Part shown: positions 1 to 64,000 of the stretch, one piece after another
Position numbering within the stretch: position 1 is the first letter of the stretch
Layout: each line of letters begins with the position of its first letter
Origin: Hydrogenimonas sp.
GTDB taxonomy: Bacteria > Campylobacterota > Campylobacteria > Campylobacterales > Hydrogenimonadaceae
Assembly: GCA_003945285.1 (NCBI GenBank)
Contig: AP019005.1
Span: 1 to 64,000, forward strand
DNA length: 64,000 nucleotides
Direction: 5' to 3'
The notes under the pieces: model-generated
Database searches by the model: none
Told to the model about the DNA's origin: nothing
What the model saw: only the letters and a program-made list of their open reading frames with translations
Made by a program: the position numbers and the translations under genes

Positions 1-82
1 AAATCGATTTTTCACACTTTCATAACCTTATTTTAACGAAGATGAGATAAAATATTCACATACTTTATTCACAGGTTGAAAA
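1..82. promoter_or_regulatory. oriC: Part of oriC upstream of dnaA: DnaA-box cluster
   Basis: Three DnaA-box-like nonamers lie on the same strand just before dnaA: TTTTTCACA at 8-16, ATATTCACA at 52-60 and TTATTCACA at 65-73; the last fits the Campylobacterota consensus TTATTCAC. The stretch is AT-rich. In this phylum oriC is commonly next to dnaA and may be split into parts on both sides of the gene. The window starts inside the region, so its left limit is not visible. The boxes may also autoregulate dnaA. Seen: the boxes. Inferred: origin function. Confidence 0.65.
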
Positions 83-1414
83 ATGCTCGGAAACCAGATT
101 TTGGAACTATTGAAGCAGGAGATTCCGCAGATTGAATATGAGCGCTACATAAAGCAGCTACAATATGACGAAGAGGCTTCAAGGTCCGATATAGCGGTAT
201 TTTATGCACCTAATCCGATTATAGCCAGATGGGTCGGTACCAGATATGCCCAGAAGCTCTCCCACCTTTTCGAACTTAAAACGGGTGTCAAGCCGAATGT
301 TGTGGTGGAGGTAAAGAACAGGAAAAAAGGGCTATCCGCCGCGAAAAGAAGTGAATTGTCCGAAACCGCCGCGAAGAGTACGGCCAAGAGTACTATTTTG
401 AATCCCTCATACACTTTCGAGAGCTTCGTGGTCGGAAGCTCCAACCAGTTCGCCTATACTGCCGCTTTGAGGGTGGCCGAAAAACCGGGCGAGCAGTACA
501 ACCCCCTATTCATATACGGCGGAGCCGGTCTCGGAAAGACCCACCTCCTTCACGCTATAGGAAACTTCAATCTCCAAAGAGGCAAACAGGTCATTTTCAC
601 CTCTTTGGAGCAGTTCATGAACCAGTTTACCCACCATCTGAGAAACCATACGATGGACCGCTTCAGAGACAAATACAGAAGCTGCGACATACTTCTTCTG
701 GACGACATCCAGTTTCTCAGCCGCAAAGAGGAGACCCAAAAAGAGCTCTTCCACACATTCAACGAGCTTCACGGCGCCGGCAAACAGATAGTTATGACTT
801 CCGACCAGCACCCGAAAAAGATCGCCGGGCTCGAAGAGAGGCTCAGAAGCCGCTTCGAATGGGGACTGATAGTCGACATACAGCCCCCTGAACTGGAGAC
901 AAAGATAGCTATCATAAAGAAGAAGTGCGAACTGAACGGCATACACCTAGACAACGACATAGTCAACTACATAGCTGCCAACATGGGCAACAACATAAGA
1001 GAGATAGAGGGGATAATCATACAGCTGAACGCCTTTGCGAATATGATGAACCAGAATATAACCCTGGAGTTTGCGCAAAACGTTGTCAAAAACCAGCTCA
1101 AAGAGCGCATAGAAAATATAACCATCGACGATATAGTGAAAGTCGTATCTAAAGAGCTAAACGTAAAACCGAGCGAGATAAAGAGCAAAAGCAGAAGCAA
1201 GAATATCGTCGCGGCAAGACGGATCGTTATATATCTGGCAAGGTCTCTGACACCGAACTCAATGCCGAGCCTCGCCCAATATTTCGGGATGAAAGACCAT
1301 ACCGCCGTAAGCCATGCCATGAAGAAGATAAACGAACTGATGGACAAGGATGAGACATTCAAAGCGAAAGTGGAGGAGCTGAACCACAAGATAACTTCAG
1401 CAACTTCGCAGTAG
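83..1414 (+). CDS. dnaA: Chromosomal replication initiator protein DnaA
   Basis: Binds DnaA boxes at oriC and opens the duplex for DnaB loading. The 443-residue product has the family's full layout: N-terminal DnaB-interaction domain (about 1-75), a short variable linker, an AAA+ ATPase core with Walker A GGAGLGKTHLL near residue 146 and Walker B LLLDDIQF near 210, and a C-terminal helix-turn-helix with the DnaA signature around DHTAVSHAMKKI near residue 412. The ATG at 83 follows the DnaA boxes closely; the Shine-Dalgarno is weak. dnaN follows after 230 bases, the usual order at a bacterial origin. Confidence 0.98.
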   Translation: MLGNQILELLKQEIPQIEYERYIKQLQYDEEASRSDIAVFYAPNPIIARWVGTRYAQKLSHLFELKTGVKPNVVVEVKNRKKGLSAAKRSELSETAAKSTAKSTILNPSYTFESFVVGSSNQFAYTAALRVAEKPGEQYNPLFIYGGAGLGKTHLLHAIGNFNLQRGKQVIFTSLEQFMNQFTHHLRNHTMDRFRDKYRSCDILLLDDIQFLSRKEETQKELFHTFNELHGAGKQIVMTSDQHPKKIAGLEERLRSRFEWGLIVDIQPPELETKIAIIKKKCELNGIHLDNDIVNYIAANMGNNIREIEGIIIQLNAFANMMNQNITLEFAQNVVKNQLKERIENITIDDIVKVVSKELNVKPSEIKSKSRSKNIVAARRIVIYLARSLTPNSMPSLAQYFGMKDHTAVSHAMKKINELMDKDETFKAKVEELNHKITSATSQ

Positions 1415-1644
1415 CGTATGCCTGATGATCACCGATTCCTCTTCAAGTGCGGATTTGGGGGTAGAATCGATATTTATTTTGACGGGAAAAAAAGATATAA
1501 TAGGTTCCAGTGAAAAAAGGTGAAAAGATTTGTAACTGAGCCATATTTCAAATCGCCCTGTCAAGGCGGTACCGGACCGCTTTTTCACAAAAACACGGCA
1601 AACGACTACTGCTACTAAAACTATTAAAAAACAAAGGAGCTCCG
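1415..1644. promoter_or_regulatory. dnaA-dnaN spacer: possible second oriC part and dnaN promoter
   Basis: This gene-free spacer is AT-rich in its middle. It holds one DnaA-box-like nonamer, TTTTTCACA, at 1581-1589, and a TATAAT hexamer at 1496-1501 that could be the -10 box for dnaN; no convincing -35 box is at the right distance, which is common for sigma-70 promoters in this phylum. In Helicobacter pylori the unwinding element lies downstream of dnaA, so this spacer is a candidate for that part of the origin. Only the motifs are seen; the role is inferred. Confidence 0.4.
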
Positions 1645-2712
1645 ATGAGACTTGCTGTAGCCAAAAGCACGCTCGAATCACTGCTTATCAATCTTCAACC
1701 CTTTCTCGAAAAGAAGGATACATCTCAGATCACTTCACACATACTGCTGATGGCCAAAGATAACGGATTGACAGCAAAAGCTACCGATCAGGAGATCGGG
1801 CTTACGATAGAGACCGAACATGTAAGCATACAGCTGGACGGAAAGGCTACGGCAAACGGTAAGAAACTTCTGGATATCGTAAGAATACTCAAAGAGGGCG
1901 ACATCATACTCGAAACACTTGAAGATACCCTGCATATAAAGCAGGAGAACTCCAGGTTCAAGCTTCCGATGTTCAATGCGGATGAGTTTCCATCTTTTCC
2001 GGATGTTGACGACCTTCCCTCCATAGAGCTAGACTCCATGAAACTTATACAGATGTTCAAAAAGGTCTCTCCCGCCATAGATACGAACAACCCGAAATAT
2101 GAGCTCAACGGTGCACTTCTGAATGTAAAGGAGAACGAGATAGATATAGTCGGTACCGATACCAGACGCCTTGCAATCGGAAAGATAGAGAACAGCAGCG
2201 GAACGACCCTCTCCATGATAATCCCCAAAAAGGCCATCATAGAGATACAAAAGCTCTTTTTCGACCAGATAGAGATACATTACGACGAGACGAATCTCAT
2301 CATCACAGCCCCGGGGTACTACTTCTTTACACGTCTCATAAACGGAAAATATCCCGATTACGAGCGTATAATTCCAAAAAGCGTAAAATACTCCCTTACG
2401 CTTCCGAAAAGCAAAATAGTCGAGGCTATAAAACAGATAACGACGATCTCCCAGGAGATCAAAATGACATTCGAGCCGAACTCGATAGTATTCAAGAGTC
2501 TCGGAGACGAAAACTCTGAAGCGCAGACCGAGATAGCGGTGGAGACTGGATTTGAAAACAGATTCGTTCTTGCCGTGAACAGCAGATATCTTCTCGATTT
2601 CCTGAGCAATATAGATACAGAAACCTTTACGATGGGTCTAAACGAACCCAATCTTCCGTTCATTGTCGAAAGCGGAAACTTCTCGACAGTCATAATGCCA
2701 ATTATCATTTAA
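1645..2712 (+). CDS. dnaN: DNA polymerase III beta subunit (sliding clamp)
   Basis: Forms the ring-shaped dimer that tethers DNA polymerase III to the template. The 355-residue product matches the family's length and three-fold clamp layout, opening with MRLAVAKSTLESLL and ending with the typical short clamp C-terminus (VIMPIII). The start at 1645 has a clear AAAGGAG ribosome-binding site about 6 bases upstream. gyrB follows after 12 bases, so dnaN and gyrB are probably co-transcribed. Confidence 0.97.
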   Translation: MRLAVAKSTLESLLINLQPFLEKKDTSQITSHILLMAKDNGLTAKATDQEIGLTIETEHVSIQLDGKATANGKKLLDIVRILKEGDIILETLEDTLHIKQENSRFKLPMFNADEFPSFPDVDDLPSIELDSMKLIQMFKKVSPAIDTNNPKYELNGALLNVKENEIDIVGTDTRRLAIGKIENSSGTTLSMIIPKKAIIEIQKLFFDQIEIHYDETNLIITAPGYYFFTRLINGKYPDYERIIPKSVKYSLTLPKSKIVEAIKQITTISQEIKMTFEPNSIVFKSLGDENSEAQTEIAVETGFENRFVLAVNSRYLLDFLSNIDTETFTMGLNEPNLPFIVESGNFSTVIMPIII

Positions 2713-2724
2713 GGAATCCGATAG

Positions 2725-5043
<2,319 letters not shown>

Positions 5044-5046
5044 CCG

Positions 5047-6486
5047 ATGCTCTATTCCGAATCTCAAGAGAGGGCCAGACGCTTCAGACTGGCCCTTCGT
5101 ATGGGTATCCCGATACTCCTTCTTGTCGGCGTCATACTCATATATATACTCAAACAGGCAAAACTTGAGCTATCCGGCTTGGATATCGTACTGATCCTGG
5201 CAGTACTCTTCATATCTACCTACTTTCTCTTTTTCCTCATAAATCTTGGACAGGCCGAAACATACATAGACAGGATGACGGGCGCATTCAATCGCAAATC
5301 ACTACTGCGGACTCTGAACGAGAGAATGAAAGCGCAACAGCCATACACTATAGTGCTGTTGCGACTGGACAACCTGCCTTTTATAAACGACCACTACGGT
5401 ATAGACCGGGCCGACAGGATGTTGAGGGTCTTTGTCCATATGCTTGATGAGTTTTTGAGACTCAATGAAGTAAAGGAGGCGGTAATAGGCCGTTACCATG
5501 GAGGAGATTTTATAGTCGGTCTGCATTTGCCGGTACAAAAGAGCCTCCAACTTATGGAGGCGTTTGAATCTACATATCAGGAGATAGGACATATTTCTGT
5601 AGAGTACAAATTTTTAGCTATGGAGATGGATACGGCTTCAGACCTTACTACCCTGATAAACCATCTCTACGACACAATGTCACAGCATAAGAGCTTATCT
5701 TTGCCGAAGCAGAAGAGTGAAAAGAGGATCAACCCTGGAACTCTGGAACGTGAGATTTCAGATGCGATCGACGGCAAAAGAGTTATTCTTCACTATATAC
5801 CGACTCTAAATACTAATACCAAAGAGGTCGATCTTTTCGAAGTGGGAGTGAAGCTGGAGACGGAACAGAGCGGCATACTGCCCCCGAAGAAGTTCATACC
5901 GGTCGTCAACAGGCTGGGGCTCGAGAGAAAATTTGACGAGACGCTGTTTCAGGCTATATGCAAAGATGCCGTAAAAGTAAGAGATAACCTGAAATTCAGC
6001 TTCAACATATCCCCCTTTTCTCTGCGTAACGAATCATTCGTGGAGAGTATCAAAAAGATAGCGGGAGAAGAAGGCGTATCATACGACCGCATGATAATAG
6101 AGCTTTTCGAGAACAGACCCATAAAGGATATAAAACGGTACAAAGTGATACTGGATGAGCTCAGAGAGCTCGGTATGGAGTTCGCTCTCGACAATTTCGG
6201 AGCTCAGAATGCAAGTTTCGAATATATTAAAAGATTGCCGGTGGATATGGTACAGTTCGACAGAGAGTTTACAGTCTCATACGGCAACCCAAAAATAGCG
6301 GCGCTTCTTTCGGCCTATATAAAAGCGTGCAGAAGTATGGAGATCAAGACTCTTGTCAAATGGGTCGATAATGAAGAGAGCCTGCAGCGTTTCACCGCTC
6401 TGGGGGTAGACTACCTGCAGGGATTCGCTGTTTCAAACCGCCCGCTTGACAGTGAGATGCTTACAAAAAAATATGGAGGAGAGTAG
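5047..6486 (+). CDS. Membrane protein with degenerate GGDEF and EAL domains
   Basis: Probably a c-di-GMP-related or structural regulator without enzyme activity. Two hydrophobic helices (about residues 20-36 and 44-66) precede a GGDEF-like domain (about 75-200) whose signature reads GGDFI instead of GGDEF/GGEEF, and an EAL-like domain (about 235-475) where the catalytic EAL is replaced by EVGVKL and the later metal-binding motif reads DNFGAQ rather than DDFG. NISPFSL and the helix-rich C-terminus keep the EAL fold recognisable. The ATG lies 3 bases after the gyrB stop, so it is likely co-transcribed with gyrB. Loss of activity is inferred from the missing residues. Confidence 0.85.
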   Translation: MLYSESQERARRFRLALRMGIPILLLVGVILIYILKQAKLELSGLDIVLILAVLFISTYFLFFLINLGQAETYIDRMTGAFNRKSLLRTLNERMKAQQPYTIVLLRLDNLPFINDHYGIDRADRMLRVFVHMLDEFLRLNEVKEAVIGRYHGGDFIVGLHLPVQKSLQLMEAFESTYQEIGHISVEYKFLAMEMDTASDLTTLINHLYDTMSQHKSLSLPKQKSEKRINPGTLEREISDAIDGKRVILHYIPTLNTNTKEVDLFEVGVKLETEQSGILPPKKFIPVVNRLGLERKFDETLFQAICKDAVKVRDNLKFSFNISPFSLRNESFVESIKKIAGEEGVSYDRMIIELFENRPIKDIKRYKVILDELRELGMEFALDNFGAQNASFEYIKRLPVDMVQFDREFTVSYGNPKIAALLSAYIKACRSMEIKTLVKWVDNEESLQRFTALGVDYLQGFAVSNRPLDSEMLTKKYGGE

Positions 6487-6489
6487 AAG

Positions 6490-6879
6490 ATGCGCTACGG
6501 TGAAGAGATAGTCGCCTCATTCGATGTAGACAAAGATCTGGAGATATGGCCGAACAAATTCCAAAAAAACTATAAAATAACCGTAACCCTGCCGGAGTTC
6601 AGCTGTCTCTGCCCCAGAAGCGGGTACCCGGACTACGCCACTTTTACGCTCGAATATATCCCTGACCTGTGGGTTGTGGAGCTGAAAGCCGTTAAACTAT
6701 ACATAAACTCCTTCAGAAACAGACACATAAGCCATGAAGAGAGCGCGAACGAAGTCTTCGATGTTCTATATCAGAAGCTGGAGCCGAGATGGATGAAACT
6801 GACGGCCGACTTCAACCCGCGCGGAAATGTCCACACACTCATCGAAATAGACAGCGAACTGTTCGAAAAGGAGAAGTGA
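6490..6879 (+). CDS. queF: NADPH-dependent 7-cyano-7-deazaguanine reductase QueF
   Basis: Reduces preQ0 to preQ1 in queuosine biosynthesis. The 129-residue length marks the short type I (YkvM-like) form. FSCLCPRSGYPDYA near residues 38-51 contains the family's nucleophilic Cys (in LCP) and the proton-donor Asp (in PDYA); ELKAVKLYINSFRNR near residue 65 is the QueF nitrile-binding motif, with the family glutamate. The start codon is 3 bases after the upstream stop. No other queuosine genes are in the window. Confidence 0.95.
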   Translation: MRYGEEIVASFDVDKDLEIWPNKFQKNYKITVTLPEFSCLCPRSGYPDYATFTLEYIPDLWVVELKAVKLYINSFRNRHISHEESANEVFDVLYQKLEPRWMKLTADFNPRGNVHTLIEIDSELFEKEK

Positions 6880-6883
6880 CCGT

Positions 6884-7483
6884 ATGGCCAGGATCTATTT
6901 TTTCGCTTTTTTGACTCTCTCAATTCTTATATTTTCCGGCTGTGAAACCACCAATCAAAAACCCAGGGTCATAGAGAGAGAACAGGGAAAAATCGACTAC
7001 GCCAAATCCATCCTTGGCCAGAAGAGCAGAACTGAAGCGAAAGATCTTAAAAAGATGGAACTGGAGTCCCAAAAGGAGATAGCCAGAATAGAGATGCAGA
7101 AGGCCATAGAGGTAGAGAGAGTGAAGGCGGAGGCGAAAAAAGCCGAAATCCAAAGCAGAAAAGAGATAGAGCTGAAAAAAGCGGAGCTCAAAAAGAGTGA
7201 AATCGAGAAAGAGAGGAGTGAAAACAGCCTCTTTGTTATAGTTACAGTTCTCTTTCTTGCCGTTTTGAGTACACTTCTTTACAGACTATTCAGAGAACAC
7301 CAAAGAACCAAACTTCAGCTTCATAAAGAGAGAATGGCACACGAAGCGAATATGAAAGAGAAAGAGCTTCAGGCTAAGATAGTTGAAAAACTGATAGAGG
7401 CAGCCGGAAGCGGAAAACTGACCCCCGAACAGCACGAACGCCTCATGAACTCACTGCATAACAGACAGATTCCGTATAGATAA
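6884..7483 (+). CDS. Putative lipoprotein with long coiled coil and an internal membrane helix
   Basis: No family recognised. The 199-residue product starts with a lipoprotein-type signal ending at FSGC (Cys about residue 20), followed by a charged Lys/Glu coiled coil (about 40-110), a clear transmembrane helix (about 115-133), then a second charged helical segment ending in a short EF-hand-like or SHOCT-like tail (SGKLTPEQHERLMN). A lipid anchor plus a separate transmembrane helix is unusual: if both are used the coiled coil sits in the periplasm and the tail in the cytoplasm. The start is 4 bases after queF. Confidence 0.6.
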   Translation: MARIYFFAFLTLSILIFSGCETTNQKPRVIEREQGKIDYAKSILGQKSRTEAKDLKKMELESQKEIARIEMQKAIEVERVKAEAKKAEIQSRKEIELKKAELKKSEIEKERSENSLFVIVTVLFLAVLSTLLYRLFREHQRTKLQLHKERMAHEANMKEKELQAKIVEKLIEAAGSGKLTPEQHERLMNSLHNRQIPYR

Positions 7484-7581
7484 TTTTTTACCAGATAAAG
7501 AGTTTGCTGTGCCGAATAGCCAGTCTACTGCACTGTATCAAATAAGAGTTGGTTTTGCGGAGAGTCAACTTGTTGTAGTTA

Positions 7582-7657
7582 TGGTGGAGCATAGCGGGCT
7601 CGAACCGCTGACCTCCTCGCTGCCAGCGAGGCGCTCTCCCAGCTGAGCTAATGCCCC
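7582..7657 (-). tRNA. tRNA-Ala(GGC)
   Basis: Read on the minus strand the 76 bases fold into a full cloverleaf: acceptor GGGGCAT pairs with ATGCTCC (giving a G3-U70 pair, the alanine identity element), D-arm GCTCAGCTGGGAGAGC, anticodon loop CTGGCAG with anticodon GGC, T-arm with GGTTCGAGCC, discriminator A, and an encoded CCA end. It sits downstream of the dnaG and PP-loop genes on the same strand. Confidence 0.97.
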
Positions 7658-7693
7658 ACACGCTGTGAGAGTCGAATTTTAATTCAACTCTGC

Positions 7694-8674
7694 TTAAGCG
7701 TTGATAAAATATTTTTGTGCCGGAGCCTTGGAGTCGTAGGGTTTGACGCTAATAACTTCGTCGCCTACGGCCACTTCGTAGCTCTCTTCGGGTTTTGTCT
7801 TGCCGTATGTGGCCGTGAGTTTCGCGGCCAGCTCCTTGTCGCTGTCGCTGGCGTTCGCGCTTATGGCAGAGACAGGGCCTATGGCGTTTAGAAGCTTTAT
7901 CTTTCTGTATTTGGGCGTTATGGCTGCCTCTATCATTTCGTTATCCTCTTTATGGCGCCCTATCACCAGCTTCGCCCCGTCCGGCAGCCTCAGGTGTCTT
8001 CCGTACTTGAGAAGCTGGATATCGGCTACTTCGAGTCTGTCGTACTTTATGAACTCGCTTATCTTTTTAGAAAAGTTTTCATCTGTAAGCAGACATCCGC
8101 CACCCGGTTTTTCGAAATCTTTGAGTCCTATCTCTTCAGCCATTTTCAGCTGGATTTCGCGGTTTCTGCCCGAAATTCCCAGGAGCTTCTCTCTATCTAC
8201 CCAACCTTCCCGTTCCGGAAGCGTAGGAGGAAGCAGTTTGGCGCTCAAGGGCCTTAATAGAAGATCCTGCGTTTCGGATAGGTTCGTTACAAGGTCCAGA
8301 GCTTCCCTGCGCTGACTCATGGGGCGCTGCCCGACAACTTCGCCGCTTATGAGAAAACTCGCTCCCCACTCCTCCATCAGGTCTCTTGCGATTCTGAACA
8401 TGTTTCCGTGGCAGTCGATGCAGGGGTTGAAGTTTTTGCCGTATCCATATTTGGGATCGAAGAGTATATCGCGAAGGTACTGGTCCTTTATGTCCAGAAT
8501 GCGCAGCTCCGCCCCCACCTGGTCGCACATATTCTGCATATGCGCTTTTCTGCTTTTCGTACTCCCGAAGCCTATGTCCAGATTGAGAGCGATTACGTCG
8601 ATTCCCTGGTCGATTATGAGCTTCATCGACAGCGTGCTGTCGAGTCCGCCGCTAAAGAGTGCTATGGCTTTCAT
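7694..8674 (-). CDS. PP-loop ATPase related to tRNA thiolation enzymes (ThiI/MnmA-like)
   Basis: The 326-residue product begins with a PP-loop, LFSGGLDSTLS (residues 7-17), which binds ATP and adenylates a substrate. It keeps a Cys pair in NPCIDCH (about residue 82), placed like the catalytic Cys region of MnmA, then ISGEVVGQRPMSQ. The C-terminal third may be an NFACT-R-type RNA-binding domain. This points to tRNA sulfuration or a similar adenylation, but the exact substrate is not shown by the sequence. Its start overlaps the end of dnaG by 23 bases, so the two are translationally coupled. Confidence 0.65.
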   Translation of the reverse strand: MKAIALFSGGLDSTLSMKLIIDQGIDVIALNLDIGFGSTKSRKAHMQNMCDQVGAELRILDIKDQYLRDILFDPKYGYGKNFNPCIDCHGNMFRIARDLMEEWGASFLISGEVVGQRPMSQRREALDLVTNLSETQDLLLRPLSAKLLPPTLPEREGWVDREKLLGISGRNREIQLKMAEEIGLKDFEKPGGGCLLTDENFSKKISEFIKYDRLEVADIQLLKYGRHLRLPDGAKLVIGRHKEDNEMIEAAITPKYRKIKLLNAIGPVSAISANASDSDKELAAKLTATYGKTKPEESYEVAVGDEVISVKPYDSKAPAQKYFINA

Positions 8675-10307
8675 AAGGCACCAGTTCTCCTCTTTTCAGT
8701 TTATGTATGTACTCTCTGTATTTGCGCAGATAGAACATCTTCTTTTCGATGGGAAGTTTATCATATTTTTTTATAATGTCAAGAGCCTTTTCGTAGTATC
8801 TTCTCAAAAAGTAGATAAGCTGTTTTTTGAGCTCCTCTTCACTGTATATCTTTATGGAGTCGTCGAAGTCTATCTGCAGCAGTTCGCTGTTCTCCTCCCC
8901 CTTTATGAGCGCTTCGAACGCATCTTTATGTCTCTGGAACATCGAGACATCCATCATATCCAGAACCATATCCGTAAGGGTCGGTGTCTTGAGAAGTGTC
9001 TTTATTATGCTCTTTTCCGCGATATCGGAGAGGGTCAGGATAGAGTGTTGCGGTGTGCGGGACTCTCCGGCGGTTCCGCTTTTGAGTCTGGCGCTGCTGA
9101 TACCGAGAAGAGAGGAGGCGTAGGGGAGGTACTCCTCCTGCATGAAGGGAGAGAGTGAGCCGATATAGCTCCTGAGGGCGTTGAAAACCTCCTCTTTCCC
9201 TTTTGGGGTATGGATATTTGCGGAGGATACCATCCTGTCTATGGCAAACTTCGCAAAAGGTATTGGTGAAGCGAAAAGCGATTCGATGAGGTCGGCGCTC
9301 CCGGCGTTTACCATATCGGCGGGGTCCATTCCCCCCTCGAAGAGTACAACCCCTCCGTCGAAGTTGTGGCGGCTCAGAAGAAGAGCCGCCTTCATCGCCG
9401 CATTGACTCCCGCGGTGTCGCCGTCGTACGCCACGATCACTTCGGGCTCTCCCTTCTTCAGAAGCGGCAGGTGCTCGTTCGTAAGAGCCGTTCCGAGAGT
9501 CGCGACAGCCGTCTGGAAACCTGCCTGGTGAAGCATTATGACATCCATATACCCTTCGACCACGACAAGACGCTTTTTGCGGTAGATCTGCTCCTTGGCG
9601 ATGTGGTAGCCGTAGAGCAGGCGCGATTTGTTGAAGAGTTTCGTCTGGGGGGAGTTGATATATTTTGCGGGGTGGTTCCCCATAGTGCGGCCGCCGAATC
9701 CTACCGGCATCCCCGAAGGGGAAAAGATTGGAAATATAACACGGTCGATGAGCCTTGCATAGTAACGTCCGCGTTCACTCCCGACGATTCCCACCTCTTC
9801 GGCCTTTTGCAGAGGAATCATTGTACGGTGCAAAAAGGCCAGCGTCTCTTCGCCGGACGGGGCGTAGCCGAGTTCGAACTTCTCTATACTAGCAAGCGAA
9901 ACCCCCCTCTTTTCGAGGTACTCCCTAGCTCTTTCGTTCCGCTCCAGTTCGGCCCGGTACCACCTGCCGACGGCCTCCAGAATCCTCCGTTCGCTGTTGC
10001 CGCTCTTTTCACCTTTCGTGTATCTGAGAGTAAAGTTGTACTGGGAGGCAAGCTTCTCTATCGCCTCCGGGTAGCTCAGCTTCTCGAACTCCATAAGAAA
10101 TTTGATCGCATCTCCGCCTGCACCGCATCCGAAACATTTGTAGAGCTGTTTGGAGGGGCTTACGACGAAACTGGGACTATTTTCGTCATGAAAGGGGCAG
10201 AGCCCTTGGAAGTTGGAGCCGCTCTTTTTGAGTTCCACATAGTTGCCTACCACATCAACTATGTCGACTGTCTGCTTGAGCTGCTCTATGGAGTTGTTAT
10301 CTATCAT
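8652..10307 (-). CDS. dnaG: DNA primase DnaG
   Basis: Makes RNA primers for lagging-strand synthesis. The 551-residue product has an N-terminal zinc-binding domain (LCPFHDENSPSF and KCFGCGAGGDA, about residues 36-67), the catalytic core with the TOPRIM motifs VVEGYMDVI (about 250) and VAYDGDTAG (about 295), and a C-terminal helical DnaB-binding domain. Length and order fit Campylobacterota primases. The ATG at 10307 is on the minus strand; the end overlaps the PP-loop gene. Confidence 0.97.
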   Translation of the reverse strand: MIDNNSIEQLKQTVDIVDVVGNYVELKKSGSNFQGLCPFHDENSPSFVVSPSKQLYKCFGCGAGGDAIKFLMEFEKLSYPEAIEKLASQYNFTLRYTKGEKSGNSERRILEAVGRWYRAELERNERAREYLEKRGVSLASIEKFELGYAPSGEETLAFLHRTMIPLQKAEEVGIVGSERGRYYARLIDRVIFPIFSPSGMPVGFGGRTMGNHPAKYINSPQTKLFNKSRLLYGYHIAKEQIYRKKRLVVVEGYMDVIMLHQAGFQTAVATLGTALTNEHLPLLKKGEPEVIVAYDGDTAGVNAAMKAALLLSRHNFDGGVVLFEGGMDPADMVNAGSADLIESLFASPIPFAKFAIDRMVSSANIHTPKGKEEVFNALRSYIGSLSPFMQEEYLPYASSLLGISSARLKSGTAGESRTPQHSILTLSDIAEKSIIKTLLKTPTLTDMVLDMMDVSMFQRHKDAFEALIKGEENSELLQIDFDDSIKIYSEEELKKQLIYFLRRYYEKALDIIKKYDKLPIEKKMFYLRKYREYIHKLKRGELVPYESHSTL

Positions 10308-10399
10308 TGTTTTATTATATAATATCTGACCTTACATATCGTACGGCTGTGCCGTGCCGGTTTTGTACGGTCGGAAACGAGGAGCACGCCATGTGCCCG

Positions 10400-10459
10400 G
10401 TGAGTAGTGAGTAGTGAGTAGCCCCCGGCTCTACCTACTACCCACTACCCACTACCCAC
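10400..10459. repeat. Heptad palindrome (copy D): GTGAGTA x3 and TACCCAC x3
   Basis: Three exact tandem GTGAGTA units at 10400-10420 face three exact TACCCAC units at 10439-10459, with an 18-base loop that is rich in C and G. TACCCAC reads GTGGGTA on the other strand, so the arms match except at the same fourth position of each heptad. It lies in the gap between the divergent dnaG and TPR-protein genes. It has the same design as the palindromes in the rRNA operon spacers but a different unit sequence. Function unknown. Confidence 0.8.
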
Positions 10460-10477
10460 TTTATAAAAGGTCGGTAA

Positions 10478-11518
10478 GTGGATGCCCTGCTTATAAACTA
10501 CCGCGATCCGCTCTTCGCCGTTTTGCTGATAGCGGGGATGGTTTTTGTCGTTGCCCTGGTCAGCTACTGGTGGGGTGTCTATGTAAAGAGCCGAAAATCC
10601 CGCCGCCTACAGAGGTTTCTTCGGCGTTTCGAGACCCAGGGTGTCAAAAAGAGCCTCGAGTCGATGCCCTTTTCACCGACGATCACCCAGCCCCTGGTGC
10701 TTCTGGCCAAGGCTTACGAAAAGAGCGGTGAGTACAACAACGCGATAGAGATCGGCCTCTATCTGCTCAAACATTGCGACGATGAAGAGATCACTTATGA
10801 GCTTATGGAGCTTGTAGGTACCACTTACATGCACGCCGGGTTTCTGGAGAGGGCGAGAACCACCTTTTTGCAGATACTCCGCTCCAATCCGCGCAACAAG
10901 AAGGTTTTGAACGACTTGATGGTGGTATATGAACGTCTGCAGGATTTCAAGAGAGCGAAAGAGGTCATAGAGCCGCTGGAGACGATGGGTGTGGATGTGG
11001 GCGATCTGAAACTCTACCTGGAGCTCAAAAGCCTGCTCACCGACTCCCGGCTCGAGCACGACGAGAAGGTGAAGAGGGTAACGGAGCTCTATGAGAGGCA
11101 CGGAAAATTTGAGAGAACAGTGTTCGAATACCTCCTTAAGAACGAGCCGTGCCGCGCATGGGAGATGGTGAAAGAGGAGGATATAGAGCGCCTCATAGAT
11201 ATCTTCTGGTATCTTCCGGCATCCTACCTTGACTACGACAGAATAAAAGAGAGCCCCAGGCTTTCGGCGATCTACGGAGCGAGAGGCGACATAGAGGTGC
11301 CCAGGCCCATCGGATGGTTTCTGATAGATATGCTGGGGCATCTCAGAAAGACGGGATTCAACAAGGCGACCCTGCAGTTCGCATATCTGTGCGACAACTG
11401 CAAGCAGCAGTTTCCGGTCCCTTTCGAGAGGTGCCCCAGGTGTCTTGCGCTCGACAGTGTGGTGGTAGAGAGAGAAATTACAAAGGCTGAGAGTGAAACA
11501 GGTTACAATCTTCTCTGA
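10478..11518 (+). CDS. LapB/YciM-like membrane-anchored TPR protein with C-terminal zinc ribbon
   Basis: The 346-residue product has one N-terminal transmembrane helix (about 13-33), a cytoplasmic array of TPR-like helices (about 70-200), and a C-terminal rubredoxin-like metal site with two CxxC pairs, LCDNC and RCPRC (about 308-328). This is the domain order of E. coli LapB, which regulates lipopolysaccharide synthesis through LpxC turnover; whether this protein does that is inferred only from architecture. The start is GTG at 10478, with AAAAGG about 8 bases upstream. The 3' end overlaps rnhA by 26 bases. Confidence 0.75.
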   Translation: MDALLINYRDPLFAVLLIAGMVFVVALVSYWWGVYVKSRKSRRLQRFLRRFETQGVKKSLESMPFSPTITQPLVLLAKAYEKSGEYNNAIEIGLYLLKHCDDEEITYELMELVGTTYMHAGFLERARTTFLQILRSNPRNKKVLNDLMVVYERLQDFKRAKEVIEPLETMGVDVGDLKLYLELKSLLTDSRLEHDEKVKRVTELYERHGKFERTVFEYLLKNEPCRAWEMVKEEDIERLIDIFWYLPASYLDYDRIKESPRLSAIYGARGDIEVPRPIGWFLIDMLGHLRKTGFNKATLQFAYLCDNCKQQFPVPFERCPRCLALDSVVVEREITKAESETGYNLL

Positions 11519-11927
11519 CGGTTCGAGCCTCGGAAATCCCGGTCCCGGCGGATGGGGTACGATTCTTCGTTACGGCAACCGTGAAAAGGAGCTCAGCGGC
11601 GGAGAACCGATGACCACCAACAACCGTATGGAGCTAAGAGCGGTCATAGAGGGACTCAAAGCGCTGAAAGAGCCGTGCGACGTCACGATATACAGCGACT
11701 CCAGCTACGTCGTAAAGGCGATAAACGAGTGGTTGAAAGATTGGGTGAAGAGAGATTTCAAAAAGGTCAAAAACCCGGATCTCTGGAGGGAGTACATGGA
11801 AGCTGCGAAGCCGCACAGGGTAAAGGCGGTATGGGTACGTGGTCACAACGGCCATGCGGAAAATGAGCGGTGTGACGAACTGGCGCGCAGAACCGCCGAG
11901 AAATTCAGGGAGAGAAGCGATGCATAG
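11493..11927 (+). CDS. rnhA: Ribonuclease HI
   Basis: Cleaves RNA in RNA-DNA hybrids. The 144-residue product carries the four acidic active-site residues in order: Asp in [16 protein letters not shown] (residue 9), Glu in NNRMELRAV (about 47), Asp in IYSDSSYV (about 69) and Asp in RCDELAR near the C-terminus, preceded by the catalytic His region [10 protein letters not shown]. The GTG start lies inside the 3' end of the TPR-protein gene. Confidence 0.96.
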
Positions 11928-12004
11928 AGTATGGGATGCATTCCGCCTCCGTAAAGAGAGCAGTTTTAAAAAGTTCTGCCGTTTCGGTGCATAAAGGGGA
12001 AATA

Positions 12005-12685
12005 ATGGATGAACTTAGGCCGCTGGAAGATCAACTAGGGTATAGATTCAAGGATAGGCAGAGGCTCGTGGAGGCCCTGACGCATAAAAGTTACAAAAAG
12101 CCCTACAACAATGAGCGACTGGAGTTTCTGGGTGATGCTGTGCTGGATCTTATCGTGGGGGAGTACCTCTACAGCCGTTTCCCTCAAGCCAGAGAGGGTG
12201 AACTCAGCAAGATGAGAGCGTCACTGGTAAACGAAGCAGGTTTCAAAAAGCTTGCCGACGCCCTCCGGCTCGGAGACTATATATATATCTCGGCCGCCGA
12301 AGAGAACAACAGGGGGCGTCAAAAGCCCTCTCTGCTTTCCAACGCGTTCGAAGCCCTGATGGGTGCCGTATATCTGGAAGCGGGCCTCGATGAGGTGAGG
12401 CGGATAGCGATCGGCCTGATAGAGGCATGTTACCCGAAAATCGACCTCGGATCGCTCTTCAAAGATTACAAAACTACGCTCCAGGAGCTGACCCAGGCGA
12501 AATTCGGCGTAATTCCGGACTATAAACTGAAAGACTCTTTCGGACCCGATCACAACAAGGAGTTCGAAGTGCAGGTATATGTAAACGGCAGGCTGCTGGC
12601 GACCGCAAAGGGCAAAAGCAAAAAGTCCGCACAGCAGGAGGCGGCAAAAACCGCTCTGAAGGTTCTTAAAGAGGAGAAGAGGTGA
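12005..12685 (+). CDS. rnc: Ribonuclease III
   Basis: Processes double-stranded RNA, including the rRNA precursor stems seen at 19.4-24.5 kb in this window. The 226-residue product has the signature [15 protein letters not shown] (about residues 35-49), a second acidic cluster around [11 protein letters not shown], and a C-terminal double-stranded RNA-binding domain ending in [15 protein letters not shown]. The reading frame is open back to 11936, but ATG 12005 has AAAGGGGAA just upstream and gives the normal N-terminus. Its stop overlaps the aroC start. Confidence 0.95.
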
Positions 12686-13770
12686 GCAATACATTCGGCA
12701 GACGTTTCTGTATGACTACATTCGGAGAGTCCCACGGCAGGGCAATAGGGTGCGTTCTTGACGGCGTGCCTGCCGGGCTGGAGATCGACGAAGAGTTCAT
12801 ACAGTCCGAGCTGGAGCGTCGGCGACCCGGAAAAAACCGATATGCCACGGCAAGAAAAGAGCCCGACAGGGTCGAGATAGTGAGCGGGGTTTTCGAAGGG
12901 AAAAGCACGGGAACGCCGATAGCGATGGTGATTTTCAATAGAGACCAGAAGTCGAAAGACTACGGCAACATAAAAGATCTTTTTCGCCCCGGGCACGCAG
13001 ATTTTACCTACTGGGAAAAGTATGGAATCCGTGACTACAGGGGCGGCGGAAGAAGCAGTGCACGCGAGACGGCCGCCAGGGTAGCCGCCGGAGCGGTTGC
13101 AAAGCTTATGCTTGAAAAGCTTGGGGTGAAGGTTGAGAGCGGCATATTCAAAATAGGCGATGTAGAGGCGCGGAAGTACGATTTCGAGTATGCCGCGCAG
13201 AGCGAGATATTCTCTCTCGATCCGTCGGTCGAACAGAAACAGAAAGATGCGGTTCTGGATGCCAGGGAGAGACACGACAGTATCGGCGGGGCGGCACTGG
13301 TAAGGATCAGCGGAGTTCCTGTAGGACTTGGAGAGCCTATCTACTACAAACTGGATGCGGTACTGGCCGAAGCGATGATGGGCATAAACGCCGTCAAGGG
13401 GGTAGAGATCGGAGAGGGCATGCGCAGTGCCGAGATGTTCGGCAGCCAAAATAACGACGAGATGGGCAGGGAGGGCTTTTTGAGCCATCACGCCGGAGGA
13501 ACCCTCGGGGGAATCAGCAGCGGCGACACTGTAGATATCAGGGTCTATTTCAAGCCGACTCCTTCCATCTTCAAGCCTCTCAGAACACTCGATATCCACG
13601 GCGAGGAGGTCATCTGCGAACTCAAGGGGCGTCACGATCCGTGTGTCGCCATCCGCGGCTCTGTCGTGGCGGAAGCCATGGCCGCCATAGTCATCGCGGA
13701 TATGGTGCTTCTCAACATGGGGCGCAAGATGGAAGATGTGGCGCGCTATTATGCGGGCGGCAGAGGCTGA
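12682..13770 (+). CDS. aroC: Chorismate synthase
   Basis: Last step of the shikimate pathway: converts EPSP to chorismate using reduced FMN. The 362-residue product has the family signatures [18 protein letters not shown] (about residues 13-30), [16 protein letters not shown] (about 48), [19 protein letters not shown] (about 100) and a C-terminal RHDPCVAIR region. The start is GTG at 12682 in a GTGA overlap with the rnc stop, and the stop codon overlaps the znuA start, so it is embedded in one transcription unit. Confidence 0.97.
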
Positions 13771-14651
13771 TGATGCGCAGGAGTCCGATACGGAAGATCT
13801 ATCTTTCGGTACTTCTCTTTCTTTTCGTTCCCGGCGCACTATGGGCGAAAGTGGTTGTAGCGGTCAGCATACTCCCGCAAAAGAGCTTTGTGGAGAAGAT
13901 CGCGGGCGATCTGGCGGATGTCACCGTAATGGTGCCTCCGGGCGCCTCGCCGGCGTCGTATGAGCCGAAAGCTTCACAGATGAAAAAGATCACCCGGGCG
14001 GAGATCTACTTCGCCATAGGGGTTCCATTCGAAAAGGCGTGGCTTCCCCGCTTCGCGGCTCAGAATCCGAAAATGAAAATCGTGGATGTGACGGCTGGCA
14101 TCAAGAAGCGGCCGATGGTTTCCCACCGCCATGAGCATGGAAGTGGCCACCATCACCGCGAAGACTCTTTGGATCTGCATGTATGGCTCTCTCCGCCTCT
14201 TGTGGCGATAGTAGCCGAAAATATTGCTGAAGCTCTGAAAGATGCCGACCCGGAACATGCCGCGGAGTATATGAAGAACCTCGAGCGGTTCAAACGTGAA
14301 ATAGAGGCACTCGACAGAGAGCTGCGTAAAATCCTGGAACCATGCAGGGGTACGGCCATGATGGTCTTTCACCCCTCGTGGGGATACTTTGCGAATCAGT
14401 ACGGCCTGAGGCAGATACCTATAGAAGCAGAAGGGAAAGAGCCGAGATCGAAGAGGCTCGCAGAGCTTATAAAGGAGGCGAAAGAGGAGGGTGTCAAGGC
14501 TATTTTCGTCCAGCCGCAATTCTCTAAGAGGGCCGCGGAAGCGATAGCCGACTCGATAGGTGCGGAAGTAGTCGTTGCCGATCCTATGGCGGCAGATTGG
14601 GCAGAAAGCCTGATAGATACGGCGAAAGAGTTGTGCAAAGCGGCCAGATGA
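13770..14651 (+). CDS. znuA: Zinc ABC transporter, periplasmic zinc-binding protein
   Basis: High-affinity zinc capture for the ZnuABC importer. The 293-residue product has a signal peptide (cleavage near LWAKVVVAVS), the cluster A-I solute-binding fold, a His-rich loop SHRHEHGSGHHHRED (about residues 113-128) that binds zinc, and a following DLHVWLSPP motif with a ligand His. ATG 13770 overlaps the aroC stop (TGATG); ATG 13773 is an equal alternative. The frame is open further upstream inside aroC, but that part is not coding. znuC starts at its stop codon. Confidence 0.93.
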   Translation: MMRRSPIRKIYLSVLLFLFVPGALWAKVVVAVSILPQKSFVEKIAGDLADVTVMVPPGASPASYEPKASQMKKITRAEIYFAIGVPFEKAWLPRFAAQNPKMKIVDVTAGIKKRPMVSHRHEHGSGHHHREDSLDLHVWLSPPLVAIVAENIAEALKDADPEHAAEYMKNLERFKREIEALDRELRKILEPCRGTAMMVFHPSWGYFANQYGLRQIPIEAEGKEPRSKRLAELIKEAKEEGVKAIFVQPQFSKRAAEAIADSIGAEVVVADPMAADWAESLIDTAKELCKAAR

Positions 14652-15430
14652 GAGAGTATGCTGTAGAGCTTGAAAATCTCTGCTTCTCCTATGGCGGCGA
14701 GATGGTGCTGAAGGATATCTCACTGAGGGTGGAGAGGGGCGATTTTCTGGCGATAATAGGCCCCAACGGAGGGGGAAAAAGCACCCTTTTGAAGCTTATG
14801 ATGGGTATCCTGAAGCCCTCGTGCGGAGAGGTCAGGCTTTTTGGAAAACCTCCCCTGCAAAATAGTGTCTCGATCGGCTATGTACCGCAGGAGACGGGGC
14901 ATAACCTTGACTTTCCGATAACCGTCAGGGATGTGGTGCTGATGGGAGTTCTACATAAACGGAACATATTCAGGCGCTACGATTCGACCCTTGAAAACAG
15001 GGCTGCGGAGGCTCTTCAGAGAGTCGGGATGGATCTTTACGCCGATCGCAGAATATCGGAGCTTTCCGGCGGACAGCGCCAAAGGGTACTCATTGCCAGG
15101 GCGCTTTGCGGAGATCCGGAGATTTTGATGCTCGACGAGCCGACGGCGAGTATAGATTTGAGCGGCCAGTGGGAGATATTCGAGCTTCTGGAGGATCTCA
15201 ACCGAAAGATGACGATAATCGTGGTCAGCCACGATATGAGTATGGTGATGGGTTTTGCGAAACATGCGGCTTATGTCAACGGGAACGTAGTCATGCATAC
15301 CATAGATTCGCATACACGTTACCAGATAAAGCGTCAGATGCAGGGGCACGAAGGGCACTACTGCGGAGCGGAGTTCTGGATAGATATGGGCAGGAAGATC
15401 GAGTGCAACGAGGAGTGCAGAGATGCTTGA
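14648..15430 (+). CDS. znuC: Zinc ABC transporter, ATP-binding protein
   Basis: Powers zinc import with ZnuA and ZnuB. The 260-residue product has Walker A GPNGGGKSTLLK (about residues 37-48), the ABC signature LSGGQRQRVLIARAL (about 140), and Walker B ILMLDEPTAS. The ATG at 14648 overlaps the znuA stop (ATGA). The C-terminus has several His and Cys residues in the last 40 residues. Zn(II)-dependent (Zur) control would be usual, but I see no clear operator, and the operon has no gap for its own promoter. Confidence 0.95.
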   Translation: MREYAVELENLCFSYGGEMVLKDISLRVERGDFLAIIGPNGGGKSTLLKLMMGILKPSCGEVRLFGKPPLQNSVSIGYVPQETGHNLDFPITVRDVVLMGVLHKRNIFRRYDSTLENRAAEALQRVGMDLYADRRISELSGGQRQRVLIARALCGDPEILMLDEPTASIDLSGQWEIFELLEDLNRKMTIIVVSHDMSMVMGFAKHAAYVNGNVVMHTIDSHTRYQIKRQMQGHEGHYCGAEFWIDMGRKIECNEECRDA

Positions 15431-16250
15431 AGCTCTTCAGATGCCTTTTTTCGTCAACGCCCTGGCGGCTGGGATATTGATAGCGGTCGCAATCGGTCTC
15501 ATAGGCCCTCTTACGATGGCCAACAAGATGACGTTCATGAGCGGAGGTATAGCCCATGCCACATACGGGGGTGTCGGAGCCGCCCTCTTTTTCGGCTTCT
15601 CTGTTCTTGCCGGTGCCGCCCTGGCCGCTGTCGTAGCCGCCGCTCTGATCTCCTTCATCTCCTACCGGTACGCACACCGTGCGGATACCGCAATAGGCAT
15701 AGTCTGGGCGGTCGGAATGGCTATAGGTGTGATTTTCAGCGATCTCACACCGGGTTACAATGTAGACCTGATGAGTTTTCTCTTCGGTTCGATTCTCGCG
15801 GTAAAGAGCACCGATCTGTGGATAATGGCTCTTTTCGATCTGGCGGCGGTCATACTGGTGTGGCTCCACTACTACGACTTCACCGCTTTGAGTTTCGATC
15901 CGGTTTTTGCAAGGCTGAAAGGGGTAAAAACGGAGTTCCTCCACTTCCTGCTTCTGGGTCTTGTAGCAATGACGGTGGTTCTCTCCATGCGCCTTGTCGG
16001 CCTGATAATGGTTATCGCTCTTCTGACGATGCCGAGCTTTTCAAGTGAAAGATTTGTAAACTCCCTGGGAAGCATGATGCTTCTGTCGATACTGCTCTGT
16101 ATCATCTACATTACGGGGGGACTTTTCCTCGCATACATGTACGATCTCTCCTCCGGTGCATCAGTTATACTACTGGCCGCATTTGGTACAATTACACTGT
16201 TTTTGATAAAGGCTGTCTCAAAAAAGAGCTTCAAAGGAATTGAAAAATGA
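15423..16250 (+). CDS. znuB: Zinc ABC transporter, membrane permease
   Basis: Membrane channel of the zinc importer, ABC-3 family. The 275-residue product is almost entirely hydrophobic with about eight membrane helices and the family-typical segment MRLVGLIMVIALLTMP (about residue 185). The start overlaps znuC by 8 bases and the stop overlaps galU (ATGA). Neighbouring znuA and znuC fix the assignment within the ABC-3 family. Confidence 0.93.
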   Translation: MLEALQMPFFVNALAAGILIAVAIGLIGPLTMANKMTFMSGGIAHATYGGVGAALFFGFSVLAGAALAAVVAAALISFISYRYAHRADTAIGIVWAVGMAIGVIFSDLTPGYNVDLMSFLFGSILAVKSTDLWIMALFDLAAVILVWLHYYDFTALSFDPVFARLKGVKTEFLHFLLLGLVAMTVVLSMRLVGLIMVIALLTMPSFSSERFVNSLGSMMLLSILLCIIYITGGLFLAYMYDLSSGASVILLAAFGTITLFLIKAVSKKSFKGIEK

Positions 16251-17080
16251 TAAAAAAGTGTCTTTTCCCGGCCGCGGGTTACGGAACGAGATTTCTTCCC
16301 GCTACGAAGGCGATGCCCAAAGAGATGCTTCCGGTTATGGCCAAACCTCTCATACAGTATGGAGTCGAGGAGGCCGTAGAGGCCGGCATGGATATTATGG
16401 CGATAATTACCGGCAGGGGCAAGAGGGCCATTGAGGACCATTTCGATATAAGCTACGAACTGGAACATCAGATACGGGGGAGCTCCAAAGAGTACCTGCT
16501 GCAGGAGATAAGGGCACTCATAAACCGCTGCACCTTCACATATACGCGACAGATAGAGATGAAGGGGCTGGGAGATGCCATATACAAAGGGCGCGTTCTG
16601 ATAGGCAACGAGCCTTTCGCGGTACTGCTTGCGGATGACCTATGCACACATACAGAGGGAGACGGTGTGCTTTCGCAGATGGTGAAAGTGTACGACGAGA
16701 AGTACAAGTGCTCCATTGTGGCGGTACAGGAGGTGCCGATGGATCAGGTGAGCAGATACGGGGTCATCGCGGGAAAAGAGGTGGATGACGGCCTCTATAT
16801 GGTCGATACGATGGTGGAGAAGCCGGAGCGCAGCGAAGCACCGTCGAACCTTGCCATAATAGGGCGATATATTCTTACTCCGGATATTTTCGACCTTATC
16901 GAGGAGACCGAACCGGGCAAAGGCGGAGAGATACAGATTACCGATGCCCTTATGGCCCAGGCTGAAAGGGGTATGGTGATGGCCTACAAGTTCAGAGGAC
17001 GCCGATTTGACTGCGGCAGCATAGAGGGTTTTGTGGAGGCGACCAACTTCTTTTACGAGCAGAGTAAAAAGGAGAAGTGA
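16247..17080 (+). CDS. galU: UTP-glucose-1-phosphate uridylyltransferase
   Basis: Makes UDP-glucose for surface polysaccharides. The 277-residue product has the N-terminal nucleotidyltransferase motif AAGYGTRFLPATKAMPKE (about residues 8-25), LLADDLC with the catalytic-metal Asp pair (about 125), and the sugar-binding VEKPERSEAPSNLAIIGRY region. Length is normal. The ATG at 16247 overlaps the znuB stop, and the stop overlaps the next gene's start. Confidence 0.95.
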   Translation: MIKKCLFPAAGYGTRFLPATKAMPKEMLPVMAKPLIQYGVEEAVEAGMDIMAIITGRGKRAIEDHFDISYELEHQIRGSSKEYLLQEIRALINRCTFTYTRQIEMKGLGDAIYKGRVLIGNEPFAVLLADDLCTHTEGDGVLSQMVKVYDEKYKCSIVAVQEVPMDQVSRYGVIAGKEVDDGLYMVDTMVEKPERSEAPSNLAIIGRYILTPDIFDLIEETEPGKGGEIQITDALMAQAERGMVMAYKFRGRRFDCGSIEGFVEATNFFYEQSKKEK

Positions 17081-18022
17081 TGAAGATTGTATTTTTGGAT
17101 GCCGTTACCCTGGGTGAAGATGTAGACCTTGATGTTTTCGAGACCTTCGGAGAGGTGGAGGTGTATGGGAAAACCGCCCCCGAAGAGAGGGCGGCACGCT
17201 GCAGGGATGCGGATATAATAGTTACCAACAAAGTGGTAATAGACAGAGAGATCATAGACGGATCGCCCTCCTTGAAGCTTGTATGTGTTGCCGCTACTGG
17301 TATGAACAATGTCGATCTGGAGTATGCCGCCCAAAAAGGGATAGAGGTCAAAAACGTTGCCGGATACTCTACTCACAGTGTCGTACAGCATACGTTCGCG
17401 ATGCTCTTTTACCTGATGGAGAAGCTGCCGTATTACGACAACTACGTAAAGTCCAGAGAGTGGAGCCGCTCCGGTATCTTTACATGTATAGATCGCCCTT
17501 TTCACGAACTGCGCGGCAAACAGTGGGGAATAATCGGGCTCGGTACCATAGGGAAAGAGGTCGCCAAAGTGGCGGAAGCCTTCGGTGCAACGGTGGTATA
17601 CTACTCTACGAGCGGCAAAAATGAAGATCCGTTCTATCCGCGTATGGAGCTGGATACACTTCTTTAGTACCTCCCATATCATCTCAATACATGCACCGCT
17701 GAATGAAAAGACGGAAAATCTGCTCGATTTTGCAAGACTGCAGAAGATCGAAGCAGGCTCCATCCTTCTGAATCTGGGACGCGGCGGCATTGTCAATGAA
17801 AAGGATCTGGTCCACATCATGGATGACAAAGAGCTATATGTCGGGCTTGATGTGACCCGGATGGAGCCATTGCCTGAAGATTCGGTTCTTTATGAGGTTG
17901 CGAACCCTGAGCGTCTGCTGATAACTCCACATATCGCATGGACGAGTGTCGAGGCTCGCAGAGAGCTGGTTAGAGGTATTTTCGAGAATATTGCGAAATT
18001 TTTAAAGGTCCATACGATCTGA
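17077..18022 (+). CDS. D-2-hydroxyacid dehydrogenase (one frameshift)
   Basis: NAD-dependent dehydrogenase of the glycerate/lactate dehydrogenase type. Frame 1 (17077-17667) carries the substrate domain and the NAD-binding GLGTIGKEV motif (about residue 154); it stops at TAG 17665-17667. The rest, from STSHIISIHAPLN onward, continues in the next frame to 18022 and has the catalytic Arg region NLGRGGIVNE, the Glu in MEPLPED and the His in TPHIAWTS. One extra T in the run at 17663-17665 explains the break. The site reads CTT TAG, similar to the prfB +1 frameshift site (CTT TGA), but a sequence error is simpler. Confidence 0.85.
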
Positions 18023-18024
18023 GC

Positions 18025-18432
18025 TTATCCAGCAAGGTTTGCCTGCTCGAGGGCGTAGAGTTCGTACCTGATCTTTTTGAAGTTTTCCGAAAGGGTAGGG
18101 TCGGTCAGCTTGAGGCTCTCTTCGAGAACTCTTGCGGCCTCCTGTGTGCGTTTGTAGTTTGCAAGCATAACGGCACCTATATCTTTACGCTCCATCTCCG
18201 TCTCGACACTCTCCTTGAGAACATCGTTGCCGATATCCCGGTGTGTCAGAAGTTCTGAATAGTTCTCTATTTTACACAGGTGTCTTATAGATTTGAGTCT
18301 CGAGGCGACTTCTTTGTTGTCGTAGAGATAGCGGTTTATATCTTCGATGACGCGAATCCCCTCCCTCAGACGGTTGAGATTCGCGTCTATCAGCCGAAAT
18401 AGTTTCGGCTCCTGTATCTTATTACTCTTCAC
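18025..18432 (-). CDS. thiD2: ThiD2-family protein (possible HMP-phosphate kinase)
   Basis: The product, about 135 residues, opens with LFRLIDANLNRLREGIRVIED, the hallmark of the ThiD2 domain that is found fused to ThiE in other bacteria and is proposed to be an alternative hydroxymethylpyrimidine phosphate kinase in thiamine synthesis. Here it stands alone. I place the start at the GTG 18432, which overlaps the yccA stop by 11 bases; the frame is open to 18483 inside yccA. It converges on the dehydrogenase with a 2-base gap. Confidence 0.65.
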   Translation of the reverse strand: MKSNKIQEPKLFRLIDANLNRLREGIRVIEDINRYLYDNKEVASRLKSIRHLCKIENYSELLTHRDIGNDVLKESVETEMERKDIGAVMLANYKRTQEAARVLEESLKLTDPTLSENFKKIRYELYALEQANLAG

Positions 18433-19138
18433 GTCCGAAAATGCCGAGAATCTGCAGTAGTGATATGAAGAGGTTGAGAACATCCAGATATATTGCTACG
18501 GCCGCTTCGACAGGTGTAGCAAATGCCCCCTGTATGATCTTCTGTGTATCGTATATGATCATAAAACTGAATAGCAGCGCGCCGCCGCCGGCAATCAGCA
18601 CCTGGAGCAGAGGGCTGCCAAGAAACAGGTTTATGACTGAGCCTACGACCAGAATTATCAAGGCTATGAAAAGAGGCTTACCCCAGCTGCTGAAGTCGCG
18701 TGTGGACTGCATGGCGTAGAGGCTGTGTCCCCCGGCTATTACGGCTGTCATGATAAAAGCCTGCGCGACAACCGCACTGCCTACTGCGGCAAGAAGCGGA
18801 ACCAGCGTAATGCCTGTAAGGAATGTAAAGCCGAACAGCATCACCATATTGAGCCCGGGCTTTTTTCTTGTAAACATAAGACCGAAGAGCATAGCGAACT
18901 CCAGAATGACAAGACCGATATACCATTGGGAAATAGCCGCCTGCATTCCCATACCGGCATAGGCTCCGGCCGCACCGGCAATACAGGATGCCGCAAAGAG
19001 CTGGTATGTTGTTTTTATAAACTGTGCCAGGTCCTCTTCGCTTCTGGCCGGCTGTTCCTCGAAAACTTTCTGCTCATAGCGCTCTTCCTGGCGTTGTGCA
19101 CCTTGATTGTGTAGATATTCACGGTTATAGAGTGACAC
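18422..19138 (-). CDS. yccA: Bax inhibitor-1/YccA family membrane protein
   Basis: Integral membrane protein with about seven helices. After a polar N-terminus (about 45 residues), the helices include LFGFTFLTGITLVPLL and the C-terminal segment DTQKIIQGA ... AIYLDVLNLFISLLQILG, the BI-1 signature with its acidic pair in the last helices. In E. coli YccA modulates the FtsH protease; its role here is unknown. GTG 19138 is chosen over the ATG at 19159 because AAAGGAG lies 5 bases upstream of it. Confidence 0.88.
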   Translation of the reverse strand: MSLYNREYLHNQGAQRQEERYEQKVFEEQPARSEEDLAQFIKTTYQLFAASCIAGAAGAYAGMGMQAAISQWYIGLVILEFAMLFGLMFTRKKPGLNMVMLFGFTFLTGITLVPLLAAVGSAVVAQAFIMTAVIAGGHSLYAMQSTRDFSSWGKPLFIALIILVVGSVINLFLGSPLLQVLIAGGGALLFSFMIIYDTQKIIQGAFATPVEAAVAIYLDVLNLFISLLQILGIFGREE

Positions 19139-19319
19139 ATCGTCTCCTTTTATTTTCATTTAAGATTATATTGTAGTCGGATTATAACTTATGTTCTTTT
19201 GAAAATCAACTACCTCCCATACATTAATATAAATAGATGAGCAAAGATTTAAAAATCGAATATTTGTGAGACTATTTGAAAAAAAGGTGAAAAAATTTGC
19301 CCAAATCGCCAAAAACCAC

Positions 19320-19348
19320 TTGACAACCGAATTGCAAGGTGCTATAAT
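19320..19348 (+). promoter_or_regulatory. rRNA operon promoter
   Basis: TTGACA at 19320-19325 and TATAAT at 19343-19348 are separated by exactly 17 bases: a full-consensus sigma-70 promoter. This is striking in a phylum whose sigma-70 promoters usually lack a -35 box, and fits the high output of rRNA genes. The 16S gene begins about 160 bases downstream. Confidence 0.85.
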
Positions 19349-19415
19349 TCCCGTCCACAAACAGGAAGCGCTTGAGTTGAGAGCTTCAGAGAGTTTGTAG
19401 GCGTTTTTAAAAAGA

Positions 19416-19435
19416 CGAGATCTTTGACAACCGAG
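19416..19435 (+). other. 5' half of the 16S precursor processing stem
   Basis: The 20 bases starting CGAGATCTTTGACAACC are an exact inverse of 21075-21094, on the far side of the 16S gene. In the transcript they pair to loop out the 16S rRNA and give RNase III its cleavage site. rnc is present in the window. Confidence 0.85.
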
Positions 19436-19515
19436 TAAGAGATAAGTAACAACCTTTGATGATTTTTGCACTTTTTTCAAAAAGGTGCAGTTAATCGACA
19501 AGGACGAACAATTCA

Positions 19516-21011
<1,496 letters not shown>

Positions 21012-21074
21012 CTAGAGATGGCCGGGGATTTGTTTTTCCGGCCGGAAAGCTCAAAGGTGAAAGCTTATCTCGAG

Positions 21075-21094
21075 CTCGGTTGTCAAAGATCTCG
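21075..21094 (+). other. 3' half of the 16S precursor processing stem
   Basis: Perfect inverse of 19416-19435 (CTCGGTTGTCAAAGATCTCG). It closes the 16S loop in the precursor transcript. It lies just before the first heptad palindrome of the spacer. Confidence 0.85.
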
Positions 21095-21111
21095 GAGTTC
21101 TTTGACATTTC

Positions 21112-21171
21112 GGTCGATAGTCAATAGTCGATGGTCGATGGTTTTCGACTATAGACCATTGACCATCGACC
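21112..21171. repeat. Heptad palindrome (copy A) in 16S-tRNA spacer
   Basis: Left arm: GGTCGAT, AGTCAAT, AGTCGAT, GGTCGAT units in tandem (21112-21139). Right arm, read on the other strand: GGTCGAT, GGTCAAT, GGTCTAT, AGTCG. The arms are separated by a short T-rich loop and differ mainly by A/G changes at the first base of each unit. The pair would form a long imperfect hairpin between 16S and tRNA-Ile. Confidence 0.8.
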
Positions 21172-21178
21172 AATCAAG

Positions 21179-21249
21179 GGGCGTATAGCTCAGCCGGTTG
21201 AGTGCCCCTGATAGGGGTGAGGTCCCAGGTTCAAGTCCTGGTACGCCCA
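21179..21249 (+). tRNA. tRNA-Ile(GAT), two to three bases short
   Basis: Acceptor GGGCGTA pairs with TACGCCC, the T-arm CCAGG-TTCAAGT-CCTGG is perfect, and the anticodon loop CTGATAG gives GAT. The total of 71 bases without CCA is about three fewer than usual. The shortage lies in the D-loop and the 5' side of the anticodon stem, where the expected GAGNG-CACCC reads GAGTG-CCC. CCA is not encoded. Identity and place in the 16S-23S spacer are certain; the missing bases may be sequence errors. Confidence 0.85.
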
Positions 21250-21256
21250 CAGACCT

Positions 21257-21339
21257 GGTCGATAGTCAATGGTCGATAGTCGATAGTGTTTTCTACCGTG
21301 AAGCGGTACACCATCGACTATAGACCATCGACATCGACC
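21257..21339. repeat. Heptad palindrome (copy B) between tRNA-Ile and tRNA-Ala
   Basis: Left arm units GGTCGAT, AGTCAAT, GGTCGAT, AGTCGAT (21257-21284), a centre with the small hairpin TACCGTGAAGCGGTA, and a right arm that on the other strand reads GGTCGAT, GTCGAT (one base short), GGTCTAT, AGTCGAT. The centre and inner arms match copy C at 24.6 kb in inverted orientation. Confidence 0.8.
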
Positions 21340-21345
21340 AATATC

Positions 21346-21422
21346 GAGGAATTAGCTCAGCTGGGAGAGCGCCCTGCTTTGCACGCAGGAGGTCAGCGGT
21401 TCGATCCCGCTATTCTCCACCA
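21346..21422 (+). tRNA. tRNA-Ala(TGC)
   Basis: The cloverleaf has acceptor GAGGAAT against ATTCTCC, D-arm GCTCAGCTGGGAGAGC, anticodon loop TTTGCAC with anticodon TGC, T-arm with GGTTCGATCC, discriminator A and encoded CCA. The acceptor has a G3-U70 alanine identity pair but an A2-C71 mismatch where G2-C71 is normal, which may be a base error. The tRNA-Ile/tRNA-Ala order in the spacer is standard. Confidence 0.93.
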
Positions 21423-21425
21423 TGC

Positions 21426-21494
21426 AGTGAGGTGAAGTGAGGAGTGAGAAGTGGGAAGCAATTTACTCTTCACTCCTCCTCCTTACTTCCCACT
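21426..21494. repeat. Heptad palindrome (copy E) between tRNA-Ala and 23S
   Basis: Left arm contains AGTGAGG, AGTGAGG, AGTGAGA, AGTGGGA, with one irregular TGA between the first two. The right arm on the other strand gives AGTGGGA, AGTAAGG, AGGAGG, AGTGAAG, AGTAA. Purine-rich left, pyrimidine-rich right. The unit AGTGAGR is closer to copy D than to copies A-C. Confidence 0.7.
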
Positions 21495-21610
21495 AGAAAA
21501 AGTTTAATTGAAGCTCTTAACGAGGGTTTCAATTGAGCAGCCTAAAGTTCATTCAATTAATATTGTTCAGTAGTCTGCGTAACAATTTTGCGATATTGTC
21601 TTAAAAGCGA

Positions 21611-21637
21611 AATGTTCAATAAGGCGGTAGCGCGCAT
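21611..21637 (+). other. 5' half of the 23S precursor processing stem
   Basis: 27 bases containing AATAAGGCGGTAGCGCGC pair with 24494-24520 on the far side of 23S with only two non-Watson-Crick positions. They form the RNase III stem of the 23S precursor. Confidence 0.85.
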
Positions 21638-21646
21638 TAGAATAGA

Positions 21647-24487
<2,841 letters not shown>

Positions 24488-24493
24488 TCATAT

Positions 24494-24520
24494 ATGCGTG
24501 CTACCGCCTTATTGAGCATT
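24494..24520 (+). other. 3' half of the 23S precursor processing stem
   Basis: Contains GTGCTACCGCCTTATTGAGC, the inverse partner of 21611-21637, immediately after the 23S gene. Confidence 0.85.
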
Positions 24521-24567
24521 GCTTGCACAATAAAAGTCGCAGCGTTACAAAGACTACTGGATGATAT

Positions 24568-24641
24568 GGTCGATAGTCAATGGTCGATGGTCGATGGTGT
24601 ACCGCTTCGCGGTAGGAAAAAAACACTATCGACCATCGACC
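24568..24641. repeat. Heptad palindrome (copy C) between 23S and 5S
   Basis: Left arm GGTCGAT, AGTCAAT, GGTCGAT, GGTCGAT, then a centre with the hairpin TACCGCTTCGCGGTA and a run of seven A, then a short right arm reading GGTCGAT, GGTCGAT, AGTG on the other strand. Reverse-complemented, the centre aligns with the centre of copy B, so the two are inverted copies on either side of 23S. Confidence 0.8.
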
Positions 24642-24699
24642 AAAAAAAAAAGCCTCACGGCAAAGAGATGAAAGCCAACCGCGGTTGTCTTCCACCTCT

Positions 24700-24819
24700 T
24701 TGCCCGGTGCCTATAGCGAGGGGGTCCTACCCGGTCCCATACCGAACCCGGAAGTCAAGCCCCTCAGCGCTGATGATACTGCACCCCTCGGGTGTGGGAA
24801 CGTAGGTCGGTGCCGGGCT
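24700..24819 (+). rRNA. rrf: 5S ribosomal RNA
   Basis: About 120 bases closed by the helix GCCCGGTGCC ... GGTGCCGGGC, with the conserved loop segment CCCATACCGAACCCGGAAGTCAAG. It is the last gene of the rRNA operon. Confidence 0.95.
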
Positions 24820-24830
24820 TGAGGTTTTTT
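24809..24830 (+). terminator. rRNA operon terminator
   Basis: The closing 5S helix is extended by CCTC/GAGG (24695-24698 with 24821-24824) and followed directly by six T (24825-24830): a Rho-independent terminator that shares the 5S stem. Confidence 0.7.
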
Positions 24831-25201
24831 ACTTCTGTTTTATCTGCTAACATAACTTTCTATTCAATACTACTAAATGATAAAATAAGAAATTTTCATT
24901 ATCAAAGCTCTATATTCAATCCTTCCACTGCTTCTTAACTATATCAAAATATTATTCATCGATATTTACGAGAAATAAGAAATTTTTAAAACAATACCCA
25001 TATAATATAACTGAATAGCGGAAAACGCCGATTATATAGAGCAATCTTGATTGTTCGATATAGACGGCTTGTAGTGGAGCTGTAGATATTGAGGCTCAAG
25101 TATCGACGGGTATCCGTTCCATCATATGCAAAATTGAAATTTTTGCTTTTGTGATACGGATCGGCTGCTCTTCGTCAACATACCATAAACAAGGAGTAGG
25201 A
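24831..25201 (+). promoter_or_regulatory. Gene-free AT-rich region with probable promoter of the outer-membrane protein
   Basis: 371 bases with no gene. TATAAT at 25001-25006 is a good -10 candidate and would leave a leader of nearly 190 bases before the ATG at 25202. The leader holds a small hairpin (GAGCAATC facing GATTGTTC, about 25040-25057). AAGGAGTAGG lies just before the start codon. Nothing else is recognised. Confidence 0.5.
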
Positions 25202-26740
25202 ATGAGAAAATTTATAGCTTTGTCGGCAGCGGCGTTAGTAGCAACATCAGTCAGTCTTGCATCATCTACCGATGATCTTACAGCAGAGCTGGAAGCTCTT
25301 AAAAAAGAGGTTGAAGCACTTAAAAAGCAGACAAAAGGATTGAAAGCAAAAAAAATTAAAAAGCAGATTAGTCAATTGAAAGCTGCAGCACTTAACGATA
25401 ATATTAAGTGGAGTGTTGATTTTAGGACTGCATACGATGTAATCGGATACAAGTATTCTGACGGTAGTTCAGATTGGAATCAAATTATGACAAATAGGCT
25501 TTGGCTGGGCATGGGGTATGCACCTACAAGCAATATCACTTTCAAGGGGTTGTTGAGCTATTATAAAGCATATGGACAACTTACACAAAATCAGCCGACG
25601 GCACAGTTTAATTACTTTGACTGGGTGGTTAACGAAACACCTAACCCAAGTGGAGAGCTTAGAGTAAAAGAGGCGTATTGGCTATATTTTGGAGAAGATT
25701 TCTTTGGTGCAGATATTCCCTGGACAGCAAGTATCGGTCGTCGTCCGGCTACAGACGGCCTTCTGGTTAATTTCCGTGATGATCAAAATGCCAAATCTCC
25801 GCTCGGCCATATTATAAATACAGAGTTCGATGGTGCAAGTTTCAAATTTGATTTGAGTAATGTGACTGATATATCAGGAATGTATTTTAAAATATGTCTT
25901 GGTCGCGGTATGACCAACTCCAGTGTTCGTTATGCATATATACAACCAAATTTTGATCCAGCTACTGCATCTACCGGTTCTTTGGTAGTCGGCGGTACGG
26001 GTTCAGAGTATACAAAAGTGGATGGTTTTGACTCAACGGATCTTTTTGGTTTTATTTTTGTCCCATATGATGATGGTCAATATTCTGTTCATACAACAGC
26101 ATTTAAGGCTTTAAACTTGCCGGGTATAATAGTGACAGGCCAAGATTCATATGGACAAACTATAGGTAATTTTCAACAAGTAGGTGATCTATATGGGGAT
26201 GCTATTAGCTTCCTTGCACAAGGTATCGGCGACGGAATAAGTGATATGCTTGATGAAACTAATTTCTTTGTTAGTTTTTCTGCAAGCAAAACAGATCCGG
26301 ATGGAAACAATCAAATGCTCGGTATGATACTCCCAACAGGTCAGATTTTGGCTGCTGCTCCAGGAGAATCTAAAACCGGTACTTCTTGGTATACAGGTTT
26401 GAATTGGCCTTGTCAATTGATCGACGATGCACGTGTCGGAGTAGAATATAATCATGGTAGCCAGTACTGGAGAAGCTTTACATATGCCGAAGATACGTTG
26501 GCGGGAAGCAAGCTTGCTGCACGTGGTGATGCATTTGAAATTTGGTTCAATAAAGAGTTGATCGGTAAAATTTTAACAGCACAAGTCCGTTATACATATA
26601 TCGATTATAAATATACCGGCAGTAATGGATTTTTTGCCAACGGTGGCGCACCGCTCACTATTGATCAAGCGGAAGCAATGGGTATGACAACAGTTGATAA
26701 AGCTCAAGATATCCGTTTCTATATTCGCTATCGCTACTAA
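25202..26740 (+). CDS. DUF3373-type outer-membrane porin-like protein
   Basis: The 512-residue product has a signal peptide (about 1-20, cleavage near SLASST), a coiled coil (about 25-60; LEALKKEVEALKKQTKG), then a beta-rich region rich in Gly and aromatics and ending in the terminal aromatic motif RFYIRYRY typical of outer-membrane barrels. Segments such as RLWLGMG, LRVKEAYWLYFGEDFFGADIPW and SIGRRPATDGLL match the Campylobacterota DUF3373 family. ATG 25202 follows AAGGAG; the frame is open to 25151. Codon use is clearly more A/T-rich than its neighbours', which suggests transfer or a different expression class. The transported substrate is unknown. Confidence 0.8.
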   Translation: MRKFIALSAAALVATSVSLASSTDDLTAELEALKKEVEALKKQTKGLKAKKIKKQISQLKAAALNDNIKWSVDFRTAYDVIGYKYSDGSSDWNQIMTNRLWLGMGYAPTSNITFKGLLSYYKAYGQLTQNQPTAQFNYFDWVVNETPNPSGELRVKEAYWLYFGEDFFGADIPWTASIGRRPATDGLLVNFRDDQNAKSPLGHIINTEFDGASFKFDLSNVTDISGMYFKICLGRGMTNSSVRYAYIQPNFDPATASTGSLVVGGTGSEYTKVDGFDSTDLFGFIFVPYDDGQYSVHTTAFKALNLPGIIVTGQDSYGQTIGNFQQVGDLYGDAISFLAQGIGDGISDMLDETNFFVSFSASKTDPDGNNQMLGMILPTGQILAAAPGESKTGTSWYTGLNWPCQLIDDARVGVEYNHGSQYWRSFTYAEDTLAGSKLAARGDAFEIWFNKELIGKILTAQVRYTYIDYKYTGSNGFFANGGAPLTIDQAEAMGMTTVDKAQDIRFYIRYRY

Positions 26741-26763
26741 TAAAAATATTCTTGGCCTCATTT

Positions 26764-26784
26764 TTGCGCCCTAAAAGGGCGCAA
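26764..26784. terminator. Hairpin between convergent genes
   Basis: TTGCGCCC-TAAAA-GGGCGCAA is a perfect 8-bp stem between the converging porin-like gene and mrp. On the plus strand there is no T-run after it, so it is at best a weak or bidirectional terminator. Confidence 0.4.
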
Positions 26785-26790
26785 CTTCTG

Positions 26791-27813
26791 CTATGAAATC
26801 TCTTTCATAAGGTTATCTGCTATATCTTTATAGAACTCTTTTTGCAGTTTGTCTCCCATCGCTACTGGCGGCCTGCCTTCATCGGACAACTCTCTGATCC
26901 GCATATCGAGCGGTATCCTGCCCAAAAACGGTATCGAGTATCTTTTTGCTGTCTCTTCTCCGCCCCCGCTTCCGAAAATGTCGTATCTTTTTTTCGTATC
27001 CGGTGCTATGAAGTAGCTCATATTTTCCACGAGCCCCCCTATCGGGACATTTATATCTTTGAACATCATAATGGCCCTGCTGACGTCATCGAGTGCGACA
27101 GGTTGGGGGGTCGTGACTATGACCCCGGCGCTTATTGGCAGCTCCTGGGCCATCGTCAGCTGTATATCACCGGTGCCGGGAGGCATGTCTATTACGAGGA
27201 AATCGAGCTCCCCCCACTCTACATCTTCCAGAAACTGTATCAGAGCGCTTACGGCTACCGAGCTTCGCCAGACGAGAGGGGTATCGGAGGAGGGGGTAGT
27301 CAGCCCGACACTCATTATCTTTATTCCGAAGTTCTCGCTGGGGACTATTTTGTCATTCTCGTTCCACTGCAGCTTCTCGTGGGCGGTTCCGACCATTCTG
27401 GGCACATTGGGTCCGTATACGTCGGCATCCAGAAGTCCAACCTTGAACCCTTTCTGGGCGAGCGCGACAGCGAGGTTGACCGATACGGTACTCTTGCCCA
27501 CGCCCCCTTTCCCGCTTGTAACGGCTATGACCCTCTTTGCGTAGGGGGCCCTGTTGTTGGGATTTGAAGTATTACCGTAGTTGATGCTTTTTTTCGCTGG
27601 AGCCTCTCTCTCTATCATTACGCTGTCGCCGAACATATCTTCCAGTGTGGATTTTATCTTCATAAAGGCTTCATCGTTCTGCATCGAAAGCAAAACTGTG
27701 CTCTTTCCATCTTTTTCTGTAACCTCTTTTACGACCTTCATCTGAACTATCGACTTCTCCAGCCCCGGATAGTTCACCTTTTCCAACTCTTTGAGCAGAC
27801 TCTCTCTATTCAT
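26791..27813 (-). CDS. mrp: Mrp/NBP35-family Fe-S cluster carrier ATPase
   Basis: Loads or transfers Fe-S clusters to apoproteins. The 340-residue product has an N-terminal MIP18-like domain (about 1-75) and the deviant Walker A SGKGGVGKSTVSVNLA (about residue 101), LLDADVYGPN, and VIDMPPGTGD. The usual C-terminal CxxC is not obvious: the segment around NMSYFIAPDTKKRY has no Cys pair, so cluster binding may differ. Its start overlaps the upstream gene by 8 bases. Confidence 0.9.
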   Translation of the reverse strand: MNRESLLKELEKVNYPGLEKSIVQMKVVKEVTEKDGKSTVLLSMQNDEAFMKIKSTLEDMFGDSVMIEREAPAKKSINYGNTSNPNNRAPYAKRVIAVTSGKGGVGKSTVSVNLAVALAQKGFKVGLLDADVYGPNVPRMVGTAHEKLQWNENDKIVPSENFGIKIMSVGLTTPSSDTPLVWRSSVAVSALIQFLEDVEWGELDFLVIDMPPGTGDIQLTMAQELPISAGVIVTTPQPVALDDVSRAIMMFKDINVPIGGLVENMSYFIAPDTKKRYDIFGSGGGEETAKRYSIPFLGRIPLDMRIRELSDEGRPPVAMGDKLQKEFYKDIADNLMKEIS

Positions 27814-28177
27814 ACGGATTACTCCTCATCTCCCGCTGTAACAGCAGTATGGTCGAGTTCGCCTTGTGTATCCACTCTCTTGTCAGGTCGGATGCCTCGG
27901 GAAAGTTTCGGGCCAGTGCCGTGTAGCTCTCGATTCGTCTTTTGAGCAGCTTTATGAATTGCGCCAGCATCTTTTGTGTCAACCCGTTGTCGTGAGCGTG
28001 GCGCATGATCTGTTTCAAGAGGGCGCTGCGATCTTTCATCGGCAGATCGAGCCCCAGCTCCTTTCCTATCTCTACAAAATCTGCACCGGTAATATATACG
28101 CCGGAGTAGAATAGTGCCAAAAGGTGATTCTCCACACCTTCATATGCCGGGGGTATATTCTCTATCTGCTGTTTCAA
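27806..28177 (-). CDS. Uncharacterised small helical protein
   Basis: 123 residues, mostly alpha-helical and charged, with no domain I can name. It overlaps mrp by 8 bases and the upstream repeat-protein gene by 4, so the three form one transcription unit; co-transcription with mrp hints at a link to Fe-S or metal handling, nothing more. Confidence 0.6.
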   Translation of the reverse strand: MKQQIENIPPAYEGVENHLLALFYSGVYITGADFVEIGKELGLDLPMKDRSALLKQIMRHAHDNGLTQKMLAQFIKLLKRRIESYTALARNFPEASDLTREWIHKANSTILLLQREMRSNPYE

Positions 28178-28746
28178 GTTTCACCTCTTCGTTTCAGATT
28201 TACCTCTGCCGCTTTTGCCACATTTTCATCTCCGTCGCCGGTGAGTTTCTCCAGAACCTCTTTGGGTGTCGAAGGGTTTTCCGCGACCCTCATACGCACC
28301 ATCTTGTCCGAGTCGTCCGCAAGCACGGCGAGGATTTTCGGAGGTACCGAAGGGTTCCCGGAGAGACCGTCTCTGACGATCTTCTCATCGTTGAAGAGCC
28401 TCTGGAGAACATCGGAAGGGGTATTGGGGTTTGTGGCAGCAAGCGCTCTGACCAGGTTTATCTTGTCTTCGGCAAGCTTTTGAAGTATATGCGAAGGAGT
28501 GTGGGGGTTTTTCGCAACCGCCCAGCGGCTTCCCATATCTTCGGTTTCGCTGAGCCTTACCAGCAGCTCCACCATTAGAGGATCTCTACCCATATCCTTA
28601 TCGTATACCGATGTGCGCATGCTAAGATTCATTGCGACCTGTCCGACGACCTCCATGTCGTCTGTAAACGCTTCAAAAATCTCTTTTACCCTCGTCAAGG
28701 GAAGATCCCTGTTTTTAAGCTCTTCTATTGAACTCTCTCTTTCCAT
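28174..28746 (-). CDS. Leucine-rich-repeat-variant (LRV) type protein
   Basis: The product has about four repeats of some 25 residues of the form VAKNPHTPSHILQKLAED, AATNPNTPSDVLQRLFND, LSGNPSVPPKILAVLADD, VAENPSTPKEVLEKLTGD, the LRV pattern that makes an alpha/3-10 solenoid. No Fe-S Cys cluster, found in some LRV proteins, is visible. I prefer the ATG at 28746 (MERESSIEEL); the frame is open to 28875 but the extra N-terminus looks non-coding. Neither start has a good ribosome-binding site. Likely a protein-binding scaffold. Confidence 0.65.
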   Translation of the reverse strand: MERESSIEELKNRDLPLTRVKEIFEAFTDDMEVVGQVAMNLSMRTSVYDKDMGRDPLMVELLVRLSETEDMGSRWAVAKNPHTPSHILQKLAEDKINLVRALAATNPNTPSDVLQRLFNDEKIVRDGLSGNPSVPPKILAVLADDSDKMVRMRVAENPSTPKEVLEKLTGDGDENVAKAAEVNLKRRGET

Positions 28747-29121
28747 AATATATATAGCACTTTCATAGGGGATTGGAACCGAAATCTGCACCGGAAGGTC
28801 CGGTTGCGTTATCGGGACTGAAATTATGGTAGCGAAAAGGGTAGTCGTAGTCAATACCGAAATGAACACTCTCATGGAAAGGAGCGATAGGCTTATTGTG
28901 AAACCGATTTTCGGTGTATATAATCAGTTTAACTGCCGAAGCACTTCATAAGAATTGTATATGAGTCGATATAGTTGTTGCAAAGTCGGCCTAAGGGGTT
29001 ATAAATCGTAGGATAAGACCCTTTTAAAGCTGGCTTAAGAAATTAGTTTCTATAATGAATTGTTATCGGGAATCCCGAAAAATCGGTGCATTAGACACCT
29101 TGAACAAACACATAAGGAGTT
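28747..29121 (+). promoter_or_regulatory. Divergent intergenic region; promoter of the molybdoenzyme operon
   Basis: No supported gene in about 375 bases. TATAAT at 29051-29056 within TTTCTATAATGAAT is the likely -10 box for the plus-strand operon beginning at 29122; no -35 consensus is seen. ATAAGGAG precedes the rhodanese start. No convincing operator was found. Confidence 0.5.
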
Positions 29122-30204
29122 ATGATGAAGCAGTGGTTCAGGACGCTTTGCTTTGCGGCTGTCTTTTCCGCCTCGACACTGTTGGGTGCGGATAAGATCA
29201 CGATACAGCCTGAAGAGGCTGTAAAGCTGATTGGGAAACCCGGCTATGTCTTTGTGAGCGGAGACAGTGAAACGGCATTCGAAGGCGGCCATATAAAAGG
29301 GTCGCGAAATATGTATGCGCACCATCTGCATCATGCGGATCTCATGGGAAACCTGGAGTGTGAACCTCTCTATCAGTGTCCCGAACATGCGGAGCACTAC
29401 ATAAGCAGCAAGGGGATAAAAAGGAGCGATACGATCATCGCTTACGACAACTGGAGAGGCCCCAACGCTACGGGAGTCTACAGCTTCTTCAAATCATACG
29501 GGCACAAAAAGGTCTACATCCTGGACGGCGGACTCGACGGCATAAAGGCACTCGATCCCAACCAGAAGATATATGACAGGCTCAAAAAGGAGAAGAGGGC
29601 TGTAAAAAAAGCCTATAAAAAGGCGAAAAAAGCGGGAGACAAGGCGAAAATGGCCGAATTAAAGGCAAAAAAACAGGAGATCACCGCCCAGATGAAACAG
29701 GTGTCTAAGAAGCTGCTTGTCCAAAGAGGGAAGGAGAAGCACTTCAAGCATACCCACTACAAGATCAGAAAAAGCGAAATAGATACGAGTGCGATCGCGG
29801 GCACCGAAGAGGTGTTTGAAGCCATGCAGGATATCCTGAAAAACGGCAAAAAGAGCAAGTATGTCATTGTAGACTCCAGAAGCATGATCGAGATAATCGG
29901 AGAGAGAAAGATGGACAATGTCGCCAGGGGCGGGCATATACCGGGCTCGACTTTCATAGAGTGGAAGAAGGTGACGGACTTCGAAAGGAAGAAGAGCTTC
30001 CGTCCGCTCAAGGAGCTGGAAGAGACTTTCAAGAAGTACGGAATCACCAAGGATAAGACGATCTACGCCTATTGCCAGGTGGGTGCCGGTCGCGGATCGG
30101 ATATCGTAGTCGCTCTGCAACTGCTTGGATACAAGAATGTCAAAGTGTATACCGGGGCATGGGATACCTGGGGTAACAATATGAATCTGCCGATTCGACG
30201 CTAA
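29122..30204 (+). CDS. Periplasmic tandem-rhodanese sulfurtransferase
   Basis: 360 residues with a signal peptide (about 1-23, ending LLGADK). The N-terminal rhodanese-like domain (about 25-150) has no catalytic Cys: its loop reads AYDNWRGPNAT. A Lys/Ala-rich linker helix (about 155-215) leads to the C-terminal rhodanese domain, whose active loop AYCQVGAGRGSD (about residue 318) has the Cys. Such enzymes move sulfane sulfur between donor and acceptor. It is the first gene of the molybdoenzyme operon, 12 bases before the catalytic subunit, which suggests a sulfur-related substrate or help in cofactor sulfuration; both are inferences. Confidence 0.88.
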   Translation: MMKQWFRTLCFAAVFSASTLLGADKITIQPEEAVKLIGKPGYVFVSGDSETAFEGGHIKGSRNMYAHHLHHADLMGNLECEPLYQCPEHAEHYISSKGIKRSDTIIAYDNWRGPNATGVYSFFKSYGHKKVYILDGGLDGIKALDPNQKIYDRLKKEKRAVKKAYKKAKKAGDKAKMAELKAKKQEITAQMKQVSKKLLVQRGKEKHFKHTHYKIRKSEIDTSAIAGTEEVFEAMQDILKNGKKSKYVIVDSRSMIEIIGERKMDNVARGGHIPGSTFIEWKKVTDFERKKSFRPLKELEETFKKYGITKDKTIYAYCQVGAGRGSDIVVALQLLGYKNVKVYTGAWDTWGNNMNLPIRR

Positions 30205-30216
30205 GGGAGAGAGAAG

Positions 30217-33112
30217 ATGACGAAAAATATGAAAAGAAGAGACTTTCTGAAGTTTTCCGGAGTAACGGCGGCACTGGTGGCCTCCCAGGGGAGCCTGTTC
30301 GCCAAAACCGGTGTAATCAAGGTAGAAAACGGCAAAGAGAACTATCCTAACACCACATATACGGAAGAGATGTACCGCAATGAATTCGACTTTACCCGCG
30401 GAAAGAAGGAGGAGACGGGGTTTGCGTACCACTGTGTAAACTGTCAGGGCAACTGTGCATGGGAGGTGTGGTCGCACAACGGCGTAGTGACACGTGAAAA
30501 CCAGTCGGCCAGATATCCCTCCATCAATGCGAAGATTCCCGACTTCAATCCCAGAGGGTGCAACAAGGGTGTTCAACATTCACAGATAATGTATGAAAAA
30601 GATAGAATCCTCTACCCTATGAAAAGGGTTGGAGAGCGCGGAGAGGGCAAGTGGAAGCGAATCAGCTGGGATGAAGCCGCTACGGAGGTGGCGGAAAGGA
30701 TTTTCGATGTCATGACCGATCCCGAGAGGGGGCCGGACAAACTTATGGTGCACGCCGGTACCGGTCTTCTTACGGAAGGCCGCCGCGGAGCTCCTCTTCG
30801 ATTCTCGACTCAGCTCGGGGCGGTAAGGATCTACCCGGCTTCCTATCTGGGTGATATGTTCTCCGGGGCCGCCATAGCTTACGGAGAGGGGAATGTCGGG
30901 GGAACCTACGACTTCATGTACAGTGTCGACACTTCGATATTCTGGGGAGGAAACCCTTCCGTCTCCAGAATACCCGATGCCCACTTCGTATGGGAAGGCA
31001 AATACAACGGTGCGAAGGTCATCATCATCACACCGGAGTTCAACGCTTCGGCGAAGTCTGCGGACCTATGGATTCCCGTAAAGCCGGGCAGTGACAATAT
31101 TCTGGCGATGAGTGTCATCAATGTAATTCTGAACGAAAAGCTCTACAAGCCGGGGTTCATGAAGATATTTACAGATCTGCCGTTCCTGGTGCGTCTGGAC
31201 AATCAGAAACTGCTTCGACGGTCCGATATGGAGCATGCCAGGAATGAAGAGGAGGAGGAGAAGTTCCACGAGGAGTTCTACTCTATGAACGCCAAAACAG
31301 GCAAGCCGGCCCTCATGCCCGGAACGGAAGGAAACGAGCATCATACACTCCGCCTGGAGGAGTTCGGTATCGATCCGGAGCTTGAAGGAGAGTGGACGGT
31401 AAAAACCCTCGACGGCGATGTCAAAGTTACGACGGTTTTTGAACTTCTCAAAAAATCGGCTGCCCGCTTCTCCCCGGAGAAGACGAAGGATATTACCGGG
31501 GTCCATCCGGATGTGGTGCGCGAACTGGCTCACGACATAGCGAAGCCGAAGGTTGTAACCATTACGACTGGATTCTCCCTGAACAAGTACTTCAACGGTG
31601 TCATGACCACTCTGGAACATCGCATCTATCTGCGGCCTGACCGGGCGTATGGGACCGTACGGCGGCCTGAATACCGAAAACGAGTTCAGTCTCAGCGGCC
31701 TGGGTGCGCTCAGCGGCTTCAGCGGCAAATATGCGCCCCGCTTCGGCTCCGGCTTCGTCGGAGAGTTTGTCTTCGGTGACGGTATGAAGACCTTCGACAG
31801 ATACTTCAGCGACAAAGATGTGCGCCGCGCCCAGAACGGTATGAGCAAGAAAGATTATATGGAGATCGTTCAGAAGCTGCTGGAAGAGGGTAAAAACGGA
31901 AAAGCGAACAACGAGTCGCACCACGGCAACGTCGTCAAACCCTGGTGGCAGCCGGATACGGCGATTATTGTCGCGGACTCTAAATTCAGGCGGAACAAGG
32001 GAAGCGATTATCGCGAAGCCTTCTTGAAAAAGACCAGGTTCTTCTGCTACGTCGATTTCAGGATGAGCGAAGCGGCGGTCTATGCCGACATTCTCCTCCC
32101 GGCGAAGTCCCATTACGAAGTTTACGACATCAGAACGAGTCCGGGCTACCACAGGTTTACCAACCTCGCCCAGCCTATAGCGAATATGAAGCCGGTAGGC
32201 GAAGCGATGGATGAGTGGAGCATGTTCGCTCTTCTGGCCAAGAAGCTCGAAGAGGTTGCCAACCGACCGGAAAACATAGCTAAAGCGAAGGTAAAAGATC
32301 TTAAAAAGTATGCGCGTGAAGGGTATCACGACCTGGCCAACTTCTATAAGGAGTTCACAAATACCGACGAAGAGTCCGAAGCCGCCGCTGAGCCCTACCT
32401 CGGAACCGACAAGCTGGCGGTAGAGGCAGCTTTGGAGAAGTGCGAACAGTACGCTCCGTGGACGATGGAGAAGATGTATAAGGCGGGCGGGTTCCTGCAG
32501 CTGAACGAAAAAGCCGGCAAGACTTCGCCCCTCTACTCGGACAGACCTTTCTTTACATTCGAAGATCACCTCTATAAATTCGAGAGGCTGGAGACACTCA
32601 GCGGGCGGCAGACGTTCTATGTGGACCATCCGATGTTCATCAAACTCGGAGCCGCTACGAATACCGGAATGGAAGGGATCAGACCGCAGGGCAACAGGTA
32701 CCCGTTCGTCCTCATGACGCCTCATGCCAGATGGTCGATCCACTCCAACTACAAGCAGAGCAGGATTCTCCAGCGTCTGCAAAGAGGGGTTCCCTATATT
32801 CAGGTAAACAGAATGGTGGCCGAGAAGAAGGGGATAAAAGATGGCGATACTATTCGGATATTCAACAGCCTGGGAGAGTTCTACGCGATGGCCAAAGTCT
32901 CCAGCTCGTGTCCTCCAGACGGGCTCGTCATGGAGCATGGATGGGAGCCTTATATGTACAAATTCAAAAAGGGACACAACGAGGTAGTTCCTACGGCGCT
33001 CAACCTGCTCGAGATGGCAGACGGATGGGGCCACCTGAAATTCGGCGGCCTCTGGGACGGTAACCAGTATGCGTACGACGGTGCGATCGACTTCGAAAAA
33101 GCAAATGTGTAA
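30217..33112 (+). CDS. Type II DMSO-reductase-family molybdoenzyme, catalytic subunit (one frameshift)
   Basis: About 965 residues over two frames. The Tat signal is RRDFLKFSG (residues 7-15). The FS0 cluster ligands are HCVNCQGNC (His-x3-Cys-x3-Cys) followed by RGCNKG, as in NarG, DdhA, SerA, ClrA and EbdA. ASYLGDMFSGAAIAYGE (about residue 210) contains the Asp expected to ligate molybdenum in the type II clade. Frame 1 runs to about 31632 and the rest continues in the next frame (GRMGPYGGLNTENEFS); one extra base near 31630 accounts for this. The substrate cannot be read from the sequence: nitrate, selenate, chlorate, dimethyl sulfide and hydrocarbon enzymes share this clade. Confidence 0.88.
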
Positions 33113-33126
33113 GGTAGGAGAGCAGT

Positions 33127-34227
33127 ATGTCTAAACGACAATTAGCAATGGTAATGGATTTGAACAAATGTATCGGATGCCAGACATGTACGGTCGCATG
33201 TAAAACCCAGTGGACCAACCGGAACGGCCGCGAGTATATGTACTGGAACAATGTGGAGACATATCCGGGCACAGGGTATCCGAAGAACTGGATGGAGATG
33301 GGCGGAGGCTTCGACGAAGCCGGAGATCTGCAGGCGGGAGTGGTCCCGAACATAGAGGCCGATTACGGTGTGCCGTGGGACTACAACCACGATCAGCTGC
33401 AGTTCGGTGCGCAGCTGAAACCGAACGTGGAGCCTACATGGGGGCCCAACTGGGATGAAGATGAGGGTGCCGGCGACTTCCCGAACGACAACTACTTCTT
33501 CTATATTCCCAGAATATGCAACCACTGCTCCAACCCGGGCTGTCTGAGCGCCTGCCCCCGTGACGCGATCTTCAAGCGCGACCAGGACGGAGTGGTGCTC
33601 GTCGATCTGGACAGGTGCCAGGGGTATCGCTACTGTATAGCGGGATGCCCCTACAAGAAGATCTACTTCAACCCCAAAATAAGCAAGAGCGAGAAGTGTA
33701 TTCTCTGCTTCCCGAGGGTAGAGAAGGGTCTTCCGCCGGCTTTTGCGCAGCAGTGCGTCGGACGTATACGCTTCGTCGGCTTCCTCGATGACGAGGAGGG
33801 ACAGGTTCACAAGCTCGTACACAAATACAAAGTGGCTCTGCCGCTCAGAAGCGACTACGGTACCCAGCCCAACGTCTACTATGTGCCGCCTACCGAAGCG
33901 CCGCCGAAGTTCGATGCGGAAGGGCGGATCATAGAGGGAAGCAACCGTGTGCCGATGGAGGAGCTGGAGCAGCTCTTCGGTCCCGAAGTGCACCAGGCCA
34001 TGAAGACTCTCAGGGCGGAGATGAAGAAGAGAAAAGAGACCGGCAAGAGTGAGCTCATGGATATTCTTATCGCATACAAGCACTCGGATATGTTCCGTCT
34101 CGACCAGGAGTACTACCAGAGTATCGCCAAAAAGTCGGGAATATCCCTTGCGCCGATCGACAACAGGTATATACAGGGTAAGAACACTCCCAACAAATTC
34201 AAGTTCAAGGTGGTGGAATATGACTAA
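33127..34227 (+). CDS. Type II DMSO-reductase-family Fe-S (beta) subunit
   Basis: Electron-transfer subunit passing electrons between the Mo subunit and the haem subunit. The 366-residue product has four cluster motifs: CIGCQTCTVAC (about 15), CNHCSNPGCLSACP (about 131), CQGYRYCIAGCP (about 164, with Tyr where NarH-type proteins have Trp, the hallmark of a [3Fe-4S] site) and CILCFPRVEKG ... QQCVGRIRF (about 190-217). It has no signal peptide, so it is expected to be exported with the Tat-tagged catalytic subunit. It overlaps the next gene by 8 bases. Confidence 0.92.
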   Translation: MSKRQLAMVMDLNKCIGCQTCTVACKTQWTNRNGREYMYWNNVETYPGTGYPKNWMEMGGGFDEAGDLQAGVVPNIEADYGVPWDYNHDQLQFGAQLKPNVEPTWGPNWDEDEGAGDFPNDNYFFYIPRICNHCSNPGCLSACPRDAIFKRDQDGVVLVDLDRCQGYRYCIAGCPYKKIYFNPKISKSEKCILCFPRVEKGLPPAFAQQCVGRIRFVGFLDDEEGQVHKLVHKYKVALPLRSDYGTQPNVYYVPPTEAPPKFDAEGRIIEGSNRVPMEELEQLFGPEVHQAMKTLRAEMKKRKETGKSELMDILIAYKHSDMFRLDQEYYQSIAKKSGISLAPIDNRYIQGKNTPNKFKFKVVEYD

Positions 34228-35416
34228 GATAACTACTGCACTTCTGGCAACTTCGCTTGCCGCATCGGCGCTGTTGGCCGACGGCCCCATTCTGGCGCAG
34301 AAGACCCAGAGAGATGTCACCAAGCTGACTCCTACCTCGAAGGCGTGGGAGTATGTCAAGGCTACGACTATCCACCTCTATCCGCAGACGGCGTTGACGA
34401 TGAACGACAGGAAGGCGAATGAGCTGAATGCGAAAGCGAAAGCGAAGGAGGCGCGGGTCAAGGCGATCCACGACGGCAAGAATATAGCTTTTCTGCTTGA
34501 GTGGCTCGACGGGACGCGCTCCATTCAGAGGGGGTACAGGTCCGACGTCTATGCGGACGGCTTTGCCGTACAGTTTCCCGTTGACTACCGGGATCCGACC
34601 AAGCTTCCCTATATCGGGATGGGCAGCGACGGCAGACCCGTCGTGATACATCTTCAAAAGGCCGTGGAGAAGGTTTATGAACCGAATGGAAACGGTGATG
34701 TATCGATGCGGCAGAATATCTTGAGCAAAAACGCATTCGGCGACGATACCGTCGAGTTTGCCCAAAAGGTGGGAGCGCTGGCCGTCAAGGACTATCAGCG
34801 CTCCTTCATCTCGGAGGGCTTCCGCTCGATGACCGAGATAAAAGATGGAAGTGAAAAGTTCAGTGCGGATATGAAGTACGGCGACAATGTCTGGAAAGGG
34901 ACTCTCGTGAGGCCCCTGAAAGACAGCTATCTCAACCTCAAAGGCGCCTTTCCGGTAGCGTTTGCGGCATGGGACGGTGCGAAGCTCAACCGTGACGGGC
35001 AGAAGCTCCTTTCAGGGTGGCTGGCTGTCAAAATGGTGGACGAAAACGGAGGCGAAAAGCTTGTCGCCGAACTTACCGCTGCTGCAAAGGGGGATGCGGA
35101 GCACGGAAAAGAGCTTATTGAGCAGAACGGCTGTACGGGATGCCACCAAATAAGCGGCCTCAGCCCTGCAAGCTACATGGCACCGGGGCTGGACAATGTA
35201 GGGGGATACTCAACCGCGGCATATCTGAGGGAGTCGCTGGTTGACCCCAGTGCGGTAGTGGTTCCCGGTTACAACAGAAACGCCCACCCGAGCGCCGTCT
35301 GGTATAACCTGGATCACGGCAAGCGCGTATCGACCATGCCCCCATATCCGCTTGACGATAAGAGCCTGGACGATATGGTGGCCTATCTGAAAACCCTCAA
35401 ATCGGAGGTGAAGTGA
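34220..35416 (+). CDS. Gamma subunit: EbdC-like haem-b domain fused to a cytochrome c domain
   Basis: 398 residues with a signal peptide (about 1-20, ALLADG). The body (about 25-290) resembles the ethylbenzene-dehydrogenase-type haem-b subunit. The C-terminal 100 residues are a monohaem cytochrome c with NGCTGCHQISG (CxxCH) and a later Met in VSTMPPYPL as the probable axial ligand. In the described dehydrogenases the gamma subunit is a separate haem-b protein, so this fusion would give a built-in route to a soluble cytochrome or to the membrane. ATG 34220 overlaps the beta gene. Confidence 0.82.
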   Translation: MTKITTALLATSLAASALLADGPILAQKTQRDVTKLTPTSKAWEYVKATTIHLYPQTALTMNDRKANELNAKAKAKEARVKAIHDGKNIAFLLEWLDGTRSIQRGYRSDVYADGFAVQFPVDYRDPTKLPYIGMGSDGRPVVIHLQKAVEKVYEPNGNGDVSMRQNILSKNAFGDDTVEFAQKVGALAVKDYQRSFISEGFRSMTEIKDGSEKFSADMKYGDNVWKGTLVRPLKDSYLNLKGAFPVAFAAWDGAKLNRDGQKLLSGWLAVKMVDENGGEKLVAELTAAAKGDAEHGKELIEQNGCTGCHQISGLSPASYMAPGLDNVGGYSTAAYLRESLVDPSAVVVPGYNRNAHPSAVWYNLDHGKRVSTMPPYPLDDKSLDDMVAYLKTLKSEVK

Positions 35417-35823
35417 TGAAAAAGATTTTGATGTTTGCCCTCTCCGCCGCCTTTGCGGCTACGCTCTTCGGCGGAAGCGAAGGGATCGAGAAAAAAGGGT
35501 TCCTGACAACCAAATGGTGTGCCGAGAACGATATGTTCAAGGATTGCAGGCTTGAAACCGCCGTTTGCGGATATGCAGGATGCTTCAAGAACTGGGAGTT
35601 CGGGGACCCGATAAAAGAGGAGTTGGTCCTTTATGTTCATGACGACGGGAAGTATTACAGGGTTACACTGGACAAAATCGGGCGCAGCGAACTGGACGAG
35701 GCTATCAACAGGAATGAGGTTACGATCATAGGCTCCTACGATGAGAAGAGAAATACGATTCATGCGACCGAATTCAAAGCTCCGCCGCCGCCCAAGAAGT
35801 CCTTTTTCAAAGGCTGCCTCTGA
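35416..35823 (+). CDS. Uncharacterised small periplasmic protein with five Cys
   Basis: 135 residues with a signal peptide (about 1-19). The mature part has Cys in KWCAEND, KDCRLE, AVCGYAGCF and at the end KGCL, and a Pro-rich APPPPKK stretch near the C-terminus. No domain recognised and no CxxCH motif. The ATG at 35416 overlaps the gamma-subunit stop and has GGAGGTG just upstream (a GTG at 35413 is less likely). It ends the first gene block of the operon; a strong hairpin follows. Confidence 0.7.
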   Translation: MKKILMFALSAAFAATLFGGSEGIEKKGFLTTKWCAENDMFKDCRLETAVCGYAGCFKNWEFGDPIKEELVLYVHDDGKYYRVTLDKIGRSELDEAINRNEVTIIGSYDEKRNTIHATEFKAPPPPKKSFFKGCL

Positions 35824-35824
35824 T

Positions 35825-35852
35825 ACGCATCCGCCGATTCGGCGGGGGCGTC
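35825..35852 (+). terminator. GC-rich hairpin after the molybdoenzyme structural genes
   Basis: ACGC-at-CCGCCGATTCGGCGG-gg-GCGT forms a nested stem. No T-run follows, so it may be a transcript-end stabiliser or a partial terminator between the structural genes and the chaperone gene. Confidence 0.35.
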
Positions 35853-35985
35853 TTACGAAGGTAATTAACTGACCTAACGCAAAATCCGCACGCCGAGCGG
35901 TATTTACCCTGCGGTACGCTGTAAAATATCTATATGGCCTTTAGAGGTGCCCATAACCCTTCTGATACCACCAAGGATTCTCATA

Positions 35986-36565
35986 ATGGATGACAGAACA
36001 AGACTCTATATCTACGCATTTTTATCACGTATATTTACCGAAGAGCTTGACGAAAAGGCTCTGAGAGATCTAGCCGGCAACGAAGAACTGCTTAAAACAA
36101 TAGGGGAAGATACCGCTGAGTGGTTTCAGCGAAGCGATCTTGAGAAGATAGGCGAAGAGCTGAATATAGACTACAACTCTCTTTTCGTCATTCACAACCA
36201 CCCGATCGAGTCATCCGTTACCGATAGCAAGAACGAGATACTCGTAGGTCTGCAAAATCCGGTTATGCAGTTCTACTTCAGCCGCGGATACGACCTGAAT
36301 ATGGAGAGGCTCCAAGCTGTATGTGCCGGACCATGCCGGTATAGAGTTCGGATTTATGCAGAGTATGATAAGCCAGAATGACAAAACGGCGCAGGAGGAG
36401 TTTTTGCGCAGCCATCTTGTCAGGTGGATAGTCCCTTTTCTCATCGGCGTGAAACCTATGGCTGCGACCCCTTTCTACCGCGATATTTGCGACTTCACTA
36501 TCGAGTTTCTTCTCTCGGACTACTCCCTCTTGAGGGCGGAGAGCGGAGGAACGGATGAGAGGTGA
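35986..36565 (+). CDS. TorD/DmsD-type molybdoenzyme chaperone (one frameshift)
   Basis: Cytoplasmic all-helical chaperone that protects the Tat signal and helps insert the Mo cofactor. The first part (MDDRTRLYIYAFLSRIF ... QNPVMQFYFSRGYDL) and the second part (VPDHAGIEFGFMQSM ... TPFYRDICDFTIEFL) match one TorD-family protein of about 190 residues; PDHAGIEFGFM is the family's conserved PDH motif. The frame changes near 36325, where the first frame reads on into 36381 without sense. One extra base explains it. Its position beside a Tat-exported molybdoenzyme supports the call. Confidence 0.8.
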
Positions 36566-37635
36566 ATCTTTAGGCGGAACGGATCTGTTCAAGTTCGACT
36601 CTTTCAGCTGTCTAAGAAGCGACTATGCAAAAAATGAGTGCTCCATATGTATAGATCTCTGCCCGGAAGAGGCGATGGTTTTCGACCGGAACAGGCTGAC
36701 CCTGGACAGAGAGAGATGCACGGGATGCGCGGCATGTGTCGGTAGCTGCCCTACCGAAGCCCTGATCAGCGAAGTTTTCGACCCGAATATATTCGCCGTT
36801 GAATTTCCGAAGCGCAGCGGCGGCGGTCTGATCTCCTGTAAAGAGAGCCTGCCGTGCCTCGGGGCTCTCTCCGTAGAGCATCTGATAACCATAGCTTTAA
36901 GAAGTGAATCGGAGCCGGTCTGTGATCTTGCCCACTGCAAAGAGTGCACAGTAAACTCGAACGGTAATGTGCTGAAGAGCATAGAGAGGAGTGTTGAAGA
37001 GGCCCGAAGTTTCCTGAAAAGCGTAGGGATCGGAAAGGGGATTTCTGTTAGATACGATCTCTCCGGAGATGCGGATGCGGGGCGCAGGGGGCTGTTAAAG
37101 AAGCTTACAGGAATCGCCGCCGAATTTTCACAGGACGTTCACCGAAGCGAGCAGGCCGCATCCTCTGAGGAGAGGGTTCCTTTGAAGAGGGTGATTCTCA
37201 AGAACTCTTTGAAGGCGGTTGCCGAAGATTTTGGGGACTCATCCGCCGTAGAGTCACTTTTTTCGTTTGCCGCAAATAAGAAGATAGATGCCGACAGCTG
37301 CACAAACTGCCAGGAGTGCGCAATGTTCTGCCCCGACCGGAGCACTCTCGATACTCCGGGATAACAGCGGAATAGTGTTTCAATCCGGAAAATGTATAGC
37401 CTGCGGGATATGTGACGACATATGCCGCCCCGGATCCATCACCGATTCGGAGAGGCTGGACCTTGTGGATTTTGCATTCGACAGGATGCAACTGCTCGTG
37501 AAGCACAGGCTCGAGATATGCGAAGAGTGCAAAGTGGCATTTCCGTATAGAGGCGGCGATATGATCTGCGACCGCTGCCGCGACTTCAAGGAGAACTTCT
37601 CGGACCTCTTTACCCTGGCAAAAGATATAGAGTGA
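36555..37635 (+). CDS. Multi-cluster ferredoxin of the molybdoenzyme operon (one frameshift)
   Basis: About 360 residues with four cysteine clusters: CSICIDLCP and CTGCAACVGSCP (about residues 29 and 55), then CTNCQECAMFCP and CIACGICDDICRP near the C-terminus, plus extra Cys in CKECTV and a final CEECK ... CDRCRD zinc-ribbon-like pair. The N-terminal and C-terminal parts are in different frames; the break is in the CCCC run at 37331-37335, and removing one C restores CPTGALSIL. It overlaps the chaperone gene by 11 bases. It probably supplies electrons or helps assemble the enzyme in the cytoplasm; there is no signal peptide. Confidence 0.82.
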
Positions 37636-37657
37636 AAGATGGGCTGGGCTCTCCGCC

Positions 37658-38755
37658 CTACCTTTTGCCTTTGTAGGCTTCTGCCATATCGAGAGCCTTT
37701 TTCCACGCTTTCTGCCCAAGTTTTCTGGCTTCACTTGTAAGCTGCTCTTTCAGCTCCGTGCCTTTTATGACCGCCTCTTTCGCAAGTATGGAGAGCCTCT
37801 TCTTGGCTATCTCTATCGTCTCGGTGCTGATTCGTTTGAGTTCCGCGAACTGATCGCCGATTACATCTGCACATCCCAGCAGAATGTCTTTTACGAAAGG
37901 TGAGTTTTTGGAGGCGACATCGTTGATGATCTCTTTGTAGAGTTCATCGCTTCTTGATAGCATACGAATCATTTCGTTCCAGTTTACATATCCCGCCTCC
38001 TGCTCTTCCGGAGCGAAATGGAGTCGGTTTTTCAGCTGCTTTACGGCTGAGATAAGTGCATCGTTTATACCGTAAACCGTTCCGTGGATGATCTCTTTTG
38101 CATGGTTTGGTGTCGCCTCGGCCAGTTCGGAGGATTTCATCAGTATAGTCGTGAGTATAGCGCGAATCCTTGCCGCACCCAGAATTCCCTCGCCGAGAGC
38201 CTTGTGCGTCACCTGCCTTACGACTTCCCTGATTGCACTCTCTATGTCGTCCGCCTCTTCGAGAGCGGCTACAAGTGCCGCCTCTATCGTCTCTGTAAGT
38301 ATTCCCAGCCCTTCGACATGGCTTAGCTCTGTATTTTCAAGAGCCTCTTTCCAGAGCTCTTTGAGCCCGGCGGGAACCGCTTCGGCCGCTCTCTCTATCC
38401 CTATGAAAAGCTCACGCAGGTTTCTTTGCAACTCCTCCTCTTCCGTATTGAGGTGTCGCTGCAGGCGGTCTATCTCTATAATAAGCCGCTCTATCTCCTT
38501 CTCTTTGGGTTTTTGAACCGTTTCGATGAGTCTTTCAAATGCATACTGTAGAACCTCTTCGTCTCTCTTGTCCAGCTCTTCCAACTCCTTCGCCAAAGAG
38601 CGGCAGAGTGTTTCGCTCAGATTTCCGGCGGATGAGTCCCCGTATAGGTGCACTGCCGCTTCAATGCTCTTTTTGAGCGCATCTTTGAGCGCATCACTTT
38701 CATCCAGCCCTTTTTCAAGTGCTTTTTCGTAGTAGCTTTTCAGTTCCAGGTCCAT
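37658..38755 (-). CDS. Uncharacterised long alpha-helical protein (DUF6781-like)
   Basis: 365 residues, almost all amphipathic helix rich in Glu, Lys, Ala and Leu, with no membrane segment and no catalytic motif. Heptad-like patterns (RLQRHLNTEEEELQRNLRELF) suggest coiled coils or a bundle. I think it belongs to the DUF6781 group of Campylobacterota, from memory only. It ends convergently with the ferredoxin and precedes no obvious partner; DUF493 and moaC lie upstream on the same strand. Confidence 0.6.
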   Translation of the reverse strand: MDLELKSYYEKALEKGLDESDALKDALKKSIEAAVHLYGDSSAGNLSETLCRSLAKELEELDKRDEEVLQYAFERLIETVQKPKEKEIERLIIEIDRLQRHLNTEEEELQRNLRELFIGIERAAEAVPAGLKELWKEALENTELSHVEGLGILTETIEAALVAALEEADDIESAIREVVRQVTHKALGEGILGAARIRAILTTILMKSSELAEATPNHAKEIIHGTVYGINDALISAVKQLKNRLHFAPEEQEAGYVNWNEMIRMLSRSDELYKEIINDVASKNSPFVKDILLGCADVIGDQFAELKRISTETIEIAKKRLSILAKEAVIKGTELKEQLTSEARKLGQKAWKKALDMAEAYKGKR

Positions 38756-38763
38756 ATTAATCC

Positions 38764-39033
38764 TTAAAGCACCATCTTGAGACGGTCATGTTGTTTCAGC
38801 TGACGGAAAATCTCGGTTCTGTCATCTTCGTTGTGAACCAGAGTGCAGAGCTCATAGCTGTGGTAGTTCCCTTTTCCGGAGGTTTTCGAAAACTCCAGAG
38901 TATACGGCCGCTCTCCCATTACGGACTTTACGGCATCCTCTATATCCTCTTTTTTCTCTCCTATGACCTTGTACCTCCATTCACACGGATATGCGATTTC
39001 AACTTTTTTATCACTGTCGTTTATAATTACCAC
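38764..39033 (-). CDS. DUF493 (YbeD-like) family protein
   Basis: 89 residues with the ferredoxin-like ACT-type fold of the YbeD family: [23 protein letters not shown] at the N-terminus (CxWxYKVIG) and KGNYHSYEL in the middle. YbeD-like proteins are small regulators with an ACT-like fold; the target here is unknown. The start is GTG at 39033, inside the 3' end of moaC, so the two are coupled. Confidence 0.8.
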
Positions 39034-39484
39034 TCTTTCCTCCCTCTTTCGATTCGAGCCTTATGTCGCGAATCTCCATACCTTTGTCTATGGCTTTGAG
39101 CATATCGTAGATTGTAAGCAGGCCGATGCTCACTCCGGTTAGCGCCTCCATCTCCACGCCCGTTTTGCCGCTCAGCTTCGCCGTTACCGTAAGCTTGAAG
39201 CCCGGAAGCTTCGGAAGCTCCTCGATGTCACAGTCGATTCCGCTCAGTAGAAGCGGATGGCACATCGGAATCAGCTCGGGTGTCTTTTTCGTCCCCATTA
39301 TAGCGGCGATTACGGCGGTTTGGAGTACAGGCCCCTTTTTTGCCCTGTTCTCCAAGACGGCATCGAACGCCTCTTGGCTCATCTTTATGGTTCCGCTGGC
39401 GACAGCCACCCTTTTTGTCGGGGCTTTGTCGCCGACATCGACCATTTTTGGACGATCGTTCTCGTCAAGGTGTGTAAGATTCAC
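39011..39484 (-). CDS. moaC: Cyclic pyranopterin monophosphate synthase MoaC
   Basis: Second step of molybdenum cofactor synthesis. The 157-residue product has [18 protein letters not shown] at the N-terminus, [17 protein letters not shown] (about residue 65, with the active-site His) and [22 protein letters not shown] (about 107), all MoaC signatures. The GTG start at 39484 has GGAG upstream. Its product is needed by the molybdoenzyme a few kilobases away, which is encoded on the other strand. Confidence 0.97.
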
Positions 39485-39545
39485 TCCGGCTCCTCTCTTT
39501 TTGTTCTGTATCTATTTTAGCATAAACCCCGGTATTTGATAATGT

Positions 39546-39710
39546 TCCCAAATCTCGAAATAGAGATATAAGAACCCGTCACGACCGTTACAGCCGTGCA
39601 CTTTTGGAAAAACCGTCGACGCACCTGGCGGGTGCGCCTCAAATTTTCCCGAAACCGCCTGACCGCAGGCATCGCAACGATTTCAAGCTACACTATTTCG
39701 AGATTTGGGA
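39546..39710. repeat. 165-bp MITE-like element with perfect 18-bp terminal inverted repeats
   Basis: TCCCAAATCTCGAAATAG at 39546-39563 and its exact inverse CTATTTCGAGATTTGGGA at 39693-39710 bound a non-coding core. The core contains the small hairpin GCACCTGGCGGGTGC. Parts of the core recur at 52433-52540, and the right half with its terminal repeat recurs at 61552-61617 with one change in 18. No target duplication is clear. Confidence 0.75.
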
Positions 39711-39810
39711 TATTGACGAAATATCAGGTTAATATGACGGTTTAATATTTATATAATTGACTTTTATCGTCACTATAGTATAGAATTATGGAAAAGTTTA
39801 AGGAGGCTTA

Positions 39811-40464
39811 TTGACCTACGCCTATTTGCGACAGGTGCCCGGAAGCAAGAGTCTGGTTTCACAGCAGCAGTCTGTTATCGGATATGCCCTTGGGCGCGGT
39901 CTGGAGATAGACAAAGAGGTGGTCGAGCACTCCGGCAGAAATCGCCCGATAGAGGAGCGTAAGCAGTTTGAGGAGTTCATCCACTCTCTCGGCGAGGGTG
40001 ACAATCTTATCGTCGATGAGGTCTGGACACTCAGCAGCAGAGTCGATGAACTGGTGAAGATAATCGGCTGTACTATCAGCAGGAGTATCAACCTTTACAT
40101 TGCGGACAGGGGTATTCTGGTGACGAAAAATACACCGGTCGGGCAGATCATCCCGCCCATAAACGAGGTGCGTGAGAGCGGGGAGAAGAAAGCCGGAGGG
40201 GTGGGAAGACCGAAGGGGAGCAAATCGCACTCCAAGTTCGATCCGATGCAGCCGGAGATACTGAAGGGGCTTAGGGAGGGCAGGAGTGTCAGCTCCATAG
40301 CCAGAGAACTCGGTGTCAGCAGAAGTTCCCTGAAAGACTATATCGAGTCTCGCGATCTCAAAGAGCTTGCGCAGAACAGGTTTTTGAAGATCGGAAAACC
40401 GATCGGCGCAAGCGGCGACGAAGATAGTGTGCTGCTTATATGCCCGTTCGAAAAAGATAACTGA
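39811..40464 (+). CDS. Serine-recombinase-like protein without the catalytic serine, with C-terminal helix-turn-helix
   Basis: 217 residues. The N-terminal resolvase fold opens YAYLRQVPGSKSLVSQQQSV; aligned without gaps to the usual YxRVSTxxQSLxxQ, the catalytic Ser position is Val (residue 8). The later DRLxR motif reads VWTLSSR, losing the first Arg. The C-terminus has GRPKGSKSHSKF and a helix-turn-helix, REGRSVSSIARELGVSRSSL, like Hin-type invertases. It may bind DNA without recombining it. The start is TTG at 39811 with AAGGAGG 5 bases upstream. The gene lies between two different repeat elements. Confidence 0.78.
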   Translation: MTYAYLRQVPGSKSLVSQQQSVIGYALGRGLEIDKEVVEHSGRNRPIEERKQFEEFIHSLGEGDNLIVDEVWTLSSRVDELVKIIGCTISRSINLYIADRGILVTKNTPVGQIIPPINEVRESGEKKAGGVGRPKGSKSHSKFDPMQPEILKGLREGRSVSSIARELGVSRSSLKDYIESRDLKELAQNRFLKIGKPIGASGDEDSVLLICPFEKDN

Positions 40465-40526
40465 CGCTACGTAAAAAGTGTAACTTCACCCTGAAGTCCA
40501 CGATTTCACAGCCTTGCGTAACATCA
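40462..40526. repeat. 65-bp inverted-repeat element, family 2 (copy 1)
   Basis: Begins TGACGCTACGTAA and ends TTGCGTAACATCA, whose inverse is TGATGTTACGCAA: 13-bp ends with three C/T differences. The inner sequence AAAAAGTGTAAC is shared with the copy between nifS and nifU. Its first three bases are the stop codon of the recombinase-like gene. Confidence 0.65.
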
Positions 40527-40558
40527 GTGAGTAAAACAGAGAAAAAAGGAGTCAATCG

Positions 40559-41997
40559 ATGCAAGCTACAGCCGGCGCAGAGACGCCAAAAAGAAAAAAT
40601 AGAGCCAAGGAGTACCTCAAAGGGTGGGTACCCTACCGGTACAAACGCTACTGGCTGTTTGCCATAGTGACGGTAGTGGCCCTGGTGCTGCCGTTCATAA
40701 AGATAAACGGCAACCACTTCTTCCTTCTCAACTTCGACCATAGGAGGTACTTTCTCTTCGTGCGGTTCGATATGCAGGAGTTGTACCTGATGCCCTTTTG
40801 CTGATGCTTCTGTTTCTTGGGATCTTCTTCATGACGACCCTGGGCGGAAGGGTCTGGTGCGGCTGGGCATGTCCCCAGACGATATTCCGCGTTATATACA
40901 GGGATCTTTTCGAGACCAAACTGCTTGGCCTCAGAAAGCGAATAACGAACAAACAGCAAGAGCCCGACTGGAGTAAGCCGGAGAATAAGGCGAAAGAGGG
41001 TGTGGCTATAGTGCTGTGGTCCGTGCTCGCCCTTATAGCGGCAGACCGACTTCACATGGTACTTCGTTCCACCGGAGGACTTCTTCCGCTATATCCAGGA
41101 CCCGGCATCCCACCCGGTGCTTATAGGCTTTTGGCTGGGAATAGCACTCTTTCTTATAGTGGATGTGGCCCAAAGAGAACTTCTGCATCTACATCTGCCC
41201 ATACAGCAGAGTGCAGTCGGTTATGTACGATGACGATACGATAATGGCTATCTACGATGTACACAGAGGGGGCATATCTACGACCATGAGGGTCAAGACG
41301 GTAAAAGCTGGTACACAACATAAAAGAGGCACGAAAGAGAGCCTGAAGCGGAGTGTACCCGGTGAAAGGCGCGTGAAAGTGTGCCGGACCCATATAGATA
41401 TACGCCAGGGTATGCGGTTGAGGTATAAACTGCCTCGAGTGTGTGGACGCATGTACAAAGTGATGGGGCTCTCGGTAAACCGAGCCTCGTACAGTGGAGC
41501 GACCCAGAGATATAGAGAAACGTGAGGGCAGGACAAAGTATAAGACCGAGAACGGTAGCATACGCAGTCGCCCTGACGATAGTGACGGTAGCCCTTTCGT
41601 AATGGGCACCAAAAAGAGCATATCGCTTCAGCATAAACAAGACGGCCCCAGCTCTACAGATTCACCCACGACGGCAGAGTGGTAAACGACTATACCTTTC
41701 TGTTCCAGAATACGGATACGAAAGATCATACATACTACTTCGAGGTTGTGGACAACCCGAAGATAAAGATAGTCAAACCGACAAAACCGTTCAAACTTCT
41801 GGCCCGTAAAAGGCGAAGAAGATCGTACAGCTGGAAGCGGTAGAGCCGCTCGCCGAAAACAGCAGGAAAGATACACCGGTCCCGATAACCATAAGGGCCT
41901 TCGCGACGGATGACCCAGAAAGATATCGGTGACCAGGCGTACGGTGTTTGTCTATCCCAGGTGGGATATAGTGCAGAAGCATCTGCAGGAGCGGTGA
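40559..41997 (+). CDS. ccoG: Cytochrome c oxidase accessory protein CcoG (many frameshifts)
   Basis: Membrane Fe-S protein needed for cbb3 oxidase copper-site maturation. The N-terminal part reads normally (AKEYLKGWVPYRYKRYW, first transmembrane helix), then fragments in all three frames give TTLGGRVWCGWACPQTIF, NFCIYICPYSRVQSVMYDDD, KINCLECV-type Fe-S residues and the C-terminal RTVFVYPRWDIVQKHL. The first break is one T missing from the run at 40797-40799, which would restore LMPFLLMLLFLG. The ATG at 40559 has AAGGAG upstream. No cbb3 genes are in the window. Confidence 0.85.
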
Positions 41998-42099
41998 TGC
42001 GGAGAATCTTTGTCTTTCGGGGCGGTACGCGGTACATATGCTAGAATCTGCTTTCAGGAAGAGTGGTGAATTTACCGGAACTGCTATCAGGAGGTATCT

Positions 42100-43265
42100 A
42101 TGAAGAAGGTTCTAATACTGGGAGGAGTTTCGCCGGAGTGGAAGCGGCGATCTTTCTTCGGAAAAAGGTTACAGCGTTACGCTCGTTTCGGATCGTGACT
42201 TCTTTACATATATCCTACCTCCATCTGGATTCCACGGGGAGGTGACGCTCGAAGATGTAAGCATACCCTGAAGAGTCTCTCGGAGGTGCACGGTTTCGAA
42301 CTTGTGATAGATGAAGTGAAAGAGATACACTCCAAAGAGCGCAGGGTAGTTTGTGCAGGTGGAGAGTACAGATGCGAATATCTCGTTATCGCGATGGGTA
42401 GCGGAAAGGTGCAACATGAAGGAAAGAGCACTTTCTCTCCATATGCGGCAAACCGGAAGAGGCTGTGAAGATAAAAGAGCGCATAGACGATCTTGTGGCG
42501 AGAGGGGGCAGCAAGATCGCGATGGGGTTCGAGGCAACCCGAAAGACCCGAGCAATGTAAGAGGAGGACCGGCATTCGAGGTGATATTCAATCTCCACAA
42601 CATGCTCAAAAGCGCGGATCAGAGAGCGTTTCAGAGCTCACCTTCTTCGCGCCCATGGAGAAGCCGGGCGCCAGGATGAAACCCCAGGCGCTCAAGATGA
42701 TGGATCTCTACTTCAGCAGACTGGGGATCAAAAGCACTTCGGCAAGAAGATAAAGCGTTTCGAAGAGCGGAGTGGTTTTCGAAGACGACAGCAGGCTCGA
42801 GAGTGACTTTACGATGTTCATTCCGCCGGGGACGGCACCCTGTATTCAAAACTCGGATCTTCCCTTAACGAAGCGGGCCTTATTAAAATAAACGACTACT
42901 GCGAGGTGGTGCACGATTACGACGAGACACCGGAGTATTACAATATATTCGCCATAGGCGACTCGGCGGCCATTGACGGTCCGGACTGGAGAGCTAAGCA
43001 GGGGCATATCGCGGAAGTGATGGCGAGAAATACCGCGTTCAACATCGATGCGATAGCGAAAGGGAGCGATGAGCGCAAAGGGTACCTGGAGCACCTGAAC
43101 ATTCTATGTATCATGGACAGTGGCGACGGTGCCGCCTTTGTCTACAGGGACAACAGGGGCGGCAAGATGATACCGATGCCGATAGTGGGCCACTGGCTGA
43201 AAAAGGTGGGGTTGGTACTGCAGAAACTCGAAGCTCGGCAGAATCCGCGAATCCCCGGACTTTGA
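42100..43265 (+). CDS. Sulfide:quinone-reductase-like FAD oxidoreductase (many frameshifts)
   Basis: The pieced-together product, about 390 residues, begins MKKVLILGG-FAGVEAAIFL (dinucleotide-binding fold; one G of the GGxGxxG codons is missing at 42127), continues with SDRDFF-IYPTSIWIPRG, LVIAMGSG, an SQR-like middle, and the second FAD motif NIFAIGDSAAIDGPDWRAKQGH near 42950. The last 350 bases are in one clean frame. It is a membrane-associated flavoprotein of the sulfide:quinone reductase superfamily; the substrate is not certain. AGGAGG precedes the ATG. Confidence 0.75.
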
Positions 43266-43279
43266 AAAGAGGAGATGTA

Positions 43280-43669
43280 ATGCAAAAGATAGTGTTCAAA
43301 GAGAAGTACCCGGTCTACAGGACGACTGTAGCGAAGAGCGGTGCAGATTCAGAGATATAGATGAGATCGCAGAGTATCTCAAAGATAAGATTGAAAAGCA
43401 TCCTGTAGCTGTATATTAGCACTCTTCGACCACTATGAGCACACCAAGTCGCTAACCGAAGGTGAAGTTTCGGCCGATATTGTCGGAGCCAAAGATGTGG
43501 TGTTCTGCTTCGGAAAGGAGCTGAAGGTTCAGGGTGCTGGCAGTGCGCCCCCGGCTCCATCGGGATATGCGAAAGAGGCGACAGTTTCGTAATATCATTC
43601 ATGGAGGCACCGAATCCGCAGGCGAACGAAGCTATGATAGAGTGGGTCGAGTCTTTAGAGAACGGTTGA
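43280..43669 (+). CDS. DUF6858-like small protein (frameshifted)
   Basis: The reconstructed product, about 130 residues, starts MQKIVFKEKYPVYRTTV, contains RDIDEIAEYLKDKIEKHPVA, EGEVSADIVGAKDVVFCFG and ends NPQANEAMIEWVESLENG. I recall such proteins as DUF6858 in Campylobacterota, usually beside SQR-like or redox genes; function unknown. Three or more indels break the frame. The start is 14 bases after the SQR-like gene and has GGAGATG upstream, so they are likely co-transcribed. Confidence 0.55.
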
Positions 43670-43920
43670 GCCTTTTCCGGACAGCTGATTTACGGCTTTA
43701 CGGAGGAACGGACTTCTGTATTCCGCGCATCTGATATAATCGATTGTCGAAACCGGTACGCTTTTCAGGTAGTTTCGGCAGTTGTTGTTATGCAGAAAGT
43801 ATTCCAGTCTCAAAGACAGAGGTTTGCCTCTCTTTACTGTTTCGGTAGGGTCGCTGTCCCTCAGCCAAAGCTTGGGCTTCTTACCTTTGCGTAAATCGTC
43901 ACTATATAGAAAGTCGGAAA
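43670..43920. other. Unassigned 251-bp gap
   Basis: No gene recognised on the plus strand. A minus-strand frame of 90 codons spans 43655-43927 (MSFSDFLYSDDLRKG...), but it overlaps the DUF6858-like gene and matches nothing I know. It could hold a broken small gene, a promoter for the antiporter, or both. Confidence 0.3.
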
Positions 43921-45504
43921 ATGACATATCTTACCATCATTCTTACCGCCATATTTCTGTCGGGTTGCTATAAACTCGGTACTCAAGAGAGTCGATTCCG
44001 ACCATAATAGGCATATCGCCACCGGTGTAGCGATATCGGCTATTTTCGATCTGCACGGAAGCTACGAAGAGCTTGGAGAGATAGCCGAGTTCGGTATCGT
44101 ATTTCTGATGTTTACGATCGGGTTGGAGTTTTCGTTCAGGCGCCTTGGCGATGCGCAAAGAGGTGCTTCTTTCGGCTCTATGCAACTTCTGCTCAGCGCC
44201 CTTATTTTCGGGCTGGTCGCTTACTGGTACGGCATGACGCTTCAGGGGCGATTATTACCGGTTTCGCCCTGGCGCTCTCTTCGACCGCCATCGTTTTGAA
44301 AACCCTGAACGAAACCGGAGAGGTTCAGGCACCCTACGGCAGAAAGTCTGTCGGCATTCTGATCTTCCAGGATATGGCTGTCATTCCGATACTTCTAATG
44401 ATTACGATCTTCTTTCCGACAGTACCGATATCGGGGAGATGCTCCAGATTATAGCGATAGACGCCGTAATCGTCGTAGCCATAATTTATCTTCTGGGTAA
44501 ATATGTATTCGAGTGGCCTTAGCTGGGTTATAAAGGCCGACTCTTCCGAGATATTCATGGAACGGTACTCTTTCTGGTCATGGGATCGGCTGAGCTGGCG
44601 CACCTTTTCGGTTTATACTCTCGGAGCCTTCCTCGCGGGCATGATGCTGGCCGAAACACACTACAAGTACCAGATAGAGGCGGAGCTTATCCCGTTCAGA
44701 GATCTGCTTCTGGGACTCTTTTTCGTAACGGTCGGTATGCAGATAGATCTTCAGGCGGTCTCCGAGAATATCGGGTGGATAGTGCTTGCCGCCGTTGTCA
44801 TTATGGTTATAAAATTTGCCGTCATACTCTTTTTCATGCGTTTTTCACGCGCGCCAGATGCTGTAAAGACAGCTCTTGCGCTTTCGCAGGTGGGCGAGTT
44901 CTCGCTTGCGGTCTTCGCTCTCGCCTCTTCAGGCGGACTTCTCGATCCGAGATCGGTGCAGATAATCCTGTCGGCGGTTGTCCTATCGATGGTCTTTTCG
45001 GTTTTATTCTCGCCAACATACGCAGAATCGCGGACCTATTCTACCGGGAGCCGGAGATGGTGCCGATTCTCCACTCGACAGGATTCAGAGATCATATCGT
45101 AGTCTGCGGCTTCGGCCTTTGGGGCGCCACGTCGTGAAGGAGCTCAAAAGCAGGGTGTGCAGTATCTGATACTCGAACATGATATTCACAGGATGGAACT
45201 CGGTCAGAAGATGGGAGAACCTATATTTTTCGCCAATGCGGCAAATGAAGAGGTTCTTAAAAATTTCGATGTCGACAAGGCAAGTGCAGTTATCGTAGCG
45301 GTCGACAATCCGAGTCACCTGCGGCTTATATGTGAAGCCCTCAACCGTGTTGCGCCTATGGCCAATATCGTCGTAAAGGTGCAGAGTGAAGTGGAGGCAG
45401 AGATGGTCGACGACCTCAAAATTGATCACCTGGTTATTCAGAGCGAGGAGATGGCGAAAAGGTTGGTGGCGGAGGCCATGCGCCGCAGACTCGGAGTACC
45501 GTAA
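43921..45504 (+). CDS. KefB-type monovalent cation:proton antiporter with TrkA-N domain (many frameshifts)
   Basis: CPA2-family membrane protein of about 530 residues. Fragments in order: MTYLTIILTAIFLS, IPTIIGYIATGVAIS, EFGIVFLMFTIGLEFS, ITGFALALSSTAIVLKTLNETGE, GILIFQDMAVIPILL, AFLAGMMLAETHYKYQIEAE, RDLLLGLFFVTVGMQID, ALALSQVGEFSLAVFALA. A cytoplasmic TrkA-N domain follows (HIVVCGFG and QYLILEHDIHRMEL), ending RRRLGVP. Exports K+ or Na+ in exchange for protons; which ion is not clear. Confidence 0.85.
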
Positions 45505-45591
45505 ATGCATCCCGCACAAGGCGCATCTTAGCACCTCTTTGATAAAATTACGAAACCAATAGAAGTCTAATAAAGAGACGGCGAGGCTGAT

Positions 45592-47169
45592 ATGACAAAA
45601 TATATTTTCGTTACGGGCGGGCTTTTGAGTTCCCTGGGCAAAGGAATCACGGCGGCAAGTATCGGCACGCTGTTGAAACAGACCGGGATGGATGTCTCGA
45701 TTTTGAAGATGGACCCCTATCTGAACATGGATCCGGGCACGATGAGCCCGCTGGAGCACGGTGAGGTTTTCGTCACTGCCGACGGTGCCGAGACGGATCT
45801 GGACCTCGGCCACTACGAGCGCTTCTTGAATGTGGACTTGAGCAAGAAGAACAACTTCACGACCGGCCAGATATACCACTCCGTTCTTACCAAGGAGCGA
45901 AAGAGTACCTGGGCAAGACAATACAGGTGGTTCCCCATATCGTCGGTGAAGTTAAGCAGAGAATATTCGAGGCAGGCAAGGGAGGATCTGTTGATAGTCG
46001 AGCTCGGCGGAACGGTCGGAGATATCGAGGGCTCCCCTTTCTCGAGACGATACGCCAGATAAAGCATGAACTCGGGAGCGAAAGGGTCATTAACATACAT
46101 GTGACTCTCGTACTACATCCAGGCCGCCGGTGAGCTGAAGACGAAGCCTACACAGCATAGCGTGCAGGAGCTGAGGCGTATCGGTATCACCCGCATATGA
46201 TAATAGCCCGTCGCGAAAAGCCTCTGCCCAAGGGCTGAAAGAAGATCGCAGTCAGCCGCGACGTAGATATGGACAGTGTCATAGAGTGCATGGATGCCCC
46301 ACGATCCATCAGGTGCCTCTCAATTTTCTCAAAGACGGCATAATGCACCCCTTATCAAACGTTTCCGATTGGCGGACGGCGAGCCCAACATGGAAGAGGG
46401 ATATTCTCGTAAAACGTATTATTGCGCCCCGTGACGAGATAACCATCGCGTTCGTAGGAAGCATCTGAATCTGAAAGAGTCGTACAAATCGTTGACCGAG
46501 GCGCCCATTCACGCGGGAGCGGCACCAGATACGAAGATAAACATACGCTGGGTTGACAGCGAGGATATAGAAGAGAAGGGTATCGAAGAGACTATCGGAG
46601 ATGTCGACGGAATTCTGGTCGCCGGGGATCGGCGTTCGGGGGTGTCGAGGGAAGATAGAGGCTATACGCCATGCCAGAGTCAACAAGATTCCCTACCTCG
46701 GCATCTGTCCTCGGAACTGAGTATTATAGAGTTCTCAAGAAACGTTCTGGGGCTGGAGGGGCAAACTCCGTAGAGTTCGACCCGGAGACAAAGAGCCGGT
46801 AATCTACCTGATCGACGAGTTTATCGACCACGCCGGGCGGAAGCAGGTCAGACAAAAAAGTCCCCGGGGGTACGATGAGGCTCGGGCCTATCCCGCGAAA
46901 TCAAAGAGGACGAAGTTCTTCGAGGCTACGGCGGCAAGCGGATCATATATGCACAGGCACAGATACGAGGCAAACCCGGCATACAGGAAGGCGCTGGAGA
47001 AGGGGCATGATCGTATCGGAGAGTCGAACACTCTTATCGAGGCTGTCGAGGTGGGGCACCTGTGGTTCCTTGGGTGCAGTTTCACCCCGAGTTCACATCC
47101 AGAGCAAAATCCAACCCATCCATACTGGCATTCGCAAAGGCATCTTTGAGCGCAAAACTCCGAGAATGA
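45592..47169 (+). CDS. pyrG: CTP synthase (many frameshifts)
   Basis: Makes CTP from UTP and glutamine. The synthetase domain starts [19 protein letters not shown] with the P-loop, followed by [21 protein letters not shown] and [11 protein letters not shown]; the glutaminase domain starts near 46400 ([16 protein letters not shown]-like) and includes [11 protein letters not shown] (the Cys loop region, broken), [13 protein letters not shown] and the terminal [12 protein letters not shown] and [13 protein letters not shown] blocks. Stop TGA 47167-47169 restores the ending [10 protein letters not shown]. An essential gene broken by many indels is strong evidence for bad sequence. Confidence 0.92.
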
Positions 47170-48757
47170 GTAGGTTTGCGCGGGAAGCCACCGCGGACGT
47201 GATGAACTGCCTACGCTCTGCAAAGCCGAAATAGAGGCGATACTGACGGCCCGTTTCCGTGACGGGTTCAAAGAGCTGAAAGATCTCCCCAGCCCTTTCG
47301 ATCTTCACGATATGTCGAGAGCGGCGGATAGAATAGCGCTTGCGGTAGAGCGGAAGAGCGCATAACCGTCGTAGGGGACTACGATGTAGACGGAGTGGTT
47401 TCGAGTGCGATCATGGAGGAGTTTTCGAGCTGATAGGCCACCCGGTCGATACGGTCATTCCGAACCGTTTCAGGGACGGCTACGGCGTCTCCCGGCCCTT
47501 CTGGAGAGAATCGATGCCGATCTGATAATAACCGTCGACAACGGCATAGGAGCGTTCGAAGTCGCAAGGGGTGCAAAAGGGCGCGGCATAGACCTGATCA
47601 TAACGGATCACCATACGGCCTCTGAGATTCTGCCCGACGCATACGCGATAGTGAACCCCAAAAAGAGTGAATGCGTCTTCGCCTACCCGGATATATGCGG
47701 AGCGCAGGTTGCCTGGTTTCTTGTCGGCGCTTTGAAAAGAGGCTTGGGGTGGAGCTTGCGATGTCGAAGTTTCTCGATCTTCTGGCGCCAGCCATAGTGG
47801 CCGATGCGATGCCACCGCTATCTATAAACCGGGTATTGTACAAAAGGCTCTCCATGCTCTCCGCATCCAAAAGACCCGCTTTCGAGGCGGCAGGGGCCTA
47901 TCTCGGCAAAAGAGTTTCGCCGCCATGGATATCGGTTTCTCTATCGCTCCCAGGATAAACAGTGCGGGTAGAATGGAGGATGCTTCTATGCTCTGAGATT
48001 TTGAGATCGTCGGATATGGTTGAAGCCAGCCGCCACTGGCTCAGGCTGGAGGAGCTGAATCGCCTTCGCCGCGATACCGAAGCGCAGACGACTAGAGGCG
48101 ATGGAGCTGGCCGATCCGGATGCGCCGGTCATAGTGGTGGCAAAAGAGGGTTGGCACGAGGGCGTAGTCGGCATAGTCGCATCCCGCCTTGTGGAGATTC
48201 AAAAGCCGTCGATCGTACCATATATAATGGAAGGGCGAAAGGGCGGCAGAAGCGTTGGGGAGGTTGACCTATTCGAGCTCCTTCGAGCGTGAAAGACATA
48301 TGTCCGGCTTCGGTGGCACAAGATGGCCGCGATTGAGCCGTGCGGAGGAGTCTATAGATCTTTTCAGGTCCGATATATGCAGGTATGCCGGTGAGATAGA
48401 TCCGGACTCTTCATTCCCGCAGACAATGTGATGGGCCTGCTTCCGCTGGATGAGATAGTTGGACTTATGGAGCTGTTGGAGCGTTTCGAACCGTACGGGA
48501 GGCGAACAGCCGTCCCGCTTTCTCATTCCCGATGTAGAGGTTATGGAGGCCAGGACGATAGGTGCCGACGGAAACCATCTCAAGCTTCTGGTCGGAAACG
48601 GCAGAAAAACGGTTGAAGCCATTCAGTTCGGATTCGAGAGAGAGGTGAAAGGGTGAGCGCATAACGCTGACCGGCGCCGCAGGTAAACGAATTCAACGAC
48701 AGGCGCTCCATACAGCGCTTGTGGATAAGATGGTTTCCGGCACAGCGGCTCGGTGCC
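47166..48757 (+). CDS. recJ: Single-stranded-DNA exonuclease RecJ (many frameshifts)
   Basis: 5'-3' exonuclease of recombination and mismatch repair. Ordered fragments: LKDLPSPFDLHDMSRAADRI, ITVVGDYDVDGVVSSAIMEEF (DHH motif 1), DLIITVDNGIGAFE, DLIITDHHTASEILPDAYAIVNPK (DHH motif), AQVAWFLVGAL, SIAPRINSAGRMEDA, VVAKEGWHEGVVGIVASRL, and the C-terminal OB-like part NHLKLLVGNGRKTVEAI. The ATG at 47166 overlaps the pyrG stop. The exact 3' end is unclear because the final frame is broken. Confidence 0.88.
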
Positions 48758-48990
48758 TGACAGACCTTGCACGGCATATGTCCCGCCAGACGCTTCAAAA
48801 TACCAAAACCGCCGATGTCTCCTGTAATGCGGCGGGCACGTGGTTTTACCCTGTTTTTCCGCTAAAATTCCGCGGTTGTCAATTTTGTGTAACCGTCAGT
48901 CATGGATTTATACGCAAAAAGCGCCGCATCAGAGATAGTTTGCGGCAAGTAATATAATAATTACAGTGGTACACAAACAGGAGTTATATT

Positions 48991-50454
48991 ATGAATAAGA
49001 AAGAGTTAATCAAGAGCAGGGATATCATCGAGGATATTCTGCGGAAGAGGGCATAAGTCGCCGTGATGCGCTCAAACTTATGGGTTGGCGGTGCCGCGGC
49101 TATGTTCGAGGAGGAGTTCCGCTTCGGCGGAAGAGGGCGGTGAGCCGACCAGCAGTGCCAAAGCCCGTATTCTGATTGTGGGCGGAGGAACGGGCGGAGT
49201 CCTGATAAGCGCCCGTCTGCGCCGAGCCGCCCCAATGCGGAGATAACAATAATAGCCCCAACGATATTCCTCTTTACCAGCCCGGTCAGGTTTTATGGTC
49301 GCGGGGCTCTATACCGAAGATGACATACGCAAACCGAATGCAGATCTGATGCCCGACGGCGTCAAGGGATAAGAGACGAGGTGAAGAGTTTCGATCCAGA
49401 CGCAAACCTGGTGGAGACGGCAAAAACGGGAAGGTGAAGTACGATTTTCTCGTAGTCGCCACTGGATTGCAGTACAACCACGAGGGTATAGAGGGTATGC
49501 GCCCTGAGCTTGTCGGCAAGAACGGCATATCGAGCGTCTATCTCAATGACCCTGCAAAGGTACGGCAAGGGGAGGAACCGCTACATGGGAGTGGTTCAGC
49601 ACCAGAGCCGCGGCGGAAAAGGCAAGTGAACAGAGCCCCGTTACCGCCATATACCAGCCCGACAAACCGATAAAGTGTGGAGGGGCTCCGGAAGATTCTC
49701 TATCTGAGTGACGATTTTCTGAGGGGCAACGGTCCTCGGAGGGCAGATGTCCACAGGAACGTCAAAGCTCTCTTCTGTAAAAGGGCTCCAAGCTCTTCAG
49801 TCTGCCAGGGTACAATAAAACTCTTGTGGATGAAGTGACTCGGATGTACGGGAATATAACGGATAAGTGGAACCATATTCTCAGAAAGATCGACCCAGCA
49901 AAGAAGGTGGCGACATTCGAACATATCTACCAGGTAAAAGGGAGTATGACCCGGATCTCGAAGAGTACGATATGATTACCAAAAGAGAGACGGTTGAGAT
50001 AGGGTACGACTTTATCCATGTCGTTCCGCCGATGAAGGCGGTCGACGCCGTAGCCGATTCACCGTTAGGGTGGCAGAAGGGTAGCGCAAAAGGGTGGTTC
50101 GCCCATGATCGCTACACTCTTCAGCATATGAAGTATAAAAATGTCTTCGGTATCGGAGATATTTTGGGTATTCCGCTCGGCAAGACCGGAGGTTCGGCAA
50201 GGCACCATGGGCCTGTTATCCAGAAAACCTGACCGCCGCGATGGAGGGAAAAGATCTGCCCGCGAAATTCGACGGCTATACGGTATGCCCGCTGAAGACA
50301 CAGTACGGAAAGATTATGCTCGCGGAGTTCAACTACGACGGTCCGGCGCCATCTTTCCTCTGATCCGACGAAGCCGCGCTGGATATGGTGGGCTTTTGAC
50401 CTTTACCTTCTGAAGCCAATGTACTGGAACCTTATGATGCGCGGTCTGATGTAG
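48991..50454 (+). CDS. Second SQR-like FAD oxidoreductase with Tat-like N-terminus (many frameshifts)
   Basis: The reconstructed product, about 485 residues, starts MNKKELIKSRDIIEDIL, then has SRRDALKLMG followed by a Gly/Ala stretch (a Tat-like signal), the dinucleotide motif ARILIVGGGTGGVL, PNDIPLYQPGQVFMVAGLYT, FLVVATGLQYNHEGIEGM, KWNHILRKIDPAKKVATFEH and the second FAD site KNVFGIGDILGIPLGKTGGSARHHG. It ends with a hydrophobic tail (LYLLKPMYWNLMM) that would bind the membrane. Resembles type-specific sulfide:quinone or FCSD-like reductases. TATAAT at 48953-48958 is a likely -10 box. Confidence 0.75.
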
Positions 50455-50498
50455 GTCCTGCCATTCCCCTGTTCGGGGATTTCAGCTTCAAAAATGTT

Positions 50499-50719
50499 AT
50501 GCGATACCTGAAACGTGAACTACTTATACTTTTGGTACTCTTTTTGTTCTATCTTTCGGAATGCACGCAAAAGAGTGCCTGGCTCCTCTGAGCATATAAA
50601 GCTCTGCCTCAGAGCCCTTTGGGTATGCTTCATCCGATATATATCACCTTCGGTCTCTACCTTTTCCGATCTGGCCCGCGAGGCTACTGTTCAGGGGTCA
50701 AAGAGTTGCGAAGAGATAG
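50499..50719 (+). CDS. Small two-helix membrane protein (frameshifted)
   Basis: Reconstructed: MRYLKRELLILLVLFLF, a periplasmic part with LAP-EHIKALPQSPLGMLHPIYITFGLYLF, and a positively charged end RLLFRG. About 70 residues, two hydrophobic helices. I have no name for it; it lies directly between the SQR-like flavoprotein and hemJ and may be co-expressed with them. The 134 bases after its stop (to 50853) show nothing I can support. Confidence 0.5.
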
Positions 50720-50853
50720 GCGGAAGATGTGTAGGTTTGCCCGAAATCGTGGGAGCCGATGACGGTGTGCCTCACTCTTTTGAAGCTATGGGAGAACGAA
50801 AGGGCGGCCGGCCCCGAAAATCAGTTTTGCCTAATATGGTCAAGGAAAGATAG

Positions 50854-51282
50854 ATGGAATACTACAACTGGATACTTGCGTTTCATGTCATGAGTTTCAT
50901 TAGCTGGATGGCGATGCTCTTTTACCAGCCGAGGCTCTATGTCTACCATCAGAGCATGCCGATAACGAAGGGTTTGTCGAGGTGGTCAAGATTCAGGAGA
51001 ACAAGCTCTACAACTTTATAGGAGTTCCGGCGATGTGGGCAACCGTTTTGAGCGGTACTGCTATGATAATGCTCAAACCCTGCGCTCTTTAAGAGCGGTA
51101 TGTGGCTCCATATAAAGCTGACCGCGGCACTTGCCTATAGCCTACCACTTCTCTTGGATGGTTAAAGAGGAGGCTCCATGCCGGCAACTGCACCAAAACG
51201 GAAAGTTTTCAGGGCCTACAACGAGGTTCCGACGATTCTAAGGATAGTCATCGTCATAATGGTGGTGGTGAAACCGGTATGA
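50854..51282 (+). CDS. hemJ: Protoporphyrinogen oxidase HemJ (frameshifted)
   Basis: Oxidises protoporphyrinogen IX in haem synthesis. MEYYNWILAFHVMSFISWMAMLFYQPRLYVYH, with the conserved His in the first helix, then FVEVVKIQENKLYNFIGVPAMWATVLSG, WLHIKLTAALA and the C-terminal FRAYNEVPTILRIVIVIMVVVKP match the HemJ (UPF0093) family of about 145 residues over its length. Several single-base deletions break the frame. Confidence 0.88.
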
Positions 51283-52354
51283 AAAGCGATAACGACGCTA
51301 TAGAGTATTCGGAAGCTCTGAATAGGGGATAATAAAGTCCCACATAGGGTTCGCGAAGAGAAACGGCGTCTCCTTTGCCATGCTCTGTTTCGAGATGAAA
51401 CTGCCGGAACCGAAAGATAGGTCGTTTGAAGATGCGGTCTCCAACTTCAGGAGCTGACCGACTTCTCCGTTTTGATGCTCTGTAGGAGGGGTATGCTCTT
51501 TACGTTCCTGAAAGATATTCACCTTCACCGTGCCGTGCAGGTGGCGAAAAATATACAGGAGACCCTGCTGAAAGATACCGGTGTCTCAATAGTCAATGCG
51601 GCACTTACCGTGATTGATGAAGGTGACAGCTACGAAACGCTGATGGGCAGAATGGAGCGGTATATGGAGCAGGCCAGAAGATACGGTGAGGGGAAGATAT
51701 GTTACGGTACTTCGAAATATGACTTCTGTGCAAACGGGGGAGAAAGAGATTTTCGCAGACTTCTTTTCCGATCAGAAGCGGGTCACCATCTACAATTTCT
51801 ATAAAGGTATGCCGCTTAGTGAAGACGCGCGGTGCTGGGTAGGTGACGGACTGTTCGGCTCAAGACATCGCTCGCCAAAGCCGCTTTTGAAAAACGAGCC
51901 TTTCACCTTTATAAAGCATCCGCTTTTGCCCGATACCTCAAGGCCGACATTGTAAACGCTTTACCGAATCGTGCGGAGGTTGTGTTGACCAACCTGAGGT
52001 TCATAGACAAGTCCCCGGTCGACAGAGAGAATATTTGTGTAATGCCCGATGAGCCCATAGATATTACTATTGAGTGTGCGGACGGGGCGGAGCTTTACGG
52101 TACCGTTCACAGTCTGGCGGTCAATTCTATAGCTGTCAAACTGAAAAGACCCAAAGATGCCGACCGGTGCCTGTCCGAGAGGGAGGTACATGTTATGCTC
52201 GCCTTCGATTTGAAAGAGCAACAGGAACGAAAACACATATTCGAATTTCGGCCGTGCCGCCAGTCGTGAGAATGATCAGGCGGTCTTTTCCATATATCCA
52301 AACCACTTTTTCAAGCAGAAGATAGAAGGATATATCGCCCTGCAAAGAGAGTAG
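51279..52354 (+). CDS. Degenerate GGDEF domain plus PilZ-like C-terminus (frameshifted)
   Basis: Reconstructed length about 355 residues. The N-terminal half (MKSDNDAIEYSEAL ... ) ends with SIVNAALTVIDEGDSYETL and MERYMEQARRYGEG, which resembles the C-terminal part of a GGDEF domain, but no GGDEF motif is seen. The C-terminal 120 residues (FIDKSPVDRENICVM, ELYGTVHSLAVNSIAVKLK) look like a PilZ-type c-di-GMP-binding barrel, without the typical RxxxR. Probably a c-di-GMP-related regulator; moderate certainty. It overlaps the hemJ stop (ATGA). Confidence 0.5.
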
Positions 52355-52432
52355 CTCATAACGATTATGCAGAAGATGGTACTGAATTTCTATCAGGGTT
52401 AGCAAAACCCGAAAATGACTGGATAGTAGTTG

Positions 52433-52540
52433 GTTACGACCGTTGCCGCCATGAATTTTGCAAAAATTATCGACGCACCCGGCCCTCACACCTCAAACTT
52501 TTCCGGAACAGCCCCGCGCAGGCATAATTAACGGTTTCAC
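52433..52540. repeat. Partial, diverged copy of the 39.5-kb element
   Basis: GTTACGACCGTTGCCGCC ... ATCGACGCACCCGG ... CCTCAAACTTTTCCGG ... GCGCAGGCAT ... CGGTTTCA lines up with the core of 39546-39710 along its length, at roughly two bases in three. The terminal inverted repeats are missing. It lies in the gap between the PilZ-like gene and the minus-strand genes. Confidence 0.5.
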
Positions 52541-52610
52541 CCTTGCTACTGCGGGCTACCGGAGAGGAGATGATGTCGCGCCGTTTGAGCAATATCGATT
52601 GGGGTGAAGG

Positions 52611-52828
52611 TCAGCTGTACTCATCCATGGAGAGGTAGCCGCCGATAAGGAGGGTGACGACGGCCGCTATGTTTATATAGAGTATATGGCGGGTTCCGTT
52701 ATCTTTTGCAAAGAGGCCGGCCACCGGTTCGCTTAAAGTTGGGATTCGTGGTAGCCCCAGTAGAACATGGCCATGGCCGCAAAGAGGAGAAATATCCCTA
52801 TTCTCTTTTCAAAAGCGCCCTTCGTCAA
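52611..52828 (-). CDS. Small two-helix membrane protein downstream of nifU (frameshifted)
   Basis: On the minus strand LTKGAFEKRIGIFLLFAA and MAMFYWGYHES form a first helix; after a break, RHILYINIAAVVTLLIGGYLSMDEYS gives the second helix and the C-terminus. About 70 residues. The possible start is TTG at 52828, about 36 bases after the nifU stop. No family recognised. Confidence 0.4.
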
Positions 52829-52864
52829 GTTGGAAACTGCCGGGCTAAACCCGGTTTTAGCCGG

Positions 52865-53822
52865 TTAGATCGGCAGTACGCGGATGTTCGATCCAGCTTC
52901 TCTTTGAGAACCGACTCTATGGCGTAGAGTGTCCCGGTCGTGGAGCTTGCATTCCCGAACAGGCTCCCAGATACCTGATGTAGACATCCGTGTACCGTCC
53001 GTTCTGCTTGACATCCAGAACCTCCATGCCGTCCATGATCAGATACTGCCTTACGCTTTCGTCTATTACGCTGTCGATGGCTTTTATCTTCTGTACCAGT
53101 GTCATATCGTTGAATGATAGCTCTTCGCCGGCCGCCTGCTTCTCGACAGTCTCTTTGAGCTCCTCCATCTCTTTTCTGACATCGGCCAGAATATCTACGA
53201 GATAGTACTCACGCTCTTCGTGCCCTCCGGGCTTGATACAGCTCTTTCAGAATGCACCGGATTTGTATAGTCGGTAATCTCCTTACCGTCTTGAGGTCGT
53301 TGAGCTTTATTACCCCTGATCGTCCTAGACTTACACGCGCACATTCGCAGACGATGATCTCATCTTCGAAGCTGTCCATATCCACCCCTTGTAGATAGAG
53401 GCCGCCTTTTATAACGTCGCAGGCCATGACGGAGCAGTGCATCTTCTGCGGAGGAACGGCAGGGTTTCAGGTGTGTCGCGCATCGCCTTTTCAACGTCTA
53501 TGTTGGTGATCTTAACCGCCCCATCAACGGTTTTACCCTTTACAGAGTTCGACCATCGTATCGGAACTGGCGATAGCTGTTCCGCCATCCGAAGCTTGAA
53601 CTTCGCTTCCAGAATCTTGTCGGTTTTGGGGTCTACTATCCAGTAGAGGCGGACGGCGTCACCGCAACTTTCGGCACCGAAATCGGCGACTATAAGCTCT
53701 CCGCCGAGACGTTTCGCATCCTCTTCTGTAAGTTCGCCCTGGTTTTCGGGTTGTTCATCAACTCCTGCACCTTCTGGCTGTAATCCTCCCAGATCGCCGC
53801 CTATCAAATCCTGTTTTGCCAT
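52865..53822 (-). CDS. nifU: Fe-S cluster scaffold protein NifU (frameshifted)
   Basis: Assembles Fe-S clusters from sulfur supplied by NifS. N-terminal IscU-like domain: MAKQDLIGGDLG, GELTEEDAKRLGGELIVADFGAESCGDAVRLYW, VDGAVKITNIDVEKAMRDTPETLP. Central [2Fe-2S] domain: IIVCECARVSLG, IKLNDLKTV and a broken CKSCIKPGGHEER-type end. C-terminal NifU domain: AIDSVIDESVRQYLIMDGMEVLDVK and YIRYLGACSGC. The layout is that of the Helicobacter/Campylobacter NifU, about 325 residues. The final LDRNIRVLPI and TAA at 52865-52867 are restored by one base. Confidence 0.92.
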
Positions 53823-53859
53823 AATATTTTCTCCTGTAGTGCTTTATGCTTTTACTGTT

Positions 53860-53973
53860 TGATGTTACGCAAAGCTTGAGCAAAGCCAACCTTTGGGGAC
53901 TGACGGTCCCCTGCGCCTCCCTGAAGCTTTGAAATCAGAGTTGAGATAACGTTACGCTTTTTGCATAACGTCA
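53860..53973. repeat. 114-bp inverted-repeat element, family 2 (copy 2), between nifS and nifU
   Basis: Starts TGATGTTACGCAA and ends TTGCATAACGTCA, whose inverse is TGACGTTATGCAA: 13-bp ends that match those at 40462-40526. The end AACGTTACGCTTTTTGCATAACG corresponds, inverted, to the start of copy 1. A small hairpin GGGGACTGACGGTCCCC lies in the core. It splits the nifS-nifU gene pair without interrupting either. Confidence 0.65.
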
Positions 53974-54017
53974 ATTACTGTTTCTCTTTCATGCTTTCGC
54001 GTGTGTAGGCGTATGAG

Positions 54018-55135
<1,118 letters not shown>

Positions 55136-55164
55136 CATAAAGAATTCTCCAAAGGTTTAATAGG

Positions 55165-55176
55165 ACAAAATTGTCT
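55165..55176. promoter_or_regulatory. Possible operator upstream of nifS
   Basis: GACAAAATTGTC is an inverted repeat (GACAA-N2-TTGTC) 30 bases before the nifS start and before its GGAG ribosome-binding site. Its position fits a repressor site in the nifS leader, but no regulator gene is nearby. Confidence 0.3.
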
Positions 55177-55389
55177 TAATTAGATTGTTGCCATGATAGA
55201 TAAACTTTGTTTAATGATAGCTTAAATTTACAGTCGCTTTTTTGCAGTTCTTCGAAAGAGGGAGTCTTTATTATACATCAGTTAGCGGAAAAGTCAAAGC
55301 CCTTTGAAAGAGGTAATTTCATAACGCGCCTATTTGCCGCAATAACATTAGAAAATAGCTCCAGCAATCGAAGGATCGGACAAGATATT

Positions 55390-56840
55390 ATGTTTGCACA
55401 ACTACTCAAAGCCTACAGCGGCCACAGCCTGAAAAACGATGTACTCTCCGGTATTGTCGTAGCGATAGCGCTGGTTCCAGAAGCGATAGCCTTCTCCCTG
55501 ATAGCCGGGTCTCCCCGCTGGTAGGTCTCTATACGGCGTTCATACTGGGTCTCATAACGGCGCTTTTCGGCGGCAAGCCGGAATGATAAGCGGTGCCACA
55601 GGAAGCGTGGCGGTGGTCATGGTAGTTTGGTCGCTACGCACGGTGTGGAGTATCTCTTCTTCGCGACGCTTCTTGCGGGGCCATACAGGTCGCTTTCGGG
55701 CTTCTTAGGCTAAATTCATACGGCCTCGTTCCTCAGCCGGCGATACTGGGTTTGTCAACGGCCCCGCCATCGTGATCGCCTGCGATGTTCGAGGGTGAAG
55801 GGCGGTAATGTATATCCTGGTTTTCGCAACGATGGCCACGATGATCATTCTGCCCAAAATCACCAAAGCGGTTCCTGCCGGTCTTGTAGCCATCGTGGTC
55901 TTGAGCCTGATTACAGTTATATTCGATCTCGATACGAAAAGGGTGGCTGACCTGTCGCGGAGATCTCCGTCTTTCCACTGGCCCGATGTTCCCCCGGTAT
56001 CGAAACCTTTATGATGGTTCTTCCCTACGCCGCAGTAATGGCCGCCGTAGGTCTGATAGAGTCTCTGCTTACCCTCTCGGTGCTCGACGAGATGAGCGGG
56101 AGAAGGGTAACGCCAACAGGAAGCGGTGGCCCCGGTGCCGGTAACGCGACGTGCGGAGTCTTCGGAGGTATGGCCGGATGCGCTATGATCGGGCAGAGTA
56201 TTATCAACTACACTTCGGGCGGCAGGGGCGCCCGGCGTTACAGCCGCCGTACTGCTGATACTCTTTGTCGTTGCCCTCAGCGACTATATAGCCAGATTCC
56301 GATCGCCGTGCTGGTCGGAATCATGTTCATGGTGAGTGTGGAGACCTTCGAATGGGCGAGTATAGACAGGCTTAGAAAGATGCCCAAAACCGACGCTTTC
56401 ATCCTGATCACCGTGACGGTCGTAACGATCTTTACCGATCTGGCTATGGCGGTGATAATCGGGGTGATCATCTCCGCACTCGTATTTGCATGGCGATGCA
56501 CGTGTCTACACCAGGACATTCACCGAAGGGAACCGCAAGATATACGAGTTCGACGGCCCGCTCTTTTCGGTTCTGTACAGGATTTCGACCAGTTTGAAGT
56601 CGCAGGTGACCCGGAAGAGGTTGTTATGGATTTCAAACGCACCCGTGTTATGGACTCAAGCGGCGTGGAGGCGATAGACAAGATTACCAGGAGGTATGAA
56701 GAGGCCGGCAAAAGGCTTACGATCAGACATCTTAGCGACGACTGCAAGAAGCCGCCAAAGTCGCCGGCAAATACTGCACATATGAAGAGGATGACCCGAC
56801 CTACAAGGTTGCAGTCAACCATGAAGAGTATGTGAGATAA
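55390..56840 (+). CDS. SulP-family anion transporter with STAS domain (frameshifted)
   Basis: SLC26/SulP membrane carrier of about 490 residues. Fragments: MFAQLLKAYSGHSLKNDVLSG, IALVPEAIAFSLIAG, VYTAFILGLITALFGGK-like, SGATGSVAVVMV, VPAGLVAIVVLSLITVIFDL, AAVMAAVGLIESLLTLSVLDEM, GNATCGVFGGMAGCAMIGQSIIN, IPIAVLVGIMFMVSVETFEW, and a STAS domain ending VVMDFKRTRVMDSSGVEAIDKI and YKVAVNHEEYVR. The transported anion (sulfate, bicarbonate or other) is not evident. The real stop is TAA 56838-56840. Confidence 0.85.
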
Positions 56841-57288
56841 AACCCTTCCGTTCGGTCGCCCTTTTCCGGATTTTGCCGGAAAACGGGCGTTACCTTCTTG
56901 CTACTCTGCGGCAGGAGATTTTCTATTTTCTCGTCTATAGCCTCTTTCAAATCTTCTAGAAGATCTCTGGCTTCAGACTCCTTATATTCTGGCCCGCTGT
57001 AATTTACGTTAGCCACCGCCGGTGATGTAGATCTCGGGCGCGATGTTTTAGTTTCATTGAAGAACTTCTCGGCAATAACTCTTCTGTCCCCAAAGGGCGT
57101 TGTGAGCCATCCATCCTCTTTGGCGGCGGATTCAATCGCTTTTAAGGGTGCTGACCGGAATGTGCCGTTCGATCTTTTTCTCAATCATGATAATCTCTTC
57201 TGTTCCGCCCGCGTTGCCGGCCTCCATCCCTTTGTCACAGCCGCCCAGAAGCAGACCTGCCGCCAATGCCAAAATCTCTCTTTTTCAT
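56801..57288 (-). CDS. Putative lipoprotein (frameshifted)
   Basis: On the minus strand the reconstructed start is MKKREILALAAGLLLGGC, a lipoprotein signal, followed by a short acidic segment, then TLKAIESAAKEDGWLTTPFGDRRVIAEKFFNETKT, a linker, and a charged helical end EARDLLEDLKEAIDEKIENLL. No family recognised. Its end seems to overlap the converging sulP by about 40 bases, though the frame near the end is unreliable. Confidence 0.5.
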
Positions 57289-57359
57289 AGTCGATGTCTC
57301 CTTTTCTGGCTTTTTCCGATGTTACATCAATTTTAATTAAAAGAAATTATAATCTATTT

Positions 57360-57983
57360 ATGAAAAGAGAATTCACGAAAATCGTCTCCCTGTTGAAGAA
57401 GGAGTATGAGAGTTGGGACGCTCCGGCGAAGGAGATTCGAAAACGGCTACAAAAGGAGCCTTTTACCGTAATGGTCTCAGTATTTTTGAGCTTCAGAACC
57501 AAAGATGAGGTGACGCTGGAGGCGGGGAAAGACTCTTCGCTCTTGCAGACAGACCTGAAAAATGTTGGAGCTGGATAGAGAATAGAAAAGGCGATATATC
57601 CGGTAGGCTTTTACAGAAAAAGGCCGCATCTATATTGGAGGTTTCAGCTCATCTTGTAGAGCACTTCGGAGGCGAAGTCCCAAGGAGACGAAGAGGCCAG
57701 ATCAGAGGGCATAGGCCGAAGGCGGCTCACATCATACTAGAGACTGCTTTCGGAGAAAACGGTCGCCGTAGATACACATGTTCACCGATTTTGAACCTGT
57801 GGGGTTTTATAGAGACATCTACACCCGAGGAGAGCCTGAAAGCCGTCAAAGAGCGGCTTTCACCCGACGAGCAGTCGGGCTGAACAAGCTCCTTGTGAGC
57901 TTCGGGCAGGTAATATACAGACCGCTCGGGCCTTTGGGCGGAGAGTGCCCGGTTTCGGGTATTGTCCCGCTTTCCGAAGGTAG
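57360..57983 (+). CDS. nth: Endonuclease III (frameshifted)
   Basis: Base-excision-repair glycosylase/AP lyase, about 205 residues: MKREFTKIVSLLKKEYESWDAP, EPFTVMVSVFLSFRTKDEVT, an HhH region (broken GIGRKTANIILE), VDTHVHR-type catalytic Asp region, and the C-terminal Fe-S loop. The loop reads YRPLGPLGGECPVSGYC; the first two of the four expected ligands (C-x6-C-x2-C-x5-C) are Tyr and Gly here, which could be substitutions in the same low-quality sequence. Stop TAG 57981-57983. Confidence 0.85.
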
Positions 57984-58064
57984 AGTCCGAGCACACTTGT
58001 GACGTTTTTCGGATAATGGCTCTATTTTCAATTTATACTACAATAGTCGAAAAATTTTGGAGAA

Positions 58065-58514
58065 ATGTCGGTAGGTAAAATGCTTGGTATCTTTTTCTCT
58101 CTGCTTTTTGTGATTCAGCTGATACCGTACGATCGAGCAATCCCGAGTGATCCATCGCTCGAGATAGAGGCGCCGGCCAAGGTGAAGGAGATTTTAGAAC
58201 GCTCATGCTACGACTGCCACCCAACAAGACCGAATGGCCTTGGTACAGTGCTATCGCACCGGCAAAATGGTTTGTGGCGCGCGATGTGAAGTGGGCGAGC
58301 AGTGGCTCAACTTCAGCGAGTGGGAGAGCTATGACAGAAGAAGGCAAAACTCAAAGAGATGATCTTCGGCGCCGTAGGGCTTGCGATGCCTCTTGGATCC
58401 TATCTGAAAGTTCATCCCGAAGCGGCTCTGTCGAAGAGATAGGGAGATATCAGGGAGTGGACCGGCGTAAGCGTCGAAGAGATAATGAACAGACCCAAAA
58501 GGCATCTATATTGA
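58065..58514 (+). CDS. Haem-binding domain protein, monohaem CxxCH (frameshifted)
   Basis: N-terminal signal anchor (MLGIFFSLLFVIQLIPYDR), then [31 protein letters not shown] once one base is restored, the family pattern of the periplasmic Haem_bd proteins with SCYDCH as the haem c site, then LNFSEWESY, KLKEMIFGAVGLAMPLGSYL and EDREII-type end, MNRPKRHLY. About 145 residues. Its stop overlaps the next start (TTGA). Confidence 0.75.
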
Positions 58515-58957
58515 TAAAGACGGTTCTATATATTCACATTCTCTCGGCGACCGCCTGGGTGGGCGGCTCGCTTCTCTTCGCACTCGGTATTCTCTGTGCG
58601 CGACAAGGATGCCCAGAAAAACGTCTACACTCACCTTGACCGATCTACGGCTATTTGAGACATTCTGGCTGATCCTGCTCTGGATTACCGGCTTGACGAT
58701 GTTCTTCCATTTCGGAATCGACAAGGCGATGGCCCACGCGCCCTGTTCGGATCTGGCGTCGCTTATGCACTTCAAGCTGATGATGGTGGGGGCGATAACG
58801 GTTCTCACGATTATCCATATGTATATAGCGTTCCAAAACCCATACCTCGGAGAGGACGCCGCTGGAGCATCTCGTTTCGCGCGGCAGTTCGATGCTCATC
58901 TTTCTGCTCAACCTGGTTATCGTCTGGTACGCTATAGGTATCAGGGATCTGTTGTGA
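58511..58957 (+). CDS. CopD-like four-helix membrane protein (frameshifted)
   Basis: About 147 residues: LIKTVLYIHILSATAWVGGSLL (conserved His and Trp in helix 1), YFETFWLILLWITGLTMFFHFG, SLMHFKLMMVGAITVLTIIHMYIAF and MLIFLLNLVIVWYAIGIRDLL. This is the CopD/UPF0093-like layout, with His in several helices that could bind haem or copper. The TTG start overlaps the haem-protein stop, and the stop overlaps the HIT-protein start, so the three genes are coupled. Confidence 0.65.
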
Positions 58958-59267
58958 TCGTATACGAAGACGGGGATATATTCGTCGATGTGAGGCGTCT
59001 GAGGTGCCGTGGGTAAAGATCTTTACAAAACCGCCATACAAAGAGCTTACAGAAGTTCCGGATGCGCTTCGTGCAAAACTCTGGAGGGCATATGGGCTGA
59101 CCGAGAGTGAGATGATCTCGTTCTTCAGGCCGGACAAGATCAATATGGCCTCGTTCGGCAACTATCTTCCGAGGGTACATATGCACGTGATGGCCTGTTT
59201 GAAAGCACTCCTGGTTTCCGGAGCCCGTGGGGAGAGAGGCGCAGGAGGGGAGTGTAGAGTAGGGTGA
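58954..59267 (+). CDS. HIT-family hydrolase (frameshifted)
   Basis: About 105 residues: MIVYEDGDIFVDVE, SEVPWVKIFTKPPYKELTEVP, NMASFGNYLPRVHMHVMARF. The HMHVM motif is the histidine triad of nucleotide phosphohydrolases (Ap4A hydrolase/HIT group). GTG start overlapping the upstream stop. The last 25 codons are shifted. Confidence 0.7.
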
Positions 59268-59332
59268 TTTCGAAGAGTTCGCGGGCGGCTCAACCGTCGG
59301 CTTGCGGATGCTTTCGGGAAGAGCCGCGAAGG

Positions 59333-60586
59333 CTAGCCGACAATCTCTTTCAGCATCTCCACGCTCTTTTCGAACGGTACCGCCTCTTTGGCATCCTGAC
59401 AGAAACCCGGTCATGGCATCATCTTTGCAAGAGCCTCATCGAGGGGCGGGGTCGGTTCCGCGCTGATAGGCCCCTATGCGCGAGCATCTCGTTCTCTTCA
59501 GAAGAGCGAGCATCTGCCTGAACTTCTGGGCGGCGGCCAGGTGCTCCGGCGTCGTGACGTCGCTTATCACCCGGAAGCGGAAGAGAGTATGTCTACCGGA
59601 TGGTACACCCTTGTCTGTAAGCTCGCGGCTGAGGACGATGTGGCCTCGAGTATGCTTCTGCTCTGGTCGGCAATGGGTCGCTCAAGTCGTCCCTCCCCCA
59701 AAACGGTGAAAAATGCGGTTATGGAGCACTGCCCTCCTCTTTTCCGGCTCTCCATCAGCCGCGGCAGGGGGTGAGAGGAGGGATACCCTTCGATGTCGGC
59801 GGCTCACCGAGTGCGAGGCCTATCTCCGGGCGCCATCGCGAAACGTGTTACCGAATCCATCGCGAACAGCACATCTCTCCCTGCCGCTTGAAATATTCGG
59901 CCACGCTCATCGCGCTGAAAGCGCTCGCATGAGAGCGCTGTCGTCGCTGGTTGCCACCACGATGACGGTATCGGTGGTCGTTACCCAGGTTCTTCGCTAT
60001 GAATTCGGGCACTTCACCCGCGCTCACCTATAAGGGGCGACCACTTTCACCGGAGCTTCGCACCCTTTACGATCATCCCCATAAGTGTAGATTTTCCTAC
60101 TCCGCTTCCGGCGAAAATACCGACCTTCTGCCCTTTGCCGGAGGTGAGCAGACCGTCTATGCTTTTGACACCGACGCTGAAAGGTTCGTCGATGAGTCCC
60201 CGTTTCATCACATCCATCGGAGGTTTCATGATCTCTTCGTACTCATCGAGATGGATGGCCCCTTGCCGTCGATAGGGTTCATGAATGGGTCTACGACGCG
60301 TCCGAGCAATTTTCTCCTACAGGTATCTCAGGCTTCGGCGGTTCAGCACTTTGTCGCCGACCTTCATACCCTCGAGGAACCGAATGGAGAGATCGTGAAA
60401 GAGTCGCTTTCTAGCGATGTGACCATGCCGAGCCGGCGTTTGCCGCCGGAGAGTATCGTGACGCTCTGTCCTATGCTCGCTTTTAGGCCGGTGGCGATGA
60501 TGGAGTTAGAGCCGATGCCGATTATAGTCCCGATGCGGGGAGAGGGTTATGGAGCTAACCCTCTTGCGCAGAGACTTCAGAGGCAT
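59333..60586 (-). CDS. fliI: Flagellar export ATPase FliI (frameshifted)
   Basis: Energises the flagellar type III export gate. Minus-strand fragments: [17 protein letters not shown]-like barrel, [26 protein letters not shown] region, IMKPPMDVMKRGLIDEPFSVGVKSIDGLL, Walker A GIFAGSGVGKSTLMGMI (about residue 165), VVALIGERGREVPEF, LFVMDSVTRFAMAQREIGLA, GKGSITAFFTVL, SDPIADQSRSILDGHI and the end KSVEMLKEIVG. It agrees with Helicobacter FliI along its length. Its start overlaps the folE stop. It is the only flagellar gene in the window. Confidence 0.9.
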
Positions 60587-61164
60587 CAGTAGCGGGGATA
60601 TTGGCGCGTTGACCATGCTCATGAACTCTTCCCGCGTCTTTGCGTCACGCTTGAAGAGCCCCGCAGAGCGGAACTGACGGTCGTCGAGTTGATCTTTTCG
60701 ACACCTCTCATCTCCATGCAAATATGGCGGGCTTCGATGACGACGGCCACCCTTTCGGATGGATGGTATCTATTATCGCATCGGCGATCTGTTCGGTCAT
60801 CTGCTCCTGTATCTGCAGGCGCCTGGCGAAGATGTTGACCATTCTGGGTATCTTGTGAGTCCTACCACCTTCCCGTCAGGTATGTAGGCTACATGCGCCC
60901 TGCCGCATTATCGGGAGCATATGGTGTTCGCACATAAAGTAGAACTCTATATCCTAACAGCACCATCTCGTCGTTGGCGCCCTCGAAGAGCGTCGCCAAG
61001 CACCTTTTGGGGTCCATCCGGTACCTTCGCACATATGCTCGAACGCTTTTCCTCCGTGGCGTTTTCGCAAGACCTTCTGGATCTTCTCCTATAACTTCCA
61101 GTATGGTAGATACGGCCTCTTCGAATCTCTTTGCCTTTTCGCCATCCATCTCTATCCCGCTCAT
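60585..61164 (-). CDS. folE: GTP cyclohydrolase I (frameshifted)
   Basis: First step of folate synthesis. Minus-strand fragments: [58 protein letters not shown]-type zinc region, [60 protein letters not shown], and [15 protein letters not shown]. About 190 residues, as expected. Followed without a gap by fliI. Confidence 0.92.
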
Positions 61165-61702
61165 TTCTTGATTTTCTCTGATATTGCGTAAAATCCGGCC
61201 CAGGCAGAGACTCCCCGCCCCCGGTATGACTGTAGCCGTAAAACCGAAGATTGTACGGAAACCGGCACGGGTGCAGGGTTTTGCGGCTCTACACCCCGCG
61301 GCAAACCGACGGTACGGTTATTTTGTGCAACATCGTTTCGTTAGTATAGCGATTTTGGCTGAAAAGAGGCGAAACCCGAACTGCGGTTTTGCAGAATTCC
61401 GGAGGTGAAGATATCTGAAAAGAGACAGGTTTTTCGGGCAAGAAACCAAACGGGAAAACGGAGTTCCGATCACCGGTTTTGCCTCGATGGTGTATGCACG
61501 CCCGAAGTCGTCTAAACCGGGATTTGGAGCAGAGCTATTTCGCGTCGTCGGTTTTCCGGAAGTGCATGGCCGCAAGCACCGCAACGATTTCAGACAATTC
61601 TATTCCGAGATTTGGGATTCGGCATATTGTGGACTTATAATGCGACTTTGGGTAAAATAATGCACTATTACTACTGAAACACAATCAAAGGATCATGGAT
61701 TT
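61165..61702. repeat. Gene-free region with a partial copy of the 39.5-kb element
   Basis: About 540 bases with no supported gene. The right part (61552-61617) matches the right half of the 39546-39710 element: GCAAGCACCGCAACGATTTCA and CTATTCCGAGATTTGGGA, the latter differing from the terminal repeat by one base in 18. The rest (61190-61550) is repetitive in style (several CGGTTTTGC segments) but does not align clearly to the first copy, and no left terminal repeat was found. AAAGGA before tig serves as its ribosome-binding site. Confidence 0.5.
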
Positions 61703-63013
61703 ATGGAAGTCACTGCCAGGAAAACGGATAGCGCCAATGTCAGCGTCGAGGCCAAAATAGCCAAGAGCGACATCGACAAAAGGTTGAGAAGATCGCCAAA
61801 CAGGCGGCGAAGCAGATGAAAATAGACGGGTTCCGTCCGAAAAGCACAGGGGGTTGTAAAGAAGCGTCTCGGTGAGCGCCTTCTTCAGGATGCGGAAGCG
61901 GAGGCTCTGCGTGAAGTTCTGAATAGTGCCAGCAAGGAGCTGGAGCTCGACGCGGAGAAGATTATAGGCGAGCCGGCCGTCACCAAATTGAGCGCGGCGA
62001 GGAGGAGATAGAGGTGGAGCTGAAGCTCAGCCTGCGTCCCGAAGATAGAGATTGAAGGTGTTGAGGAGCTGGTACCTGAGGTCAAGACACCGAGAGTCAC
62101 CAAAAAGAGGTCGAAGAGCGAATCAAAGAGCTGGCGGAGGCGCAGGCTCCTTTCGAGTCGATAGAAGAGGATCGCGGACTCGAAGAGGGCGATATGGCTG
62201 TTTTCGATTTCGAAGGGTTCCTGGATGGTGAACCGTTCGAGGGCGGCAAGGCGGAAAACTTCGAACTGCGTATAGGACCAATTTGTTCTGGCTTCGAAGA
62301 GCAGATGAAGGGTATGAAAAGGGGAGCAGAAGCGCATAAATGTTACCTTCCCGAAGATTACGGCAACAAGAGTCTTGCCGGCAAAGAGGTGGAGTTCGAT
62401 ATCAAGCCACGATATAAAGGCCAAGAAGCCCGTGGAAATCGATGACGAGCTTATGAAGAAACTCCTCCCCGGCGACGAGAATGCGACACTCGAGAAGCTG
62501 GAAAAAGAGGTGAAAGAGCAGATTCGAAGCGAAAACTGAGCAAAATCTACAATGAAGAGCTCAAGCCCAAGCTTGTCGAGGCCCTGTGGAGAAGTTCACC
62601 TTCGACCCGCCCGAAGCGTCGTGGAGCAGGAGATAGAGATGGCTCTTCGCAACAGAGTTCAGCAGATGAGCGAAGAGGGAGCTTGCGAGCTTCGTGAAAC
62701 GAGGAGAAGGTAAAAGAGCTTCGTGAATCTCTGCGTGAAGATGCCGAGAAGAGTGTACGCGCGACATTCATCGTGGATGCGCTGGCTCGCAAAGAGGGTG
62801 TGGATGTGAGTGAGCAGGAGATGATGCAGACCATCTACTACGAAGCGATATGAGCATGGGTCAAGATCCCCAGCAGACATTCGAGTATTACCAGAAGCAG
62901 AATCTTCTTCCGGCTATAAAGATGGCTATGATCGAAGACAGGCTTCTGACAAAACTGCTGAACGATAAAAACGAAAAGAGCAAAGAAGAGACCAAAGAAA
63001 AGAAGAAGTATGA
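61703..63013 (+). CDS. tig: Trigger factor (many frameshifts)
   Basis: Ribosome-bound peptidyl-prolyl isomerase and chaperone. Fragments in order: [25 protein letters not shown], the ribosome-binding GFRPKK region, [23 protein letters not shown], the PPIase part [55 protein letters not shown], and the helical C-terminal arms [23 protein letters not shown] and [19 protein letters not shown]. About 435 residues. It overlaps or abuts clpP. Confidence 0.92.
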
Positions 63014-63585
63014 GCTACATACCTTTGTAATTGAAAAGAGCGGGCGCGGCGAGCGCTCGTACGGACATCTATTCGAGGCTTCTCAAAGATCGTATCATCA
63101 TGTTGAGCGGTCCTATAGACGATGCCGTCGCCTCCTCCGTCGTCGCGCGCGCCTCTTCCTTTAGGCGGAGGACCCGGACAAGGATATCTACCTCACATCA
63201 ACTCCCCGGAGTTATCACCACGGCTTCAGTATCTACGATACGATGAACTATATAAAAGCCCGATATAGTTCCATATGTATAGACAGGCCGCATCCATGGG
63301 TGCCTTCCTTCTCTGCGCGGACCCGAAGGGAAGCGCTACGCCCTGCCCAGCTCCAGGATAATGATATACCAGCCGCTCGGGGTGCACAGGACAGGCTACC
63401 GATATAGAGATACAGGCCAAGGAGATCCTCCGCCTCAAAAGTATCTCAACAAGATAATGGCCGAGAGAACCGGAAAGAGCGTAAGAACGATCGAAAAGGA
63501 TACCGAACGCGACTTCTTCCTCAGTGCGGAAGAGGCGAAAGAGTACGGGCTGATCGACCGGGTGCTGGAACGAAGTTTCAAATAG
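63010..63585 (+). CDS. clpP: ATP-dependent Clp protease proteolytic subunit (many frameshifts)
   Basis: About 195 residues: [41 protein letters not shown], then [28 protein letters not shown], the active-site Ser region ASMGAFLL, the active-site His region MIYQPLGG (read here as YQPLG, with His expected in IHQP), [47 protein letters not shown]. The last 75 codons are in one clean frame. The tig-clpP order is common in this phylum. Confidence 0.92.
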
Positions 63586-63592
63586 GCACGCT

Positions 63593-64000
63593 ATGAGCAT
63601 GGAGAGAGAGAACTACCGGGCAAAAGGCTGAACGAGCCGACAAGCGAGCTGGAAAACTATGCGAGGGAAGTTATGGAGGAGATGGTCCGCCAAAGCATTC
63701 CCACCCTTCAATTTCGATGCGTACTTCGATAAACTTCTGACGGCAAGCCTGCCATTTCCGGAAACGGATTCTCCATCTGCTCGAACTGGAAGATGCCGGC
63801 GACGATGAGCATCAGGGTGTTTTGAGCAGTATCTGAAAGATGCCTTTTCGAATGTAAAAAGTTTCTGCGGCATATAAATCTTATCTATAAAAATCTCAGA
63901 CATCTCGAGGCTCTTATAGATAAGAGGAAGTTCGAAATAGAGGCGATAGCGGACAAAGCGGCCCTGAATACCCTTCTGGAGTCTACGAAAAAGATATACA
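63593..64000 (+). CDS. Probable diguanylate cyclase, N-terminal part (frameshifted, runs off the window)
   Basis: Begins MSMERELPGKRLNEPTSELENYAREVMEEMVRQSIPPTPFNFDAYFDKLL, then KRILHLLELEDAGDDEHQG, FEQYLKDAFSNVKSFLRHINLIYKNLRHLEALIDKRKFEIEAIADKAALNTLLESTKKIY at the window's end. This helical N-terminus, next to clpP, is what I remember of Campylobacterota GGDEF proteins; the GGDEF domain itself would lie beyond 64000, so the call is tentative. Confidence 0.5.

Follow-up and report, generated by a model that had tools for sequence, protein, structure and literature searches.

The operon at positions 29,122 to 37,635 of the window (the whole 64,000-nucleotide stretch of Hydrogenimonas sp. DNA analysed here) probably encodes a molybdenum-dependent sulfane-sulfur dehydrogenase of the periplasm, which would fill the role of SoxCD although its parts are unrelated. 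The near mutual exclusion of the operon and SoxC supports a sulfur substrate, as had been guessed in a sequence-only reading of the window. Profile searches returned the same gene order as that reading: rhodanese, Mo subunit (alpha), beta, haem gamma-cytochrome c, Cys protein (CysP), TorD and ferredoxin. The Tat signal, H-x3-C-x3-C motif and Asp that it had reported in alpha are all present, along with molybdopterin domains, and the Asp aligns to D170 of PcrA, which we take to be the Mo ligand. The features are as follows.

29122 to 30204, plus strand: protein with two rhodanese domains that looks exported (Pfam PF00581 twice, E 1.6e-27; alignment)
30217 to 31608, plus strand: alpha (Mo catalytic subunit), first part, with Tat signal, H-x3-C-x3-C FS0 site and Asp at the Mo ligand position (profiles, motif)
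31610 to 33112, plus strand: alpha, second part, in another frame after a break at about 31609 (one frame in 9/9 relatives)
33127 to 34227, plus strand: beta, with ferredoxin-type Fe-S clusters (TIGR03478, 519.3 bits, cut-off 480.7)
34220 to 35416, plus strand: gamma, an EB_dh haem-b domain and one fused cytochrome c domain (PF09459, 1.1e-29; PF00034, 3.3e-9)
35416 to 35823, plus strand: CysP, a small Cys protein of 135 aa that looks secreted and has no family (tail motif, predicted fold)
35986 to 36565, plus strand: TorD-like chaperone, frame break at 36306/36308 (weak NF003442 match, E 0.0065)
36555 to 37635, plus strand: polyferredoxin, frame break at 37334/37333 (Pfam, frame comparison)
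28174 to 28875, minus strand: leucine-rich-repeat-variant (LRV) protein, divergent neighbour (PF01816, 7.1e-17)
27806 to 28177, minus strand: small protein without a family (no Pfam match), divergent neighbour (locus comparison)
26791 to 27813, minus strand: Mrp/NBP35-type Fe-S carrier, divergent neighbour (PF10609, 4.8e-97)

The three divergent genes recur near the operon. Among the 44 named loci with room, the LRV gene was found in 33 and the small gene and the Mrp/NBP35-type gene in 38 each; a role of the latter in cluster maturation is possible. The operon is real, as the sequence-only reading held, but that reading missed that alpha, TorD and ferredoxin are frame-shifted in the given sequence. 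Alpha stays in frame 1 up to 31608 and continues in frame 2 at 31610, and each of the three genes lies in a single frame in all nine relatives compared. The alpha protein is kept on either side of the break, at 94-97% to its two closest relatives both before and after it, and the frames of the rhodanese, beta, gamma, CysP, mrp and moaC genes of the window are open. Further breaks occur outside the operon, in a CcoG-like gene (40.6-41.9 kb) and in another gene (44.25 kb). Decay specific to the operon is therefore less likely than assembly indels and was rejected as the main cause of the broken frames. A real functional loss of the operon in the source strain may have occurred.

The operon resembles those of the type II enzymes ClrABDC, SerABDC, DdhABDC, EbdABCD and PcrABCD in its Tat-dependent alpha with H-x3-C-x3-C and Asp, its beta that passes TIGR03478, its EB_dh gamma and its TorD-like chaperone. 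It differs from them in the fusion of gamma to cytochrome c, in the linked rhodanese and CysP genes and in the position of alpha in a clade of its own (support 100/100). Additionally, the chaperone gene follows gamma, whereas in clrABDC it lies between beta and gamma. TIGR03479, the curated family of type II Mo subunits, is still the best-scoring family for alpha, but three intact relatives reach only 785.2, 772.7 and 792.8 bits against its cut-off of 984.75. Gamma likewise falls below the TIGR03477 cut-off of 169.85 (98.4 bits, and 101.1 in an intact relative), and a third gamma, from locus L051, gave no match to this profile at 1e-20. HCxNCxxxC and YLGD are present in all 92 distinct intact alphas and one CxxCH in all 88 distinct gammas.

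These data bear on the reading of the operon as an oxyanion reductase (of nitrate, or of chlorate or selenate) that is fed by cytochrome c and for which the rhodanese is incidental or protective, a reading that we consider quite unlikely. In its favour, ClrA is the closest of the characterised relatives tested, at 36.8% identity, and the alpha clade is sister to it with support 89/82; the name Nar is given to the operon in one paper and apparently in two more. The clade is sister to, and not inside, ClrA in a tree that holds a single ClrA; it does not group with NarG or with PcrA, which falls on the other side of the tree. The tree contained one ClrA, one PcrA, one EbdA (in two pieces), one NarG, two haloarchaeal enzymes, one plasmid enzyme encoded beside a chlorite dismutase and one distant outgroup, with no SerA and no DdhA; according to a warning of the program, long branches come together in it. 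The NarG profile did not exceed its cut-off of 1084.15 bits in any of eight genomes, and in seven of these the best NarG-like stretch was this alpha. In the alignment the FYDWY of NarG and PcrA is absent at the Mo ligand in the alpha clade, as it is in ClrA and EbdA, and Pfam and NCBIfam profiles matched neither a NarI- or NrfD-type subunit nor a chlorite dismutase in the block of the window; a chlorite dismutase gene stands beside ClrA. Among plasmids, 774 records matched the first part of alpha, none at 60% identity or more, and the best-ranked was ClrA at 39.3%. A NarG or chlorate enzyme was thus rejected on the tree, the NarG cut-off and the absent FYDWY, the Mo subunit lying outside the tested nitrate, perchlorate and chlorate reductases in a tree without SerA and DdhA. 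The case against chlorate or selenate is weaker because SerA is outside the tree. The oxyanion reading also leaves the linked rhodanese and CysP genes and the exclusion of SoxC unaccounted for.

The C-terminal domain of the rhodanese has the active-site loop C-Q-V-G-A-G-R, while in the N-terminal domain Asp replaces the Cys and a CxPLxxC motif is present. The loop C-[QHM]-V-G-[ATS]-G-R was found in 98 of 99 distinct rhodaneses (115/116 copies), the exception being a fragment of a split gene. CysP has a proline-rich tail that ends in KKSFFKGCL, and the FFKGCL end is found in 86 of 87 distinct CysP sequences, the remaining one being cut by a contig end. The near-terminal Cys on this proline-rich tail is like the sulfur-carrying arm of SoxY, and CysP is proposed to be a sulfur-carrier arm. 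Its AlphaFold model (mean pLDDT 80.4) has an OB-like core. The structure matches by VIA-align were also OB-like but weak (Z up to 6.2), with PriB and SSB at the top and CcmE and YgiW below, and they may reflect merely a common arrangement. No Foldseek match reached E 0.001, and nothing over threshold was found in Pfam, NCBIfam, PDB sequences or PADLOC; the best of the sub-threshold Pfam matches, seen in 3 of 20 members, was to a lipoprotein attachment site. The lack of an NCBIfam match, and a tail of FFKGCL instead of the SoxY GGCGG, gave no relation of CysP to SoxY. DsrC, too, has a flexible C-terminal arm with a Cys close to its end. CysP is like DsrC/TusE in this respect and differs in looking exported and OB-like; no sequence relation between them was found in Pfam or PDB sequences.

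The N-termini of the rhodanese and CysP resemble export signals as judged by eye, and a lipobox-like motif occurs in 9 of 102 CysP copies. It is therefore highly improbable that the two proteins mature the Mo site or the clusters without delivering substrate. Some molybdoenzymes do need a sulfurtransferase, such as FdhD, which would fit such a role, but Tat enzymes are assembled before export whereas the rhodanese and CysP look exported.

The rhodanese-to-CysP block is fixed within Campylobacterales. Wherever a locus of this order had room, the rhodanese gene lay upstream (75/75) and the CysP gene downstream (68/68), and both genes, whose linkage to the Mo subunit the sequence-only reading had proposed to survey, are thus conserved beside it. 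With the Mo subunit also outside the nitrate, perchlorate and chlorate reductases tested, neither of the two findings named in that reading as refuting it was obtained. The block was found in loci from 11 family labels, a recurrence far above chance. In a search of 396 genomes CysP was present in 12 family labels, and of 200 genomes sampled across the phylum 19 carried it, all matches being in Campylobacterales (the share of the 200 from outside this order is not given). Since the two sets of loci overlap (some genomes are in both, and 14 alphas are shared), the motifs were counted in distinct sequences. The list of relatives covered 80 of 164, and among these 80 many titles are of sulfur-cycling genera. 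This argues against a dehydrogenase acting on dimethyl sulfide, methanethiol or a similar organic sulfur compound, or on a hydrocarbon, as do the linked rhodanese and CysP genes and the exclusion of SoxC. Dimethyl sulfide dehydrogenase is an enzyme of this type II kind, and alpha lies near the EbdA/ClrA part of a tree without that enzyme; we regard an organic substrate as very unlikely.

SoxC was scored as present at E < 1e-120 (155 genomes). Among 139 SoxB-positive genomes, CysP was found in 22 of the 24 without SoxC and in 4 of the 115 with it, an exclusion that describes co-occurrence and not function; two SoxB-positive genomes lacked both SoxC and the operon. Two members of this set score below the SoxB cut-off: G010, with a single partial match of 532 bits, and G315, whose match is divided between two contigs. 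If both are left out, 137 SoxB-positive genomes remain, and CysP is found in 21 of the 23 lacking SoxC and in 4 of the 114 that have it. SoxC and CysP occurred together in 4 of the 396 genomes against 30.9 expected, and none of 20000 within-family shuffles (mean 14.3) reached the observed 22. In family f16 the nine SoxB-positive genomes with the operon all lack SoxC and the 27 without it all have SoxC; in f8 the corresponding counts are 1/1 and 45/45. Within genus g59, seven SoxB-positive genomes with the operon lack SoxC, and the two listed without the operon (G164 and G388) have it. Most of the within-family case comes from f16, as the SoxB-positive genomes with the operon in f20 and f5 (3/3) also have SoxC and f1 and f18 hold no operon-free SoxB-positive genome for comparison. 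Three f18 genomes have the operon ~6-14 kb away from soxB (L153, L155 and L156; soxXYZAB is named in L153). In L154 it is preceded on its own strand by soxC, soxY and soxB, and starts 1.6 kb after soxB.

The profile search of the window genome gave no match to SoxB, SoxC (TIGR04555, cut-off 420 bits) or SoxY, and 53 of 79 genomes with the operon have no SoxB. In such genomes, which count against the reading, the system would have to work, and release the CysP-bound product, without Sox. Weak SoxC-like matches were seen in 21 of 79 genomes with the operon and in 19 of 166 with neither. Completion of the pathway by SorAB is not supported because SorA does not track the operon: SorA (NF052245) exceeded its cut-off in 0 of 100, and it was matched in none of the 18 genomes of the genus, that of the window included.

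The sequence-only reading had left the direction as reductase or oxidase. The exit through cytochrome c and the complementing of SoxCD in SoxB-positive genomes favour the oxidase (dehydrogenase) and disfavour the reductase. A reductase of polysulfide, thiosulfate or tetrathionate to which the rhodanese and CysP present the sulfur is accordingly unlikely. It would have a parallel in Wolinella, where the periplasmic rhodanese Sud presents sulfur to Psr, and it would suit the sulfur partner genes and the presence of the operon in Sulfurospirillum arcachonense, which is described as sulfur-reducing (L124). Psr, though likewise a Mo enzyme served by a rhodanese, differs in being a quinol-linked reductase with an NrfD anchor, and no NrfD- or NarI-type anchor was matched in the block. 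A haem b and cytochrome c chain is too positive to drive sulfur reduction, while a cytochrome c partner fits oxidation energetically.

For the sulfane-sulfur dehydrogenase we infer the following route. Thiosulfate, polysulfide or a SoxY persulfide would supply sulfane sulfur to the exported rhodanese, which would bind it on the Cys of its C-terminal domain and hand it to the penultimate Cys of the CysP tail. The tail would enter the Mo subunit, where the bound sulfur would be oxidised with water as SoxCD does on SoxY. Electrons would travel through FS0 and the beta clusters to haem b, the fused cytochrome c and then a cytochrome c oxidase or other periplasmic acceptor. Assembly would be aided by TorD and the polyferredoxin, and perhaps also by the divergent Mrp and LRV genes. 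The operon would thus be like SoxCD-SoxYZ, with which it has a nearly exclusive distribution, in its proposed function, its Mo enzyme with a near-terminal-Cys carrier and its cytochrome c link. It differs in the family of the Mo enzyme, in the added rhodanese and in occurring also without any Sox. A broader claim, about as likely as not, is that bacteria have a further carrier-arm route of sulfur oxidation beside Sox and rDsr/sHdr. It would be a self-contained machine of the periplasm, made up of the rhodanese, a type II-like molybdoenzyme and an OB-like carrier of a new kind, whose C-terminal arm bears the Cys. This route would have replaced SoxCD in several Campylobacterota lineages. It would supply the step of sulfur oxidation that Thiovulum, Sulfuricurvum, Nitratiruptor and Hydrogenimonas seem to lack, and would have gone unnoticed because databases label it nitrate reductase.

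Campylobacterota rank among the major sulfur oxidisers of vents, caves and aquifers, and many have no SoxCD. A substitute for SoxCD would provide a marker for complete sulfur oxidation and a new system in which to test the swinging-arm principle. Claims of nitrate reduction based on 'NarGH' in these genomes would need review, and the inference of one survey that sulfur oxidation is not the main electron source where SoxC is absent (PMC5401914) would fall. According to other reports, which fit the reading, Sulfuricurvum has no soxCD (PMC4288042), spent medium of S. kujiense shows sulfate (PMC6890823) and Thiovulum has no known route for further sulfur oxidation (PMC9938260). The operon seems to have been taken for Nar in three papers, one of which says so and two of which appear to. 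The sequence-only reading put the system forward as a candidate for an undescribed one. No paper recognising its function was found in the open-access literature, a scope that leaves out most subscription journals, but the operon itself had been seen in Thiovulum stygium. It appears in that report as a six-gene 'rhodanese + narGH' operon (rhodaneses, narG, narH, a cytochrome-c-like gene and an unannotated gene) with the same content as that of the window, and differs in being read there as a nitrate reductase (PMC9938260). The genome of that report is among our loci (L086), with a split rhodanese gene followed by alpha, beta, gamma and CysP.

The operon (window 29122-37635, plus strand) lies in a genome assembled as a single contig of 2.19 Mb, whose initial 64 kb make up the window, and the nearest genus-named relatives of this genome are Hydrogenimonas MAGs. 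The operon encodes the following:

Tandem rhodanese
Mo catalytic subunit (alpha), Tat-exported
Fe-S subunit (beta), scoring above the TIGR03478 (type II beta) cut-off
Haem-b subunit (gamma) with a fused cytochrome c domain
Small secreted Cys protein (CysP; 35416..35823), 135 residues
TorD-like protein
Polyferredoxin

Judged by sequence comparison, alpha belongs to a clade that is both new and widespread and has the type II molybdoenzymes as relatives; two putative sulfur partners are encoded in linkage with it. The alpha of an intact relative scored 785 bits on TIGR03479, the type II alpha model, which was its best match despite the cut-off of 984.75. In a maximum-likelihood tree, which was built without SerA and DdhA, the 21 Campylobacterota alpha rows formed a single clade on a long stem (support 100/100) with ClrA as sister (89/82) and EbdA next, and PcrA, NarG and two haloarchaeal enzymes grouped away from it. 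Identity is at least 65% inside the clade and 36.8% to ClrA, 32.1% to PcrA, 29.9% to EbdA and 27.7% to NarG. The motifs H-x3-C-x3-C and YLGD are present in 92/92 distinct intact alphas. The FYDWY-x-D stretch at the Mo ligand in NarG, PcrA and the haloarchaeal rows is absent from the clade, as it is from ClrA and EbdA. On two haloarchaeal plasmids (L151, L164) type II-like enzymes adjoin genes for Rieske, cytochrome b and HEAT proteins, with no rhodanese annotated beside them, and on an Alisedimentitalea conjugative plasmid (L152) an enzyme that we call PcrA-like adjoins chlorite dismutase and Mrp.

The order rhodanese-alpha-beta-gamma-CysP is kept in 32 loci, wherever the contig permits. A second, partially overlapping set comprised 87 loci: 80 named loci, the ones listed out of 164 relatives, and seven more. 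In this set the rhodanese lies upstream of alpha wherever the contig leaves more than 1.3 kb (75/75), CysP lies downstream wherever it leaves more than 3.4 kb (68/68), and loci with more than 5.5 kb have TorD in 56/60 and the ferredoxin in 54/60. CysP was found in 37 of 100 relatives and close alphas, from a reading of the alpha matches, in 41; the four with alpha but without CysP (G008, G011, G014, G038) are fragmented drafts. Among the matches listed (80 of 164 relatives), carriers are nearly all MAGs, and their titles include Hydrogenimonas, Sulfurovum, Sulfuricurvum, Sulfurimonas, Sulfurospirillum, Nitratiruptor and Thiovulum.

The rhodanese Cys loop, C-[QHM]-V-G-[ATS]-G-R, is conserved in 98/99 distinct sequences; the one without it comes from L086, where the gene is split, and is incomplete. 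The N-terminal domain has Asp at the Cys position. CysP had no family match over threshold in Pfam, NCBIfam or PDB sequences. It has a predicted OB-like core (AlphaFold mean pLDDT 80.4; structural matches with Z of at most 6.2) and a proline-rich tail that ends in FFKGCL in 86/87 distinct sequences; the remaining one (L100) runs into a contig end. SoxY (that of the L153 genome ends in GGCG) and DsrC likewise use a Cys close to the end of a flexible arm. CysP may be a sulfur carrier.

Co-occurrence with Sox was surveyed in 396 genomes of the order that were at least 90% complete. CysP, used as the operon marker, was present in 79 and SoxC over cut-off in 155, and the two occurred together in four, with 30.9 expected under independence. 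SoxB was counted in 139 genomes, including two below cut-off (partial, or split over contigs). CysP was found in 22/24 SoxB-positive genomes without SoxC (families f1, f8, f16 and f18) and in 4/115 with SoxC. Because relatedness inflates genome counts, families were also compared internally.

SoxB-positive genomes by family
f16: operon-positive, 9/9 without SoxC; operon-negative, 27/27 with SoxC
f8: operon-positive, 1 without SoxC; operon-negative, 45 with SoxC
f18: operon-positive, 9 without and 1 with SoxC; operon-negative, 0
f1: operon-positive, 3 without SoxC; operon-negative, 0
f20: operon-positive, 2 with SoxC; operon-negative, 11 with SoxC
f5: operon-positive, 1 with SoxC; operon-negative, 21 with and 1 without SoxC
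f6, f7 and f9 together: operon-negative, 7, all with SoxC
f21: operon-negative, 1, without SoxC

When SoxC absence was shuffled within families 20000 times, the mean was 14.3 and the maximum 19, and the observed 22 was never reached. The within-family exclusion rests mainly on f16, to which f8 adds one genome; f20 and f5 show no exclusion among SoxB-positive genomes. Within one f16 genus (g59), seven operon-positive SoxB-positive genomes lack SoxC and the operon-negative SoxB-positive G164 and G388 have it. In three f18 genomes (L153, L155, L156) the operon and soxB are ~6-14 kb apart; in L153 the genes soxXYZAB are annotated by name. At L154, soxC, soxY, soxB and the operon follow on the same strand, the operon 1.6 kb after soxB.

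The operon enzyme is most likely a substitute for SoxCD, a reading for which the comparative evidence is strong. Sulfur would be passed from the rhodanese to the CysP tail and on to the Mo centre, where a six-electron oxidation with water would take place as in SoxCD, and the electrons would leave via the fused cytochrome c of gamma. With cytochrome c as partner, sulfur reduction is energetically unlikely.

Several observations weigh against the SoxCD-substitute reading. SoxB, SoxC and SoxY had no match in the window's own genome at E 0.001, so the operon system must also work alone, and 53/79 operon-positive genomes lack SoxB by the count that gave 139. One of the four genomes with both CysP and SoxC is a single-contig genome (G181), and two SoxB-positive genomes (G037, G201) have neither SoxC nor the operon. 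SorA does not accompany the operon (0/100 genomes over cut-off). The operon is present in Sulfurospirillum arcachonense (L124), which is listed as microaerophilic and sulfur-reducing in an excerpt of PMC4794192.

Some carriers have appeared in earlier papers. Bizic et al. 2022 (PMC9938260) described in Thiovulum stygium a six-gene operon of rhodanese plus narGH and took it for a nitrate reductase; that genome contains the operon (L086) and no NarG over cut-off (G054). In the available excerpts of Hamilton et al. 2015 (PMC4288042), Sulfuricurvum genomes are described as lacking soxCD and having a membrane-bound Nar, and the Sulfurovum-like bins PC08-66 and FS08-3 as lacking Sox; two MAGs from the samples of that study (L079, L078), possibly these bins, carry the operon. 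The Zeitz enrichment was reported to have NarGHI and no Sox in an excerpt of Keller et al. 2015 (PMC4674564), and its genome, identified by the title of L095, carries the operon. As far as these excerpts go, we infer that the Nar of both studies is this operon. An excerpt of PMC6890823 gives sulfate in S. kujiense spent medium.

Divergent from the operon (window 26791-28875) are genes for Mrp, a small family-less protein and an LRV protein, found at 38/44, 38/44 and 33/44 of the listed named loci with room, which are perhaps involved in Fe-S maturation. A gene that we call porin-like (window 25151-26740) is near the operon in many relatives and is a possible sulfur entry route.

In this assembly the genes for alpha, TorD and the polyferredoxin each contain one frame change, and all three are open in 9/9 relatives compared. 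Since genes outside the operon are also broken relative to relatives (a CcoG-like gene, window 40559-41905, and a gene at 44.25 kb, window 43955-45498), the breaks are probably assembly indels, and the assembly seems indel-rich. The alpha gene is split at different sites in two other genomes, after ~697 codons in G077 and near codon 290 in G065 (L053, L069). G039 and G064 each have two alphas on separate contigs (L062, L063; G064 C34, C104), and in G039 both are inside a rhodanese-to-CysP block.
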